Positions 1 through 57,000 of a stretch of 57,000 nt of DNA are shown here, piece by piece. The notes under the pieces are model-generated. The model ran no database searches. It saw only the letters and a program-made list of their open reading frames with translations, and was not told the origin of the DNA. Where the stretch lies: positions 1-57,000 of the IMG/VR virus record IMGVR_UViG_3300027792_000021; one strand, written 5' to 3'. The translations under genes and the position numbers were made by a program. The stretch is from a virus. Position 1 is the stretch's first letter, and each line of letters starts with the position of its first letter.

Positions 1-156
1 ATTAAGTACCCATAGCTCACTGTTAAAGCCAAAGGACGACTTAATTCTTCCCCAATAACTCAGGTCTTTAGGAAGAAATACAGGGCTTAGAGATGGTTGG
101 GAAACATCCCATGAGCAATATTTACAAGTATTCCAGATTTTAGGATACTTTGTCAT
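1..156 (-). CDS. DUF1353-like protein, 5' part only (cut by window start)
   Basis: The first 52 codons of a gene running off the left edge. The encoded residues are identical to the N-terminus of the complete 177-aa protein at 54562-55095; the single nucleotide difference (position 115) is a silent Cys codon change, TGC here against TGT there. The family is discussed at the full copy. Its place downstream of holin-like and deacetylase genes matches the order at the right end of the window, so this is a second allele of the same locus rather than an unrelated gene. Confidence 0.85.
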   Translation of the reverse strand, partial: MTKYPKIWNTCKYCSWDVSQPSLSPVFLPKDLSYWGRIKSSFGFNSELWVLN

Positions 157-157
157 T
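1..157. repeat. Long direct repeat, left copy (partner 54940-55096)
   Basis: 157 bp repeated in the same orientation at an offset of 54,939 bp with one mismatch (g115 against a55054). Identity stops abruptly after position 157, two bases past the start codon of the gene it covers. Read as the closing overlap of a circular or permuted genome, or as the junction between two related genomes. Confidence 0.95.
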
Positions 158-166
158 ATTCTTTAG

Positions 167-415
167 TTACATTGAATAAGTAATAGTAGTTGTATCATCC
201 ATATTATCTGTATAAGTATAAGTATATGGATATGGATAATAAGGATATTGGGGTGAGATAACTGATGGACAAATTGGAACATAAATGGGTTCTTTATTCT
301 TGCTAAAGATTTCGTTCAGCAATTCCTGTAATTTTTTAGCCTCAGCAGGGGATAACTCAATTTCTTTTTCCCCCATCTTTACAACAATTTTTGATACTTC
401 GATTTTTCTATCCAT
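167..415 (-). CDS. Small hypothetical protein with Tyr/Pro-rich tail
   Basis: About 82 aa, no family recognised. The N-terminal half is charged and probably helical; the C-terminal third is low complexity with alternating Tyr, Pro and Thr. An in-frame ATG lies 18 bases upstream (433), but the AGGAGA ribosome binding site falls between the two, so the inner ATG at 415 is the likely start. It lies between the deacetylase and the DUF1353-like gene, the slot held by an unrelated 68-aa gene at 55092-55298 in the other allele. Likely part of the lysis/surface cassette; function unknown. Confidence 0.6.
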   Translation of the reverse strand: MDRKIEVSKIVVKMGEKEIELSPAEAKKLQELLNEIFSKNKEPIYVPICPSVISPQYPYYPYPYTYTYTDNMDDTTTITYSM

Positions 416-429
416 GTTATGATTTCTCC

Positions 430-1245
430 TCATACTCCATACACGGGTAAACTATTCTTAATCCATTCTATTTCAGGGTCTTTTATAGTTAAGTCCTGTC
501 CTCCTGATACTGCCAAGAAATACTCCTGTCCTATACCAGCCTCAGTATATGGAAAGCCCTCTTGCCATGTCCAATAATTAATAGGAAAAGTCTCATTCTT
601 TGGTTCTTCCAAAAAATAGTTTTGTATCTGCAAGTACGTCTCTTCTGAGAAATAACCGTAACGCTTAAGATAATAAGACAGAGATAAAGAATCATAGTAA
701 TATTCTGTACCTTCAGGAGTTTCAGTTAAAGTACAAACTATGTTAGGACACCATACGTCCTTACCATATTCACAGGCCAGCTTGCGTACCATTGCGCTAA
801 CCTGACGATGATGGATATGACCGTACTCTCCATGTGGGCTATGTGTCCATATCTCATGGACATCAGGATCAGCAACCAAGTCACGGAGTGCTACGTCATA
901 ACTATAATCAGTTATACTCGATTGCCTCTTTTCCTTATCAAGCCAATATTCGATATAAGTCTGGTAAGATGTAATGCCACGGGCGAAGTACCAATTAGCA
1001 TCATAACAACGTGAATATTTGTTGACTATGTTGGTATGTGCTGAGGTAATAGGGAGAGAGGCTATTATAACCTTGTCAAAGTTATTTAGGAAAGAGAGGA
1101 ACCAGGCCACGCAGTCATCTGTGTGACTTATAACCAGAATAGCATTTTTCTTCTGGTAATCAGTAGTACAGGATAAGACCTGTTTAGGCATTGCAAGACA
1201 CCCTCCCCCAACAATAGCTGATTTAAGAAATATCCGGCGTGTCAT
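430..1245 (-). CDS. PIG-L (LmbE-like) deacetylase with twin-arginine signal
   Basis: About 271 aa. Zn-dependent N-acetyl-sugar deacetylase fold: an HTDD motif near residue 41 from the chosen start (canonical HPDD) and a GHIHH motif near 143 supply the usual metal ligands; the Glu that often follows the first motif is Cys here. The N-terminus reads TRRIFLKSA plus a Gly/Ala hydrophobic stretch, a good twin-arginine signal, so the enzyme should leave the cytoplasm folded. I chose the inner ATG at 1245 because the Tat motif follows it directly; another ATG lies at 1284. It overlaps the holin-like gene upstream. Known relatives deacetylate GlcNAc-type sugars; a role on host envelope glycan is inference. 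Absent from the other allele at 55-56.7 kb. Confidence 0.75.
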   Translation of the reverse strand: MTRRIFLKSAIVGGGCLAMPKQVLSCTTDYQKKNAILVISHTDDCVAWFLSFLNNFDKVIIASLPITSAHTNIVNKYSRCYDANWYFARGITSYQTYIEYWLDKEKRQSSITDYSYDVALRDLVADPDVHEIWTHSPHGEYGHIHHRQVSAMVRKLACEYGKDVWCPNIVCTLTETPEGTEYYYDSLSLSYYLKRYGYFSEETYLQIQNYFLEEPKNETFPINYWTWQEGFPYTEAGIGQEYFLAVSGGQDLTIKDPEIEWIKNSLPVYGV

Positions 1246-1429
1246 TTTTTGACTTGTCCCTTGGTTTATTAATGGCCAACACATTAATAATATTCAAGAG
1301 CTTCTCTACCATCTTATCATCAACTTTGCTCGGAGTCAACTTGGCAACAATGCTTGCCGTTGTTACTATACCAGTTGCAATTAACAATATTGTTTCCCAA
1401 TTATCCATTATAAATAATACGGTTTCCAT
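1223..1429 (-). CDS. Holin-like small membrane protein
   Basis: 68 aa with one hydrophobic segment (about residues 11-30) followed by a charged helix containing the TPSKVDDKMVEKLL pattern common in small phage holin-like proteins. AGGAGA lies 5 bases before the ATG at 1429. It sits at the start of the lysis cassette, where the other allele has the 55-aa membrane protein at 55764-55931. A holin role is inferred from size, topology and place. Confidence 0.6.
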   Translation of the reverse strand: METVLFIMDNWETILLIATGIVTTASIVAKLTPSKVDDKMVEKLLNIINVLAINKPRDKSKNDTPDIS

Positions 1430-1437
1430 ATATTCTC

Positions 1438-1653
1438 CTATATATTCCTTGGCGTATTCTCTATAAGTTTATGTAAATTGTCTATTAATTTGGATAAGTT
1501 ATCTATCTTTTCAATTAATAGCTTCTGGCATGATTTCCGTCTCTCGTCACAAAGCTCCTCTGTTATTTTACCCCGTGAACCTAATGCTTTTCCTATGAAT
1601 CCTGAAACAAGAGCTATCACTATGCCAACTAACACTGATTCAAAAGTATTCAT
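1438..1653 (-). CDS. Small membrane/coiled-coil protein
   Basis: 71 aa: N-terminal transmembrane segment (about residues 6-25) followed by a basic turn and a Leu/Ile/Asp helical repeat (two IDNL/LIDNLHKL units) likely to form a coiled coil. AAGGA lies 7 bases before the ATG. Topology would suit an inner-membrane spanin or holin accessory, but no family is recognised. The equivalent slot on the right side holds the 81-aa membrane gene at 56426-56671; both are preceded by the same 25-bp sequence. Confidence 0.55.
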   Translation of the reverse strand: MNTFESVLVGIVIALVSGFIGKALGSRGKITEELCDERRKSCQKLLIEKIDNLSKLIDNLHKLIENTPRNI

Positions 1654-1675
1654 TATTTTCCTTATGGAGCTTCGT
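1651..1675. repeat. Short anchor repeat, left copy (partner 56669-56694)
   Basis: About 25 bp, including CTTATGGAGCTTCGT, repeated with one 1-bp length change at 56669-56694. In both places it spans the start of a small membrane gene and its ribosome binding site, just downstream of a lectin-like fibre gene, so it marks equivalent points in the two versions of the locus. Confidence 0.85.
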
Positions 1676-1692
1676 ACTCGTATGTACTTATT

Positions 1693-3351
1693 TTATCTCA
1701 AACTGCATCCACTCAACCCTATCCCGTAAGTTCGGGACGGCATATTTGTACCACTATCAACTGTACCGCCAAGGACATCTATCTCTGCAACTGTAGTCCA
1801 CGCATCATTATCGTGGGAGCTTGTGGCTATTAACTTTACATATTGGCCTGTCACTGTGGTAAACAAATCCTCTTGTTCGTAGGCTGTATCAGTAAAGTTG
1901 CCGTCCGCCACAGCACTTCCCCAATTTGTCCCGTCTGTGCTCGTATAGAACTCATACCCGTTGATGCGTCCATTGTCACCGTCATCTTGTCTTGGCATAT
2001 ACCTAAACCCTGTTAGGTCATAAGATGCACCTAAGTTAATCTGGATTTCATGCGGGCATACGGGGTCAGACTCATACCATTCAGTGTGCCAGATTGTACT
2101 CTCGTTATCGTCAAATGCATTAGTAGCATTACCATCTTCCCCTGTTACTTCTTCACTATCCGCATATTTCAAACTCCAACCGGCTTTAGATATTTCGCTG
2201 GTTGAAGATTGTGCATAAAACTCCACGGCATCACTGTAACCATATCCAGCAGTGTTATAGGCATAGGATTTTAGATAATAATGCTGAGAGGGGTTTAGAC
2301 CAGTTATACTGCCTGTAAAAGCTCCAATATCACTTTCTCCGAAGTTACCAGTTTCTTCGGTGTGACTGTCTGCTATTGTAGGACTGCCAGTTGAGTTCCA
2401 ACAAAAACCTCTCTTCGTAGCGTTGTCAGACCCAACGTTGACTAAAGTACCTTGACCTGTTGCTGAAATGGAAGTGACGTCTGTAGGTTGGGAAACGGTT
2501 ACAGTTGGTGCAGAAGGAGCTGGTGAACTGGTAGGTGCTACCTCTGAATAGGATGAGTCTGCATCGCCAAGTCTATATTCATCTATATACACCGTTACTA
2601 TTTGGTGTACATCAATAGTTGCATAGATTCCATGCTTAAAAAATGGCCCATAGTTATCATTCGGCCAAGTCGGCCCTGAATAATCTTCTATCAAAATACC
2701 ATCTTTCCATATTTGTAAGTATCCATCGTTATCATAATCAAAAAAGACATGAACAACAAAATCAACCCACTCACCTATCTCATAAGCATCGTAAGTATTA
2801 TAAACTCCTTGAATAGTTCCGTCAGTACATTGGTTAGCATCATAATGAATCCAGTTATACCAATTACTATCAACTGTTTTAATCATTAACCCATGATGCC
2901 CGTCCTCAATCGGATCACAAGTAGGCGGACCATCTTGTGTAGTATGATATTGATGATGGCATATACTTCCTGTACTATAATTAGGACTTTCATAGCCGGT
3001 AGCAAGAAAGATGCTGAATCCAACCCAGTATTCAACACGTTGGGAAAAATACCATTCGGCTGGTGATGCACCAGTATTCCACAAGTTTCTTAATTGTATT
3101 TCTTGTCTAACTAATGTTCCATATACTGTTCCGGTAGCAGAAAATTTATATGACTTTGAGCCTGCCCTTGCCTGCTCAGAAGAAAGCTCCATACTTCCAG
3201 TACCAGAAGTTTCAGCTACCCAATCTCTGTCAGGATCTAATACCGTATCAATCTCATCCTCAAAATCCTCATAGAAAAGAATAGCGGAAGAAGCTGACGA
3301 TGCAAAAAATAGCAGACTAATTAGGATAATCAGCAATGGTTTTAAGTTCAT
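1693..3351 (-). CDS. Exported lectin-like protein: PL-type jelly roll, FN3-like and F5/8C domains
   Basis: About 552 aa. Sec signal peptide (residues 1-22, ending near SSA), then a beta-sandwich like polysaccharide lyase/heparin-lyase families (FYEDFED near the start; GEWVDFVVHVFFDYD and GYLQIWKDG in the middle), then an FN3-like module (about 280-390), then a clear F5/8 type C (discoidin) domain (about 395-535) with the DDNESTIWHTEW pattern. The start is the ATG at 3351 directly before the signal peptide; an upstream ATG (3390) would hide it. It overlaps the LamG gene upstream by 35 bp. The homologue at 56707-57000 ends right after the jelly roll, so this allele has gained about 290 C-terminal residues. 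Lyase activity cannot be judged; glycan binding is more likely. Confidence 0.7.
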   Translation of the reverse strand: MNLKPLLIILISLLFFASSASSAILFYEDFEDEIDTVLDPDRDWVAETSGTGSMELSSEQARAGSKSYKFSATGTVYGTLVRQEIQLRNLWNTGASPAEWYFSQRVEYWVGFSIFLATGYESPNYSTGSICHHQYHTTQDGPPTCDPIEDGHHGLMIKTVDSNWYNWIHYDANQCTDGTIQGVYNTYDAYEIGEWVDFVVHVFFDYDNDGYLQIWKDGILIEDYSGPTWPNDNYGPFFKHGIYATIDVHQIVTVYIDEYRLGDADSSYSEVAPTSSPAPSAPTVTVSQPTDVTSISATGQGTLVNVGSDNATKRGFCWNSTGSPTIADSHTEETGNFGESDIGAFTGSITGLNPSQHYYLKSYAYNTAGYGYSDAVEFYAQSSTSEISKAGWSLKYADSEEVTGEDGNATNAFDDNESTIWHTEWYESDPVCPHEIQINLGASYDLTGFRYMPRQDDGDNGRINGYEFYTSTDGTNWGSAVADGNFTDTAYEQEDLFTTVTGQYVKLIATSSHDNDAWTTVAEIDVLGGTVDSGTNMPSRTYGIGLSGCSLR

Positions 3352-4060
3352 TGAAATCCCTGTCTTTATCAGTAGATATTCTAACTTCATCTATAAAAAT
3401 ATCATTTGCTTCATCACTTATATTGCCTATGTGCAAAGTATCTGGTGTAAATGTACCTATTTCTGCCGAAGATGACCCTTTGCTAACTCCATCTACAAAT
3501 ACTTCACGATAATCTGTACTTACATCACATTTACACTCTATATAATACCAAGTTGTAGCATCAAGGTCAGCGTCAGCAATACTCAGTGATGTTCGTGTCA
3601 CATTTCCATCTTCCCAACTCCAATGCATTCCATCTGTGTCATATACATATATTCTAAATTTGTTATCAACATTTTGTTCAAGATTAAATATAACTGAATT
3701 ATCAGCAAATGTAGTTCTGTAATACCAGAATCCTATTGCGAGTTCATCAATTTCACCACTACCAGATACAGTAAAAGCTATATAGTCAGCATTGGTAGGA
3801 CAATCCAATCCATTTGTACCAAGTTTAACTGCATCTGTGTTAATAGCCGCTGACGGTGTCAAAATTCCAGTGGTATCACCCCATGCTGTGTAGTCATCTG
3901 TTCCGTTAGTAGCGGTGAAATCAGCAGCTTCACATCTCCACCAGAAAACAATGTCAGAATAATTATCGCCACTGCCTCCACCAAAGAACCCTCCGCTACC
4001 TACCCAACCGGCACAAGCAAGGCATATTAAGAGAATTGGTAGAACAATATATTTACTCAC
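3317..4060 (-). CDS. Exported LamG/concanavalin-like protein
   Basis: 247 aa. A hydrophobic N-terminal export signal, a Gly-rich linker, then a LamG-like beta-sandwich (about residues 45-245; FWWRCE, LAIGFWYY, WYYIECK and IFIDEVRI strands are typical of the Laminin_G_3 group). The likely start is GTG at 4060, 8 bp inside the upstream gene, with GAGGAGG nine bases before it; upstream ATGs would bury the signal. Probable carbohydrate- or protein-binding accessory; follows a tail-fibre gene. Confidence 0.65.
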   Translation of the reverse strand: MSKYIVLPILLICLACAGWVGSGGFFGGGSGDNYSDIVFWWRCEAADFTATNGTDDYTAWGDTTGILTPSAAINTDAVKLGTNGLDCPTNADYIAFTVSGSGEIDELAIGFWYYRTTFADNSVIFNLEQNVDNKFRIYVYDTDGMHWSWEDGNVTRTSLSIADADLDATTWYYIECKCDVSTDYREVFVDGVSKGSSSAEIGTFTPDTLHIGNISDEANDIFIDEVRISTDKDRDFNELKTIADYPN

Positions 4061-6293
4061 TGGTCCATGCCTCCTCTCCATATCCCCATGTTTCATACCC
4101 GTCAGTGGTTGCGTTTGCATCTGTAACTGCCATCAGGAAAATGAAATCACCTGCATTGCCAGGGCTTTGAATCCCCGTACCTGCGGCAAGGGCTGTACCA
4201 TGCAAGTTTACTATTTCTCCGCCTTCAGGTCTAAGGATCAGAGTTTCAGAAGCATCTTTAACCTTGAATCCCACTATGTATCCGTAACCTACATCAGCGG
4301 CGGCATCCAAGGTAACAGTACAGGCTGCGCTGGCCTTATAGACAATAGCTCGCTGTTGAGATGTCGTAAGTGTAGCATTAGCTGATATTTCAGTGCCTAT
4401 TCTTGCAGCTCCTACAACATATCCGCCATCCAAAACCAGATTTTTCCCTGTAGGGATTTCCCAGGATGTGTCAGATTCATCATATTGAATTTGGGTTGTA
4501 TTGGCCCCTCCTTCCTGACTCCTGATATAAATATCACCGTTCTCCGCTCCGTCAGCACCATCAACGTACTGATAATCAATAGAACCTATGAACTTATCAG
4601 TGCCAGGACAATCAGAGTCTAAAAATCGTATTCGTGGACTGGCAGTTGCATCCATTTCATAGGCATCGGCAGTTATAGTCCCAGTTATATCAAGTCCATT
4701 CGCATCAAATAATCCTATTTGTGTGCCAGATACAGTAACAACCACCTGCTCTGTGACATTATCATCTACTACCTCGACACTGGAGTCGTCTTCTGATATT
4801 ATATCTCCTGATAATGCACTTTGCCCACATTTCCATGTATTTTCAGCTACGCAAGTACACAAAAGACCGTCCGTATCTTCATCAGTATCAACAAAAGTCT
4901 GCCCTACGCTACAAGTTGTAGGGCGAGATGTCCCATGAGCGGTTGTTACATTATCACCAGGTTCGTAAAATTGGCTGACGTCAGAAAGAGTTGAATAAAG
5001 ACTGTCCTCATCAGTAAGTGCTGGTTCAGCACCAATGTTGCTTAAAATAACAGTGGAATTGTCACTCCCAAGCATTGTTAATACATCAGTAGAAGGATCA
5101 ACCCCATGATATTTCTGTAAAATAGCACTTACCTTTAATGTAGCAGTATCAAGCAATAAGCCTGTACCTATCGCTATACCGAATACTGACTCAAGGCATC
5201 TTGCGTCTAACTGGTCTTGTGCATTGCTGGTTAAAGTACCAATGTATTGATACTCTGTACTTGAAACTGTCCCATCTCCTATTTTGGTAGCATTTACTCC
5301 AGTTGCCATACTCAAGGTAATAGCACCTGCCCCATTTGTCACAGTAACCTCGTTAGCTGTCCCTGTAAGCGTAGCAAGTACAGGATCGGTTGTACCATCC
5401 CCTATCGGGATCTGACCGTTTGTAGCCGCTCCCAGGGCTGTTATTGCCCCTGTTCCTGAACCAAGTAGAATACCGCCATCCGTAAATGTTGTCGCCCCCA
5501 TACCGCCTTGTGGTACGGTTAGAGGTGTGGTTAATCCGGCTAAAGAGGTTATATCAGAGTTAGCCCCGCTTGCGGCTGCTCCCAAATTGGTTCTTGCCCC
5601 CGTAGCATTGCCTGAGCCTGTACCACCTTCAGTAACCAACCAAGGATAAGCTGTATTCTCAAGATCAATAGTAATATTATCGTCTGACAAATCATACAGA
5701 GTAGAACATACGTCTAAAGCAGTACCATTAAGAGAAAGCCTGTCACTTAGGGAAACACCGAACACTGACTCAAGACATCTTGCGTCAAGAGCAGTATCAA
5801 AATCATTTAGTACTGCCTGAATATTATGATTAGTGCTGTTTTCAAATTCATCATATACACCAATTATATAAGCACCTGAATCGCTGGCACTTGTATATTC
5901 TTCTAATGATGTAGTTCCTGAATAAACTGACAGCAATGTTATTGAGTCTGCAAGGTTCCATGTCGAGCCAGATTGAGCAGTTACAGTCAATGTATTTGCT
6001 GTTTCATTATCAGCCCAAGGGTAAGCAGTATTTATGAAATTGGTTGTAATAGTACTATCAGACAAATCGCCGAGAGGAGCATAAGTTGTAGTAAAGAAAT
6101 ATGTATCAATATCTCCTATCGTAGTATATCTTGTAGCATAAGATAAAGAATAATCTTCTATAAGTACAGCATCATCAGAGGCAAGTTCTGTAACATGAGT
6201 TTTCTCATGTATTCTGAACTCACCGCTATATGCTATACCAATGCAGATAATTATTACTGAACTTAGTACTAACAACCACAATGACTTTTTCAT
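4053..6293 (-). CDS. Tail-fibre-like protein with Sec signal peptide
   Basis: 746 aa from the ATG at 6293, chosen for its AGGAT site and signal peptide. After the leader (cleavage near AYSG) it is a typical fibre shaft: repeated TAYPW units, paired CLESVFG segments, a Gly/Thr/Ala-rich stretch with GGTGSGNATGARTNLGAAAS and GGMGATTFTDGG repeats, then a C-terminal beta-rich head. Such repeats are known in phage fibres that form trimeric shafts. A cleavable signal is unusual for a virion fibre. A rho-independent terminator lies directly upstream (6315-6353), so expression may be separate from or lower than the genes before it. Confidence 0.75.
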   Translation of the reverse strand: MKKSLWLLVLSSVIIICIGIAYSGEFRIHEKTHVTELASDDAVLIEDYSLSYATRYTTIGDIDTYFFTTTYAPLGDLSDSTITTNFINTAYPWADNETANTLTVTAQSGSTWNLADSITLLSVYSGTTSLEEYTSASDSGAYIIGVYDEFENSTNHNIQAVLNDFDTALDARCLESVFGVSLSDRLSLNGTALDVCSTLYDLSDDNITIDLENTAYPWLVTEGGTGSGNATGARTNLGAAASGANSDITSLAGLTTPLTVPQGGMGATTFTDGGILLGSGTGAITALGAATNGQIPIGDGTTDPVLATLTGTANEVTVTNGAGAITLSMATGVNATKIGDGTVSSTEYQYIGTLTSNAQDQLDARCLESVFGIAIGTGLLLDTATLKVSAILQKYHGVDPSTDVLTMLGSDNSTVILSNIGAEPALTDEDSLYSTLSDVSQFYEPGDNVTTAHGTSRPTTCSVGQTFVDTDEDTDGLLCTCVAENTWKCGQSALSGDIISEDDSSVEVVDDNVTEQVVVTVSGTQIGLFDANGLDITGTITADAYEMDATASPRIRFLDSDCPGTDKFIGSIDYQYVDGADGAENGDIYIRSQEGGANTTQIQYDESDTSWEIPTGKNLVLDGGYVVGAARIGTEISANATLTTSQQRAIVYKASAACTVTLDAAADVGYGYIVGFKVKDASETLILRPEGGEIVNLHGTALAAGTGIQSPGNAGDFIFLMAVTDANATTDGYETWGYGEEAWTSE

Positions 6294-6314
6294 AATATTT
6301 ATCCTTATGCTTTT

Positions 6315-6353
6315 AAAAACGTGGGAGCAGGGAGGAGGGTTTCCTGCCCCCAC
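6315..6353 (-). terminator. Rho-independent terminator inside the fibre operon
   Basis: On the minus strand, GTGGG+GCAGG pairs with CCTGC+CCCAC (arms 6343-6353 and 6321-6331, one unpaired base each side) and is followed by a run of five T at 6319-6315. It falls in a 100-bp gap between 6394 and 6293. Confidence 0.75.
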
Positions 6354-6360
6354 TGTGATC

Positions 6361-6387
6361 CCTTAACCATCACCGGTCTGGTTAAGG
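6361..6387 (-). other. Intercistronic hairpin
   Basis: A perfect 9-bp inverted repeat (CCTTAACCA at 6361-6369 with TGGTTAAGG at 6379-6387), 9-base loop, just before the terminator at 6315-6353. May protect the 3' end of the upstream message or tune termination. Confidence 0.6.
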
Positions 6388-6393
6388 CCGAAT

Positions 6394-6726
6394 TTATTGC
6401 AACGGCACAGGTACATAACTGTCTACCCATGCCTGATAAGCCGCATCATAGTCGGCTTCCAACGTCTGCTTGGCAATGCTCACTTCATACTTGTTTATAA
6501 AGTCAGCAAGCTCATTCTTCATCTTGCGTACTAAACAAGCTTTGGGATCGAGTGTCTGTATCACCACTCCTTCATCATTAACCACTGTACAGTTTAAAGT
6601 ACCAACCGCAGCCTGTAATCTTGCTACATAGGCATCTGGCACTGTTATGGAAAGAGTTACATCAGCCGCCCCTACCGGAACTGCCATTGCCAAAGCCAAT
6701 ATCATTGCCAGAAATAATCTTTTCAT
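6394..6726 (-). CDS. Small exported hypothetical protein
   Basis: 110 aa. Clear Sec signal peptide (MKRLFLAMILALAMAVPVGA, cleavage before ADV), then a short mixed alpha/beta domain ending in a helical, charged tail. AGGAG lies 6 bases before the ATG at 6726; the longer frame to 6807 runs into the upstream gene. No family recognised. Sits between two exported fibre-like genes, so a periplasmic accessory or chaperone for them is possible but unproven. Confidence 0.65.
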   Translation of the reverse strand: MKRLFLAMILALAMAVPVGAADVTLSITVPDAYVARLQAAVGTLNCTVVNDEGVVIQTLDPKACLVRKMKNELADFINKYEVSIAKQTLEADYDAAYQAWVDSYVPVPLQ

Positions 6727-6736
6727 TTGTTTCTCC

Positions 6737-8227
6737 TTACCAATTCTGCTTCGCCCCAGGGTGGCGATAAATATCGAAATCAAAAAGTGAATCTTTGTTA
6801 TATACAAATCCTGAGTCTATCTGAAACCAGCCTTGGTTCACAAGTCCTCTTTCTTTATAGATTTCCACTGCGTTTAGAGGCGGGGCTGTTACTTCGTAAA
6901 ATTTGAGGTTATCCAGCCAGATTTCTTCGCCTGCGGACATATTATTTACAAGCAGATATACTAAAGTTTCTGAATTAGCCACCAAGTATATCTCAAAAGG
7001 AGTAAAATCAGTAGAAGTTATAATTACATACCTCCCACCGCCACTGGCTTGATATAACCATACAAGTACCGAATTCCCTGCACCAACTTTAGCAACACCT
7101 GTTAATTTATATAATTTCTTTATTGTCAAATTAGACGACAACTCTTTAGTACTACTCAGATATACTTGTGCTCCGCCTTCACTATTTATATAGGTAAGAT
7201 GTAGAGTATTGCTATCTATTTCTATTAAGTTACTACCTGCTCTATACCACGATATATCCACCGGATACACCTTGTCCCCAGCATCCAAAGTAACGCTCGT
7301 GCCATCAGCAATAAACGTAGTCCCCACTACATTATCAGGTGCACCATCATCGGTGAAGTTACCATCAGTCCTTGCTGAAATCTCGTACATCGTACCGACT
7401 GTCAACGTCCCGCTACTCAACTCAGCCAGTCTCAGATCAGCCAAGGTAAACGCGCCCTTATCCCCTGCACCGCCTGAACCACCATTTTGATCGAACAGGT
7501 TGGTTCCAAGGGTTTCATCCCCACCATAAAGCGGAGAGACTAACTCGTTATATTCCCCTAACTTGACATATCCATAGGCATATTTCCCTGCACTATCGTC
7601 CAATACTATCAGGTCGCCATTGCTAACTACCCCTGGCTGAGTATTTGGGGAGGTTACTTCTTTGATGGAGCAAAGGGAATAGACGAGATCGGTGGACATA
7701 GACTCGGCACGGTTAATGTAAATCCTTGCAGTAACACAATTAGCGGGGGCCTGGAAATAATACGAGTATATTCCATTTGCTGTCCAGCCCATTTCTACAG
7801 AAGTTGTTATACCTTTAGAATTTGTTATATCATAAAAATTAAGCCTACAATCTCCTTCAATATAGTTAGAGATTGTTACTTGCAACCGATAATAACTGAG
7901 GGAAGTAACTGCAAAATTTCGATACATTCTAACATTGCTTGTACCATCACTAACCAATCTTGCTCCATCAGCATGTTCACTGATTGTGTTATTCGCATCT
8001 TCTCCAGTAACAGTCCAACTATCAGGATTATCCCCTGTCCATGCTGAAAAATCGCTGTTACTTAAAAGCTCAGCTCCAAGTATCTGCCCGCACCACCAGC
8101 TTTGCCCGTCATAGAACGAGCCTCTCATGTCGGTGTAGGAAGTCTCATCCTCGTAAGATATGCCTATGGATAGGGCAATGGAGGGGATCAGCCAAAGGGA
8201 TAGGAGTAAAAGAAATAACTTTTTCAT
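6737..8227 (-). CDS. Exported fibre-like protein with carbohydrate-binding-type modules
   Basis: 496 aa. Sec signal peptide at residues 1-20 (MKKLFLLLL...ALS), then a beta-rich body containing two CBM-like jelly rolls: about 50-190 (ELLSNSDFSAWTGDNPDSWT, a common opening of CBM-like domains) and about 345-445 (LTGVAKVGAGNSVLVWLYQ). Between them is a repeat rich in Gly/Thr. GGGGAG precedes the ATG by 6 bases. Three bp separate it from the next gene. Likely a glycan-binding tail or surface protein. Confidence 0.65.
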   Translation of the reverse strand: MKKLFLLLLSLWLIPSIALSIGISYEDETSYTDMRGSFYDGQSWWCGQILGAELLSNSDFSAWTGDNPDSWTVTGEDANNTISEHADGARLVSDGTSNVRMYRNFAVTSLSYYRLQVTISNYIEGDCRLNFYDITNSKGITTSVEMGWTANGIYSYYFQAPANCVTARIYINRAESMSTDLVYSLCSIKEVTSPNTQPGVVSNGDLIVLDDSAGKYAYGYVKLGEYNELVSPLYGGDETLGTNLFDQNGGSGGAGDKGAFTLADLRLAELSSGTLTVGTMYEISARTDGNFTDDGAPDNVVGTTFIADGTSVTLDAGDKVYPVDISWYRAGSNLIEIDSNTLHLTYINSEGGAQVYLSSTKELSSNLTIKKLYKLTGVAKVGAGNSVLVWLYQASGGGRYVIITSTDFTPFEIYLVANSETLVYLLVNNMSAGEEIWLDNLKFYEVTAPPLNAVEIYKERGLVNQGWFQIDSGFVYNKDSLFDFDIYRHPGAKQNW

Positions 8228-8229
8228 GG

Positions 8230-10245
8230 TTAGCTCCCCTTATTCTCCCATATACCGTTGCAACTATCACAGGCCCAATCATAGGTTGTGCCGTCTATGG
8301 TAAAGGTATGGCAGGTAATGGATTCACCCACGGCTGGCTGTTGCGTCCATACTTGGTGGCCGTCAGTTAAAGCTGTGCCGTCCAAGTATATCTTAGTAGT
8401 CGAACCTTCAGGATCTAAATAACAGTCAGCGGTCCCACCTGAAGCATCAACAATAAGTAGTTTGAACTTGAGGCCCTCGCCAACAGAAGTATCAGCGTCA
8501 GGGAGAGTAAATATCTGGTCATTTGCCCCACCCCAATCTTTATTAGTTATCAAGGTATCCAGGCAATGCGTGGCTGTTAAGGTGACAGCATCAGCAGAAA
8601 ATTCGTAGGTCTTGAATTTGCCAAATAGCTGCCCACTCACAGATAAATTTCCATCCTTATCAACTACAAATTTCTCTACGTTATCTCCATTGGCAAGTCT
8701 GAACAAATCACCATCTTTATACGCAATTAGTCCAGTAGTAGTTCCTCCCGCATAGGCTGAATCAAGAGTTAAGGTGTCTGCGTCTGTAATTCCGGCCACT
8801 GTAAAGATTTCATAGGCGACCATTAAACTTGCAGTAGAAGGAATCCGAATGGCATCACCGACTTCTAACTCTGTGGTAAAGGCAGTTCCAACGCCCTCAA
8901 GGGTGGTAGAAGTTTGCGTTGGACTAACTGTTCCGGTAAGTGCTGTTGACAGATTTCCAACAACATCAAGAGTAGCAGCGGGGTCTTTAGTATTTATACC
9001 AACAGAACGATCATCGCTAACTACAAATTGATCTGGGAAAAGACTATATTCGTCACTTGATTCAAGATAGAGATTAGAAGGAACAGTAGCCCCAGATGTG
9101 TTACTTTGTCTTGCATAAATTCTGGAGCCTGGGCTAAATGCAGGAGTTGTATTTTGCCCCTCAAACTGAATGATACCAAGATATTCATTCAGTACCGTTT
9201 GAACATCTGCCAATGTATTACTATGCGATTTTCTGAGCCTTATTTTACTATACTTAGAAGAACCTGCTTCATAGGTGGGCAAAAATAATTCTGCGTTGTC
9301 TGCTAAGTCTGTTATATCAAGATCTGCGGTTGGGGCAGTTGTTCCTATCCCAATACCAGCAAAAGAGGCTGTACCATTGCTGTCTAAATTACCGTTACCA
9401 TCAATAGACATGAATGAGCCAGTGCCTATTGAATTACCTTTACCCATATACCACAAGTCATCATCGTCAGCTTCGTTATCGCTGGTCTGGCCCATCCAGA
9501 ACCATGTATCGCCTGTTTGACCATCTTCAAATAAATATCCATCCCCTGCATTAAAGTAGGTCGATGCTGATATTGGGCCTGTTACACTCAAACCAGCAAA
9601 CATATCAACTGACCCATCATCATTTATACGGAATCTTAATGTTTCAGGAATAGTACCATTCCCGTCTGCACCATAGATTTCAAAATGACCAGCGTTCTTT
9701 ATTAACCAGTCATATTTGCCGATATACCGCCTTTCAAGCAAAATACCTACATAACCATCTGTATCCCGGCCTACGGTAAATTGACTCGCATCGGCTTCGA
9801 TGAGCTTATCTACCCCGTCATAGTAAAGACCATCATTATCCAGTGCTTTCCAGTCTGTACCGTTACACGAGTAACTGCCAGCCTGTACCGGCCCGATAGT
9901 TTGGATGGTCGTACCGGCATCATTCTTGACTACCAAGTCCTCGCCAGCACCATCAGACGTATTAACAAAGGTAAATACTATGTCCGTACTGTTAGATGCT
10001 TCGGCAGGTAAGGTAACGTTCCTGTCAGTACCATTGCAGTCAAAATACTGGATAGGCTTATCTGTAATGAGGATTGTCCTTGCGGCATTTAATGTTTCAG
10101 TATTATGGTCAAGCTCAAATACACTGATAGTGCCGGGGGCAGAAGGATCACCGCCATAAGTAGGCCCATGTCCCCCTATACCCATTTGACCATAGGCAAA
10201 TACAGGGAGCAAGAGCATAACAATTAGCAACCATAGTTTTTTCAT
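8230..10245 (-). CDS. Exported tail-fibre-like protein
   Basis: 671 aa. Signal peptide MKKLWLLIVMLLLPVFAYG, then fibre-shaft sequence with the GIGTTAPTADLDI and VGINTKDPAATLDVVG repeats usual in phage fibres and endosialidase-chaperone proteins, and a C-terminal beta domain containing a Cys pair (CDSC near residue 663). The fibre repeat and the secretory leader together are the oddity. GGAGA precedes the ATG. It is the first of six consecutive genes (10.2 to 1.7 kb) with export signals. Confidence 0.75.
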   Translation of the reverse strand: MKKLWLLIVMLLLPVFAYGQMGIGGHGPTYGGDPSAPGTISVFELDHNTETLNAARTILITDKPIQYFDCNGTDRNVTLPAEASNSTDIVFTFVNTSDGAGEDLVVKNDAGTTIQTIGPVQAGSYSCNGTDWKALDNDGLYYDGVDKLIEADASQFTVGRDTDGYVGILLERRYIGKYDWLIKNAGHFEIYGADGNGTIPETLRFRINDDGSVDMFAGLSVTGPISASTYFNAGDGYLFEDGQTGDTWFWMGQTSDNEADDDDLWYMGKGNSIGTGSFMSIDGNGNLDSNGTASFAGIGIGTTAPTADLDITDLADNAELFLPTYEAGSSKYSKIRLRKSHSNTLADVQTVLNEYLGIIQFEGQNTTPAFSPGSRIYARQSNTSGATVPSNLYLESSDEYSLFPDQFVVSDDRSVGINTKDPAATLDVVGNLSTALTGTVSPTQTSTTLEGVGTAFTTELEVGDAIRIPSTASLMVAYEIFTVAGITDADTLTLDSAYAGGTTTGLIAYKDGDLFRLANGDNVEKFVVDKDGNLSVSGQLFGKFKTYEFSADAVTLTATHCLDTLITNKDWGGANDQIFTLPDADTSVGEGLKFKLLIVDASGGTADCYLDPEGSTTKIYLDGTALTDGHQVWTQQPAVGESITCHTFTIDGTTYDWACDSCNGIWENKGS

Positions 10246-10255
10246 AATGATCTCC

Positions 10256-10573
10256 CTAAAAGAAAGGTAATACTTTTACACTGCTTGCACCTGCCGCTGT
10301 ATCTATGCAATGGAAGTTGCTAATGCTTGCACCGCCTATAATAGTATAATAGTTATTCGCATTTAATAGCATCCCATCATCTTCCGTTGGTGCAGTTCCG
10401 TCCATGCGAAATCTTATAGGATGAGTTTCTACCCCTATCATTACAGCTATCGCAGTAAGTCCCTTGTAAATTCCACTTGTAGGTCTGATTACTGAAGAAG
10501 TAAATCCAGTGGATACAGTTGGGGTTAATTCCTCATACCCATACTGATTGCCTAAATTTTCTATAACATACAT
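10256..10573 (-). CDS. Small phage structural protein, unknown
   Basis: 105 aa, beta-rich, with IRFRMDGTAPTEDDGMLL and a final SSVKVLPFF strand, a pattern I associate with small virion proteins encoded near fibre genes in podoviruses. AAGGAG precedes the ATG. No signal peptide, unlike the downstream genes. Probable minor virion or fibre-attachment component. Confidence 0.55.
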   Translation of the reverse strand: MYVIENLGNQYGYEELTPTVSTGFTSSVIRPTSGIYKGLTAIAVMIGVETHPIRFRMDGTAPTEDDGMLLNANNYYTIIGGASISNFHCIDTAAGASSVKVLPFF

Positions 10574-10575
10574 AG

Positions 10576-10761
10576 CTATTTCTCCTTATTCTCAAACTTT
10601 TTCAGCTTTTCCTGCATTTCAACAAGTTCAGCTTGCAATTCACTATATCTTCTGGATAATACCTGCATTTCCAAATTAGCTGCACGTATCTTCTCTTTAA
10701 CATACAATTCTTCATAATTTGTTTCTTCTTGTTTTACTTCATTCTTTGTTTCTTTGCTCAT
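10576..10761 (-). CDS. Small coiled-coil protein
   Basis: 61 aa, nearly all Glu/Lys/Leu; heptad-like from about residue 20 to 60 (LEMQVLSRRYSELQAELVEM). AGGAGG five bases before the ATG. Could be a fibre trimerisation or assembly helper; no family recognised. Confidence 0.55.
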   Translation of the reverse strand: MSKETKNEVKQEETNYEELYVKEKIRAANLEMQVLSRRYSELQAELVEMQEKLKKFENKEK

Positions 10762-10774
10762 AATACCTCCTGTT

Positions 10775-11731
10775 TTATGTTACTATTATTGAACCACCAG
10801 TTGTCACTGCTATTGTCCCACCTGTTGTTACCCTTAATATACCACCTCCACCTGATACCGCTATAGGGTATCCCCTATATATTCCTAAATCATCGTCTGC
10901 TTCTCCTATGCGTGGCAGATAAAGAAATGTATATTCGCTATCATAATAGAAATTTGCTCCTAAAATCTTGTTTGCAGTATCTTCTTCATCTGTACTGATA
11001 GGATTGCACACATAATCGGTCCATGATGTAAGGTTTGTGGAATAGGCCATGCCACCCCTGAACACCGATCCATCATGCCCGTGATAAAACATATAATATG
11101 TTGAATCTACCTTAATAACATCATCACATACTATATCACCAGTTACCCAATCTGTATCGGATGCTATCATTACCGGATTGGTCGCTTCATTAGTCCATGC
11201 AAATCCATTTGACGATGTGGCAAGAGCTATATCAGCATAAGTTGGGAATCTCTCATAAAGCATATACCATGTTGTTCCTTCAATCCACACTGTAGGTGAT
11301 TGGCAGTTAGAAATCCCTGTTATCTGGCCCTCATCTACCCATGTTACACAATCTGATGAATACCATCGTCTTATATAACAATCACCGCCAGCCTGTTTAT
11401 CTTCTGCATACAGATAATAAAGAGAACCGCTTTTAACTACATAAGGGTCTTCCGCTCTTCTACTTATAACAGGATTTGATGTTGATTTAGTCCATGTCTT
11501 TCCATCACTTGAATACGCATAATGTATTTTTTCATCAGTATTTTTATCAGCATTATATCCTGTATAAAATGTCTTATACTTTGGTGTAGCAGATGCCTCA
11601 TATAATACATTACCTGTTTCTCTTATATACTTATCTGAATCATGTGAACCACCACACACAATAACAGGATTGGCACTTTCATTAAGCCCTATCTTGGTCA
11701 TTAAAGCTAATGTAGTTTTAGAGTAAGCCAT
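10775..11731 (-). CDS. GH43/GH117-like five-bladed beta-propeller protein
   Basis: 318 aa. Repeated blades of the type IHYAYSSDGKTWTK, AEDPYVVKSGSLYYLYAED, SPTVWIEGTTWYMLYE, TYYMFYHGHDG: the pattern of five-bladed glycosidases and sialidase-like propellers. The acidic residue of the EDP motif is present, but catalysis cannot be confirmed. The C-terminus ends in three similar short strands (ILRVTTGG, TIAVTTGG, SIIVT) that look like a small trimerisation or attachment tail. No signal peptide. It starts directly after the 866-aa fibre gene, so a tailspike-type depolymerase is the best guess. Confidence 0.65.
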   Translation of the reverse strand: MAYSKTTLALMTKIGLNESANPVIVCGGSHDSDKYIRETGNVLYEASATPKYKTFYTGYNADKNTDEKIHYAYSSDGKTWTKSTSNPVISRRAEDPYVVKSGSLYYLYAEDKQAGGDCYIRRWYSSDCVTWVDEGQITGISNCQSPTVWIEGTTWYMLYERFPTYADIALATSSNGFAWTNEATNPVMIASDTDWVTGDIVCDDVIKVDSTYYMFYHGHDGSVFRGGMAYSTNLTSWTDYVCNPISTDEEDTANKILGANFYYDSEYTFLYLPRIGEADDDLGIYRGYPIAVSGGGGILRVTTGGTIAVTTGGSIIVT

Positions 11732-11732
11732 A

Positions 11733-14333
11733 TTATAATATTGCCTCTAATGCTTTAACTCTCTCATGCAGTTGTAATGTATATAAAGTTAATTCCTCTA
11801 TCTTTTCTATACTCTCCTGCCTTAATGAATTAAATTCAACTTTTTTTCCTTGATTTACACTCATATTTGGTAAACATTCATGTTTTTTGACATAAGTACT
11901 TAATTCATCAAGTGACATTAAATCATATCCAGGTTCAAATACATAATCACAACCTGAACATGCCCCCGTTACTGTTATTCCTGTATTACTTGTTTCAAAT
12001 TTTCTTGATCCATTATAATACAACACAACATACGAATCTTGGTAAGCTCCTATCATTGACTTAGAACCACTTGCGTCATATATAACAAAGTTATTTGTAC
12101 CATTTATCTGTATTGCGCTAAATGATGAAGCATCAATAGTCTGTTCACCAATAATCATATCACCATAAGTACCCTCAAATGTTGTATAACCTGTTATCGT
12201 TGCACCAGTATCAGTTGTTGCAAACTTGGTTACACCATTATAGTCTAATGTAACAGCACCATTTCTATAAGCTCTCATACATTCTTTGCTATTCGCAAGA
12301 TCATACAGAATAAAGTCATCAGATGCTTGCAAATCTATTCTGTTATATGTACCATCGTTTCTTATAAGCATATCACTACTTGTACCTATATATAAACGAT
12401 CACCGTCAGCAATAGTTATTGACCCTATCCCTGTTATATCCTGATCGTTTGTATCAAGATCACCGCCAAGCTGGGGGGTTAAGTCTTCAACTACGTTGTC
12501 TAATGAACCGGAGCTTGGAGTTTCCCATGTAGCTAATCCATTAACATCTGAGGTTAAAACCTTTCCTACTCCGGGGGAACCACCTTCAATTTTTATTGAT
12601 CCCTTAACTATATTTAAAATAGTCCCCCCGTCATTTTCTAATGCAAAAGCCTCTATTTCAGCACCATCTTCACCCATATCAAAATGAACAGTTGATTTAG
12701 GTGTATCAGATTGCATTTCATGGTAAATAGTAAACATTCGCTGATGTTGACTGGCACTTTTCCAATAATTAGCTACTATTGAAAAACGCCTGCTATCTTG
12801 GAGAGGAGCAAGGGCAGTTGAAGTATCAAGACGCTCTATATAGACTGTGGCATCATCACCATCAACTCCTATAATAATATTATCAACTGAGTCATAAGCT
12901 ATTACATTTTGGGGATTACCACTGGAATCAAGCCACCTTATAGCTGTATCGTTAGGGAAAGTAGGCGCACCAGCAGCATCCACTGTAATTAATGAATCCT
13001 GTAAAGTATCACCTCCAGTGCCATCCCATAAAACTATTGCCATATCAGTGGAAGACGCAGGGCCAGAAACATCACCTGCACCACTTGGTGTCCCCCATGT
13101 AGGTGCAACAGCCGCTCCATTTGATTTCAGATATTGTCCATCTGTGCCTAAAGCCAGTTCTGTTACATCACCATCGGCATCACTATAAAAAACCCTCCAT
13201 GCTGTCTGTTCAGTGAAATTTGTTAAATCAGCGTCTAAGACAGCAGAAGTCCCCAACCCAAGGGTAGTTCTCATTGCTGAAGCATCGGCATCATCTATCA
13301 ATGCCTTACCTGCCGCTGTTATTGAAAATCCATCTTTTAAAAGTTTGCTGTCAGCACCATCCCACTGAGGCACATACTCGTCATTGTTAGTTGCAGGGCC
13401 AAGGACATCACCACCTCCGGCAATAGCTGTAAAACCAAACGTAGTCGCAGTAAGCGCAGTCAAAACGTGTCCTGGTGTCAAGCTCGAAACAGTGTGGTAT
13501 GCACTTACCAGACCATGTGTGCTTATACCGGCATGAGCATCGACATACGCTTTATTGGCAGCTTCGTCATCTTCCGTGCAAGTACCTACATTGGCTATCC
13601 AATGACCACCCATATCAACATTGGCAGTCATTACTCCAAGCGTGGTATCTGTGCCTTGTGTATGTTTTTTGGATACAGCATCGTCAAGCTGTGCTTCAGT
13701 ACTACCACCAATGGTATAACCATTCATATCCAAATTGCCGCCAAGCTGGGGTGTTGTATCTTCAACAATATTGCTTATCCCTGCCCCAGCTTCTATGCTT
13801 TCTATCTTGTCATATACGGCATTTTTTGAAGGAGCTATGGTAGTAACTCCATTCCACGAAGCCCCATAAGCAGTATCAGAAGGAGCAGTATGATAATTTG
13901 CTACAGCATTATCAATATCTGTCTCAGAGTTACCGCCTATTTTATGACCATTCATATCAAGATCGCCACCAAGTTGTGGTGTCAAATCTTCTACTATATT
14001 GGAAATACCACCAGTGCCACTTCCAGAAGAAGGAATTATCCTTATATAATCATAAGTTTGTGCCCTGAAATCAGGGTGAGATGAAATTATTTTAAATTCC
14101 TGCGTAGCAGCATAGTCACTATCATCTACCCAGAAATAGAAATAACCATGCTCATCAGTGCTGACATAATGGACTACACCAGTACTAACACTCGATTCAT
14201 AAATATCAGCCAATGTATCTGTACCCGCAAGGTAAACAGTCGCTATGCCAGGATTACCGTCTGCCGTAGTAGCTGATCCTATGACATGTCCATTACCATC
14301 GACCATTGTATTTTGATATATATATCTACTCAT
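11733..14333 (-). CDS. Major tail-fibre protein with endosialidase-chaperone-like C-terminus
   Basis: 866 aa. N-terminal beta domain (1-105) probably for virion attachment; three copies of a (S/D)N(I/V)VEDxTPQLGG(D/N)LD repeat (about residues 113, 185 and 620); GAGDVSGPASS-type linkers; C-terminal region (about 790-866) with YVFEPGYDLMSLDELSTYV and a terminal coiled coil, matching the C-terminal part of phage fibre proteins with intramolecular chaperone-like ends. No signal peptide. Follows the ejection proteins and is a strong candidate for the true virion fibre. Confidence 0.8.
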   Translation of the reverse strand: MSRYIYQNTMVDGNGHVIGSATTADGNPGIATVYLAGTDTLADIYESSVSTGVVHYVSTDEHGYFYFWVDDSDYAATQEFKIISSHPDFRAQTYDYIRIIPSSGSGTGGISNIVEDLTPQLGGDLDMNGHKIGGNSETDIDNAVANYHTAPSDTAYGASWNGVTTIAPSKNAVYDKIESIEAGAGISNIVEDTTPQLGGNLDMNGYTIGGSTEAQLDDAVSKKHTQGTDTTLGVMTANVDMGGHWIANVGTCTEDDEAANKAYVDAHAGISTHGLVSAYHTVSSLTPGHVLTALTATTFGFTAIAGGGDVLGPATNNDEYVPQWDGADSKLLKDGFSITAAGKALIDDADASAMRTTLGLGTSAVLDADLTNFTEQTAWRVFYSDADGDVTELALGTDGQYLKSNGAAVAPTWGTPSGAGDVSGPASSTDMAIVLWDGTGGDTLQDSLITVDAAGAPTFPNDTAIRWLDSSGNPQNVIAYDSVDNIIIGVDGDDATVYIERLDTSTALAPLQDSRRFSIVANYWKSASQHQRMFTIYHEMQSDTPKSTVHFDMGEDGAEIEAFALENDGGTILNIVKGSIKIEGGSPGVGKVLTSDVNGLATWETPSSGSLDNVVEDLTPQLGGDLDTNDQDITGIGSITIADGDRLYIGTSSDMLIRNDGTYNRIDLQASDDFILYDLANSKECMRAYRNGAVTLDYNGVTKFATTDTGATITGYTTFEGTYGDMIIGEQTIDASSFSAIQINGTNNFVIYDASGSKSMIGAYQDSYVVLYYNGSRKFETSNTGITVTGACSGCDYVFEPGYDLMSLDELSTYVKKHECLPNMSVNQGKKVEFNSLRQESIEKIEELTLYTLQLHERVKALEAIL

Positions 14334-14336
14334 TGG

Positions 14337-17300
14337 TTATTCCTGTTCCTTTATTTTTCTTAATTCTTCTGCACTTGGTACACGGCCCCTCTGGTTTATA
14401 AAACGGCTTATGTCTGATTTTTTTGATCTAATTCTTTTCATTTCAGACTCAGTTCCCTTTCTTACGTTTAACTGTCTTTGCCCTATACCTGTTAAATAAC
14501 TTTGTCTCTTTAATTTAGGATTTTCGTCATCAAGTGCTATAGGTTCTGTATATATATTGCTTAATTCATTTAACATAGGTAATGCAGAATGAATACCATA
14601 TAATAACTTTTTATTTATACCTAATTCATATTCACCTGTTTCTTTATTCAGTCTTTTATCCAATAAACCACGTTTCCCCATTTGCGCTCTTAATTGTTTA
14701 GGTAAATATGATACCCACCAAGGGGCACGGGTTAATTCTAAAGGATGCGCAAGTTTACCAGGCGACGGAAATGTTTTGTAATTATATACAACTTCTGATA
14801 TTAGCTTATATGGAGTAGCTGAATGTAGAAATGTATATTTATCAGTAAGTTTATTGAACTCTAATGGCGGCAAATCCAAAGACATATAAATCGGCTTGCC
14901 TTGTTCAGTTTTAAACTGGCTTTTTACATACATAAGTTTATTAAAGTGTTCAGGTTTAGCTATTATTTCTTCTCTTGTTTCTTCTTCTCTAAAAGCATTA
15001 ATAGACTTACCATATATCTGGTATTTCCTTGGCTGTTCTAATAATTGCTGAATTTGTAATGGAGCATTTTTTCTCGTCCAAGTATAAAAGGGCCATATTC
15101 TTTTCATAACCTTTTTTTCAAACTCAGTTAGTTCTTCATAATCAAACAGATATTTTCTTACAACAGAACATGCTTCTTTAGGAGTATCACCTTTTGCAAG
15201 CCTATCTAAAAAAACAGCAAATCTTGAGTTATCTTCTATCATAGTACCGAAAGAACGTCCGAGTTTGAATGGTGTAAGTTTTCTTAACTTACCATATTTA
15301 ACAACTGATTCTATTTCACCCAACAAATCAGCGTTAATGTCAGCACCCATCCACCCTTTACCTCTTATACCAAGCTCATTAGCCATAGTTCGGAGTTCTT
15401 TATAGGTATATTTTTTACTTCCCAATTCTATAGTTTTATTTGATTTTGTTAAATAACTTAACTGTACATCAGCAGCCTGTTCAAATCTTACAGGATTTTT
15501 AACACCTGCCAAATTAGCCTGAAACCAGTTGGAATACATATTTCTTAAATGAAAAGGTACTCTTAGTGAGGTAGCCATCCCTTTCCATAAATTCTGACCT
15601 TTATCAAAAAACCTCAGCATTTTTCTTGAAGCTGGATCACCTATAAAAAATTTGGTAGCAGAATCAAGGTCTTTTCTAATAGCTTCAGGGACAGCATAAG
15701 TAGGAACTTTGGTAGTAACAGCCGCTATTGTTTTAACTTGGTTCTCAGTCAATTTTCTGACATCTAATAATTCTCCCTCTAATCCCTGCGAATTAAGAAC
15801 TGTATTGATTTGTTCTACTTTTTCGACTAATACTTTTTCAATATCATCAACAGCACCAGAACCATTCGCTTTTATTTTACTTAGATAAACAGATGCTTCT
15901 CCCTCTGTCATTCCTCTGCTAACCAAAGCATCTTTAACTACTTTCTCAAGTTTGGACATTGGACCTGTTTCAGCCCCTTTTACAGCAGAAGTAGTAGATG
16001 TAGTCTTTGTGGTAACTGTTTTCTCAGTTTGCAGACGAAGATCTTTTAGTTTATCAGAAAGATGTTTCAGTTCATCTATAAAACTTGGTTCCAACACCTC
16101 TTTGCTATAAAATCTTATTGCATTTTTTGGGAGATATATGCCATAACCTTCAGGCACTATTCTTGTACCGGACAAAACTTTGGTTCCAAATCGTTCTAAT
16201 GTCTGGTCTATAAACTCTTTTTTAGCTATAACCCTTGCTTGTTCTATCTGCCTATATGCAACAGCTTTTGGAGCGTTCTTTTCTACTGTATAAAGTTTGC
16301 TTTGTTGTTCAGCAAAATCTCTGATGTCTTTTAATTTAAGTTTTTTAGTTATACCAAAAGCATTTTCAAGACCATAACTTTTCATTAAACCATTAGCTTC
16401 TTCAACAGTCTTGGCTTTGGCAATATTATCAAACTGGCCTTTAAGTAAATCTACATCATCAATAGTGTCATACTTCCTGTTTTTTAAAAATGAAGGCTTT
16501 TTAACTTTTTCAAACAAAGAAGGTACTACTTCAGGGCTTGATAAAGATATTCCCCTTTCAGGATAATAATGAGGAAAATAAGGAATATCACGACCTCTCC
16601 ATTTGGTAGCCACTTCTTTTGTAATAAGACCTGATTTTTCTGCTTCATCAATCTGTTTATCTAAAACAGTTCCTATATAATCTAATTTTTCTTTAAGTTT
16701 AGGAGATAATTCATGTATTTTTTCAGGATGTTCTCTATAATGTGAAAGTAATTCCATATCTTCACGATTAATGCCTGATCTCATCTTTTCTAATTGACGT
16801 ATTATTTTCTGTTCCTGAGCTTCAAGTTTCTTTTTCGCATAATATTTGGATTCATAAAACTCTTCAGATACTTTGGCCCCCGGAATAAATGCCTCACCTA
16901 TAAAACTCTCTCTAACAGCTTTTCTTGCCGCCATTCCAGGCTTAGAACGTGCCGCTATTTTAGCTGGTACAGTCAAAGTACCGCTTGGTATATAGGTAGT
17001 AAGATCACCGAATATTGACAAAGCAAGCCCCAAAGTCTTCCTTTTCCAAGGCGACCAATCAGGCTTAATAGTATTCACTATTTCCTGAAAATCATGTTTT
17101 TCTTCTCCAGTAATTCCTCTTTTATACGCTTTTATATCAAAAGGTTTCCCCATCATATTATCTACAATCAGATTAGCAGAAGCGTATTCACCTCTTGACA
17201 GAATATCCAATGTCTTCCCTAAAAATGAATCACCAAAATTATCATCGGGTTCGGGTTCGGCAAACTTGCCGCCCAGAACTTTTGCCATTTCACCACCGGA

Positions 17301-17432
17301 AGCTGGAGGTGAAACTTCAAGAAACTCAGTGGCAGATACCACTTCTTCCTGTTTATTAGAACTATCGGATTGTAATGACTTATTCCATAGTTCTTCTATT
17401 TCTGGTCTTACTCCGTCCAAAGACCTTCCCAT
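14337..17432 (-). CDS. Large internal virion (ejection) protein
   Basis: 1031 aa, mostly helical and charged, with long Lys/Glu segments and a conserved-looking region around residues 770-800 (MKRIWPFYTWTRKNAPLQIQ). Size, position between fibre and tail genes, and the run of three such genes match podovirus internal core/DNA-ejection proteins. Overlaps the upstream gene by 25 bp. No enzymatic motif seen. Confidence 0.6.
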   Translation of the reverse strand: MGRSLDGVRPEIEELWNKSLQSDSSNKQEEVVSATEFLEVSPPASGGEMAKVLGGKFAEPEPDDNFGDSFLGKTLDILSRGEYASANLIVDNMMGKPFDIKAYKRGITGEEKHDFQEIVNTIKPDWSPWKRKTLGLALSIFGDLTTYIPSGTLTVPAKIAARSKPGMAARKAVRESFIGEAFIPGAKVSEEFYESKYYAKKKLEAQEQKIIRQLEKMRSGINREDMELLSHYREHPEKIHELSPKLKEKLDYIGTVLDKQIDEAEKSGLITKEVATKWRGRDIPYFPHYYPERGISLSSPEVVPSLFEKVKKPSFLKNRKYDTIDDVDLLKGQFDNIAKAKTVEEANGLMKSYGLENAFGITKKLKLKDIRDFAEQQSKLYTVEKNAPKAVAYRQIEQARVIAKKEFIDQTLERFGTKVLSGTRIVPEGYGIYLPKNAIRFYSKEVLEPSFIDELKHLSDKLKDLRLQTEKTVTTKTTSTTSAVKGAETGPMSKLEKVVKDALVSRGMTEGEASVYLSKIKANGSGAVDDIEKVLVEKVEQINTVLNSQGLEGELLDVRKLTENQVKTIAAVTTKVPTYAVPEAIRKDLDSATKFFIGDPASRKMLRFFDKGQNLWKGMATSLRVPFHLRNMYSNWFQANLAGVKNPVRFEQAADVQLSYLTKSNKTIELGSKKYTYKELRTMANELGIRGKGWMGADINADLLGEIESVVKYGKLRKLTPFKLGRSFGTMIEDNSRFAVFLDRLAKGDTPKEACSVVRKYLFDYEELTEFEKKVMKRIWPFYTWTRKNAPLQIQQLLEQPRKYQIYGKSINAFREEETREEIIAKPEHFNKLMYVKSQFKTEQGKPIYMSLDLPPLEFNKLTDKYTFLHSATPYKLISEVVYNYKTFPSPGKLAHPLELTRAPWWVSYLPKQLRAQMGKRGLLDKRLNKETGEYELGINKKLLYGIHSALPMLNELSNIYTEPIALDDENPKLKRQSYLTGIGQRQLNVRKGTESEMKRIRSKKSDISRFINQRGRVPSAEELRKIKEQE

Positions 17433-18427
17433 TCCTTGCTTTTAGCAGAAGACCTTACTAATTCTACAATTTCTTTATCTGTGGCTCCAGCTTCTCTTGC
17501 CAACCTTATTGTATCCTGCACTTTTGATGGAACCATCAAGTCAGTCATGACCATTTGTTCAACAGTGTCTAATTCATCAGGACGTAATACTCTTTCAAGT
17601 TTTCTTGTATTCAGCCATCCCATAAGTTTATTTACTTTACCTGAAGGTGTTAGTGCTTCAACATTACCGAGCATATCAGTCTTGCGTGAGAATTTCTTAT
17701 AATAGAAATCTTGTCTTAATCTTTTATCCTCGTTAGTTTTAGATGTTTCACCAGCTCTTTTTAATGCAAAAGCTTCCTCTTTAGTAGTAGGTTCCCATTT
17801 CTTTGGCCCTTTTGCAGCCTCTTTCGCATTTATCATCTCAAGAGCTTCTTCCTTGGTAGTTGGTTTCCACTCTTTTGGTTCTTCTTCTTTTTGCGCTTTT
17901 ATAGCGTCTGCCATAGCCTTGTCTTGGAATAAAGACTGATTTAACCCATCTGTAGTTTGTTGTAATGCAGCCTGCAATTTCTGGTCATTTGGTTTTTCTT
18001 TAATCGCAGTTTTTATTTGTGAAAGTTGCCCTCTCCAATAATCAATACGAGTTCTGCTTAACTTAGAAGCAAAATTAGGCTCTGTTAATGCCTCAGATAT
18101 TGCTTTATAATCTCCCTTTTTTATGACACCTAATCCCCCTTGGTTTTTATCTATATATCCGAGCTTATCAACATAGTCATAGACCATTTTAAACATTGGT
18201 CCTTCTTCACCACCTTCAAAGCCATGAGAAAAAGATTCTATCGCTATAGGCTTGTTGGCTTCTTCCATTTCCATTTGCTCACGCTTGTCTAAATTCCTCA
18301 TTCTCTCAAGTTGAGCCTGAGACAAGGCTACATTGGCATCTGTTTGCCTATAAGCATTAAGAGCATTTGCCGTACCTAAAGCTGTATCTCCAATATTTGA
18401 TCTACCAATATCAGCCAGAATACCCAT
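17408..18427 (-). CDS. Internal virion protein, helical
   Basis: 339 aa, almost entirely helical, rich in Lys, Glu and Gln. Carries a tandem repeat near residues 190-230 (KEWKPTTKEEAL then KKWEPTTKEEAF). AAGGAGG precedes the ATG at 18427. Likely a second ejection protein, working with the genes on either side. Confidence 0.55.
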   Translation of the reverse strand: MGILADIGRSNIGDTALGTANALNAYRQTDANVALSQAQLERMRNLDKREQMEMEEANKPIAIESFSHGFEGGEEGPMFKMVYDYVDKLGYIDKNQGGLGVIKKGDYKAISEALTEPNFASKLSRTRIDYWRGQLSQIKTAIKEKPNDQKLQAALQQTTDGLNQSLFQDKAMADAIKAQKEEEPKEWKPTTKEEALEMINAKEAAKGPKKWEPTTKEEAFALKRAGETSKTNEDKRLRQDFYYKKFSRKTDMLGNVEALTPSGKVNKLMGWLNTRKLERVLRPDELDTVEQMVMTDLMVPSKVQDTIRLAREAGATDKEIVELVRSSAKSKEWEGLWTE

Positions 18428-18428
18428 C

Positions 18429-18830
18429 TTATCGCCTCCTTAGAAGCTCAATATACAAATTTCTATCTGTTGCCATTCTTGTACCTATTATTCTAAAATT
18501 ATTTGACAAAGCAATTTTTAACGCTGGTATATTGTCATTTCTTATCCATATCATTATGAACTCATATTCTCTATGTATGAACTCTATAGCTTCCTTAAAG
18601 AAATTAAGAACCTTATATCCCCTGAACTGTTCTGTTGCCCCTGCATACTGTATATATACTGTATAAGCATTATGATTATATCCTGACATAAACCCAACGA
18701 CCTTATTATCTTCATACCCTACATATACAAAGGCTGGTGACTGGTAAAGATCATTCTCTTTAAATACTTCTTTATATAATTCAAAATATTCTTCCTTTAT
18801 GTCGTCAGCGAATATTTTGTTTATTATCAC
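18429..18830 (-). CDS. GNAT-family N-acetyltransferase
   Basis: 133 aa, the usual size of a minimal GNAT domain. Central strand VYVGYEDNKVVGFMSGY, then AGATEQFRGYKV resembling the acetyl-CoA pyrophosphate-binding motif, then IWIRNDNIPALKIALSNNFRIIGTRM, a typical motif B. Start is GTG at 18830, overlapping the stop of the previous gene as GTGA, with GGAGG upstream. Phages often carry such a gene next to ejection proteins; the acceptor is unknown. Confidence 0.7.
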   Translation of the reverse strand: MIINKIFADDIKEEYFELYKEVFKENDLYQSPAFVYVGYEDNKVVGFMSGYNHNAYTVYIQYAGATEQFRGYKVLNFFKEAIEFIHREYEFIMIWIRNDNIPALKIALSNNFRIIGTRMATDRNLYIELLRRR

Positions 18831-19552
18831 TTACCGCCTCCGAGCAAACCTCCTATACCACCAACTACTGCACCTACAACAGTACCGACAACAGGAACCA
18901 CTGAACCAATAGCAGCTCCGGCCATAGCCCCACCGGCTGCGCCTACACCAGCTTCAAGTAATGGCTGATCCCCGGGTATCAATGCTTTTGCCCCCATCCC
19001 GATACCAGTACCTAAAAGACCAACACCTCCAGCGGCAGCACCACCAGCCAACCCACTTGCTGCCGTAGTTGCTGTGGTGGCACCAGTAGTAGCGGCTGTT
19101 GCTGAACCAAGACCTTGAGTAGCCGCAAATTCAGCACTTATTGGTCCCAATCCTGCTTCAAGACCTGCTATCTGACCAGCAGTAGGAGCAACCACAGAAG
19201 GTAAGGCAGATACACCGCCAAGCCCTATTTTTGCTCCCAATGCAGTCCCTTTCAGCATGTGTGCGCCAATTATTCCTGTTTGGGCAAGTTGGCCTATCCC
19301 TGACACAGTTGCAGCACGGTCTTGTTTTTTGTTTATATCCTTTTGTTCTTCAAGACGTTCTTCTTCCATACTTACTCTTTTATGCTCAAGACCAATACGT
19401 TCTGCTTCCTGCTGTCTTGAAGCCATAGCGTCCCAATATGCCTGCCATGCAGACCTTTCTTCAGTTGGCGTAACCTGTTGGCCTACCGCCCTTTTTTGTC
19501 TGAAAAACCTTTGGACATCTGCAAATGATTGCGAAGGAAGTGCTAATGCCAT
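18827..19552 (-). CDS. Glycine-zipper ejection protein
   Basis: 241 aa. Charged helical N-terminus (1-75, Gln/Arg/Glu-rich), then a long Gly/Ala segment with GxxxG-type repeats (about 90-241, ending GSVVPVVGTVVGAVVGGIGGLLGGGK). This is the architecture of small podovirus internal proteins that insert in the host membrane during DNA ejection. No signal peptide, so membrane insertion would follow release from the virion. Confidence 0.6.
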   Translation of the reverse strand: MALALPSQSFADVQRFFRQKRAVGQQVTPTEERSAWQAYWDAMASRQQEAERIGLEHKRVSMEEERLEEQKDINKKQDRAATVSGIGQLAQTGIIGAHMLKGTALGAKIGLGGVSALPSVVAPTAGQIAGLEAGLGPISAEFAATQGLGSATAATTGATTATTAASGLAGGAAAGGVGLLGTGIGMGAKALIPGDQPLLEAGVGAAGGAMAGAAIGSVVPVVGTVVGAVVGGIGGLLGGGK

Positions 19553-19561
19553 GATAAACTC

Positions 19562-22141
19562 CTATCTATAATCTATCAAATGATCTCTTGTTACAACATA
19601 CAATATATAATAGTATAAAGGTTCAAACCCTATATCTTCATCATTTGTTGTTATAGTTATTTTATATGAATGAAATATATGTGAACCTAATGATCTATGA
19701 TCTACAGGGTATATAATTCTATATCCTGATTTTTTAGGTGATTCAGTCCATGATGTACCTGTTTCACCACCATCACCATAATGAGTAATACTTATACTGT
19801 TTGTTGTCGTTTCTTTTGCTACAGCAATCAGACAGGTATATTCTGAAACAGTTTCAGTAGCTATACTGCCTTCTCCTGACAGTGCTATATCACCAAACCG
19901 TATAGTATGCACTATATCATTACCGTTAAAATCATTGCCGTATTCTAACCTGAACATATAACCTATATCATTAAACGCATAATTATATGTATTTCCGCTT
20001 GTATCTTTTACTTCTATACCTAATTGTAAATTCTTTATAACAATATCAGTTGGCTCAAGTCTGCTTATTTCAAACCATGCCATCTTGTTAAAATCGAATA
20101 CAAATTCTTTATTTAATGAAGTCGATGAACCACTTGCAAATAACCAGTGATAACAGTTATTGTCAGAATCCCAAAATGCTTGTGAATATGTTGCTCTGTC
20201 TGGATTTATGGATGTTGATAATCTTTTATCAAACTTATCTCTTATGTCCTGGCTGAGTATCATAGGAGTGCGGCCATCAGACATATAAATGCCATTTGCC
20301 CCCTGCCATATTACTACATTCCTGTTAGGCGCATTGCTTTCCGGCCCCAAATCAACATTTTTAACTGTATCTGGAGCTATACATCCTATGGTATTTGAAA
20401 TCTTATATTTTACCCAATCTTCAGGATTATTACCTACCAATGCCCAAGTTTCATTCTTTTTAAACAACAAGGTAGTATAGTAAAGAGAAGAACCATATTG
20501 GCTATATACCCACGAACCAGCAGTCAATTCCTCTTCAGAACCAAATTCCCATTCAGCAGAATCATCACCATTGAATACACATGATGTTCCCATAGCTGAA
20601 CAAATAGCACTGTTCTTTTTTCCATAAGCATCACAGCACAGCCATATTCTGTCATTAGACATTGTCGCAAACTTGTATGTGCTAAGTTCTTTTTGTGCCG
20701 GTATCCCAGATACATAAAAAATTCTCACATGACCATCACAACCGCCAGTTCCTACCCTGAACCTGTAATAATATAACTGTACGTCATTAAATATGGATCG
20801 TGTCTGCTCATTTTCAGGACTTGATATAGACCATGTTATTGTGCCGGTATTGGCAAGAGTTCTCGCTCCCGTACCTCCAACAGCAGAATATGTACCATCC
20901 TCTATTGAATCCACGCTTTCCCAATCATCGCCATTCCAATAATCAATATATAGCCCGTCATTGGCAGTTGAATTAGCATATTTAGGAGCAAGACTAAGCA
21001 TTACTCCTATCATTTTTTCCGTAAATCCACACAAGAAATATTCATCATCAAGTTCGCAGTCACCTATATTAACGAAATTACCTGCGTTATAATCATCTTC
21101 TTCATAATTTGGTGGATCGATATATTCCTTTTCTCTGACATTTACAGTGTAATCTTCATAAGTACCATCATATAACTGGAAGCTATCTATTTGCCTTTGT
21201 ACCCCATCCCATATATCTTTTATGTTTTGGAATGGTGTAGATACTGTTACATGATATATAGAAGTATTTGCCGATACAGAAGTAACTATTACTCTATACC
21301 AATATAACATTATACCTTCTATATACTTTATCTTTGCGCTATTTGCTGTAGAAGAGAAACTTACTGTACCTGTATATTTAAGGCTTATTCCAACATTAAC
21401 ACCATGGCCTTCACTATCAACAAGAATACTCGTACCATCTGTTAAATCTGATACACTTGTCCATGAAGCCCCATTCCAATATGCAACAGACATAGTACTT
21501 GTGCTACTATTGGCAGTGTTCATGTATAACTTGAAAGAATCAAGAGGTCTTATTGAACCTACGTAAAAATACGCAGCACTGCTATTTAAATGCAATACAG
21601 CTTCATTCAAGCTATCTGTTTTTGTATTTCTCACTCTTTCAGTGTAGTCATACATAAAACTGTCATCTGGATCATAATTTATAAATCCTGATACTTCTCT
21701 TTCGTTACCGCCCCATATAGCATTTTCAGCATTATTACAATATATTACATCACCATCAGGAGCTAAACTCCACATGCATGTATCTGTACCGGTTGTTTGG
21801 TGAAGAAAATCTGAGTCAAAATCACCAGTATCAGGTATGGCAGTTTCGTTATCATATATTCTTGATATTGTGCCGGCAGTATTTAGGGCTTGAACAAGTA
21901 TATGTGATTCTGCCGGCTGATCTTTTGTATAATGAATTGCGCTTCTGGCCTGATAATAATAAGGCGTAAGTTTGTCGGTAGTAATCTTTGTCATGCCGCC
22001 TACACCTTTAAGGTGTTTATCGGCATATCTCATATTAGTTAATTGCTGGAAATTAGACCCTATTGATGCTGGATCATCCCATGTAATCAACTTACCGTCA
22101 AAGGGCAACTCACGCTTATATATCTTTTTGTCTTTCGCCAT
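19562..22141 (-). CDS. Tail/stabilisation protein (tail-tube type)
   Basis: 859 aa, beta-rich throughout. N-terminus PFDGKLITWDDP ... LTNMRYADKHLKGVGGMTKI and HYTKDQPAESHILVQ is a pattern I recognise from large podovirus tail proteins in environmental phages; the centre has repeated jelly-roll-like units (VAYWNGASWTSVSDLTDGT, DYWNGDDWESVDSIEDGT). Immediately follows the adaptor-like gene, with which it overlaps by one base. Exact tail role is inference. Confidence 0.65.
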   Translation of the reverse strand: MAKDKKIYKRELPFDGKLITWDDPASIGSNFQQLTNMRYADKHLKGVGGMTKITTDKLTPYYYQARSAIHYTKDQPAESHILVQALNTAGTISRIYDNETAIPDTGDFDSDFLHQTTGTDTCMWSLAPDGDVIYCNNAENAIWGGNEREVSGFINYDPDDSFMYDYTERVRNTKTDSLNEAVLHLNSSAAYFYVGSIRPLDSFKLYMNTANSSTSTMSVAYWNGASWTSVSDLTDGTSILVDSEGHGVNVGISLKYTGTVSFSSTANSAKIKYIEGIMLYWYRVIVTSVSANTSIYHVTVSTPFQNIKDIWDGVQRQIDSFQLYDGTYEDYTVNVREKEYIDPPNYEEDDYNAGNFVNIGDCELDDEYFLCGFTEKMIGVMLSLAPKYANSTANDGLYIDYWNGDDWESVDSIEDGTYSAVGGTGARTLANTGTITWSISSPENEQTRSIFNDVQLYYYRFRVGTGGCDGHVRIFYVSGIPAQKELSTYKFATMSNDRIWLCCDAYGKKNSAICSAMGTSCVFNGDDSAEWEFGSEEELTAGSWVYSQYGSSLYYTTLLFKKNETWALVGNNPEDWVKYKISNTIGCIAPDTVKNVDLGPESNAPNRNVVIWQGANGIYMSDGRTPMILSQDIRDKFDKRLSTSINPDRATYSQAFWDSDNNCYHWLFASGSSTSLNKEFVFDFNKMAWFEISRLEPTDIVIKNLQLGIEVKDTSGNTYNYAFNDIGYMFRLEYGNDFNGNDIVHTIRFGDIALSGEGSIATETVSEYTCLIAVAKETTTNSISITHYGDGGETGTSWTESPKKSGYRIIYPVDHRSLGSHIFHSYKITITTNDEDIGFEPLYYYILYVVTRDHLIDYR

Positions 22142-23049
22142 TATCTGCGTGCCACCATATTAACCTTGAACCCGCCAGGTCTTTGCGCCCTATTATTGCT
22201 GTATGCCTTACGATTGATTTCAAGTTCCCAAAATCTGTACATGGCATCACCGAAATTAGGCTCTCTATCCCTATATTTGTATAACCAGAACGCATATTTG
22301 ACTAAGGCTCCTGGGTTTACAAACCTGTAAATACCATAATCAGAATATACGGGAGCAGGTCTTTGCACATAAGGAACTGTTATAGTATGACTTGCATTGC
22401 TTGGAGGCGGATCAAGAACGATCTTCATTCTCGGATTAGGCTGTATTGCATAAGCATCGCCTGAACTCCAGTCATCATCAGTACCACCAAACAATGACGT
22501 GACAAGAACAGTGGAAGATGTTTTAGACAATACCATGCCATCTGATCCATCAGTTGTGTTGTGAACTGACGCACCAGCTTCAACATCTGAAAAATCAGCC
22601 GTAGTATCAGTTAGAGTACACTGGCCTCCTGACGAAGCTCCTGCGCTTGTAGTAGTCCCTGCTACTGCTGAAGGTAAATCTGAATCAAGTATGGTAAATC
22701 GGCCCGGAGTGGCTGTAGATGTAGTATTGTCCTCATGGAAAATATCCTCATAATCTTTCCATGTAGGAAACGTATTGGTGGAACCATCATTGTACTTTAT
22801 ATAATAGTTACCGCTGGAATTTTTGGTATAGAGCCTGAGAAAATCAGGATTTAAGTCATACTCGGATTGTTCCGCAACAGTTGTAATTGCCTGAGAAGAA
22901 CGAAGACATCCGGTTCTGTCAACAAACTCGATTGCGGCATCATAGAAGAGGTCATAGGAAGTTCTTTCATCCAACCATCCTGAATCACTGTCTTCATTTA
23001 ATAATATTCTAAGTCTTCGGAGTAAATCTTTCCCGTCTATGGAAATCAC
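22141..23049 (-). CDS. Probable head-tail adaptor
   Basis: 302 aa. Opens with a helical stretch (DGKDLLRRLRILLNEDSDSGWLDERTSYDLFYDAAIEFVDRTG), the pattern of podovirus tail-adaptor proteins of the gp4/gp11 type, with a beta-rich insertion (about 110-190), and ends in a helical region. Place between capsid and tail genes supports this. Confidence 0.6.
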   Translation of the reverse strand: MISIDGKDLLRRLRILLNEDSDSGWLDERTSYDLFYDAAIEFVDRTGCLRSSQAITTVAEQSEYDLNPDFLRLYTKNSSGNYYIKYNDGSTNTFPTWKDYEDIFHEDNTTSTATPGRFTILDSDLPSAVAGTTTSAGASSGGQCTLTDTTADFSDVEAGASVHNTTDGSDGMVLSKTSSTVLVTSLFGGTDDDWSSGDAYAIQPNPRMKIVLDPPPSNASHTITVPYVQRPAPVYSDYGIYRFVNPGALVKYAFWLYKYRDREPNFGDAMYRFWELEINRKAYSNNRAQRPGGFKVNMVARR

Positions 23050-23055
23050 CTCCTA

Positions 23056-23670
23056 TCATTTGATTTTCCCCTTCAATATAGCCTGGGCCAAATCATTCAT
23101 TGACTGATACGCTTCCGAATTACCGTCACGCCTCAATCTTTCTACACTGGTATTTTCACCAAGAACCTTGCCTAATATCTGGTAGCATTTATCAGCCTCA
23201 TTACCTGATATTTTCCCATGTACTACATGAACACCGCAAGCCTTTGCAATTTCAGGGCTAATGCTGATATGTTTATTCTTCCATCTTTTCAGTTCTTCAT
23301 GAGGACTTACAAGGCCATCTCTTGCCTGTTTCCGTGTAGGCATTGTATCTTTAATCTGCCCCTGTAAACTTTGGTATGCGTTATATATCTTGTCTTTCTG
23401 TTTATCTGAAAGAACCGGTCTTGTCTTTTCTATAGAATCAAGCTTTTCTTTTTCAGATGCTATTTCACCTTTTATTCTCAAAACCTGATCTGGAGCATAC
23501 AAATTCAAGGCCAGACCTCTTTCCTTGCGTTCAATACCTTCTTTTAGATTGTCTATATGAACATCAAAAAACCAAGCAGGCATATCAGACCTGATATTCC
23601 CTGATCTTTCGTCCATATCAATCTCTCCAAAAAAACGTATTTTATCTTCTGTTTCTGTTACAACTGCCAT
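23056..23670 (-). CDS. Hypothetical virion-operon protein, helical
   Basis: 204 aa from the ATG at 23670 (AGGAG 6 bases upstream; an earlier in-frame ATG at 23712 has no site). Mainly charged helices. No family recognised. Lies between the capsid block and adaptor, a slot in which podoviruses often carry a conserved protein of unknown function. Confidence 0.55.
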   Translation of the reverse strand: MAVVTETEDKIRFFGEIDMDERSGNIRSDMPAWFFDVHIDNLKEGIERKERGLALNLYAPDQVLRIKGEIASEKEKLDSIEKTRPVLSDKQKDKIYNAYQSLQGQIKDTMPTRKQARDGLVSPHEELKRWKNKHISISPEIAKACGVHVVHGKISGNEADKCYQILGKVLGENTSVERLRRDGNSEAYQSMNDLAQAILKGKIK

Positions 23671-23727
23671 TGTTTTCTCCTTATTATGTATAGGAATTAT
23701 GCTATACATCAATATTTGATTTGTAAT

Positions 23728-23931
23728 TTAAACCTCATCAATATAATGTCCTGGAAAAAAGTTTTTAGTAGAACCATCAAGTTCTTTTTTCTTTCTCTCA
23801 AGAAATTTTAACTTATCCAATTGCTCATCAGTCATTGTCATACCCCATTCCTTACGCATATTTTCTTCCTGTTCAGAACGGGTCTTGCCAAATTTATGAT
23901 GTTCGTCTTTTCCCTTTATAATAATTTCCAT
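23728..23931 (-). CDS. Small hypothetical protein
   Basis: 67 aa, highly charged, N-terminal half His/Lys/Glu-rich and the rest helical. GAGGG lies 6 bases before the ATG. Follows a stable hairpin at 23943-23972. Function unknown. Confidence 0.55.
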   Translation of the reverse strand: MEIIIKGKDEHHKFGKTRSEQEENMRKEWGMTMTDEQLDKLKFLERKKKELDGSTKNFFPGHYIDEV

Positions 23932-23942
23932 TATTTCCCTCT

Positions 23943-23972
23943 TTACAAGGGAGGATTGCTCCTCCCCTGTAA
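23943..23972 (-). other. Intercistronic hairpin with GNRA loop
   Basis: Arms of 5 + 7 bp around one A-C mismatch; on the transcribed (minus) strand the loop reads GCAA, a GNRA tetraloop. No T run follows, so this is more likely an RNA stability or translation element than a terminator. It sits 12 bases before the next start codon. Confidence 0.6.
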
Positions 23973-23981
23973 GATTTATGG

Positions 23982-24923
23982 TTAAGCAGTTTCGTTAATA
24001 CCAGTTACGTCCCAGTTAGCTACGCAAACCATGTCATTCTGAACAATAAAAGTAGTTGATAGATCTGCTTCCGCAAAGAAGTTATTAACTATCAAACCGG
24101 AACTGCCAGAAGTTGCTATATTGATTTGTACCAATGTTCCTAAATCAAAATAGTTATCGGCTATAAGACCATTCTCAACTTTTCCCGTCCATATAACAGG
24201 AGCCGAATCCATCGCCGTACCATTACCGCCAAGGAAATGACATCCTCGCAGAACTGGTCGCCTGTTTACGTTGGTTCCGTCAAGCGTGATAATCATGCCA
24301 CAAGTATTGCCATCGTACTTAGCTTGAAACTGGCAGTTTATAATCTGCAAACTATCAGAACCATTTGCCAATACCCCGCCTTCGCCCTTGATCGCACAAT
24401 TATACAATGAAGAACCCGTGTGACCTGCTTTTGTCCATGTAGCACCATCACCTTCAAAATATACTCCGGCAGTGGCTCCCTCACAGAAAAAGCCGATATT
24501 TTCAATATGTGTTCCAGGAGCTTCTACATTCAAAGGAGTATTGGTTGCATGTGTCCACCTTACTCCAAGGAAATCTGTTGCTACGGTCCTTGGTGAGACA
24601 CCTATAATTGATTTACCTGCCAATGGTGCTGTAGATGCGCTGGCAGCTCCAGTATTAACTACTACAACATCTTCTGTATAACGGGCAAACCCAGTACCCA
24701 TTGTATAAGTCTTTGGCCTGATATAGATAACATCACCACCAGTTGCTACAGTAACTGCTTTCTGAATAGTTTTAAAAGCCTTGGCCGGTGTTAAGCCAGT
24801 ATTGCCATCCAAACCATCATCACCATCTACAAAATAATGAGTGGACCAGGGATTTGAAAATCTTGCGCTCCCAAAAACAGGAACACCAAAACTTGAAATC
24901 CCATTTCTAAAATTAGTACCCAT
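23982..24923 (-). CDS. Right-handed beta-helix virion protein (candidate head fibre)
   Basis: 313 aa. After an N-terminal segment (1-28) comes YFVDGDDGLDGNTGLTPAKAFKTIQKAV, the standard opening of parallel beta-helix (pectate-lyase-like) domains, followed by short rungs. It is encoded directly downstream of the capsid gene in the middle of head genes, not among fibres, so a capsid-decorating fibre is plausible. AAGGAG precedes the ATG. No catalytic residues can be assigned. Confidence 0.65.
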   Translation of the reverse strand: MGTNFRNGISSFGVPVFGSARFSNPWSTHYFVDGDDGLDGNTGLTPAKAFKTIQKAVTVATGGDVIYIRPKTYTMGTGFARYTEDVVVVNTGAASASTAPLAGKSIIGVSPRTVATDFLGVRWTHATNTPLNVEAPGTHIENIGFFCEGATAGVYFEGDGATWTKAGHTGSSLYNCAIKGEGGVLANGSDSLQIINCQFQAKYDGNTCGMIITLDGTNVNRRPVLRGCHFLGGNGTAMDSAPVIWTGKVENGLIADNYFDLGTLVQINIATSGSSGLIVNNFFAEADLSTTFIVQNDMVCVANWDVTGINETA

Positions 24924-24938
24924 AATATGTTCTCCTTC

Positions 24939-24986
24939 CCTGCCAGTGGCAAAGCCACCAGCGGGGCATAAAGCCCCGCCAGCAGG
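24939..24986 (-). other. Perfect three-way-junction element after the capsid gene
   Basis: Outer stem CCTGC/GCAGG (24982-24986 with 24939-24943) encloses two hairpins: GCGGGGC/GCCCCGC (7 bp, loop of 5) and GTGGC/GCCAC (5 bp, loop of 3). The three junction strands are each the dinucleotide TG on the minus strand. All 17 pairs are Watson-Crick. It fills the capsid to beta-helix gap and ends 8 bases before the AAGGAG of the next gene. Likely protects capsid mRNA or sets the capsid-to-fibre expression ratio. Confidence 0.7.
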
Positions 24987-24994
24987 ATTAATTA

Positions 24995-25924
24995 TTAAGT
25001 TACGTTATGACCATAAATCCAACGCCAATCTTTGTGACCATAACCCCATCTGCTATAAATAGAGTGCTTAACCGACTTGGTTTCAAAGTCAACTATCGTA
25101 TCTGTTTCATTAGCAATGCGGTCTATCCATATAAGCATCTTTTTCATTATATCTACATTAACCATGAACCAGTTAGTTGTAGAATAATCATCAAGTCTCA
25201 TATAACGGAAGACCCTGTAACGCCCATATTGAGGGTTAATATCGCCCTCTGCCGTATCAAGGCTTTTTACAGTTCCGACAATCGTTTCAGCCGTATCACC
25301 AAGAGTATCAGGCACAATCAGCATATAATTGTCGCTCATCTCAATACGTTCTGACATTGAATCTCTGAATTGCCTCATTGCCAGCCATGTAGTAGCAACA
25401 GAAGTCTTATCAAGAGCAGACGTGCCCTTGTTGTCGAACCCTGAAGAAGTACTTGTACCTGACTTGGTAGTATGAGAATCATTACAAAGAGACAAATTTT
25501 CCTCACTCTGCATAAATTCAAAAGCGGCAGAGAAGGCATAATTAAACACTCTCGCACGGTACTTTTCCTGAGTTCTCGCATTAGCCCGTACAAGTTCAGA
25601 AGCATGGTCCCTTAAAACAGGCCATTGGTTATCATCAATGAATTTTCTTTCAGTTATCACACCGGCGGCAAACTCTTTAGGTTCAATTTTGGTGTAATAG
25701 CCGGGCGCACGTCCAAGATATGACAGTTTCCCGTTAAACTCTGGAATATCAGGAAGACCGCTCACGCCATAAAATTCGGTTACGGCTTCATCAGGTGATA
25801 TGACCCGATAAAGCTCTTTGCCCTGTTGAGGTAGTTCGTTATAAACTTTGTCAGATACCTCAAACATATCCTTTTTAAGCAGCTTGACAAAAGCCGCACT
25901 ATTAAGAGGAGATACTAAACCCAT
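24995..25924 (-). CDS. Major capsid protein
   Basis: 309 aa, the normal size for an HK97-fold capsid protein without a prodomain. N-terminal helical region (GLVSPLNSAAFVKLLKKDMFEVSDKVYNELPQ), a long spine-type helix (about 92-140), and DNYMLIVPDTLGDTAETIV near 205-223, a segment usual in Mu-like/podovirus capsids. Neighbours (scaffold upstream, adaptor downstream) agree. Followed by the three-way-junction element. Confidence 0.8.
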   Translation of the reverse strand: MGLVSPLNSAAFVKLLKKDMFEVSDKVYNELPQQGKELYRVISPDEAVTEFYGVSGLPDIPEFNGKLSYLGRAPGYYTKIEPKEFAAGVITERKFIDDNQWPVLRDHASELVRANARTQEKYRARVFNYAFSAAFEFMQSEENLSLCNDSHTTKSGTSTSSGFDNKGTSALDKTSVATTWLAMRQFRDSMSERIEMSDNYMLIVPDTLGDTAETIVGTVKSLDTAEGDINPQYGRYRVFRYMRLDDYSTTNWFMVNVDIMKKMLIWIDRIANETDTIVDFETKSVKHSIYSRWGYGHKDWRWIYGHNVT

Positions 25925-25938
25925 AATTATTTACCCCC

Positions 25939-26760
25939 TTATGCTCTAAAAGCACAGAAGTTATCTGTGTCGAAACGAAATTCAACGTATTCGTTACCAG
26001 GGACAGAAAGATCAAGTCTCATAACATGAATCCAAAAGTTATGTGAAGTCAAAGCTGCACTGCAATCAATATATGTATCTTCCGCATCAATATATATCTT
26101 GCAGGGTCCATAAGGTCTGAGACCATTAATAACAACCGCAGTGTCACCAATAGATACTGTATGCGGCATTGCCTTCAGCCATGTATGAGTAGTAGTGGAA
26201 GCCGAAGTCAGAGTACGGTAAATACCCATGTTGGCTCCTGAACGCATATAAATCGTAGCAAAGTTGCCTACCGTAGTTGCGTCAGACGCTCCGGTCGTAC
26301 AACCTATGCCGTCACCACCGCATCCGGTAGTAACAGTTACCACGCTTGGTGCGGTTCCGAGAGCAGCTTTGCAGATCGGCCCCTTCAATATTGTGCATGG
26401 ATTAATATGCCCAATTAGCACATACGCTTGAGGATCGCCTTTAGACCACGGACCTTCAACGCCCTGATATTGTGTAGTGCTGCCATAAATACTGCCAGCA
26501 GCCGGTTGAGTAATATATTCACCATAAGTGCTGTTTGTAACCAAATTCCCCGAAGTGTTGTTTGTACCAACCACAACACCCATAGGAATATCTTTATTAG
26601 TTGTGTTGTTATGCCCTGCCGCCACAGGTAAAGGACGTACACCTTCAAGCGGAGTAGCAATATCAACGCCAACAATCTGACCCAGATAACAGGTCTCGCC
26701 AGGTTCTACAGGAACCCAGCTATATTGAGTTGATTCTGGATGTACTATTGAAAAACCCAT
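25939..26760 (-). CDS. Head-associated structural protein
   Basis: 273 aa, beta-rich with Gly/Thr-rich loops and no predicted export signal. Located between the scaffold-side genes and the capsid gene, the usual place for a decoration or minor head protein. No family motif recognised. Confidence 0.5.
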   Translation of the reverse strand: MGFSIVHPESTQYSWVPVEPGETCYLGQIVGVDIATPLEGVRPLPVAAGHNNTTNKDIPMGVVVGTNNTSGNLVTNSTYGEYITQPAAGSIYGSTTQYQGVEGPWSKGDPQAYVLIGHINPCTILKGPICKAALGTAPSVVTVTTGCGGDGIGCTTGASDATTVGNFATIYMRSGANMGIYRTLTSASTTTHTWLKAMPHTVSIGDTAVVINGLRPYGPCKIYIDAEDTYIDCSAALTSHNFWIHVMRLDLSVPGNEYVEFRFDTDNFCAFRA

Positions 26761-26776
26761 AATTTATTCTCCTTAA

Positions 26777-27271
26777 TTAATATTTACCCATCCAATTCGT
26801 ACAGCCGCAGAAAGGACAGCCACGAGTAACATTGGTGGTATAACCATGTGTAATTGTTACGAGTTCGCCTTCCTCATCCGTACCTCTTGTAACAACAAAG
26901 TCTCCGTAATAATTGCTCTCATCATCTACAAGATAATTGCCTTCATCATCAACAAGATAATCGTATAAATTTTCCGAATATCCATCAGTCAAAAATCTTT
27001 TCATAAGTATATGATTATGGTCTCTTAAATACAAAGCCCTTTGTTCGCTCTTAGAGGTATATGGATCAATAGGCGTAATGTTGTGATAATCAGTGTGGTT
27101 ATCACCAGCATCACTATCAGCGTCCCCAAGTTCATCTCTTTCTTTGTCACATATAAAACCACAATTCCAGCAACGAAAATACCTGCCCTTATCGTCACCC
27201 TTGCCATAAACAGGACGAGTGCGTGAACGCTTTGGCAATCTCCGCTTGCTTGGTCTTGTATAAACAGCCAT
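26777..27271 (-). CDS. Basic zinc-ribbon protein in the head operon
   Basis: 164 aa. Very basic N-terminus (SKRRLPKRSRTRP), a CWNCGF knuckle at about 34-37 and a CPFCGC knuckle at about 154-157, so one split zinc ribbon bracketing an acidic middle that contains a near-perfect internal repeat (YLVDDEGN, YLVDDESN). Could bind DNA or the portal during packaging; function unknown. Confidence 0.55.
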   Translation of the reverse strand: MAVYTRPSKRRLPKRSRTRPVYGKGDDKGRYFRCWNCGFICDKERDELGDADSDAGDNHTDYHNITPIDPYTSKSEQRALYLRDHNHILMKRFLTDGYSENLYDYLVDDEGNYLVDDESNYYGDFVVTRGTDEEGELVTITHGYTTNVTRGCPFCGCTNWMGKY

Positions 27272-27274
27272 TCT

Positions 27275-28099
27275 TTATTTCTTTGCCAATTCCTTGTGTA
27301 AAGCTACAGCCTTTTCCTGCCCGTCTGTTCTTGCTATATATGCAAGATACGACTGCGCTGAAGGACTCAGCTTCGGCAAAGGCACATCCCTTGCCACATT
27401 TTTCTGATTTGGTATGCCATCTAAAGGCTCGTCCCCTCTTAAAGGAATTTTTTTGCCTGTTTTCGCAGTAGCCAACTGTTTTCTTAAAAAGGCTTTTTCT
27501 GCCTTATAAAAATTGAGTTCGGCATCTCTGGCCGGATCATTAGAAGGTTTATACGTTATGTTTTTCATTTCTTCTAATATCTGGCCTTGTTCCTGTTCAG
27601 ACAAATCAGAAGACAAACTCCCTAATGTTCTAAGATATTGGTTGTTGTAATACTCGTTTTGCTGTTTTGAAGCCTTTTCTCTATAATCCAATATCTTGTT
27701 CATCTCAGCGAAAGTAATAGGTTCATTAGGATCAAAGTTTACTTCTTCCTCTTTCGGAGGAGCATTGGTAAAACGGGTACTTTGACTTTCAGCAAGTTCA
27801 AGAAGTTTATTTATCCGTTCCTCAAACTCATCCTGCCGTCTATGGAATGCTGTAATTTTTCTGCCAAGATCAGACCTTTTAGCGTTGTCTTTAGGCAAAC
27901 CATCGTCATCTAATTCTTCAGGTTCATCCTGTTCTTTAGAAAGTTCGGCAGGTTCGTTATCCTGTTCTTCGAATATTTCTTCTTTTTGTTGCTTGTTTAC
28001 CGCATCCGAAGCGGCTTGACTAAGCAAATCGTCAGAGGAAGATAAATCACTGACACTATCTGCTGAAGCGGCTACGTCCTTTTTGGTATCGTCTGGCAT
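27275..28099 (-). CDS. Probable scaffold protein
   Basis: 274 aa, strongly acidic N-terminal half (long Glu/Asp/Gln stretches), central coiled coil, basic C-terminal segment. This composition and the position between portal and capsid are the hallmarks of a phage scaffolding protein. No protease domain is visible. Confidence 0.65.
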   Translation of the reverse strand: MPDDTKKDVAASADSVSDLSSSDDLLSQAASDAVNKQQKEEIFEEQDNEPAELSKEQDEPEELDDDGLPKDNAKRSDLGRKITAFHRRQDEFEERINKLLELAESQSTRFTNAPPKEEEVNFDPNEPITFAEMNKILDYREKASKQQNEYYNNQYLRTLGSLSSDLSEQEQGQILEEMKNITYKPSNDPARDAELNFYKAEKAFLRKQLATAKTGKKIPLRGDEPLDGIPNQKNVARDVPLPKLSPSAQSYLAYIARTDGQEKAVALHKELAKK

Positions 28100-28116
28100 T
28101 TGTTAAATTCTCCTTA

Positions 28117-28461
28117 TTATTCTTGTGTATTTTTATCAAATACTTCTCTGTTTTTGTTATACCTGTTAATCACATCAGACCATTTTTTAGTTATATTCAT
28201 ATACGCCTTGAGTTCAGCCCTGTCTTTAGGTTCATCTTTTTCCTGTAAGATAAGGCTTATCTTGTCTTCAATGCAACTGACAGCATCTTTAAGAAGTTCC
28301 TGTCCCAAAGGTGTCTCAAGAGCATTAAGAAACTGCTTGTCCTTGCCCAAAGCTGAAAGAATCTGGCTGGCGTTCTTTTGCCCCATCTTCTTTGAAAGCT
28401 GTTTTAAAGTACGTTCAATATTCTGCTCAGAAAGTTCCAATGTTTGCCATCCCCCTCGCAT
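28117..28461 (-). CDS. Small helical protein downstream of portal
   Basis: 114 aa, all-helical, Lys/Glu-rich, without recognised domain. Overlaps the portal gene by 35 bp. A TTG at 28440 with GGGGGA upstream is a credible alternative start. Portal-adjacent helical proteins of this size are common in podoviruses. Confidence 0.55.
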   Translation of the reverse strand: MRGGWQTLELSEQNIERTLKQLSKKMGQKNASQILSALGKDKQFLNALETPLGQELLKDAVSCIEDKISLILQEKDEPKDRAELKAYMNITKKWSDVINRYNKNREVFDKNTQE

Positions 28462-30367
28462 CCACTTCAGGACCGCTCATAGGTATCCCAGACTGATTAC
28501 TTGCCGGAGCCACGTTATTCCCAGGCAACATATTTGTACCGCTTCCCTGCCCACCCTGGTTCTGGATAGGGATTTTCTCGTTTAGAAACTTGTTGCTGAA
28601 ATTTTCATACTCATCACCCATAAGTTTTATAAACTCACCAAGGATATAATTAGTTATCTTCACAGTGTCGGGGTGAGGTATTTGGACTGCGTACCCCAAT
28701 ATGGTCGCCCATTCCTTTCTCTTCGCCATTTTTGAATATTCAGGTTCTATAGTCTGCGACAAAGGTTTATAGTAGAAATCTTTAGAAGGGTCAAAATCAA
28801 ACGCCTTGTCCCCCATCAGCTTAAAAGCAGTTTCAGGCTTGGCATAAGCATAGGTCATTTGCTGAATCATCCAATACAAATCACACAAGAACGTATGTTC
28901 AAACGTAAGAGCTTTATAGTTAAGACGTTCGCCTGTAGCCCTGAAAGCACCTGAAAAAGCAGTGGCGGTTGTTGAAGCCTGTCCTGCACCACCCATAGAA
29001 GGCGGTTGGACTGCATCTACCTGCTGCATTTTAGATGTCAGCATATTAACCTGGTTCAACGCACCAACTATATTATCTGATATTTTGAACTCATAAAGAT
29101 CATTCTTCGGATCATTAAGTTCCATCGGATGCCCAGGTTCAAAATACAGAGTAGAATTATCATCTATGGCGTGCTTGTTGACACCAAACGTAGGCAAAGT
29201 AGCAAGCATTACCCTGTCCTGGCTGATATTAAAGGTATCATCTATTCCAATCTGAAGTTCCTTACAGTACTTTCCGTCACCCACACCACCATCCTCAGTA
29301 AGATGAACATAACATATCCCTCTTAATATCGGTCTGTACGGCCGGCCATTTGCGTCTTTGTAAGGTGTTTCCCTGAATCCTATCAGGATTTTTTTGTCAT
29401 TGCTCTGCGCTATGGTTACAAGGGCTTCCTTATATTCAGCTCCCTCAAAGGGCTTTCCCATATCATCAAGTCCTATGTTATGAGATTTGCCCTCTTTAAA
29501 CCACGCCTTGCCGTATCTCTCATAAATATCGTATGATTTCTCAGAACTTGACGTAACAGAATCATAATTCTGGTCTTTGTCGGCTGCTTCTGAAGCAAAT
29601 TTTGTCTTATCGGGAGGTTTTATTTCTTTGAGAAGGTCAAGATTGAAATAACCATTCTTAGCTGAAACTTTTTTCAGTTCAGTAAGAGTCATTTCAGACC
29701 TGAAAATAACAAATTTTTTATCCTGAATCGAATAAACGTAAGAATTGTCGGTGAATACGTTGCGCTGGTCCCAAATATCAAAATTAAATCTGTCAATAAC
29801 AGGAACATCCCCATAAACAGGTTCTTTTATTTCCTGTTTATCCGGTATTTGCGTCTCCTCAATAAGAGGATCGCCATAAATATCAACATCAAGATCTTCA
29901 TATCTTACACTGTAATCAACTATTTCCCTTTTTGTTTCCTGTTCCCACCAGCATTTCGCATATACACGCCCTACTATATTATTGATAGACTTACCCCTGA
30001 GAAATTTAAGGTAGTAATGCAAATGTCTCTGGTTAAGAGTACGATTTATCAATTCCTTGGCTGATTCCGCACTTATTTTTGCGTCATCACTGCTGTCTTC
30101 TACATAAACTTCAACAAAATCTCTCATCTGGAAATTCTGTTGTGCGTCTAATGCTGCCTGAACCAGCCAATGACTTGCAAATTCAGGAATACGAATATCA
30201 GACATCCAGTCATATTCCCTTTCCTGTCTTTCAGTGCCAAGAAGCGCAACTATCTCTTCAAATTCATCATTTGAATACTGCTGGTTAGCTTCAGATATAC
30301 TTAATTCACCATCTATTATCTGATTGACTAACCTTGTTTCCGCTTCTTTATTGCGCTTGTTAGACAT
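28427..30367 (-). CDS. Portal protein
   Basis: 646 aa, the size of podovirus portals. N-terminal helical region, WMSDIRIPEFASHWLVQAALDAQQNF, PVIDRFNFDIWDQRNVFTD, and a C-terminal part with TSKMQQVDAVQPPSMGG and a Gln/Gly/Asn tail resemble portals of environmental podoviruses. Sits directly after the large terminase and a small zinc-ribbon gene. Confidence 0.75.
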   Translation of the reverse strand: MSNKRNKEAETRLVNQIIDGELSISEANQQYSNDEFEEIVALLGTERQEREYDWMSDIRIPEFASHWLVQAALDAQQNFQMRDFVEVYVEDSSDDAKISAESAKELINRTLNQRHLHYYLKFLRGKSINNIVGRVYAKCWWEQETKREIVDYSVRYEDLDVDIYGDPLIEETQIPDKQEIKEPVYGDVPVIDRFNFDIWDQRNVFTDNSYVYSIQDKKFVIFRSEMTLTELKKVSAKNGYFNLDLLKEIKPPDKTKFASEAADKDQNYDSVTSSSEKSYDIYERYGKAWFKEGKSHNIGLDDMGKPFEGAEYKEALVTIAQSNDKKILIGFRETPYKDANGRPYRPILRGICYVHLTEDGGVGDGKYCKELQIGIDDTFNISQDRVMLATLPTFGVNKHAIDDNSTLYFEPGHPMELNDPKNDLYEFKISDNIVGALNQVNMLTSKMQQVDAVQPPSMGGAGQASTTATAFSGAFRATGERLNYKALTFEHTFLCDLYWMIQQMTYAYAKPETAFKLMGDKAFDFDPSKDFYYKPLSQTIEPEYSKMAKRKEWATILGYAVQIPHPDTVKITNYILGEFIKLMGDEYENFSNKFLNEKIPIQNQGGQGSGTNMLPGNNVAPASNQSGIPMSGPEVDARGMANIGTF

Positions 30368-30368
30368 C

Positions 30369-30521
30369 TTAATTCACCTTTATAAGTTTTGGAGGTGAAA
30401 TACGTTTAGTTAATTTTTTTTTACAATAAGGACACTTTATACTTTTGTCAAGTATTTTTAATGGAACTTGTATTTCATATATCTTTTTACATTCCAAACA
30501 ATAGTATTCATAAAGTGGCAT
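30369..30521 (-). CDS. FmdB-type zinc-ribbon mini-protein
   Basis: 50 aa: MPLYEYYCLECKKIYE ... KCPYCKKKLTKR, the FmdB-like regulatory zinc-ribbon pattern with two CxxC knuckles 19 residues apart. Starts one base after the terminase stop with AAGGAT 6 bases before the ATG, ends one base before the portal start codon. Such ribbons are found singly in bacteria and phages; here it may regulate or assist packaging. Confidence 0.7.
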   Translation of the reverse strand: MPLYEYYCLECKKIYEIQVPLKILDKSIKCPYCKKKLTKRISPPKLIKVN

Positions 30522-30522
30522 G

Positions 30523-32352
30523 TTATATCCTTATTGACCTCCTCCCATGAAAATATTTCGGTGGTTGTTTTGTAACTTGTTTATAAGATGATACTGGTGG
30601 TTTTACCCTTTCGTCTTTAAATATAGCTTCTAATGCAGTACAAAAATGACTCCATTTCTGCGTAGGTGTTTCTTTTCTGTCTTTGTTTATATTAGATGCA
30701 CTTGCAGTGTAGCTTTCAAGTCTCCATTGCTTTAGACTTCTTGCTGTTTCAGGACATCTGTTTGAAATCCATAGAGTAGGCAAATATCTTTTAACACCAT
30801 CTTTTTCCACTACATTATTAAATGGTTTATTGCGCTCTTTTGCGTATTTAAGACGTTCCCTTACTACTTCACGTCCCCTTATGCCCTTAGTATCCCACGT
30901 TTCCCAATAACCTCCGGTACATATTCCGTTTCTCTTCAGTTCAATAAACAAATCATTAAGGTCATCAAGTGTTGACGTAGCAGTATTTGTCTGAGTCGTT
31001 GCCGCCAGAGCATCAATAAGATTCAGCTTAAAACTGTAATTACCACTAAGTATGGCTATTTCATTTGAAATCATCCTCGTAGTCATTTTTTCAGGATCAG
31101 GGGACCATTCATGCCATATAAACGCCTCGTTCCAAGGACTTAAAGACATCCATAAACAGGCCCACTTGTTATGAGAATGGTAATCTATCATCCTGTAATG
31201 ATTCCACTCATGGAACATGCCGTCTGGAAAATACTTGTCGAAATCGATATAATGTATTCTGTAGTCAAAATTCTTGAAAATACGGCCTGAAACCTGCTTA
31301 TGTATGCCGTAACACCTCGTCGCAAAGACATCAGGGTCATCTATTGACGAAAACATCTCTTCTATAACCTGCGCTCCAAGAGTAGGGTTGTCATAAGTCG
31401 ATGCCTGCAACACACCTATAGAATTAGGACTGTCCGTAATTTCAACAAGATCATACTTCTTTGTCTTGTCAGTACTGTTGAGAAATTCACATACCTTTGG
31501 GGTCCTGTAATATATCTGAGCTTTCTCAAATACGTCATCAAACGTCCATGACATCTGATGCGCCGGAGTAAGACCTATCAGCAAATCACCATCTTCAGCA
31601 ATAAGCCTTGGCAACTGTTCATCACAAAAGTCTTTAGGGCTTTCTTCATCAAGGAAAATGCTCATTCTCTGGATACCAGCAGTGGATTGGATAGACTGAT
31701 TGTATGACACAAAATCAAAAATTATGTCATCGCTGGTATTCTTTGTGCCGTTTAATTCAAGTCCTTTCAAGGGATCAACAACAATAAGGGCTGGATTTCT
31801 GAAAGTTATATCTCTTCTAATCAAAAAGGGCGGCAGCCACCTCTTTAATTCAGGATATACAGTGTTTTTTGTTTCTGCGCTTATAGTAGAATTTTCCGAG
31901 GCAGATTCTTTATCCCCCGGCAAAGTTTCAGCACACAGTCTTATTTTCTTTGAATTGCGCTGGTGGATAACAACAGGCTTGCCGCAGAATGGACACTTGC
32001 CATCTTTAGGCACAGTATCAACATTCCATGTGCCACGCTCCCATCCTTGGACAATTACACCACTGTCTTTGAACTTATAACAACCATGAGGAGCAAGGTT
32101 ATCTTTGTTTCTGGAACTGCACTCGAAGTAAACTACATTCTTTTTGGGAACAGGGTGACGACCAAAACATCTCAGAACATACTGAAAACAGATAGAACTC
32201 GTTTTCATCGCCTGGTTCCCCGTGAACAAGGCTACAATTCTTTGGGGCATCCGTAAAAACTTCTGCAACTGCCATGTAGTCTTAAAATCTACCAGTATGG
32301 CAGATAAATCATTAAGTTGCTGTATGTCTTTTACATTGTCGCTTGTTTTCAT
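30523..32352 (-). CDS. terL: Terminase large subunit
   Basis: 609 aa. ATPase: Walker A at residues 44-51 reads TGNQAMKT, where the Gly normally before the Lys is Met; Walker B RMSIFLDEE at 229-237. Between them is an insertion carrying a CPFC knuckle (120-123) and further Cys (78, 91, 140), suggesting a zinc-binding module. C-terminal RNase-H-like nuclease: acidic residues around RMIDYHSHNKWACLWM and LIDALAATTQ. Translocates DNA into the prohead through the portal encoded just after it. The P-loop change is unusual and may mark a distinct terminase group. Confidence 0.8.
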   Translation of the reverse strand: MKTSDNVKDIQQLNDLSAILVDFKTTWQLQKFLRMPQRIVALFTGNQAMKTSSICFQYVLRCFGRHPVPKKNVVYFECSSRNKDNLAPHGCYKFKDSGVIVQGWERGTWNVDTVPKDGKCPFCGKPVVIHQRNSKKIRLCAETLPGDKESASENSTISAETKNTVYPELKRWLPPFLIRRDITFRNPALIVVDPLKGLELNGTKNTSDDIIFDFVSYNQSIQSTAGIQRMSIFLDEESPKDFCDEQLPRLIAEDGDLLIGLTPAHQMSWTFDDVFEKAQIYYRTPKVCEFLNSTDKTKKYDLVEITDSPNSIGVLQASTYDNPTLGAQVIEEMFSSIDDPDVFATRCYGIHKQVSGRIFKNFDYRIHYIDFDKYFPDGMFHEWNHYRMIDYHSHNKWACLWMSLSPWNEAFIWHEWSPDPEKMTTRMISNEIAILSGNYSFKLNLIDALAATTQTNTATSTLDDLNDLFIELKRNGICTGGYWETWDTKGIRGREVVRERLKYAKERNKPFNNVVEKDGVKRYLPTLWISNRCPETARSLKQWRLESYTASASNINKDRKETPTQKWSHFCTALEAIFKDERVKPPVSSYKQVTKQPPKYFHGRRSIRI

Positions 32353-32464
32353 TCACTTCCATAGTATCTGATTCTTTTTCCAAGTCAAGCTCTGTAAAAT
32401 ATCTTGTATCTATATATACTCTTATTTTCTCCTTAGAACCTGTTACTTCTTTTTCTTTTTCCAT
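32312..32464 (-). CDS. Small acidic ORF overlapping terL start
   Basis: 50 aa in another frame, overlapping the first 41 bases of the terminase gene; Glu/Lys-rich start (MEKEKEVTGSKEKIRVYID). AAGG lies about 7 bases before its ATG. Its reading frame is open across the only space between the Lys-rich gene and terL, so it is plausible, but it could be chance. Confidence 0.4.
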   Translation of the reverse strand: MEKEKEVTGSKEKIRVYIDTRYFTELDLEKESDTMEVNENKRQCKRHTAT

Positions 32465-32589
32465 CCACCACCCTTCTTTTTAACATAACCTGTTGATTCA
32501 GAACAAACAGCATAAGGGTTAACCTTTTTTTTGTTCTTCTTATTCTTAGCCTTAACCTTTTTTACACAACGATCAAGTTTCTTCGGCAT
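32443..32589 (-). CDS. Small Lys-rich phage protein
   Basis: 48 aa: MPKKLDRCVKKVKAK ... NPYAVCSESTGYVKKKGGGW and a run of five Lys. The VNPYAVCSESTGY-type core resembles a widespread tiny phage protein (PSSAYAICTASTG type). GGAGG lies 7 bases before the ATG. Unknown role; basic enough to bind DNA. Confidence 0.65.
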   Translation of the reverse strand: MPKKLDRCVKKVKAKNKKNKKKVNPYAVCSESTGYVKKKGGGWKKKKK

Positions 32590-32632
32590 AACAAGCCTCC
32601 ATGTTACAGCATCACCCCCTCTTTATCTCAGT

Positions 32633-32701
32633 CTAACCACTTGGAACAACGTCAAGACCAGGAATAACAGGAACGTACTCATAACCTTGACCACCAGGCA
32701 T
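32633..32701 (-). CDS. Possible 22-aa peptide
   Basis: Starts ATG-CCT-GGT-GGT and ends PSG; AAAGGAGGTG abuts the ATG almost without spacing. Same spacing and strand as neighbouring genes, but too short to judge by sequence alone. Confidence 0.25.
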   Translation of the reverse strand: MPGGQGYEYVPVIPGLDVVPSG

Positions 32702-32709
32702 CACCTCCT

Positions 32710-32910
32710 TTACACTACCTCCGCTCTGAAATGGCTGAACTTGTTCCCCTTCTCAAAGCACCATGCCACATCAACAATTTCCCATAACTTGCCGTGTCTT
32801 GATAACTGGTGTCTATCACCTACCCTCGGCTCATAGAAAGTATCTATCTCCGGTGGAGTAGCCCAGTTGAAGTTATTGGCAGTCTTCTGTTTGTAGAATT
32901 TAATCTTCAT
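32710..32910 (-). CDS. Small hypothetical protein
   Basis: 66 aa, mixed composition with many aromatic and His residues (EPRVGDRHQLSRHGKLWEIVDVAWCFEKG). Overlaps the preceding gene by 11 bp. No family recognised; a short beta-barrel is possible. Confidence 0.5.
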   Translation of the reverse strand: MKIKFYKQKTANNFNWATPPEIDTFYEPRVGDRHQLSRHGKLWEIVDVAWCFEKGNKFSHFRAEVV

Positions 32911-33235
32911 GTTTCTCTTTTAGTGCCCCAGCAATCAAATTACCGAATGCCTCAAAGAATAACTTTGCTGATTCATCAACAGGAAGTTCCCCACTGTAAG
33001 AGACTTTGCCATCCTTACCAAAATCAATTATAGCTTCTCTGCCATCAGGATGCGTAAAAGTAATAGCATGACTTGAAGAAATTGATTGTATTTCATAATC
33101 AAAAACTTTATTATCAGATTTAGTCACATAAAGAGATTGACTGTCTTCCAATACCAGATCGTCATTCCCCCAAACAGATGAACAACTTAAAAAGACAACC
33201 ATACCAAATACTAACACCATCAGTAAATTACTCAT
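32900..33235 (-). CDS. Small exported protein
   Basis: 111 aa. Sec leader with hydrophobic core and FLSC (possible lipobox) at about residues 15-18, or cleavage near VWG. Remainder is beta-rich and acidic. Start at 33235 has GGGAGGGGTCTG directly upstream, a site repeated before two neighbouring genes. Export from a gene next to terminase is unexpected; function unknown. Confidence 0.6.
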   Translation of the reverse strand: MSNLLMVLVFGMVVFLSCSSVWGNDDLVLEDSQSLYVTKSDNKVFDYEIQSISSSHAITFTHPDGREAIIDFGKDGKVSYSGELPVDESAKLFFEAFGNLIAGALKEKHED

Positions 33236-33473
33236 CAGACCCCTCCCGTTTTAGTGTATATTCTTCGCCATCTATAAAAATATTGATTTTAAGCTTATGA
33301 TCCGGGCAAACATAGTATTCTCTATTATCAATAATAAACTTGTTCCAGACATAGCTTAGCACATTAACGACAGGCAATAAATCCCCATCATGTATACTTG
33401 TATACTCACAAATTGTTTTAAGCTCTCTGCATTTACAGCAATAACATTGTGTAATAAGAGTACGCTCTACCAT
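33228..33473 (-). CDS. Small Cys-rich protein
   Basis: 81 aa with CYCCKCRELKTIC near the N-terminus and CPDHK later: enough Cys/His for one zinc site. Overlaps the next gene by 8 bp. Unknown role. Confidence 0.55.
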   Translation of the reverse strand: MVERTLITQCYCCKCRELKTICEYTSIHDGDLLPVVNVLSYVWNKFIIDNREYYVCPDHKLKINIFIDGEEYTLKREGSDE

Positions 33474-33500
33474 CAGACTTTTTCCCTCTTCTGTGTTCTT

Positions 33501-33698
33501 TCAAACCTCTATAAGCCCAGGCACACTCTTGTGGCATACAAACCATCGTACCGAACCATCAGACATTCTTTGCTCCACCTGCATTACTTTATCAGGTTCA
33601 TAGCCATATTTGGCAATAAACGCTCGCAAGATTTCTTCCCGCTGATCCATAACTTCATCTATTGTCTTCATACTTATTCCCAAATCATATACTATCAT
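33501..33698 (-). CDS. Small hypothetical protein
   Basis: 65 aa; helical N-terminus, then a short beta segment (MSDGSVRWFVCHKSVPGLIEV). GGGAGGGGTCTA lies just before the ATG at 33698, which overlaps the stop of the previous gene by one base. Confidence 0.5.
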   Translation of the reverse strand: MIVYDLGISMKTIDEVMDQREEILRAFIAKYGYEPDKVMQVEQRMSDGSVRWFVCHKSVPGLIEV

Positions 33699-33883
33699 TA
33701 GACCCCTCCCTTAGATGCTTCATCAATTTCATTAAGTATTTCCAAAAACTCTTGCCATTCGGTTTGAGTTGATTCTTCATTTTCCTCTTCAGTACCCAAG
33801 TACCCAAACCATACATCACCCATACAATGAAAATTGCTCCAGAATGCTTGTTTAATTTGAGCCAATGTATAAGTTCTTTCCAT
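33698..33883 (-). CDS. Small acidic phage protein
   Basis: 61 aa: YTLAQIKQAFWSNFHCMGDVWFGYLGTEEE and an acidic tail. I associate this pattern with tiny conserved proteins encoded near terminases in environmental phages, without known function. GGGAGGGACCTG sits directly before the ATG. Confidence 0.55.
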   Translation of the reverse strand: MERTYTLAQIKQAFWSNFHCMGDVWFGYLGTEEENEESTQTEWQEFLEILNEIDEASKGGV

Positions 33884-33950
33884 CAGGTCCCTCCCGTCTT
33901 AACTCGTTTAAATATGCCTCAGTCCTTACTGCCATACCACAATTAACCAT
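33852..33950 (-). CDS. Possible 32-aa peptide
   Basis: Overlaps the start of the 61-aa gene. AAGGAGG lies 13 bases before the ATG, rather far. An in-frame ATG further upstream would put the same AGGAGG inside the peptide. Weak support. Confidence 0.25.
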   Translation of the reverse strand: MVNCGMAVRTEAYLNELRREGPDGKNLYIGSN

Positions 33951-34125
33951 TTTACCTATTACCCTCCTTAAAAAATAATTCATAATATCTTCACTTTTCT
34001 CTTGACAGCTTTAAATTCTCATGGTACTTAACTTCGTTAAGGCGCCCGGAGCTATTTCGTTTATCCCCTTAAACTGCACGGAACCTTAAATTCAAAAGCG
34101 AAGCAGACTCTCAGCAAAAACTGAA

Positions 34126-34407
34126 TCATATCAAACACTTAACTATCTTGACCTTACGTAAGTGCTTAGGATTACAACACAATTTATTTCCACATGTCTC
34201 AACTACACGCTCATGACCATAGACCGGTTCAGGACCGAAGACTATCATAACCGATCTTTGAGCAGGGAACTTTTGATGTCCACCCGGATAGACGCAGTTG
34301 AAGACACCTTGACCTTTCTCATCCACCTCACCCTGCCATAACCAACACTCATCAGGCTCGGTGGTGGATAAGAACTCAGCCATATCCTTCCTCAATAACT
34401 TTTTCAT
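34126..34407 (-). CDS. HNH endonuclease-like protein, catalytic His replaced
   Basis: 93 aa. CWLWQGEVDEKGQGVFN, then RSVMIVFGPEPVYGHERVVETCGNKLCCNPKHLRKV: the beta-beta-alpha HNH core of the phage HNH_3 group, with the usual Cys and terminal NPKHL. In this group the segment normally reads V-x-H-x-C; here it is VVETCG, so the general-base His is Glu or Thr. Either an altered or an inactive nuclease. Position next to the terminase genes fits HNH proteins that act with terminase at packaging sites. Confidence 0.7.
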   Translation of the reverse strand: MKKLLRKDMAEFLSTTEPDECWLWQGEVDEKGQGVFNCVYPGGHQKFPAQRSVMIVFGPEPVYGHERVVETCGNKLCCNPKHLRKVKIVKCLI

Positions 34408-34746
34408 ACCTGTATTTATATACCTTACTTGTTACTTTGTCAATATATATTACGTTAATACGAGTAAATATATGTGTGTATGTGTGTAGATAGAGATAAA
34501 TGAAATGAATGAGCGTGTGTGAGTAAAGAATAAATAAAATAAGTGTATGTGTGTAGGTAGGGAAGGTAATCTACTCTCTGAGCGGATAGCCAAAAACCGG
34601 TCCCCTCCCCACTACCCTTATCTGGATCTCATAACTAATGTACGTTACACGACTCAGGTGATGTAATGATAACAAGTACTTAGGTGATATGAGATATTAT
34701 GGATAACTTGGCAGGTCCTGATACTCAATAGATACGTGGTATCGTG
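34408..34746. other. 339-bp gene-free region between terS and HNH gene
   Basis: Contains a low-complexity TG/TA stretch (about 34464-34565: TATGTGTGTAG and GTGTATGTGTGTAG units) and two similar 15-mers around 34660-34695, each with AGGTGAT followed by A/T-rich bases. Beside terS this is where a packaging recognition (pac/cos) site would be expected. No ORF, promoter or tRNA is convincing here. Confidence 0.5.
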
Positions 34747-35280
34747 CTACTCGTCATCAGATTCATCTGTTACGTCTATTACATCATGATCCTGTAGTTG
34801 AGTAGAAAATCCCTTAAGAGCTTGAGATACCGCAGGGGATAAAAAGACAGTAGATTGGGAGGATAGGAACAATTGTTGAAGTACTATTGAAGCTTGTGCA
34901 GGTAGAATGCCTGCCATTTTTAATACTCTCTCCTCAACTTTATCGGCCAGTTGTAATGTTATTGCGTTATCTACACCTGGGATAACTTGGCCCTTGGAAT
35001 ACTTGGCATCTCCTGGGTTAGTAGCTGAGGCTATCAGGTCTTTCCCTATCCTGATCTTAGTCAACTGGTTTTCGATTGCTTTATCCACACCCTCATTAAT
35101 TAGGCGTAGCTGGGCTGCTTTGATCTGGTCTTTAACTCTTGCGGCCAGATGTGACACTGTGGGCTGTGATATGCCGTATCTCTTGGCCAGGGACAGTTGA
35201 GTCTCACCGGTGGACAGAGATGCTATTAGATCCTCTTGCGGTATGGTGTATTTCTGTTTTGGTTTCGGTTGTCGTCCCAT
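34747..35280 (-). CDS. terS: Terminase small subunit
   Basis: 177 aa. Helix-turn-helix at about 22-50 (LIASLSTGETQLSLAKRYGISQPTVSHLAARV), central helical oligomerisation region, acidic C-terminus (DVIDVTDESDDE). First gene of the late operon. A strong promoter places the transcription start at, or one base before, the ATG, so the message may be leaderless. Confidence 0.75.
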   Translation of the reverse strand: MGRQPKPKQKYTIPQEDLIASLSTGETQLSLAKRYGISQPTVSHLAARVKDQIKAAQLRLINEGVDKAIENQLTKIRIGKDLIASATNPGDAKYSKGQVIPGVDNAITLQLADKVEERVLKMAGILPAQASIVLQQLFLSSQSTVFLSPAVSQALKGFSTQLQDHDVIDVTDESDDE

Positions 35281-35287
35281 ATCCTTA

Positions 35288-35316
35288 TATATAGACCATG
35301 ATTATCAGTTTGTCAA
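35288..35316 (-). promoter_or_regulatory. Late-operon promoter (P-terS)
   Basis: Minus strand TTGACA (35316-35311), 17-bp spacer, TATATA (35293-35288). A start 6-7 bases beyond the -10 coincides with the terS ATG at 35280. Confidence 0.75.
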
Positions 35317-35331
35317 TTCAAAAGATTTATC

Positions 35332-35357
35332 CCTTGTCATTACAAGCACTTGTCATT
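35332..35357. promoter_or_regulatory. Candidate operator between divergent promoters
   Basis: A perfect palindrome ACAAGCACTTGT (35342-35353), overlapped by two direct copies of CTTGTCATT (starting about 35334 and 35350). Lies between the -35 elements of the leftward terS promoter and the rightward early promoter, so one regulator could switch both. Confidence 0.55.
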
Positions 35358-35394
35358 TATTTTAAATTATTTTTAAAATATCTCTAAATAAGTG

Positions 35395-35423
35395 TTGACA
35401 AAGTAAATAGATATTGGTATAAA
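35395..35423 (+). promoter_or_regulatory. Early rightward promoter
   Basis: TTGACA (35395-35400), 17-bp spacer, TATAAA (35418-35423). Drives the small-gene operon 35.6-37.8 kb after a leader of about 180 nt. Confidence 0.8.
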
Positions 35424-35608
35424 GGAATCAACAACACAATGAGCTGGGTAAGGCCAGACCAACCACGCAATCGCCTCTGTGACTGACAAAGAATATCAGG
35501 GGAAACAAGGGATGAGCACACAGACTGGAAAGGATTAATTATTAGCACGAAAGCTCATCCTATATATAGAGCTTTGGTTTTAACAATTAATCAAGGGAGA
35601 AATAAAAA
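35424..35608 (+). ncRNA. 5' leader with two exclusive foldings
   Basis: Within 35510-35592, GGATGAGC (35510-35517) can pair with GCTCATCC (35553-35560), 8 perfect bp. Alternatively AAAGCTC (35550-35556) pairs with GAGCTTT (35569-35575), enclosed by GATTAAT/ATTAATC (35533-35539 with 35586-35592), and is followed by a TTTT. The first and second stems share the bases 35553-35556, so they cannot form together: the logic of an attenuator or riboswitch. No known class recognised. Confidence 0.5.
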
Positions 35609-35776
35609 ATGACTACTAAAACAAGACAAGAAATTATGGAAAGTCCGTCAGTCCATTTTTTAACAAAAGACGTACTTAAATTAACCGAACATAAAGACAT
35701 AGTAGACCGTTACTATGATGTTCGCTTGGCCTTAGAAATCCTTAAGGCCGAGATGGATGGAAAATTAGGGCTTTAA
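35609..35776 (+). CDS. Small early protein
   Basis: 55 aa, helical and charged (HKDIVDRYYDVRLALEILKAEMDGK). GGGAGA lies 8 bases before the ATG. First gene of the rightward operon; no family recognised. Confidence 0.6.
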   Translation: MTTKTRQEIMESPSVHFLTKDVLKLTEHKDIVDRYYDVRLALEILKAEMDGKLGL

Positions 35777-35790
35777 TAAACTATCAAACA

Positions 35791-35808
35791 GTCCTGGGAA
35801 ACCAGGGC
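35791..35808 (+). other. GAAA-tetraloop hairpin before start codon
   Basis: 7-bp stem GTCCTGG/CCAGGGC (one G-U pair) capped by GAAA, followed at once by the AAGGGGGG ribosome site of the TTG-start gene at 35821. Near copy at 36028-36045 shows a compensatory pair change. Confidence 0.7.
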
Positions 35809-35820
35809 AAGGGGGGAAAA

Positions 35821-36021
35821 TTGAAAGTAGAATTGTGGGTTAACGAAAAAAATGAGCAGATAGCATACCAATTACTTGCATCTGCAATTAGTAAGAAAAA
35901 TAAAAAGAAGATTCGCCCGTATTTTGAACTATATACGGAAGACGGCGATATAATGCGGGTTGAAGACCATGATCTGCAAAATGACCTTTGGCACGATATT
36001 GCAAGCCAAGAATACGATTAA
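35821..36021 (+). CDS. Small early protein (TTG start)
   Basis: 66 aa. Start is TTG with GGGGGG 4-5 bases upstream. Basic centre (SAISKKNKKKIRPYF) flanked by acidic ends. Unknown function. Confidence 0.6.
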   Translation: MKVELWVNEKNEQIAYQLLASAISKKNKKKIRPYFELYTEDGDIMRVEDHDLQNDLWHDIASQEYD

Positions 36022-36027
36022 CAACAA

Positions 36028-36045
36028 GCCCTGAGAAATCAGGGC
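36028..36045 (+). other. GAAA-tetraloop hairpin before start codon
   Basis: 7-bp perfect stem GCCCTGA/TCAGGGC capped by GAAA and followed by AAGGGGG. Compared with 35791-35808, the loop-closing pair changes from G-C to A-U and the second pair from U-G to C-G, so pairing is kept while sequence differs. Confidence 0.75.
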
Positions 36046-36056
36046 AAGGGGGAAAT

Positions 36057-36302
36057 ATGGCTAAAATAACAGTGTATTCACGAGGACTTGGAAGAGCAAT
36101 CACGCTGAAAGAAGGCATCACGATGGAGCGGTGCCTGCAAAGCATCCCCGATGCAGTTAAGGTAAAAAAGCCGTCCACTGCTACGATGGAAAAGTGGTGC
36201 GACGAAGGCGGGTGTAAAGCCATTGATGGATGCTGGGTAGAACCGGACGGAACTTGTAAACATGGATACCCTTCATGGCTATCTGCCCTTGGATATATTT
36301 AA
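36057..36302 (+). CDS. Small conserved phage protein with Cys and PSWL tail
   Basis: 81 aa from the ATG at 36057 (AAGGGGG upstream; the frame is open to 35988 but without a site). C-terminal CKAIDGCWVEPDGTCKHGYP plus PSWLSALGYI matches a widespread short phage protein of unknown function; four Cys and one His could hold zinc. Confidence 0.65.
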   Translation: MAKITVYSRGLGRAITLKEGITMERCLQSIPDAVKVKKPSTATMEKWCDEGGCKAIDGCWVEPDGTCKHGYPSWLSALGYI

Positions 36303-36315
36303 TCTGTTTCAGTCT

Positions 36316-36341
36316 CAGTTCAGGGCTCTGGTCCTGGACTG
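36316..36341 (+). other. Intercistronic hairpin
   Basis: 9-bp stem CAGTTCAGG/CCTGGACTG with one G-U pair and an 8-base loop, in the 81-bp gap before the next gene. Confidence 0.6.
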
Positions 36342-36383
36342 GAGCGGAGATAGAATACACTAAAGGAAAAGGAGAAATAAGTA

Positions 36384-36581
36384 ATGAACCTTACAACGCT
36401 CAAAAACAAGGTAAGAACCGGAAAGGTGCGACAACTGCATACTGCCTTGGCAAATGAATACGTCTCACGCAAGGCAGGACCATACGTCCGGGAATATCAA
36501 GGACGTTACGGCAAGGGCTTTGCGCTACTATCGCCTAATCGACACAGTAATAATTTTAGTTTTATAACTTATTTCATATAG
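36384..36581 (+). CDS. Small basic phage protein
   Basis: 65 aa, basic. RKAGPYVREYQGRYGKGFALLSPNRHSNNF resembles a short conserved phage sequence of unknown function. AGGAG lies 8 bases before the ATG. Confidence 0.6.
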   Translation: MNLTTLKNKVRTGKVRQLHTALANEYVSRKAGPYVREYQGRYGKGFALLSPNRHSNNFSFITYFI

Positions 36582-36583
36582 TG

Positions 36584-36608
36584 AGTCGGTTACAAAATGT
36601 AACCGATT
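36584..36608 (+). other. Intercistronic hairpin
   Basis: Stem of 10-11 bp around TCGGTTAC/GTAACCGA with an A-rich loop, ending 6 bases before the GGAGA site of the 36626 gene. Confidence 0.65.
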
Positions 36609-36625
36609 GAAAAGGAGAAAAAGAG

Positions 36626-36898
36626 ATGAAAAACCTTAGAGACATTAAAGATCGATTTCACACTGAACTCAAGCAATGGTTCAAAAAACAAACCGAAAAC
36701 ATTTACGAAAATTATTACCTGTATTACTTGCCGGCAACATCCCAACATGATGGTGGCATAATCATTGCCAAGGATAAACCGGCCAATCCCGAATACCAAT
36801 TAGCAACAGGGCAATCAATCCGCAAAGATTGTACGATAGAGCAAAACATGATTGTGTTTAGCGATATTTTAAACAGATTGCCAGTATTATCAGACTAA
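36626..36898 (+). CDS. Small early protein
   Basis: 90 aa, helical and charged at both ends, Tyr-rich centre (YENYYLYYLP). AAGGAG upstream of the ATG. No family recognised. Confidence 0.6.
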   Translation: MKNLRDIKDRFHTELKQWFKKQTENIYENYYLYYLPATSQHDGGIIIAKDKPANPEYQLATGQSIRKDCTIEQNMIVFSDILNRLPVLSD

Positions 36899-36942
36899 TT
36901 CCAACGCCCTGAGCATGGCACTAAAAGGCTCGGAGGATAACT

Positions 36943-37125
36943 ATGGGAAAAATTAAATATACAATCTGGGGAATCCCCTGGAAAGGGGAAAAAGAAGAGT
37001 TGTTTTGTGATAAAACGTGGTGGGGTGAAGACATCACAAATTTAACACAGGCCAAATCGTTAATGATTTATTATACAATTACCAGAGGAAGCACTAAGGT
37101 CAGAATAAAGGAGGAGCCATGTTAA
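36943..37125 (+). CDS. Small early protein
   Basis: 60 aa, Trp-rich (IWGIPWKGEKEE, KTWWGED). GGAGG before the ATG; a weaker 6-bp hairpin (36909-36933) precedes it, starting with the GCCCTGAG seen at other pre-start hairpins. Overlaps the HTH gene by 7 bp. Confidence 0.55.
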   Translation: MGKIKYTIWGIPWKGEKEELFCDKTWWGEDITNLTQAKSLMIYYTITRGSTKVRIKEEPC

Positions 37126-37460
37126 AAGCTGTTGACCAAGCCAGAAGCTTGAGAAACTTGCAATCAAGGGCAAGGGTACGCAACAAGGAGCTTGCCAAGT
37201 TAACCGGCCTTGCTGAATCGACTATATTTGCTTATCGATCAGGCCGTCTCAAAGTCCCTGACCATGTTCTGGACCTGCTGAGCGAGAGGGCAAGACGATA
37301 CAAAAAACCCTATACTGAGCAACAAGGAAATATATATCTTGTTGCACAAATCCAAGCCTATATCCATGACCTTGTATCATGGGCAGGGCCGGAGTACGTC
37401 ACTGAGGAAATATTGCCTGAAATAGACCAAATCAGGCGATATGCGAACAGGAGGATATGA
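37119..37460 (+). CDS. HTH transcription regulator
   Basis: 113 aa. Helix-turn-helix at about 22-55: NKELAKLTGLAESTIFAYRSGRLKVPDHVLDLL, a Cro/CI-type layout. C-terminal helical part for oligomerisation. A candidate regulator of the divergent terS/early promoters 1.7 kb upstream. GGAGG before the ATG. Confidence 0.65.
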   Translation: MLKAVDQARSLRNLQSRARVRNKELAKLTGLAESTIFAYRSGRLKVPDHVLDLLSERARRYKKPYTEQQGNIYLVAQIQAYIHDLVSWAGPEYVTEEILPEIDQIRRYANRRI

Positions 37461-37464
37461 TACT

Positions 37465-37635
37465 ATGAACACCAGAACTTGTGCGGTATGCGGAAAAATC
37501 AAACCAATTAATCAATTTGGCAATGGCATAAAAAGCTCTAAGAATACCTGTCTTGAGTGTGTAAAAAAAGCACACAACAGGGATAAGCCGCCTAAAGTTG
37601 ATCCAATTATGGAATATCTAAAGGAGTTAAACTAA
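37465..37635 (+). CDS. Small zinc-finger protein
   Basis: 56 aa from the ATG at 37465; TCAVCGKIKPINQFGNG and CLECVKK give one four-Cys site. The pattern (CxxC-KxKPxxxF ... CxxC) recalls the zinc-binding start of phage HNH-type proteins, but no nuclease core follows. GGAGG about 10 bases upstream. Confidence 0.6.
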   Translation: MNTRTCAVCGKIKPINQFGNGIKSSKNTCLECVKKAHNRDKPPKVDPIMEYLKELN

Positions 37636-37636
37636 T

Positions 37637-37813
37637 ATGATAAGTCTATTTCGTATATGTGGAATTTTATTAGGCTTTTCCTTTATGACACTGGCCCTAT
37701 TCTGGGGTCAGGACTTTGATGCTAATAGTGGATTACTCATGGCTGGAGGTGCCATGATCGTGGCAGGGAGCCTGATAAAGATAATCGAAAAAGTTGACAA
37801 TGAAGAAAATTAA
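37637..37813 (+). CDS. Small two-helix membrane protein
   Basis: 58 aa: hydrophobic segments at about 3-23 and 31-49, charged tail. AAGGAG 10 bases before the ATG. Last gene of the rightward early operon; a promoter for a downstream small RNA lies inside its 3' end. Confidence 0.6.
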   Translation: MISLFRICGILLGFSFMTLALFWGQDFDANSGLLMAGGAMIVAGSLIKIIEKVDNEEN

Positions 37814-37822
37814 TACTATATA
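37794..37822 (+). promoter_or_regulatory. Promoter for candidate small RNA
   Basis: TTGACA (37794-37799), 17-bp spacer, TATATA (37817-37822), ending 9 bases past the stop of the preceding gene. Confidence 0.65.
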
Positions 37823-37828
37823 TAAAAT

Positions 37829-37970
37829 ATATATACGGGGACTGTGACATCGTACAGGGTTGGTACTGATCGCGACAGTTTACGATGTTTACCGGAAAAT
37901 CCAACTTTATCCCGTTTATAGCATAGGCGGATGACCCCTTGTTTGCTGATACAAATGAGGGGTCTATTAT
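37829..37970 (+). ncRNA. Candidate structured small RNA
   Basis: Between promoter and terminator, with no ORF. Stems: ACGGG/CCCGT (37835-37839 with 37911-37915), ACATCGTA/TACGATGT (37847-37854 with 37881-37888, perfect 8 bp), and a possible pseudoknot GTTGG/CCAAC (37859-37863 with 37901-37905). The 3' end is the terminator hairpin. No known family recognised; may regulate neighbouring operons or be the operon's processed 3' end. Confidence 0.55.
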
Positions 37971-37973
37971 TTT
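37933..37973 (+). terminator. Rho-independent terminator
   Basis: GACCCCT (37933-37939) pairs with AGGGGTC (37958-37964), followed by TATTATTTT. Ends the rightward early operon against the convergent gene at 37972. Confidence 0.75.
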
Positions 37974-38175
37974 AGTTACTTGCCATTCCATCCATCGGAC
38001 GCCCTTTGCTCTCCCATAATTTTACAGCATTTTCAAGTGCTTCATGTGGTGTTTTTGCATCTGCCCAAAAATTACCACAAGCGTTTACATGTGCTCGCCA
38101 CATATCACCACGCATATAAATTGACGGATAACACCCATAAAATTTAAGCCATTTCATCCTTTTATTTAGTTCCAT
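37972..38175 (-). CDS. Small phage protein
   Basis: 67 aa from the ATG at 38175 (AAGGA about 10 bases upstream). WRAHVNACGNFWADAKTPHEALENAVKLWESKG is the pattern of small phage proteins that resemble HicB-like folds (one beta hairpin plus helix). Last gene of the leftward early block. Confidence 0.55.
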   Translation of the reverse strand: MELNKRMKWLKFYGCYPSIYMRGDMWRAHVNACGNFWADAKTPHEALENAVKLWESKGRPMDGMASN

Positions 38176-38195
38176 AGATAATTTTCCTTTTTTAG

Positions 38196-38224
38196 TTGAC
38201 AAGAAAGAAAATAGTATATAGACT
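38196..38224 (+). promoter_or_regulatory. Possible promoter for short RNA
   Basis: TTGACA (38196-38201), 17-bp spacer, TAGACT (38219-38224). The -10 is imperfect. It points towards a strong terminator 30-65 bp downstream. Confidence 0.5.
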
Positions 38225-38230
38225 ATATTT

Positions 38231-38290
38231 ACTTTCTTCTCCCTTTCCTCCTTAGCCCCTCGTGCTGTAAAGCAGGGGGGCTTTCTTTTT
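38231..38290 (+). ncRNA. Candidate 60-nt RNA carrying an anti-Shine-Dalgarno sequence
   Basis: Pyrimidine-rich 5' part (TTTCTTCTCCC) followed by CCTCCTTA at 38247-38254, the same octamer as the 16S rRNA 3' tail that pairs with ribosome binding sites, then a terminator hairpin. No ORF. Could pair with the phage's or host's AGGAGG sites. Existence depends on the moderate promoter upstream. Confidence 0.45.
38254..38290 (+). terminator. Rho-independent terminator
   Basis: AGCCCC (38254-38259) and TGCT (38263-38266) pair with AGCA (38271-38274) and GGGGCT (38277-38282) around a GTAA tetraloop, then TTTCTTTTT. There is no rightward protein gene between it and the previous terminator. Confidence 0.75.
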
Positions 38291-38294
38291 GTCC

Positions 38295-38414
38295 TCAATA
38301 ATACTTTTTGCATTCATCGATTAAAGACAAAGCCTTATCAGGTCGATAATTCCTAATTGCATCTTCAATTTGGTCTAAGTCATGGCGAATCTCTTCACCA
38401 TAATTAAGATACAA
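38295..38414 (-). CDS. Possible small acidic protein
   Basis: 39 aa from a TTG at 38414; the frame is open further up. Acidic, helical (GEEIRHDLDQIEDAIRN...). No clear ribosome site; overlaps the end of the membrane gene. Confidence 0.35.
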   Translation of the reverse strand: MYLNYGEEIRHDLDQIEDAIRNYRPDKALSLIDECKKYY

Positions 38415-38652
38415 TTTTACAGGCCCATTGCCAATTAAGTTCAAACATAATCGCTATTAACGATCCAAATAAAAAAATTACAAGTAAAAACAGTGATCCC
38501 AATATCCATATTGGCATCTTTTCTTTAGGTTCATTCCAAAATTCGTACATCTTGGGAATCTTAATTAATCCTTTTCCCAAAAAATAAGGAATAAAAATAA
38601 ATGCAAGTATCTCAGCAACTTTCAAACCTACAAATACCAATACTGTTTCCAT
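38404..38652 (-). CDS. Small membrane protein
   Basis: 82 aa with two transmembrane segments (about 3-25 and 46-70) separated by a short basic/acidic loop. AGGAGG 9 bases before the ATG. Unknown role; early-region membrane proteins often affect host envelope or exclusion. Confidence 0.55.
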   Translation of the reverse strand: METVLVFVGLKVAEILAFIFIPYFLGKGLIKIPKMYEFWNEPKEKMPIWILGSLFLLVIFLFGSLIAIMFELNWQWACKIVS

Positions 38653-38872
38653 TTCAAATTACCTCCTAAATTTGCGTTTTAAGACGTTCTTATCCCAAAT
38701 GTGACCCAACCTACTCATTTTGAATTTCATCGTCTTCTATGCCTGTTTTTGTTTGAATGTGACTATACTGACGAACCTTTTCTATGGGCACTTTCGTCTT
38801 TTAAAACTTTTCTGTCCCAAAACATGACACAACACACGTTCCCATGTGTGAGAATTGAATCCTGATGAGTTT
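38653..38872 (-). repeat. Gene-poor stretch with two diverged 35-bp repeats
   Basis: Two segments of about 35 bp (around 38666-38704 and 38795-38832; minus strand GTCACATTTGGGATAAGAAC and GTCATGTTTTGGGACAGAAA) are about three-quarters identical and each lies in a tiny ORF whose product contains W-D-(K/R)-x-V-L-K. Either degenerate mini-gene duplicates or a repeated control site. Otherwise no gene or promoter seen. Confidence 0.45.
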
Positions 38873-39244
38873 TCACGGTATAAGCCTATCCTTTGAGAAA
38901 TTTAAAACCTCCTTCTCTTGTTTCTCCAGTTTCTCTTTTAGTTTCCGCAAATTCGTCCACGGTTTATTTGCCTTCCCACTACCCCAGCACATATCACATA
39001 TCCCGGAAGTAACCATCTGCCCACCTGCACCGCCTCCCCAAAGTGAAGTATCGCCATAAGCACGAACTCCTGCACCACCACAAACAGAACAAGGGACATC
39101 CCCCATTTCGCGGTCAATATCTCTCCATAAAAGCATGTCGTTATATATGATGTCCTGTCGCCGATTACAGCATTCCTGTAATTGCTTTACCTGTTCTTTT
39201 AGTTGAGCATTTTCTTCCAAAACATCAGCTTTTTCTCGTGTCAT
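38873..39244 (-). CDS. Coiled-coil protein with DnaJ-type zinc centre
   Basis: 123 aa from the ATG at 39244 (AGAGG 8 bases upstream, ATGA overlap with the previous gene; a GTG at 39253 is possible). N-terminal coiled coil, then PCSVCGGAG and ICDMCWGSG: two CxxCxGxG motifs as in the DnaJ Cys-rich region, then another charged helix. Unknown partner. Confidence 0.6.
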   Translation of the reverse strand: MTREKADVLEENAQLKEQVKQLQECCNRRQDIIYNDMLLWRDIDREMGDVPCSVCGGAGVRAYGDTSLWGGGAGGQMVTSGICDMCWGSGKANKPWTNLRKLKEKLEKQEKEVLNFSKDRLIP

Positions 39245-39429
39245 CGTTTCCACCTCTCCATACTAAAAACTAAATCCCTTGTGTCGGTTCTCATGTCAAA
39301 TCCCAACTCCCATAAATAATATCCGTGGGATTCCATCACATTGACTATGTCTTTATCTAATTCGGCATTTACTTCCCCCACAATAGTCTTATAGCACAAT
39401 CTTGCCTCACCCTTCTTTAGCTCAATCAT
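39241..39429 (-). CDS. Small hypothetical protein
   Basis: 62 aa, alpha/beta, Tyr/Trp in the centre (MESHGYYLWELGFDMRT). AAGGAGGAGG before the ATG. Part of a run of overlapping small genes (ATGA-type junctions on both sides). Confidence 0.55.
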   Translation of the reverse strand: MIELKKGEARLCYKTIVGEVNAELDKDIVNVMESHGYYLWELGFDMRTDTRDLVFSMERWKR

Positions 39430-39602
39430 CGTTTCGCCTCCTCCTTGCTGAAAATAACTTTATGCCCTTTTTCATCACGCACCTCTACAACAAAATCTTG
39501 CAAAGATGGGTGCTTAATCATGTCATAAAACCCTGATTTATGATGAATTATTTTGAATAGAAGTACTCCCTTCTTGTCTTTTATGGTTACGGACTTAATC
39601 AT
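39426..39602 (-). CDS. Small hypothetical protein
   Basis: 58 aa, beta-rich with basic residues (MIKSVTIKDKKGVLLFKI ... FVVEVRDEKGHKVIFSKEEAKR). Overlaps the neighbours on both sides by 4 bases, indicating translational coupling. Confidence 0.6.
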   Translation of the reverse strand: MIKSVTIKDKKGVLLFKIIHHKSGFYDMIKHPSLQDFVVEVRDEKGHKVIFSKEEAKR

Positions 39603-39829
39603 CTCTTAATGAACTCTTCTATCGTGTTTTCGCATTTTTTAAGACAAAGTATTGCCTGAATCTCAATTTCATGCAAAATTCGTTGTTTGGTTATACTTTC
39701 AGGCTTTAAAACTGATAGCATTTTTAACCGTGAGGCACAATCACGGTAAGCATCGGCCTTGCCTTTAAGATACATCCGATCCATTAAAACAGCCATTCTA
39801 TGTTGTAAATCCTGTAGGTTATCGTCCAT
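39599..39829 (-). CDS. Small helical protein
   Basis: 76 aa, all-helical with Cys at three positions and alternating charge. GGGGGG-type site overlaps the end of the zinc-ribbon gene upstream. No family recognised. Confidence 0.55.
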   Translation of the reverse strand: MDDNLQDLQHRMAVLMDRMYLKGKADAYRDCASRLKMLSVLKPESITKQRILHEIEIQAILCLKKCENTIEEFIKR

Positions 39830-39977
39830 AGTCCCCCCTTATGCTGAAACTCTCATTACTCCCACACTTCGGACACTTAATTTTGCTATCGTCTGCACCA
39901 TAGTACGGCCATTCATTGCCACAGATATTGCAAGTTACGATTTTCGGCTGGCTCAGTCCTGATTTAGTCTTATCCAT
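39819..39977 (-). CDS. Zinc-ribbon mini-protein
   Basis: 52 aa from the ATG at 39977 (GGGAGGG 7 bases before). TCNICGNEWPYYG and KCPKCGSNES form a complete four-Cys ribbon. A longer start at 40043 lacks a ribosome site. Confidence 0.65.
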   Translation of the reverse strand: MDKTKSGLSQPKIVTCNICGNEWPYYGADDSKIKCPKCGSNESFSIRGDYGR

Positions 39978-40043
39978 GTTTTGTCCCTCCCTTATGCGTT
40001 TTAACACGCTCGGTAAAATAGTTGATATGTGTTCCGGGTCCAT

Positions 40044-40805
40044 TTATGCCTCCGCTATATACTCAATAACAACAATACGACAATTTACGCCAGTACCACT
40101 TCCCTTGAATGATCCTTCTGATAATTTTTCTGAATATCCACTAATTTCATTGAACCACTCACGAAACGCTTTTGCCTTCGTATTGCTTCGGAAGAAAGCA
40201 GCTTCACCCATAACAGATACAAGAACACCCTCATCTTTTAAAAACTTATGAGCGTGCATAACGTGAGAAATATCCTGCAATTCTTCAAATGGTGGATTCA
40301 TTACAACAACATCGTACTTTCTTTCAGGCTTGATATTAAGAAAATCTTCGTTCATTACTTGATAACCCATTTCAGAAAGTGCTTTTGCCCGCTGTTCATT
40401 TTTTTCAACGCAAAAGATTTCTGCCCCAGTTGACTTAATATGTTTGGCAATAGCCCCTAAACCGGCAGACGGCTCTAATACAATATCTCCAGGCCTTGTA
40501 TCAGCAAAAAGCATCATTCTATTTACTACTTCAAGAGGTGTCTCAAAAAACCCATCACGTTCTACAGTTAAAGTTCCGCTATCCAGTAAACCAACAACCT
40601 GTAAGCGTGGATCGAGCTTAAATATATGAGCCTTTGCAGAACGATTCCACTTACCACCCATAGCTTTTAGAGCCTTATTTACACGCTCATAAAGTTTACG
40701 ATCAAGTTGACCGACAAGAACTCCATGCAAACCGTCATTGCTCCACTCCATTGCTTTTAAAACTTCAAGCACATCATCTTCAAATTTCAATGTTTTTGTC
40801 AGCAT
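40044..40805 (-). CDS. DNA N6-adenine-type methyltransferase
   Basis: 253 aa. N-terminal 85-residue domain, then Rossmann methyltransferase: SAM-binding VLEPSAGLGAIAKH (109-122), acidic FCVEKN, catalytic NPPF (170-173), the signature of N6-adenine or related methylases. No partner restriction gene is seen, so host-enzyme evasion or regulation is likely. Order of motifs I to IV fits a gamma-type or related orphan enzyme; target sequence unknown. AAGGGG before the ATG. Confidence 0.75.
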   Translation of the reverse strand: MLTKTLKFEDDVLEVLKAMEWSNDGLHGVLVGQLDRKLYERVNKALKAMGGKWNRSAKAHIFKLDPRLQVVGLLDSGTLTVERDGFFETPLEVVNRMMLFADTRPGDIVLEPSAGLGAIAKHIKSTGAEIFCVEKNEQRAKALSEMGYQVMNEDFLNIKPERKYDVVVMNPPFEELQDISHVMHAHKFLKDEGVLVSVMGEAAFFRSNTKAKAFREWFNEISGYSEKLSEGSFKGSGTGVNCRIVVIEYIAEA

Positions 40806-40933
40806 ATTTTTCCCCTTGTTTCTGCTTTCTTGTATTCGTATTGCTGCAATAGCCAGTCAACCCATAAGCTTGTCGTCCGGGTATATGGCAAAGATGAGAG
40901 TAAATCTGCCATAAATTTGTAAAGTTTAATCAT
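40799..40933 (-). CDS. Small hypothetical protein
   Basis: 44 aa, Leu/Trp/Tyr-rich helical (MIKLYKFMADLLSSLPYTRTT...). Overlaps the primase-helicase stop by 8 bp and the methyltransferase start by 7 bp, so probably translated by coupling. Confidence 0.5.
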   Translation of the reverse strand: MIKLYKFMADLLSSLPYTRTTSLWVDWLLQQYEYKKAETRGKIC

Positions 40934-42554
40934 GTTTAACTACCTCATAAAAAATTCCATTAGAACGAACCATCATGTCAACATATCCCTCTTTTCCATG
41001 ATCAGCAAAACGTACTTTCTGGATATAGGCCGTTGTAATGTTGCTGCCATCCTTTTTACGATGTAGGCACAAACCAAAATCTGCCTTGTTTCTCCAATGT
41101 GCACCTCCGCTAATTTGATACATGGTAGGTGGAGAATATTTACCATCTTGATCTCTATGTAATATTCTTGGATGGGCTACTATCCAAGCATGAACTTGGT
41201 TAGTACTTACAAATTCTCTGATTTTAGATAAAGATTGTGCCAAGTATTGAGCTTCCGACATATTTTTATATTGGTGTTCAATTTCATTCCAGGGATCAAT
41301 CACTAATCCTTTAATCCCATACCGAAAAACAGCAGCCTTTGCCTTGGCAAGAATATCATCAAGATTCAACAATTTATTTTTGAGATATATAAAATATACA
41401 AAATCATTAAGGTGCTCAATTCCTTTGGTAACATCATATCTGCATAATTCTTCTGCCGTGCGCCCACTGGACATTTTTTGTAACAACAAAACGATATGCC
41501 TGTCTATAGGCCAATTTTCGGGAGAAAAGACAGCAAATTTCCAATTATTCAGTCTGTTAATGTTAAGCATTAAATTATCAACAAAACTGCTTTTCCCAGA
41601 ACCGGGGATACCGGTTATCACTGTAAAAAGTCCTAATTGTGGAGAATAATGTTGATCCAAAAAAGACCACCCCGTTTTTATCTTTGCCTCTCTTTTATCA
41701 AAAACCCGATCCATTATTTGTTTTTCATATTCTTTAACCCGATAAAGACCTTGCATCGGGCAAGGCTTTGCATTATTGATACAATCAAGAAGAATATCAG
41801 CACCATATTTCATTAAAACATCGTTAGAGTCTTTGCATCCGTCTGGATATTCAACTATCCAACACTTTTCCGGGCCTATACGCCTTACCATTTCTGCTGC
41901 CATAGCTTGCCCAGGGCCATCATCATCGAGAGCAAGAATAATCTGAGTACATTGGTTAATTATGTTTTCTGCAGATTCCATAAAATTAAAAGCACTATCA
42001 AAGGACTTTGTGCCTGGATTGATTGCACCATTAGGAACAGATGTGACTTTATCCCATCCTGCAGATTGCACAGCAAGAGCGTCCATTTCACCCTCTGTAA
42101 TTACGAGAGGTCCATCAAGCATAGAAATAAAATCAAATCTATAAAGACATGGTTCTGCCCCTGAAATCTGATAAAACTTTTTATTTATTCCTCTATGTTT
42201 GATATTAACTGTTTGCCCCGACTTGATATATGGAAAGCAAATGTCATTATTTTTTAAACCAATATTGTTTTGTGCCAATACATGATCTGAAATTTTTCTG
42301 TCTTTAAAAAATTTTATAGCTTCGTTATTTAATGGGGTTGGTTGATAAGTAGGTATAATATATTTTGACTTGGTTTTTTTGATACAACCTGAATATCCGC
42401 AATGGTGGCAACACCACAAACCTTCATCTATATTTACAGATAAACATTTTTCTTTAGATTTTTTACGAGTGGCAGAACACGAAGGGCACAAAGTTCTTTC
42501 ATGCCCCGAAGTATTAGTAAGGTGGATTCCATAATCAGTAAAAGTTTTTTTCAT
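40926..42554 (-). CDS. Primase-helicase (bifunctional, T7 gp4-like)
   Basis: 542 aa. Zinc-binding start with CPSC at 23-26 and CCHHC at 48-52; Toprim primase core VITEGEMDAL (151-160) with ALDDDGPG near 208-215; linker; RecA-like helicase with Walker A GIPGSGKS (315-322) and Walker B GLVIDPWNE. The layout of zinc motif, Toprim and DnaB-type helicase matches phage primase-helicases. With no DNA polymerase in the window, the phage likely recruits the host enzyme after loading this protein. Confidence 0.85.
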   Translation of the reverse strand: MKKTFTDYGIHLTNTSGHERTLCPSCSATRKKSKEKCLSVNIDEGLWCCHHCGYSGCIKKTKSKYIIPTYQPTPLNNEAIKFFKDRKISDHVLAQNNIGLKNNDICFPYIKSGQTVNIKHRGINKKFYQISGAEPCLYRFDFISMLDGPLVITEGEMDALAVQSAGWDKVTSVPNGAINPGTKSFDSAFNFMESAENIINQCTQIILALDDDGPGQAMAAEMVRRIGPEKCWIVEYPDGCKDSNDVLMKYGADILLDCINNAKPCPMQGLYRVKEYEKQIMDRVFDKREAKIKTGWSFLDQHYSPQLGLFTVITGIPGSGKSSFVDNLMLNINRLNNWKFAVFSPENWPIDRHIVLLLQKMSSGRTAEELCRYDVTKGIEHLNDFVYFIYLKNKLLNLDDILAKAKAAVFRYGIKGLVIDPWNEIEHQYKNMSEAQYLAQSLSKIREFVSTNQVHAWIVAHPRILHRDQDGKYSPPTMYQISGGAHWRNKADFGLCLHRKKDGSNITTAYIQKVRFADHGKEGYVDMMVRSNGIFYEVVKHD

Positions 42555-42562
42555 TGCCTACC

Positions 42563-43261
42563 TCAATATGGGAAAATTTCTTCCGTAGATTGTGCCGGTT
42601 GATCTTTAAGTGGAAAAATACCCTTCCATCCATTCTCAATACTTTGTTCAATTAATGCTCTGGCTATTTTAGGATTTCCACTACTAAATTTTTCAATTCT
42701 TCCGATATTTAATTTTTCTGCTTTCTTAGTCATTGTTCCTTTGAGTTTGTTTCTATGTTCTTTAAAATCTTCCCAAAGCTCTTCAGGAATAAAATCAGGT
42801 AACGTATTTTCTTTTTCTTCTTTTACTTCTTCTCTTTCTTTTATTATAGTGTTTCGACCTTTTGACCTTCGTAAGATCTTCATGGGATCTTCATTGTTGC
42901 CTTCATAATTATTAGGGTCTTGATAATAGTCATAATTTAAGATAGTTATAACAATTCCCCTTGTTGCCTTCATCGTTTCCGTCATGTTGCCTTCACATAA
43001 CCTTCGTAGAGCCTTCGTAAGACGTGGTTTTGAATACTTCATTTTACGAAAACCGACATACCAGCAAAGGTCATTTTGAATATCTGCAAATCTGAAAAAC
43101 CCTGTGCCCCTCGGAAGTTTACCATCTTTCCAGTTTACTTTTCTAATAAGATAGAGCCACAGTTCTCTTACAATAGGTGGCTCTTTCATAACCTCAGACT
43201 CATCCAATCTTCTTGGTTGTAAAATGTAGCCGCCTGGTATTTTGGTATAGCCATTTTTCAC
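42563..43261 (-). CDS. Replication protein, O/DnaD-like
   Basis: 232 aa. N-terminal winged-helix region (about 5-115: PPIVRELWLYLIRKVNW ... FADIQNDL), a charged linker rich in Lys/Glu, and a C-terminal helix IARALIEQSIENGWKGIFPLK typical of phage replication initiators and helicase loaders. Next to the primase-helicase it should load at the origin. The origin may be inside this gene or in the structured DNA at 43.4-44.3 kb. Confidence 0.7.
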   Translation of the reverse strand: MKNGYTKIPGGYILQPRRLDESEVMKEPPIVRELWLYLIRKVNWKDGKLPRGTGFFRFADIQNDLCWYVGFRKMKYSKPRLTKALRRLCEGNMTETMKATRGIVITILNYDYYQDPNNYEGNNEDPMKILRRSKGRNTIIKEREEVKEEKENTLPDFIPEELWEDFKEHRNKLKGTMTKKAEKLNIGRIEKFSSGNPKIARALIEQSIENGWKGIFPLKDQPAQSTEEIFPY

Positions 43262-43443
43262 ATAAACGTCCTTAAGCCCTGCAACCCTTTCTCTCGTATT
43301 TGCCGTTGAATATTTTCAAAATCATCTAAAATCACAAATTCGTCTTTTTGCCCCTCCAATACAACATGGCAAGAAGTTGACGCTGCTGTTTTTTCTTCAT
43401 AAATATAAAGAATGCGGGACCAGGGAATAAATAGTTTTGTCAT
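43258..43443 (-). CDS. Small hypothetical protein, first in the replication operon
   Basis: 61 aa, beta-rich then helical (FIPWSRILYIYEEKTAAS). Overlaps the next start by 4 bases. Comes directly after the attenuator-like hairpin. Confidence 0.55.
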   Translation of the reverse strand: MTKLFIPWSRILYIYEEKTAASTSCHVVLEGQKDEFVILDDFENIQRQIREKGLQGLRTFM

Positions 43444-43453
43444 AAAGACACCT

Positions 43454-43537
43454 CAAAAAAACGCACCAGACCTGCTGATCTCAACTGGAAAGAGGAGAGA
43501 TTCCGATACCTCACGGTTAACCGGGATCTGGTGCGTT
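43454..43537 (-). terminator. Long-arm terminator/attenuator in replication leader
   Basis: AACGCACCAGA (minus 43537-43527) pairs perfectly with TCTGGTGCGTT (43470-43460), 11 bp, enclosing 56 nt with a smaller CGGTTAACCG palindrome; a run of seven T (43460-43454) follows on the minus strand. Between the promoter (43583-43611) and the first gene (43443), so it can attenuate the operon. Confidence 0.65.
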
Positions 43538-43582
43538 AAATTATAGGTTTATAGGAATTTCCAGTTTAATCAGCATAATAGA

Positions 43583-43611
43583 TTGATACTATCTTTGGCA
43601 GAATATGTCAA
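43583..43611 (-). promoter_or_regulatory. Replication-operon promoter
   Basis: Minus strand TTGACA (43611-43606), 17-bp spacer, TATCAA (43588-43583). Leader of about 130 nt holds the attenuator-like hairpin. Confidence 0.65.
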
Positions 43612-43624
43612 GTTATTTTATAGA

Positions 43625-43831
43625 TTATAAATCTTTTCTTGCTTTGCATAAGCGTTCTTTAATTTCTTCAGTACCTTCAGGTAGTAGTTTCCCGGCCGCA
43701 TATATTAGTTCTTTCGCTAAGTCTATTGACTCCAGTTCATCAAGCAACCCACTTGAAATATTGGTACTATCAGCCATTACAACTAATTCCATATATGTTA
43801 AGTTATGCTTTACATCAAAACAAAAGATCAT
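43625..43831 (-). CDS. Small hypothetical protein
   Basis: 68 aa, acidic, helical C-terminal half (LLDELESIDLAKELIYAAGKLLPEG). AAAGGAGG 6 bases before the ATG. Function unknown. Confidence 0.6.
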   Translation of the reverse strand: MIFCFDVKHNLTYMELVVMADSTNISSGLLDELESIDLAKELIYAAGKLLPEGTEEIKERLCKARKDL

Positions 43832-43844
43832 TTATGCCTCCTTT

Positions 43845-44003
43845 CTATTGATTCATTAACCAATCCTCGATCATCAAAGCCGCTCTCCATAGTTCGTTTC
43901 CGTGCTTATACATCTCTCCATCATCACAGGTACACATCAAGTTTGAAGCTCGGCACATGACTATCTGTGCTTCCAATAATGCTTCTATTATTTCTTTATC
44001 CAT
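43845..44003 (-). CDS. Small hypothetical protein
   Basis: 52 aa (MDKEIIEALLEAQIVM ... CTCDDGEMYKHGNELWRAALM), helical with a CTC pair. AAAGGAGG lies 6 bases before the ATG. First gene after the structured region at 44.0-44.3 kb. Confidence 0.65.
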   Translation of the reverse strand: MDKEIIEALLEAQIVMCRASNLMCTCDDGEMYKHGNELWRAALMIEDWLMNQ

Positions 44004-44026
44004 AATTCCTCCTTTATTTTTCCTTT

Positions 44027-44324
44027 AAGCAACTCTGGGCGGGGCGACAGTAACCATTGTGCACATACCATCATTACCGCTGCCCTTTCCAGATTAGGCC
44101 GTTTGCAAAGCGACCTTCATTGTTCCGGTTTTACAATTTCGGCTGTCAGCACCCCCCACAGTTGCTTAAAATTGTTATACGCCCCGTTTCTCACCGTGTT
44201 TAATGGTACTGGGTTATTCCCATCTGGCCCTTGAGACCTAAACCCTGTAAGTGTCGTCTCAAGCCGTACCCAGGGTTAGAATGGCCAAGCGCACGGGATC
44301 ATCCACTGACGGGCGTATAACAAT
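44027..44324 (-). ncRNA. Two-domain structured element (candidate large non-coding RNA or origin)
   Basis: No ORF on either strand, and more G+C than its AT-rich surroundings. Domain 1 (44171-44324): perfect 14-bp closing stem (44171-44184 with 44311-44324), then in nested order CCGTG/CACGG (44194/44292), CTGGGT/ACCCAG (44209/44268) and CTTGAGAC/GTCTCAAG (44230/44256, 8 bp). Domain 2 (44027-44167): AAGCAACT/AGTTGCTT extended by TGGG/CCCA across one mismatch, then GACAG/CTGTC (44046/44142). Strand assigned from flanking leftward genes. Does not match known large phage RNAs that I can recognise. Confidence 0.6.
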
Positions 44325-44406
44325 ACTTTTCTCCTTTATGTCTCATAAATCAGAAAATATGAGTCACAAGTTAGTTTGTTGCTAATAGATTAGAGTAAAA
44401 GATTTA

Positions 44407-44628
44407 TTATAATTTTGTAACTCTCAACTTTCCTCTATCTACACGGATAAGCGGCACACAATGGTAAACATATGTTCTTATCCCATGTTCTTTTGTTTCA
44501 TTTTTCGCATTTTCAATAGCAGATTTAAGGTCATCATGTGTTTCAAAATCTTCCTCTATCTCTACCGTATTGTCCAAGTTGCCGATGCTTGTTGTAAGAT
44601 AAAAACTTATGTTTTGCTTGTGTTTCAT
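44407..44628 (-). CDS. Small hypothetical protein
   Basis: 73 aa from the ATG at 44628 (AAGGGGG upstream; longer start at 44697 has no site). Beta-rich, acidic centre. ATGA overlap with the zinc-ribbon gene. Confidence 0.6.
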   Translation of the reverse strand: MKHKQNISFYLTTSIGNLDNTVEIEEDFETHDDLKSAIENAKNETKEHGIRTYVYHCVPLIRVDRGKLRVTKL

Positions 44629-44810
44629 ATATTCCCCCTTTTGGTAACTAAATGCTGCACTTGTTGTAGTGTAATAGTATTTGCACATGTTTCGCAAACA
44701 GGTATTGCCATCAACTGGATATTAAAAACTGTTTTTGTTAAGCTTCCGCAGACAACACAACGACGGGGTTTATCTGTATCCAACTCCTTTGGATGTTCAA
44801 ATTCTCTCAT
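44625..44810 (-). CDS. Zinc-ribbon mini-protein
   Basis: 61 aa: RRCVVCGSLT and PVCETCANTI form a four-Cys zinc site. Likely nucleic-acid- or protein-binding. Its start overlaps the stop of the preceding gene by one base. Confidence 0.6.
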   Translation of the reverse strand: MREFEHPKELDTDKPRRCVVCGSLTKTVFNIQLMAIPVCETCANTITLQQVQHLVTKRGNI

Positions 44811-45019
44811 TACTCATAATCCCCCATGCACCATTCCCACTCCACCGAAGCCCCACAACAATCAGTCATTGGATCACCCCATGTATCAGGGTAATGTGTA
44901 CCTGGCAGGCCGTGACCTGCATAGTCAAACTCGTTCTGTAACGCAACAATCTTGCAGGGTTGCCCACATTCAGGGCAGACAAAACCTTCTGGTGTATCAT
45001 ACTCAGGTATTTTTCTCAT
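44810..45019 (-). CDS. Cys-rich small protein
   Basis: 69 aa from the ATG at 45019, coupled to the previous stop as ATGA. CPECGQPC and DCCGA/C motifs give at least one zinc site; the pattern with WGDPMTDCCGASVEW recalls small phage proteins of unknown role. Confidence 0.6.
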   Translation of the reverse strand: MRKIPEYDTPEGFVCPECGQPCKIVALQNEFDYAGHGLPGTHYPDTWGDPMTDCCGASVEWEWCMGDYE

Positions 45020-45471
45020 TCCGTAACATCCAGTGGTGTACCACAAATTCGGCAAAACTTGATTTCAGGTTGTTTCACTGATTCAGTAGATACTCTATAC
45101 AAATTTCTTTCTATTATTTTGCAATTAAGCTCTATTTCAATTTTTCCCCCTCCCTTTCTCCCAACTCTTCTCCGTAATTGTTGCTGATATTTTCTTGTTA
45201 AATAAGGATCATGGAAGTGAGGGTTCTTTGAAACATCAATATTCCACGTTTTTGGTCTTTTCTTCCATCCATCACATATTCTTCCTCTTCCCCATCCATA
45301 TAAATAGCACATTTCACCAATACCCATCGTTCTTCCTAAAAGTAAACATTCTGAAGTATCAGCACTATTTCCGTCTTCAGAAAAAAATACTCGGAAATAC
45401 CTGCAATTAGTACAGGACTTGTCTTGGTACCTCAGTCGAACTATGTTTTCTAATTCCGTTAAGGTTGTCAT
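45016..45471 (-). CDS. Cys-containing phage protein
   Basis: 151 aa from the ATG at 45471 (GGGGGAG 4 bases before); an ATG at 45594 in the same frame, overlapping the methyltransferase stop, would add 41 residues. SCTNCRYFRVFF, SECLLLG, MCYLYGWGRGRICDGW, KFCRICGTPL: several Cys pairs suggest zinc or iron-sulfur binding. No family recognised. Confidence 0.6.
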   Translation of the reverse strand: MTTLTELENIVRLRYQDKSCTNCRYFRVFFSEDGNSADTSECLLLGRTMGIGEMCYLYGWGRGRICDGWKKRPKTWNIDVSKNPHFHDPYLTRKYQQQLRRRVGRKGGGKIEIELNCKIIERNLYRVSTESVKQPEIKFCRICGTPLDVTE

Positions 45472-45583
45472 TTTCTCCCCCTCCCTTTCCTGCCCGCAAA
45501 CCGGCAATCCCTCGCGCAGTTGGCACATACGGCCACCGAGGTAGGACAACCGGTCTTTGGGCAGATTGTTGGTTGATAGATTT

Positions 45584-46114
45584 TCATACTTCATTGCCCC
45601 AAACATCCCATCCTTCGGTTTTTTGTCTTGCAAATAATTCAATACGAGGTAAATCACCAGAAACAGAAACAATCATATCTCTAAAAAATTGAGGTTTTAC
45701 AGAATGAGCATGTCTTTTATGCTCGAACCAAGTTGTATCTATTCTTTTTTTTGCTTTTAGCGTTCCACGTCTGCAAAAGAATAAGTGTTCTGTTGTTTGT
45801 ATAAAAGTTCCACCAAGCCCTATCCCGTGCGGAGGCTTACACCAAGTAAGCATACACGAAAAGTTAAATCCCCAATTTTTTAAAACATCAAAAGTTTCTT
45901 TTAAATATTTGTTTATTGTCCATAAATATAGATGACAATTTTTATCGGCAATTTGGGAAACAGGCATATTTATAATATCATTTATATCCATTGTTGGATA
46001 AACTAAGTTTCTTGATTTCCCATTACTATTCCAATCGGGGCCAGCTTTAACATCCCACGGTGGGTCAGCATAAATAATCTGATATTTTTTATTCGGAAAC
46101 GGTATTTGTTCCAT
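45584..46114 (-). CDS. MT-A70-type DNA adenine methyltransferase
   Basis: 176 aa. IIYADPPWDV with catalytic DPPW (17-20), NCHLYLWTINKYLKE, TWCKPPHGIGLGGTFIQTTEHLFFCRRG, and a C-terminal RIELFARQKTEGWDVWGNEV: the complete MT-A70 pattern. Methylates adenine N6; no cognate restriction enzyme seen. First gene after its own strong promoter, so early. Second adenine-type methylase beside 40044-40805. Confidence 0.85.
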   Translation of the reverse strand: MEQIPFPNKKYQIIYADPPWDVKAGPDWNSNGKSRNLVYPTMDINDIINMPVSQIADKNCHLYLWTINKYLKETFDVLKNWGFNFSCMLTWCKPPHGIGLGGTFIQTTEHLFFCRRGTLKAKKRIDTTWFEHKRHAHSVKPQFFRDMIVSVSGDLPRIELFARQKTEGWDVWGNEV

Positions 46115-46134
46115 TCAAACCTCCATTTTATTTA

Positions 46135-46162
46135 ATCATACTACAATCTTTTTTATTGTCAA
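46135..46162 (-). promoter_or_regulatory. Leftward early promoter
   Basis: Minus strand TTGACA (46162-46157), 16-bp spacer, TATGAT (46140-46135); start about 14 bases before the MT-A70 ATG. Confidence 0.8.
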
Positions 46163-46178
46163 CGATTTTTATTGACAA
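46156..46178. promoter_or_regulatory. Symmetric -35/operator core
   Basis: TTGTCAA, nine bases, TTGACAA: the two divergent -35 boxes are an inverted repeat. The whole 46135-46199 promoter pair mirrors itself (ATCATA to TATGAT). Confidence 0.6.
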
Positions 46179-46199
46179 GATAAAAATAAAGTGTATGAT
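46172..46199 (+). promoter_or_regulatory. Rightward promoter of recombination operon
   Basis: TTGACA (46172-46177), 16-bp spacer, TATGAT (46194-46199). A start 7 bases on coincides with the ATG at 46206, giving a leaderless message. Confidence 0.8.
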
Positions 46200-46205
46200 A
46201 GAATC

Positions 46206-46460
46206 ATGGATAAAAAAATTATAGAATCACAACGCATGAATAGGTCCGTAACATCGGCTATGATGAGGCGTCTCATCAAACATTATGGAGGGGGAATACA
46301 TGGCCCGGCCAACAAAAAAGCAAGAATAAAATTAGGGAAATTGCTTAAATGTGATCCCTCGTGGGTGTTTAAAATAGCTCAGGGGGAAAGAACGCCGGGT
46401 CTTTATCCTTGGATGGTAATGCTCAGAAAAATTAAAGAGATAGAGAAAAATGATTCATAA
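46206..46460 (+). CDS. HTH regulator, probably leaderless
   Basis: 84 aa from the ATG at 46206. ARIKLGKLLKCDPSWVFKIAQGERTPGLYPWMVMLRKI fits an XRE/CI-type helix-turn-helix (LA...LG...S.VF.I..G.R.P). An upstream ATG at 46191 lies inside the -10 and is excluded. Like lambda cI from its maintenance promoter, it appears to start at the transcript's first base; likely to bind the symmetric operator beside it. Confidence 0.65.
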   Translation: MDKKIIESQRMNRSVTSAMMRRLIKHYGGGIHGPANKKARIKLGKLLKCDPSWVFKIAQGERTPGLYPWMVMLRKIKEIEKNDS

Positions 46461-46677
46461 TTTCCTTACCATTTTCGCTGTCTTGCTATTCTTTATTCTC
46501 CTGCTCTTTCTACTTCAGGATGAGCCAAGGGTATCTTCCGGCTGTGAGGTATGCAAAGATCAGGGAATAAGAAAGGCTATGGGTCATCATGGCACGTTGG
46601 TAGCTTGGCAAGACGAGAGTGGCAACCAGTATTTTGGAAGAGACGGACAAGTTTGTAAACTATGGAGAAAAGAATAG
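46450..46677 (+). CDS. Small membrane-anchored CxxC protein
   Basis: 75 aa: N-terminal transmembrane helix (4-23), then CEVCKDQG and one more Cys (VCKLW). Overlaps the regulator by 11 bp. Function unknown. Confidence 0.55.
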   Translation: MIHNFLTIFAVLLFFILLLFLLQDEPRVSSGCEVCKDQGIRKAMGHHGTLVAWQDESGNQYFGRDGQVCKLWRKE

Positions 46678-46687
46678 GGGATGGATA

Positions 46688-47158
46688 ATGGCAACACTAT
46701 GTCCAAAATGTGATCCAGAACATTTTGCGGTATGTGATTTTTGTAAACACTATCTTGCGCTGTATGAGGTTAATGCGAATGAACATGGTGTTTATATTAG
46801 TGATGGTTGGTGCAAACTTCATAAACGGCATAGAGATCCCGAAGATGGATGTTGTGATTTTTGCTGCTTTTTGGAAGAAACGGGCAGAGAGGATGGAATA
46901 GAAATGAAAAAAACGATTAAGATTTGGAATAGCAAACACGCCCTTACTAAAGGATTAATAGAACAAGAGGCAGAAGAAGTTGGTGATAAATTAGTTAAGA
47001 TTGGTATATTGCAATACCTGCATGGCGAGGGCCGTAATTGGCATCGTACCAAGGAACAAGCTGTAGAACGTGCTGAAGTAATGCGTAAAAAGAGAATTGC
47101 CAGCTTGCGTAAACAACTGGAACGGCTGGAATCGATGCGATTTGATGCCAACAGTTAA
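46688..47158 (+). CDS. Fused zinc-knuckle and basic-helix protein
   Basis: 156 aa from the ATG at 46688 (GGGGATGGATA upstream). N-terminal half: CPKC, CDFCKHY, WCKLHKRHRDPEDGCCDFCCF, a phage Cys-rich family. C-terminal half: MKKTIKIWNSKHALTKGLIE ... EGRNWHRTKEQAVERAEVMRKKRIASL, which I otherwise know as a separate small phage protein. A second start at the inner Met with GGATGGAATAG upstream may yield that part alone. Confidence 0.65.
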   Translation: MATLCPKCDPEHFAVCDFCKHYLALYEVNANEHGVYISDGWCKLHKRHRDPEDGCCDFCCFLEETGREDGIEMKKTIKIWNSKHALTKGLIEQEAEEVGDKLVKIGILQYLHGEGRNWHRTKEQAVERAEVMRKKRIASLRKQLERLESMRFDANS

Positions 47159-47176
47159 GCTATGGAAAAATAAAAA

Positions 47177-47407
47177 ATGAATATTGTGAATCTCGTTGAA
47201 ATGGTTGAGGAAGATCAACACCAATCGCCGTGCAGGTTTGGGAATATTGTGGATGGGCATAGTTGTTATTGTCACCATGACCAAGGACCACGCAAATGTC
47301 CAATTTGGAAGTACTACGGTGAACAGCCCGACAAATGGCACAATTATGGTGATTGGAACAAAGAAGATTGGGAAGGTGGTTGTCGGTTCTTTGTTGCTAC
47401 GGAGTGA
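47177..47407 (+). CDS. Cys-rich small phage protein
   Basis: 76 aa with CRFGNIVDGHSCYCHHDQG, KCPIWKYY and GGCRFF; the His/Cys set could bind zinc. GGAAAAAT is a weak ribosome site. A second frame that overlaps it is used only downstream of 47412. Confidence 0.6.
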   Translation: MNIVNLVEMVEEDQHQSPCRFGNIVDGHSCYCHHDQGPRKCPIWKYYGEQPDKWHNYGDWNKEDWEGGCRFFVATE

Positions 47408-47411
47408 GAAC

Positions 47412-47678
47412 ATGTTAGACGGAACTTATTTCTTTGAATGTGGATGTGGAGCAAGTGAACATACTCTACGTTTTATAGTGAATAAAGACCCGGAAGATCC
47501 CGGCATTTATACTGAAATATATCTTAACCAGTGGCGGCCTTGGTGGAAGAGGATATGGATCGGTCTCAAGTATATGTTCGGCTATAAATGCCAGTATGGA
47601 CATTGGGATGTATGGATAATGCGTGATGAGGATGCGACAAGATTGAGAGATATGTGCAATGATTATTTGTCTCGCTAA
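47412..47678 (+). CDS. Small Trp-rich protein
   Basis: 88 aa from the ATG at 47412 (GGAGTGAGA upstream). YFFECGCGASEHTLRF, WRPWWKRIWIGLKYMFGYKCQYGHWDVWI; C-terminal helix. Aromatic and basic enough to bind nucleic acid or membrane; unknown. Confidence 0.6.
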   Translation: MLDGTYFFECGCGASEHTLRFIVNKDPEDPGIYTEIYLNQWRPWWKRIWIGLKYMFGYKCQYGHWDVWIMRDEDATRLRDMCNDYLSR

Positions 47679-47687
47679 GGAGGAGCC

Positions 47688-47855
47688 ATGACATTAGAAG
47701 AACTTAAAACAAAAATAGGTAATGTGCTATATGAATATTGGCAAGAATTACCGGAGCCTAAGCCTAAAAACACTAAGTTCATGTACGGGCCTTATAGCCT
47801 GTTAAATGACGTGGACAGGTGGATTGAAGATCAGAAAGATGTAAAGGATAAATAA
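47688..47855 (+). CDS. Small hypothetical protein
   Basis: 55 aa (MTLEELKTKIGNVLYEYWQELPEP), helical start, acidic end. TAAGGAGGAG directly upstream. One-base overlap with the resolvase start. Confidence 0.65.
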   Translation: MTLEELKTKIGNVLYEYWQELPEPKPKNTKFMYGPYSLLNDVDRWIEDQKDVKDK

Positions 47856-48283
47856 TGCAAGTTTTCATTCCAGGTAATGTGCCATCCTTAAAGAACAGCA
47901 AAATAGCTACATCACGGGGAGTATTTATGTCCAAGACCGTTCAGAAATACTTGCGTGAGCTTGGCATAAAAAGTTATTCGACAAGGTATAAGTCCTATGA
48001 AAATTATAAGAACAGGGAAAATATCTTTGAGAAACTTGTCGTTCCTCTAAAAGTGCAGTTGACCACAAAATATCCTCCCTATGTAATAGGATTTCATTTT
48101 GTCCGGGGGACGAAACATAAGTTTGATTTCAATAATGCGACTCAGATTATATGTGACCTGTTAGTGGCTCATGGTGTAATTGAAGATGATAACATGGACA
48201 TCCTAATTCCGTGGCCGTGGATAAAAGATAAAAAATGGTATTCTTATGATAAAGAAAATCCGGGTTGCTGGTTGGAGGTATAG
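47855..48283 (+). CDS. RusA-like Holliday junction resolvase
   Basis: 142 aa, normal RusA size. IPGNVPSLKNSKI, then FHFVRGTKHKFDFNNATQIICDLLVAHGVIEDDNMDILIP with Asp at about 91, 101, 111 and 112 as the likely metal ligands. Resolves branched recombination or replication DNA; encoded ahead of nuclease and ERF genes. Confidence 0.8.
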   Translation: MQVFIPGNVPSLKNSKIATSRGVFMSKTVQKYLRELGIKSYSTRYKSYENYKNRENIFEKLVVPLKVQLTTKYPPYVIGFHFVRGTKHKFDFNNATQIICDLLVAHGVIEDDNMDILIPWPWIKDKKWYSYDKENPGCWLEV

Positions 48284-48285
48284 AT

Positions 48286-48633
48286 ATGAAATTCGAGAAT
48301 ATAAAGGTTGGTGATGTTGTTGCAATGAGAGGTTTTGGCAGTCTTATAAAATGCAAAGTAACTCGAATCTTCCTGACCTCATTAGAAGTTGATAACAGCT
48401 GTGCAAGATATTCTATCGAAACAGGAAATGAAGTAGGTAAATATGGGCTTTTGAGATCAAGTGTTGAACCTTGGACTAATGCACATGATGAAGAGTTAAG
48501 AAAAGAAGAGGATTGGAAAACAAAACGTGTCCTTGTCAGAAAGATAGAGAATTATGACTGGTATTCACTGACCGTTGACAAATTGAAAAAAGTAATTTCT
48601 GCGCTCAAAGAAATAGGGGTTGATGTAGAATGA
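48286..48633 (+). CDS. Small hypothetical protein, barrel-like start
   Basis: 115 aa from the ATG at 48286 (GGAGG upstream). FENIKVGDVVAMRGFGS ... CKVTRIFLTSLEVD suggests a small beta barrel; helical C-terminus. No family assigned. Confidence 0.55.
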   Translation: MKFENIKVGDVVAMRGFGSLIKCKVTRIFLTSLEVDNSCARYSIETGNEVGKYGLLRSSVEPWTNAHDEELRKEEDWKTKRVLVRKIENYDWYSLTVDKLKKVISALKEIGVDVE

Positions 48634-49484
48634 ACATAACTAATCGCCTTAATCTTCCCTTGCCTATTGTCCGTGCCGTAACCAATGATCCTTATAGCCA
48701 ACGGGGGGATATAAGTGTTACTGGTCTTATCCAACCGCCACGGATCAGGCAACTTGCTATCCGGCACGGGAATAATATAACTATAGACGTTGCAGACCGG
48801 ATATGGCCGTTATTAGGTTCCAATGTTCATTATATTCTGGAACGTGCCCAGGTAGGCAATGCCCTTCAGGAAGAACCTTTATCTATGGGAATGTTTGGGT
48901 GGACTGTAACCGGCAAACCAGACCTGTATTATGATGAAATTCTCTATGACTTTAAAGTAACATCTGTCTGGTCATTCATTAATGGCGTTAAAGCTGAATG
49001 GGAATCTCAGTTGAATTGTTATGCAGGATTATTGCGCTACTATGCATTCGATGTAAAGGCTCTTGCCATTATTGCCATACTCAGGGATTGGTCAAAACAT
49101 CAAGTATGCAAATCAGCAAATTATCCAAAGACACAGGCAGTCGTTATGCCGGTCAAATTATGGGAATCAGAGAAAACTTGGGAATATATGAAAGAACGCA
49201 TAAAAATACACCAAGAAGCTGAACATATGGCAGATACAGATTTGCCGATATGCACGGCTGAAGAGAGATGGGAAAAGAAAACACAATATGCCGTAACCAT
49301 AAAGGGACAGAAAAGAGCAAAGAGATTATTGCCTACAATGGAAGAAGCCCAAAAATGGGGGGAGGAAAATATCAAAGACAAGAAATGGGAAATAATTACA
49401 AGACCAGGTGAATCTGTAAGGTGCTGTCACTATTGCGATGTGTCAAAAATATGTGGATTATTCCAAAATAAGGAGGATATGTAA
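48630..49484 (+). CDS. PD-(D/E)XK nuclease, Cas4/RecB-like
   Basis: 284 aa. GSNVHYILER with His67, GKPDLYYDE with Asp98, YDFKVTS with Asp107/Lys109 and QLNCYAGLL with Gln127: the ordered motifs of RecB-type nucleases. C-terminal CCHYC...CGLF gives four Cys, as in Cas4-like Fe-S or zinc clusters. Probably resects DNA for the ERF protein encoded two genes on. No CRISPR locus is present. Confidence 0.8.
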   Translation: MNITNRLNLPLPIVRAVTNDPYSQRGDISVTGLIQPPRIRQLAIRHGNNITIDVADRIWPLLGSNVHYILERAQVGNALQEEPLSMGMFGWTVTGKPDLYYDEILYDFKVTSVWSFINGVKAEWESQLNCYAGLLRYYAFDVKALAIIAILRDWSKHQVCKSANYPKTQAVVMPVKLWESEKTWEYMKERIKIHQEAEHMADTDLPICTAEERWEKKTQYAVTIKGQKRAKRLLPTMEEAQKWGEENIKDKKWEIITRPGESVRCCHYCDVSKICGLFQNKEDM

Positions 49485-49820
49485 ATGGAGTGGATACAAG
49501 TAAATGATTATGATGCCGTTGCCATAGATATTTACAAAGAGAAAATATCTATTGTGGGAGGGCAAGTTGCCAAGAATGATGCAATCTATACCAAATGGGC
49601 AATAGCGTCTCAGTATGATAGAGATGCCGGTGGCCCTGTACCAATGACTAAAAAAGACGGCAGTTATCAAGCCATGCCGGTTAAGGTCATGCTTGGTAAT
49701 ACAGAACAGGCATTGGATAATCTTGATAAGCTGAGGGCACAGATTATAGAGATTATTGGACAAACATCGGAAGAGACAAGTGATTACCATAGACATGAAG
49801 ATCCTGATGTGCCATTTTAA
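49485..49820 (+). CDS. SSB-like protein with acidic tip
   Basis: 111 aa, with a C-terminal HRHEDPDVPF that mimics the DDDIPF tip of bacterial SSB through which partners bind. Between the nuclease and annealing genes. The body (about 1-95) has no OB signature that I recognise, so it may be an SSB of another type or a mimic of the tip. AAGGAGG before the ATG. Confidence 0.6.
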   Translation: MEWIQVNDYDAVAIDIYKEKISIVGGQVAKNDAIYTKWAIASQYDRDAGGPVPMTKKDGSYQAMPVKVMLGNTEQALDNLDKLRAQIIEIIGQTSEETSDYHRHEDPDVPF

Positions 49821-49829
49821 GGAGGGGAT

Positions 49830-50618
49830 ATGAGTTTACTGCAACAGATCCAGTCAAGACTGAAGGCCCCAAAGTCACAGGTTAATGAGTTTGGAGGATT
49901 TAAATACAGAAGCTTGGAGGATATACTTGAATCAGCCAAGCCTATTTTGGAGGAACTTGAATGCTCTATCGTTATAGGAGATGAAATCAGGCAATTAGGT
50001 GACAGGTATTATGTAGTGGCTGAAGCGTCTTTGTATGGGCCTGACATGACCCTGGTTAAATCGACAAAGGCTTATGCGAGGGAACCACTGTCTAAAAAAG
50101 GAATGGACGAAGCACAGGTAACAGGTGCTACATCAAGTTATGCAAGAAAATATGCAGTTAATGGGTTGCTTGCTATAGATGATACCAAAGACCCTGATAC
50201 ACAAGATAATAGTAAGGCTGATGATAAGCAGGGCAAGCAATCTAATACACAAAAAACTACTAACCAAAAGAAACAACCTGCGCCACCGATTAAACAACCT
50301 ACGGCTGATGAGATTATTGATCTTGCCAGCAGTATGATGACTGAAACAGAACTTAGAGAATTATATCGGGAAAAGGAATTATCCATTAACAAGTTACCAA
50401 AAGAAGATAAAGCAAGAGTAATAAACGCATTTACTAACCGCAAACTTTATCTTCTGCCAGACGAAGCGAAGGATGCCATAGCTCTTCTTAATACGGCAAC
50501 ATCAGAGCATTTAGACGAGTTTATGGATGCCCTGAGCCCGCAACTGGAAAAGATGCCTGAAGCAGACAGGAAGTATGTAGAGGACTATTACCTGAAACTG
50601 AAAGGAGGGAGTAAGTGA
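49830..50618 (+). CDS. erf: ERF-family single-strand annealing protein
   Basis: 262 aa. VNEFGGFKYRSLEDILESAKPIL then AQVTGATSSYARKYAVNGLLAIDDTKDPD, the ERF hallmark. A Gln/Lys/Pro-rich linker (about 125-155) leads to a helical C-terminal part. Anneals complementary single strands for phage recombination. Confidence 0.85.
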   Translation: MSLLQQIQSRLKAPKSQVNEFGGFKYRSLEDILESAKPILEELECSIVIGDEIRQLGDRYYVVAEASLYGPDMTLVKSTKAYAREPLSKKGMDEAQVTGATSSYARKYAVNGLLAIDDTKDPDTQDNSKADDKQGKQSNTQKTTNQKKQPAPPIKQPTADEIIDLASSMMTETELRELYREKELSINKLPKEDKARVINAFTNRKLYLLPDEAKDAIALLNTATSEHLDEFMDALSPQLEKMPEADRKYVEDYYLKLKGGSK

Positions 50619-50815
50619 AGAAACTATTTTTAGCCATAGCAATACTAATCCTATTATTAGGATGTAGTGATCCTAAAACAGTTGAGGATGTAGACATGAC
50701 ATATAGAATTGCAGAAGCATCTTTTAATTTTGGGTATTCTGCTTGCGAAGCAAATACCCCAAGAGAAGAGGCTCGTAAGGAATTAAGGCGAATATTTTAT
50801 CCAATAAATAAATAA
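50615..50815 (+). CDS. Small lipoprotein
   Basis: 66 aa. GTG start overlapping the ERF stop as GTGA. MKKLFLAIAILILLLGCSD has a lipobox LLGC; mature part short and charged. First 18 codon bases after the start are identical to those of the exported gene at 51142. Confidence 0.6.
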   Translation: MKKLFLAIAILILLLGCSDPKTVEDVDMTYRIAEASFNFGYSACEANTPREEARKELRRIFYPINK

Positions 50816-50827
50816 AGGGGGCATAAA

Positions 50828-51145
50828 ATGGAAGAATTAAAACTTATTTTAGACACAATATCACAAACCACTGGAGCAGCTAAACAGTTTGGTTTTCTGT
50901 GGTTAGGGCTTGAGACAATGAAAGCAATTTTGGCATATTTATTGGCCTTTAGTGCTTTCCTGTTGGCATATAAATTGATTGACAGGATAATAAAAGCATT
51001 CCAAGATGATAATTTTGCAAGCAACCTAAGAGCTATAGTTTCACCAAAAGACAATTACGGTCCTCTTACTTGCAACGAAAAAGCTATTATATTGAGCGCA
51101 GTAAAAAGAGGAATATCTCAAAATCATGAAGGAGAATTAAAATGA
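50828..51145 (+). CDS. Small membrane protein
   Basis: 105 aa, central transmembrane segment (about 27-55), then a cytoplasmic or periplasmic tail with SPKDNYGPLTCNEKAI. AAAGGGGG before the ATG. Unknown. Confidence 0.55.
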   Translation: MEELKLILDTISQTTGAAKQFGFLWLGLETMKAILAYLLAFSAFLLAYKLIDRIIKAFQDDNFASNLRAIVSPKDNYGPLTCNEKAIILSAVKRGISQNHEGELK

Positions 51146-51396
51146 AGAAACTATTTTTAGCTTTAACCATGTCCATAGTGCTATTATCAACATCAGCTAT
51201 TGCAACTGAGGAAAAGGCCAAAGAAGAACCTGTGAAATATGAGGTTACTATTGCCGTGGCTTACAATGCAGTTACGGCAGAGGAAGCTGCCAAGATACAG
51301 AAAGCGGCTCTCATGGCCCATAGGGACGCTTGCAAGGTCGAGATTAAAAGTGTTAGAGGTGGGAATACCTTATATATTGCTACAGTAGTAGAATAA
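51142..51396 (+). CDS. Small exported protein
   Basis: 84 aa. Sec leader MKKLFLALTMSIVLLSTSAIA then a small alpha/beta mature domain. AAGGAGA before the ATG; overlaps the previous gene by 4 bases. Unknown role in the periplasm. Confidence 0.6.
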   Translation: MKKLFLALTMSIVLLSTSAIATEEKAKEEPVKYEVTIAVAYNAVTAEEAAKIQKAALMAHRDACKVEIKSVRGGNTLYIATVVE

Positions 51397-51408
51397 AGGA
51401 GATACTAA

Positions 51409-51579
51409 ATGAGAAAAGAAGCCGTTGAAGAAGCTCTACTTTTAGCACAAACATTTATTGATAGAGGAGGAAAACTCACAAAAAGAGATTACTTTAGCGA
51501 TGGCACTAAACGAACGGCTGCCCTCAGACGTGCCAGCATGGAATTAACACGAGCACTGACTGAGATGCGGAAGTCATAA
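51409..51579 (+). CDS. Small basic helical protein
   Basis: 56 aa. LTKRDYFSDGTKRTAALRRASMELTRAL is a recognisable phage mini-protein pattern that could bind DNA. AAAGGAG before the ATG. Confidence 0.65.
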   Translation: MRKEAVEEALLLAQTFIDRGGKLTKRDYFSDGTKRTAALRRASMELTRALTEMRKS

Positions 51580-51816
51580 TAAATTTGGGGAAATGCAAAA
51601 AACCTTGCAAGTTAAAGTTGTTAAACAACTAAAGCCAACAGATTGGAAAACTCGTTGTAAAATAAACTAGAGATAACGATACCTCATCCATCTAATTAGA
51701 GCCTGTGAAGCATTGAATCTGTAGTGGTGATACAGACCCCAATATACTTTTATTTAATTACATGATATTATAGCCCTGAGCCTGCCCAGGGTATAACTGG
51801 CAGGCAAGGAGGGAAA
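51580..51816 (+). other. 237-bp gap with pre-start hairpin
   Basis: Holds a possible 25-aa ORF (51593-51670, GGGGAA upstream) and, at 51773-51804, mutually exclusive stems GCCCTG/CAGGG and CCTGCC/GGCAGG just before AAGGAGGG of the next gene. The GCCCTGAG start of this hairpin is shared with those at 36028 and 36906. Nothing else recognisable. Confidence 0.45.
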
Positions 51817-52059
51817 TTGAAAATATTAATCTTGGTAAGTATAATTACATGGTCATTTGGTGGAGGGTATCAAGATAGACCATCTGCTAAAATTGTTTCA
51901 AGCATTGAGAATGCTGCTTTATCAGTTTTTGTAGATACGCAAAAAGATAGCATTCTTACTGAACCAGATCAGAAAAAGTACAAGTTATATGAACTTGATA
52001 TAACAACAAATAAAGTAACAGAGATAAAGATACCTGAATTGATTTTTAAGGTAGAATAA
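51817..52059 (+). CDS. Small exported or anchored protein (TTG start)
   Basis: 80 aa; hydrophobic N-terminus (MKILILVSIITWSFGGG), then a small beta-rich domain. TTG start with AAGGAGGG upstream, like 35821. Confidence 0.55.
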   Translation: MKILILVSIITWSFGGGYQDRPSAKIVSSIENAALSVFVDTQKDSILTEPDQKKYKLYELDITTNKVTEIKIPELIFKVE

Positions 52060-52227
52060 ATGAAAATATTTGGTTATACAATAGCTGATGTTAAAATTGA
52101 CCTATGGACGATAGTCTCTGTCCCTGCCGCCATTTATTTATGCTGGTCAGGTAAGGTAAGTTGGTGGACATTTCTATTAATTGTTCTGTGGTCATTTAGT
52201 TGTTATGCCACGGTTAAACAAAAATAG
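52060..52227 (+). CDS. Small two-helix membrane protein
   Basis: 55 aa, transmembrane stretches at about 14-28 and 33-49 with Trp at the interfaces. Starts one base after the previous stop; no clear separate ribosome site. Confidence 0.55.
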   Translation: MKIFGYTIADVKIDLWTIVSVPAAIYLCWSGKVSWWTFLLIVLWSFSCYATVKQK

Positions 52228-52257
52228 AAAAAGCATTGCGTGAATTAGTGTGTAACC

Positions 52258-52413
52258 GTGCCTAACTATTCTACCGGAGCCACATTATTCGGTTTCTTTA
52301 TGATGATGTTTACAGTGCTATTTATACTGCCGATGGCTCTGGTAGTATATATCGTGGGAAATTTAGCAGAATGGATAATAAGGAGGCAAGATGATACAAA
52401 ATTTTATACATAG
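52258..52413 (+). CDS. Possible small membrane protein (GTG start)
   Basis: 51 aa; one Met/Phe/Val-rich transmembrane segment (about 11-33). GTG start lacks an obvious ribosome site; overlaps the sulfotransferase start by 23 bp. Confidence 0.4.
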   Translation: MPNYSTGATLFGFFMMMFTVLFILPMALVVYIVGNLAEWIIRRQDDTKFYT

Positions 52414-53029
52414 ACAGATCCAGAAATATGCCGCCAGTAAGAAGGGTAAAAAATATCATCTGTCTTTTGACTACTGGCATAAACTTATCTGGTTTAGAAT
52501 AGCCAAGTGCGCTACAAGATCAATAGATGAAGTGCTACATATCTATCCTGAATATGAATATCGGCCACGGGGAAATTACTTCCCTTGGTTGTACCGATAT
52601 TATTTCAAGTTCACATTCATTAGAAATCCTATAGATCGTCTTAAATCCTGTTATCTTGATAAGGTAGTAGCTGAAGTTCCTTTTCAATCAAGATACCATA
52701 CATTTTACAGGGAACGATATTTCCCTAAAATGGATATAAATACCTTCATAGAATATGTATCAGTTAAAGACCTTAATTCCCCATACACTGATGAGCATAT
52801 TCGATCTCAAGTGTCTATGCTTAATCTGCCGGATATAGATTTTATTGGCAGAGTTGAGAACTTTGAAACTGACTTTAGAACAGTATTAAAAGTTGCCGGT
52901 ATTCCTGTAGCAAATATCCCTCACATAAACAAGAGTAAAGGTGAGTTAGAATTAACGTCTGTGCAGGAATCTAAGATTAAAAAGATGTACAGAAAAGACT
53001 ATGAACTATGGGAAGATGACAGAAGGTAA
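52391..53029 (+). CDS. Sulfotransferase (Sulfotransfer_2 type)
   Basis: 212 aa. FRIAKCATRSIDEVL (35-49) is the 5'-phosphosulfate loop of PAPS-dependent enzymes, FTFIRNPIDRLKSCY (74-88) the 3'-phosphate-binding motif, DFIGRVENFETDF and HINKS later complete the family layout. No transmembrane helix or signal, so cytoplasmic. Transfers sulfate from PAPS to a glycan or other acceptor; probably changes host surface sugar or a phage glycoconjugate. Rare in phages. AGGAGG before the ATG. Confidence 0.8.
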   Translation: MIQNFIHRQIQKYAASKKGKKYHLSFDYWHKLIWFRIAKCATRSIDEVLHIYPEYEYRPRGNYFPWLYRYYFKFTFIRNPIDRLKSCYLDKVVAEVPFQSRYHTFYRERYFPKMDINTFIEYVSVKDLNSPYTDEHIRSQVSMLNLPDIDFIGRVENFETDFRTVLKVAGIPVANIPHINKSKGELELTSVQESKIKKMYRKDYELWEDDRR

Positions 53030-53040
53030 AGGAGGAATAA

Positions 53041-53214
53041 ATGAAAGACAAAATTAATGCAGAAGAATGGACCACTGAATCTATATTTAATATTTGTAGG
53101 TTCCTTAGATATTGGGGAATACAAAGTGAAAAGTTCCCTAATGAATATCCTAAATCTATGAACCGAGGGGATTGGGATGAGCAATTTGATTCATTCCAAT
53201 ATGAGAAGGAATAG
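53041..53214 (+). CDS. Small hypothetical protein
   Basis: 57 aa, acidic with many aromatic residues (EEWTTESIFNICRFLRYWG). AAAGGAGGAA before the ATG. Downstream of the sulfotransferase, same operon. Confidence 0.6.
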   Translation: MKDKINAEEWTTESIFNICRFLRYWGIQSEKFPNEYPKSMNRGDWDEQFDSFQYEKE

Positions 53215-53254
53215 CATCGATTCATCATCAAGTTTCATGTAAATGGGGGCTAAT

Positions 53255-53440
53255 ATGAAATTACAGGAAGAACGTGAATGGTGGGAGATGCGAATAAAAT
53301 ATCCATTTGTCGGTGATATGCAAAAACGATTAGATAAGTTTCAGCAGAAACTAATAATTGCAGGAGAAGAACCTATATTTGTTCCACAGTATGATAATTC
53401 AAAAACCTTGTGTAAGTCTATATTGGGATTTGACATATAA
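53255..53440 (+). CDS. Small hypothetical protein
   Basis: 61 aa, helical then beta. Inner ATG at 53255 with GGGGGC upstream preferred to ATG at 53243. Last gene of the operon, four bases from the convergent endolysin stop; no terminator seen between. Confidence 0.55.
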   Translation: MKLQEEREWWEMRIKYPFVGDMQKRLDKFQQKLIIAGEEPIFVPQYDNSKTLCKSILGFDI

Positions 53441-53444
53441 CTAA

Positions 53445-53948
53445 CTAAGCCTTGCAAAAACGATTCCAGTTCTCGATGAACTCTTCTACTGTTCCCTTTT
53501 CAGGGTTCCGGTTCCACCACTTGTTCCAATATTCACCAAGACCTGTTATGTCGTATGCATCCGGCAATGGATCTGGAGCTATCCAGTAGTAGTACCTTGC
53601 TATACAGATTGCATACCTTAGATTATATACCAATGCATAATTGTTATGGCTTGAATCAACTCCAGTTAAAGAAATTAATCTGTTTCGTCTCTTCGGTTTA
53701 TATTTTAACTCATTATCCCAAATAGAATGCTGTGTTAGTTTTTCCATCTGAAAGGGACCAAGGCCGCCTTTACCAAAAGAAATGCCTCTCTGGTAGAAGT
53801 ATGTCCCAAAATGAGACTCCTGAGCAGCCGTTCCAAGCATCAAATTAACAGCCGAAGGTGCGCATAATTCGGGATGTTGTTCATTAAGGGAAAAATCTCT
53901 TATTGTTTCCCAAATTAACTGTTTAAACTGGGCATAATTATAAGCCAT
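53445..53948 (-). CDS. Endolysin (lytic transglycosylase-like)
   Basis: 167 aa. MLGTAAQESHFGTYFYQ with catalytic Glu44-Ser45, then LGPFQMEKLTQHSIWD: the start of SLT/lysozyme-like folds that cut the glycan backbone of peptidoglycan. No signal peptide, so a holin is needed. Last gene of the late operon. Starts at the stop of the lipoprotein gene (1-bp overlap). Confidence 0.7.
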   Translation of the reverse strand: MAYNYAQFKQLIWETIRDFSLNEQHPELCAPSAVNLMLGTAAQESHFGTYFYQRGISFGKGGLGPFQMEKLTQHSIWDNELKYKPKRRNRLISLTGVDSSHNNYALVYNLRYAICIARYYYWIAPDPLPDAYDITGLGEYWNKWWNRNPEKGTVEEFIENWNRFCKA

Positions 53949-54220
53949 TATGGTATAGCCGCTCCTGCCTTTAACAGTGTATCAATTATGCCAAGGGCCT
54001 TGCCAGTGTTATCCGGTCCTGGCTTAACTCCCTGAATATCCACTTCTACATCCTTGAATTTTACCTTAGCGGACTCAAACTCCCTTACTGAGTGAACCCT
54101 TGCTTTAGTAATTTCACCTGTAGTTGGATCGTAATGTTCAAAGTAATAATCCCCCCCTCCGCCATGCTGGGCACATCCTGCAAGTAGGAAAATAAATAAG
54201 ATACTATAGAGCTTTTTCAT
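53948..54220 (-). CDS. Lysis-cassette lipoprotein (o-spanin-like)
   Basis: 90 aa. MKKLYSILFIFLLAGCAQ with lipobox LAGC; mature part short, Gly-rich then charged. Position next to the endolysin and lipobox suggest an outer-membrane spanin, though Pro-rich spanin traits are weak. Confidence 0.55.
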   Translation of the reverse strand: MKKLYSILFIFLLAGCAQHGGGGDYYFEHYDPTTGEITKARVHSVREFESAKVKFKDVEVDIQGVKPGPDNTGKALGIIDTLLKAGAAIP

Positions 54221-54387
54221 TTATCTTTTTCTCCTCTGGGCCAAGAACAGTCTATATGAGCAGTCCAGCCCTCTCCCTTCTTTTTTACCGTAACCTCAAC
54301 ATCTATTCCGTTTTGAGTAAGAAAGTTGATCGCTTTATAGAAAGCTATCTTCAATTCTCTTTTTTCCTTATCAGTTATGGCTATCAT
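54217..54387 (-). CDS. Small hypothetical protein
   Basis: 56 aa, basic helical N-terminus and beta C-terminus (IDVEVTVKKKGEGWTAHIDCSWP). ATGA overlap with the lipoprotein and TGATG overlap with the previous gene. Confidence 0.6.
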   Translation of the reverse strand: MIAITDKEKRELKIAFYKAINFLTQNGIDVEVTVKKKGEGWTAHIDCSWPRGEKDK

Positions 54388-54578
54388 CACAATACCGGCT
54401 TAATGGGCTTGTCGGAAACTCCCCTAAAGGCCCGCCTTGTTCTTGCCCTGTGTTCGGAGCTTACCCTGTTAAGGTGATCCCTTGTCCCTTGCTCAGCAAG
54501 AAATTTCTGAAGACCATTGAAGCTTTTAAACTCAGAATACACCAGTGTCAAGTCGTCTCTGTTAATATGCCTGTTCAC
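54387..54578 (-). CDS. Small basic protein (GTG start)
   Basis: 63 aa from GTG at 54578, with AGGAG 8 bases upstream, overlapping the DUF1353-type gene by 17 bp. Arg/His-rich end (SSEHRARTRRAFRGVSDKPIKPVL). Unknown. Confidence 0.5.
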   Translation of the reverse strand: MNRHINRDDLTLVYSEFKSFNGLQKFLAEQGTRDHLNRVSSEHRARTRRAFRGVSDKPIKPVL

Positions 54579-55095
54579 GTTCCATTCTCCTATACCTGTT
54601 CCACGCAATCCACCCGAAACATCTAAGTATTGCCCAAAATCCTTTAGGTAAAATATGTATGCCACATGTAATAGTTGATAAGCACATAAACACATTATCC
54701 CAATATGCTCTTCCTGCACCGGCTAAATAATCATACCTGATTTCCTTGCCATCTTCATATTTGACTCCAATTAACTTATCATAGCGGCAAGCAAAATCGT
54801 GGAACAACCCAGGCACAAAGAATATACCAGTAGGAGAAAAAATAGGTCTGGTTAACTTAGGGAATGAGGCTCCATCAGTTACAAAATCTTTAAAGAATAC
54901 AATTCTTATCCCGTTTGGAAGGTCCACATACCAGTCTCTATTAAGTACCCATAGCTCACTGTTAAAGCCAAAGGACGACTTAATTCTTCCCCAATAACTC
55001 AGGTCTTTAGGAAGAAATACAGGGCTTAGAGATGGTTGGGAAACATCCCATGAACAATATTTACAAGTATTCCAGATTTTAGGATACTTTGTCAT
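54562..55095 (-). CDS. DUF1353-like protein
   Basis: 177 aa. FKDFVTDGASFPKLTRPIFSPTGIFFVPGLFHDFACRYDKL is the DUF1353 core (TDGASxP...HD). Preceded by a Cys/Trp-rich segment (CKYCSWDVSQ). Found in lysis or tail regions of phages; biochemical role unknown. Its first 156 bases are duplicated at the left edge of the window. Confidence 0.75.
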   Translation of the reverse strand: MTKYPKIWNTCKYCSWDVSQPSLSPVFLPKDLSYWGRIKSSFGFNSELWVLNRDWYVDLPNGIRIVFFKDFVTDGASFPKLTRPIFSPTGIFFVPGLFHDFACRYDKLIGVKYEDGKEIRYDYLAGAGRAYWDNVFMCLSTITCGIHILPKGFWAILRCFGWIAWNRYRRMEREQAY

Positions 55096-55096
55096 T
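54940..55096. repeat. Long direct repeat, right copy (partner 1-157)
   Basis: See 1-157. One silent difference in 157 bp; sequence diverges fully on the right of 55096 although gene order there is comparable. Confidence 0.95.
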
Positions 55097-55298
55097 GATT
55101 ACTTCCCCATTGACGCATAATATCCGTTATTGCACTTGCCAGTTGCTCTTGTTGATTTTTAGGCCCATCTATCTCTATAATTCTGTTTTCAAAATCAAGA
55201 TTAGTTATCTTACAACCATACCTGAATGCAAGGGCATTGATTGCGTTGATAAATACTAACTCCGTATCTTCCGGCATAGTGTCTTCATGAACTGCCAT
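55092..55298 (-). CDS. Small hypothetical protein
   Basis: 68 aa, helical with a beta turn; contains one Cys (YGCKITN). AGAGG before the ATG, ATGA overlap with the DUF1353 gene. Takes the slot of the Tyr/Pro-rich gene (167-415) in the other allele. Confidence 0.55.
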   Translation of the reverse strand: MAVHEDTMPEDTELVFINAINALAFRYGCKITNLDFENRIIEIDGPKNQQEQLASAITDIMRQWGSNQ

Positions 55299-55315
55299 GA
55301 TTTATACCTCTATCC

Positions 55316-55750
55316 TTAGTTTACCCTTAAACCAGTAGCCACATCAGGTGCTACGAAGTAGCTTAGCCCGAATACCTTTCCTTCATAAACTATCTCAGGT
55401 TCATCAGACCAGCCGATCCGTGATTTAGTAACATCAACCCCATTCACAAGCCGGACAGTCTGTAACCCTACATAATATTTACTTTCAATGTCGTTGATAC
55501 TAAAGGTAATCGTTGCCGTATTTTCTGTCGTAGCAGCCTTCAGGATAGGATTGGTCTTTGCTATGTCAGCTTCGAGAGCGACAAACACATTATAAGAAAT
55601 GGTGTCCCCATCAGGTATATCCGCTCCATTTACCAGATCAGTTACGGGGGACCAAGTTACCACCGAAGAGTTTGTTGGTATCCAGTCCATAGCAAAACAT
55701 GGTATTGCAAATAAACATGATAAAATAATTGATGCAAAGAGCTTTCTCAT
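55316..55750 (-). CDS. Exported FN3-like protein
   Basis: 144 aa. Signal peptide MRKLFASIILSCLFAIPCFA, then a single FN3-type beta-sandwich (VVTWSPVTDLVNGADIPDGDTISYNVFV ... YYVGLQTVR). Probable surface-binding or virion-decorating protein in allele B, which lacks the PIG-L gene. Confidence 0.6.
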   Translation of the reverse strand: MRKLFASIILSCLFAIPCFAMDWIPTNSSVVTWSPVTDLVNGADIPDGDTISYNVFVALEADIAKTNPILKAATTENTATITFSINDIESKYYVGLQTVRLVNGVDVTKSRIGWSDEPEIVYEGKVFGLSYFVAPDVATGLRVN

Positions 55751-55763
55751 TTAGTCTCCTTTT

Positions 55764-55931
55764 TTACTTCTTATCTTTGGTAAAAGCACCTATTGCCCCA
55801 ATTAATGCAAGACCAGCTGTAATAATCAGTTGCATCTGTTCAGGGGAAATACTTATTCCGAGTGCAGTTAAAAGGGCAACAATACCCCGCCAAGTAGATG
55901 GTTCTGATAATCGATCTAAAATATTATTCAT
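55764..55931 (-). CDS. Holin-like membrane protein
   Basis: 55 aa from the ATG at 55931 (AAGGAG upstream). STWRGIVALLTALGISISPEQMQLIITAGLALIGAIGAF has the two short hydrophobic segments and W-R-G-I-V-A-L-L-T start of a common phage holin-like family. Confidence 0.65.
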   Translation of the reverse strand: MNNILDRLSEPSTWRGIVALLTALGISISPEQMQLIITAGLALIGAIGAFTKDKK

Positions 55932-55944
55932 AGTTTTTCTCCTT

Positions 55945-56433
55945 TTAATGCACAAAGATTTTAAATAAAAATATGAGCAAGCCAAGAAGGGCTTGGACTG
56001 CCAGCACTATACCAATTCCTATATTCAACGTTTTTGACTGGGCATCTGCTTTTTTATCTACAGTTTCCAGTTTAGATTCCAGTCCTTCTCTAATGGAATC
56101 TATTTTTGTATCTACCCTACTGGATAATGCTTCTATTTTAGATTCCAGCACTTCTTTGGTGGTAGTTAGTTTTGTGTCCGTTCCATTCACAGTGGCATAA
56201 GTAGCCTCTGCCCTGTCAATCCTTTTTTGAAAGTTATTGACCGTTTCAAAGTGTTTGTCAACCTGGGTCCTTGCTAAGTTCTCTGCCTCTTTTGCAACCT
56301 CTTTCGCCAGCTTAATACTGTCAATTATTGCATCCCACTTATCCTTTCTGAGTTCCTGGTCCTTCTGGACCTCGGTTTCCAGCCTTACAAGCCGTTCCAG
56401 TGTATCCCTGTCGGAGATATATTTCTCAGCCAT
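55945..56433 (-). CDS. Coiled-coil protein with C-terminal anchor
   Basis: 162 aa: long charged coiled coil (about 5-130), C-terminal transmembrane segment (138-160). Tail-anchored topology; could be an inner-membrane spanin-like or fibre-associated protein. Confidence 0.55.
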   Translation of the reverse strand: MAEKYISDRDTLERLVRLETEVQKDQELRKDKWDAIIDSIKLAKEVAKEAENLARTQVDKHFETVNNFQKRIDRAEATYATVNGTDTKLTTTKEVLESKIEALSSRVDTKIDSIREGLESKLETVDKKADAQSKTLNIGIGIVLAVQALLGLLIFLFKIFVH

Positions 56434-56671
56434 TTTGTATTTTCCCCGTTATCAGGCCATATAAAAGCCCCAATATAGCCGCTGTAAGAGTAGCTCCAGC
56501 AGTCCACCAAGATGCCCTTTTCATAGTGGTGGTTTCCCGTAGACTCTTTACGAATCTACAATTTTCCGCTGCTTCTTTAGAAGTCAATCCATGATTCTCA
56601 AAGAACTCTTCAAGAGCTATCCGCATTTCATTGCGGATAATGATTTTGTCTTCCTCAGTCATCATATTCAT
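56426..56671 (-). CDS. Small membrane protein
   Basis: 81 aa, charged helical N-terminus and transmembrane segment at about 55-75 (WWTAGATLTAAILGLLYGLITG). AAGGAG before the ATG. Overlaps the next gene by 8 bp. Positional equivalent of 1438-1653. Confidence 0.55.
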   Translation of the reverse strand: MNMMTEEDKIIIRNEMRIALEEFFENHGLTSKEAAENCRFVKSLRETTTMKRASWWTAGATLTAAILGLLYGLITGKIQNG

Positions 56672-56694
56672 TATTTCTCCTTATGGAGCTTCGT
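56669..56694. repeat. Short anchor repeat, right copy (partner 1651-1675)
   Basis: Same 25-bp sequence with a 1-bp length change, again between a fibre-like gene and a small membrane gene. Confidence 0.85.
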
Positions 56695-56706
56695 GTTGAG
56701 TTTTCA

Positions 56707-57000
56707 TTATGGCGAGACCTCTGCAAAAGAGGAATTTTCATCACCAATTCTAAGCTCATCATAATAGATGGTCATTACTTGTGCATCTTCAAGCCATCCA
56801 TATATTCCCATTTGCAAATAAGGCCCCTGAACATCATTAAAGCAATTTCCCCCAGACCTATCTACTATTAAAACTCCATCTTTCCATATTTTTGTAAGAC
56901 CATCATTATCGTAATCCCAAACAATATGTAAAACAAAGTCAACCCATTTACCAACTTCATAAGGATCAAGAGTAGTCCATAATCCATTCGCTGTTTCATC
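56707..57000 (-). CDS. Lectin-like fibre protein, C-terminal part only (cut by window end)
   Basis: 98 codons to the stop at 56707, open to the edge. KWVDFVLHIVWDYDNDG and TKIWKDGVLIVDRSGG align with the jelly-roll part of the 1693-3351 protein; here the protein stops at FAEVSP just after that domain, without FN3 or F5/8C modules. Supports allele replacement between the two window ends. Confidence 0.7.
   Translation of the reverse strand, partial: DETANGLWTTLDPYEVGKWVDFVLHIVWDYDNDGLTKIWKDGVLIVDRSGGNCFNDVQGPYLQMGIYGWLEDAQVMTIYYDELRIGDENSSFAEVSP

Follow-up and report, generated by a model that had tools for sequence, protein, structure and literature searches.

The phage small RNAs characterised so far are mostly those of model enterobacterial phages. 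In Alphaproteobacteria, small RNAs that silence mRNAs at the start region through an anti-Shine-Dalgarno (anti-SD) motif are established (PMC10746234, PMC12559287), and a review covers the small RNAs of phages, OOP and c4 among them (PMC12197685). Here we describe a predicted small-RNA unit at positions 38196-38290 of a 57-kb viral sequence, which was analysed over its whole length and is referred to as the window. Its kind is therefore known; by its anatomy the RNA appears to be a new member, with a pairing function that we infer from sequence.

In the alpha-r14 family (NfeR1) and in SisA-D of Caulobacter, mRNAs are silenced at their start regions through an anti-SD motif that is unpaired and rich in C and U (PMC10746234, PMC12559287). 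The phage RNA has a motif of the same type and may silence in the same way. NfeR1 and the alpha-r14 RNAs form three hairpins, each with CCUCCUCCC (PMC10746234), whereas the phage RNA has one hairpin and one CCUCCUU and so falls outside that family. It also differs from NfeR1 in being phage-encoded and in lacking a sequence match at the Rfam level. Lambda OOP is likewise a short RNA of a phage that has a promoter and a terminator to itself and is transcribed opposite to its neighbour. OOP is antisense to cII (PMC12197685), while the gene opposed to the RNA described here is a different one in every relative. The c4 RNA of P1 and P7 blocks a ribosome-binding site by pairing (PMC12197685), as we propose for this RNA. 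No Rfam model, the comparison with P1/P7 c4 included, matches the small RNA at its gathering score. The suhB/mmgR model (RF00519) shares a CUCCCU-type tract followed by a terminator and UUUUUGUCCU, but its match is weak (21.1 bits, E 0.071, against a gathering score of 41 bits) and does not place the RNA in that family. Weak matches to PyrR, suhB and PrrB were all discarded as far below the cut-off.

Architecture of the small-RNA unit

The unit begins with a sigma-70-type promoter on the plus strand (38196-38224). Its -35 box TTGACA (38196-38201) and -10 box TAGACT (38219-38224) are separated by 17 nt, and it is the top-scoring promoter match within 36-41 kb. The predicted transcript of ~60 nt (38231-38290, plus strand), whose start is placed from the -10 box, contains no reading frame. 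Its 5' region ACUUUCUUCUCCCUUUCCUCCUUA (38231-38254) is pyrimidine-rich, remains unpaired in the predicted folds of the window version and of those from two related phages, L008 and L009, and is the presumed pairing region. It ends in the octamer CCTCCTTA (38247-38254), the complement of the Shine-Dalgarno (SD) sequence TAAGGAGG; CCUCCUUA is present and unpaired in the predicted fold. The intrinsic terminator T2 follows directly (38255-38290), identified by folding and by a terminator scan. It consists of a GC-rich hairpin with a GTAA loop (38255-38281) and the U-run TTTCTTTTT (38282-38290). The predicted fold of a 63-nt RNA has an energy of -20.8 kcal/mol (z = -3.3) and leaves the octamer unpaired; the L008 and L009 versions fold with -21.7 kcal/mol.

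A uniform scan ranks T2 first among the rightward terminators of the 57 kb (-18.9 kcal/mol); a single leftward hairpin, at 6320, exceeds it. The probability that a promoter match of at least 10/12 begins 25-85 nt before a random point is p = 0.0056, so a good promoter this close to the best terminator is unlikely to arise by chance. The earlier note had given both elements at exactly these coordinates. It had also described a 60-nt pyrimidine-rich stretch containing the octamer; the octamer is where it was said to be, but only the first ~24 nt of the transcript are rich in pyrimidines.

A promoter and an intrinsic terminator of its own, together with the lack of a reading frame, give the unit the make-up of a small-RNA gene, and the unpaired SD-complementary motif of the predicted folds gives the RNA that of an anti-SD RNA. 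We consider it very probable that 38196-38290 is a real small-RNA gene with the predicted transcript. A small peptide can be dismissed, as the plus strand has no frame and the minus-strand frame through the element is broken by a one-base indel in L008 and L009; no tRNA was found, nor evidence of an attachment site.

Conservation in related phages

Relatives were searched with the conserved early-operon protein encoded at 36057-36302. L008 (a 44.8 kb contig) and L009 (45.5 kb), the two nearest relatives known, belong to the same phage group, while L010-L013 are more distant. In a plain BLAST of 34-46 kb, the unit aligns with L008 over 102 bases at 99% identity and with L009 over 79 bases at 96%. 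The alignment of the three phages contains no substitution from ACTTTCTTCTCCC through the final T of the U-run. The L008 and L009 versions have one inserted A after CCTCCTTA, and L009 carries a T to C change between the -10 box and the RNA start. The promoter is identical at L008:12873; in L009 it reads TTAACA-17-TAGACT with a different spacer. The note's proposed check of the octamer in relatives did not refute its idea: octamer and terminator are both kept in L008 and L009, and neither has the terminator without the octamer. That promoter, octamer and terminator are conserved together lends good support to its proposal of a short RNA exposing an anti-SD stretch.

The genomes are mosaic, with identical blocks elsewhere of up to 466 bases (window and L009) and 923 bases (L008 and L009). 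Recent exchange could therefore explain part of the small-RNA identity, which taken alone is no proof of selection. We argue for selection because of three further observations. Fourfold sites have diverged in nearby genes, with 79/119 identical (~66%) between the window and L008 in five nearby called genes and ~60-85% identity between L008 and L009 in the nearest ones. Identity breaks off close to the limits of the unit, with the end of the U-run as its downstream edge and the -35 (L008) or -10 box (L009) as its upstream one, and other intergenic DNA is largely unalignable. In L009 the promoter has been rebuilt: the -35 box TTAACA lies inside the final codons of the last rightward gene, the TAG stop of that gene is the first half of the -10 box, and the spacing is exactly 17 nt (p = 0.019 for a 5/6 match to the -35 box at 16-18 nt spacing). 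The near-absence of variation means that the octamer cannot be separated from the rest of the RNA and that base-pair covariation is uninformative.

Conservation of the RNA rests on three genomes. A scan of viral contigs with the 5' tract pattern TTCTCCCTTTCCTCCTTA matched only L008 and L009; the exact pattern CCTCCTTAGCCCCTCGTGCTGTAA gave no match, as the relatives carry one more A. The RNA is absent from L002-L005 and L010-L013, several of which are fragments that may not reach the site. No meaningful match was found in phages or plasmids, nor any match in 398 Pseudomonadota genomes, an uninformative negative as these may not include the host. The primase, a 67-aa gene and a helix-turn-helix gene likewise gave no further relatives among viral contigs. 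At the level of sequence, the promoter, the terminator, the absence of a frame and the conservation of the whole unit in three phages are established.

Genomic surroundings

The rightward early operon extends from 35609 to 37813 and has a promoter, TTGACA-17-TATAAA near 35395, that is conserved in all three phages. It ends 380 nt upstream of the small-RNA unit and has its own terminator, T1 (37933-37964, plus strand), which in L008 lies directly upstream of the small-RNA promoter, giving the order last rightward gene, T1, small RNA. In the window, a cassette absent from L008 and L009 (37965-38189, minus strand) separates T1 from the small-RNA promoter and carries a leftward gene of 67 aa (37972-38175). 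L009 has neither T1 nor another terminator there, and its small RNA directly follows the last rightward gene. The earlier claim that no rightward gene explains the terminator is right only in part: in L009 the unit abuts the last rightward gene.

This position suggests two ways in which the RNA itself might matter little or act only locally, each improbable to about the same degree. It could be a cis-antisense RNA like lambda OOP, pairing with the leftward mRNA from the same DNA and promoting its decay or blocking the gene. The RNA indeed lies opposite leftward transcription, its 3' end falls a few to ~30 nt from the leftward stop codon in all three phages, and any leftward read-through would be perfectly complementary to it. 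However, the adjoining leftward gene differs by phage (49 aa in the window, 80 aa in L008, 44 aa in L009), leaving no conserved opposite-strand gene as a target. Antisense pairing needs no fixed sequence either, and the invariance is thus unlikely to be due to a cis target; an invariant RNA beside changing leftward genes favours a role in trans. Alternatively, the unit could be a junction terminator with an interfering promoter that stops rightward read-through or blocks leftward polymerase, the RNA being a by-product. Its location at the end of the rightward operon, the strength of T2 and the lack of another terminator in L009 agree with this. It does not account for the invariance of the untranslated pyrimidine tract that separates the promoter from the hairpin, and T1 is already present directly upstream in L008 and the window.

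Other features of the region were observed. The 5' leader of the early operon (35441-35593) is a candidate conserved structured RNA of three helices and 37 pairs, the last hairpin of which ends directly before the SD of the first early gene. Seven pairs show compensatory changes among the three phages, a number reached by 0/500 shuffles; 97% of cells are paired, and sliding the partners makes the pairing collapse. It has no Rfam match. We regard it as a separate covarying structured RNA, with antitermination or translation control as possible roles. Several early genes are preceded by a repeated leader hairpin of the GCCCTGA-loop-TCAGGGC type, after which come a G-rich SD and the start codon (35791-35825, 36028-36057 and 51773-51817 in the window; L008:9367, 9693 and 9971; L009:9971). 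The segment 37794-37970 comprises a promoter-like TTGACA-17-TATATA, situated at the 3' end of the gene 37637-37813, and then a non-coding stretch and T1. This segment, shorter in L008, has a fold z of -3.7 with T1 and -0.6 without it, and could be a second small RNA. Elsewhere, non-coding 43450-43619 is 90% identical to L008:18395-18564, including a 57-base identical run, and the gene 52391-53029 encodes a sulfotransferase domain (Pfam Sulfotransfer_2, E 3e-15), an unusual phage cargo.

A dyad at the promoter

An imperfect dyad at 38198-38241, with 16-nt arms, 14/16 complementary, and a 12-nt gap, overlaps the promoter and is a possible operator. No other dyad of such quality occurs in the 57 kb at gaps of 6-20. 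It is unchanged in L008; L009 keeps the half-sites GA(C/G)AAGAAAG(A/T)A but has the gap reduced by 9 nt, an arrangement more in keeping with protein binding than with an RNA hairpin. The dyad core AAAGTAAATA is also found in the early promoter of all three phages. The gene at 37119-37460 codes for a small helix-turn-helix protein that shows 93-95% identity among the three phages and has no relatives in the phage collection. There are hints that the promoter is under a phage DNA-binding protein, possibly this one.

Part of the conserved 5' end of the small RNA falls within the dyad, and the locus might accordingly be read as a DNA-level element, such as an operator, an origin or another protein-binding site, with an unimportant RNA. 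We find this quite unlikely. The uniqueness of the promoter dyad speaks for it, but conservation tracks the limits of the transcript, and neither the CCCTTTCCTCCTTA part nor the hairpin falls within the dyad. In addition, L009 alters the DNA of the spacer yet keeps the promoter boxes. An origin-like skew is absent; a replication origin was rejected because no skew switch occurs beyond gene direction.

Pairing with start regions

The octamer CCTCCTTA is not beyond chance in the window, as dinucleotide shuffles give 1.9 copies per window. Six of its seven copies are genuine TAAGGAGG SDs of genes on the opposite strand, and the small-RNA copy remains. Read on the minus strand, the TAAGGAGG of this site is too far from any start codon to be the SD of a leftward gene.

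Candidate targets were sought among phage start regions only. The start regions of the 84 window genes pair well with the tract, but no better, in duplex energy or contiguous match, than with scrambles that keep the octamer. In the three genomes together, runs of at least 9 contiguous matches to the part preceding the octamer occur at six start sites; 2.45 are expected, and 39/300 scrambles reach six. Among phage targets the leading candidate is the first early gene's SD, AAGGGAGAA (35593-35611, plus strand), which is perfectly complementary over 9 nt to UUCUCCCUU of the small RNA. AAGGGAGAA also precedes two early genes in L009, and L008 has AAGGGAGGAGAA, with one extra G, before two early genes. 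The match between AAGGGAGAA and UUCUCCCUU is not significant against scrambled RNAs. Targets may also lie in the host.

These data bear on the global translation switch that the earlier note had envisaged, in which the RNA would mimic the 16S tail and mask most SDs together. The unpaired CCUCCUUA and the conservation of the octamer in three phages agree with such a role. The premise that most phage genes are led by AGGAGG does not hold, since the motif was found upstream of only 18/84 called genes. Octamer-kept scrambles pair equally well with the start regions, and eight base pairs are thin for a genome-wide effect. Nothing beyond the octamer speaks for the switch, which we consider very unlikely. 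Hardly more credible is a version in which the invariant RNA, resembling the 16S 3' end, competes for SDs at a set time in infection under a repressor bound to the dyad, silencing early phage and host messages together.

Proposed function

We favour a small RNA that pairs with SD regions in trans, at a probability of roughly 0.55. The locus would be an independent small-RNA gene of a tailed phage, placed at the convergent junction where the leftward replication genes meet the rightward early operon. The sigma-70-type promoter, probably regulated, would yield an RNA of ~60 nt, and the strong terminator hairpin would both end the RNA and stabilise its 3' end. The unpaired pyrimidine-rich 5' half would pair with purine-rich SD regions of selected phage or host mRNAs, and ribosome loading would be blocked there. 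Transcription, trans action by pairing and the choice of targets are all what we infer from this anatomy. The RNA is probably a regulator of translation, not a global off-switch.

The unit provides a small RNA defined by anatomy and conservation in uncultivated phages, with pairing predictions that are simple to test. It comes after an operon headed by a second, covarying structured RNA. If the small RNA acts on this early operon, the phage would lower its early translation through a simple RNA feedback.
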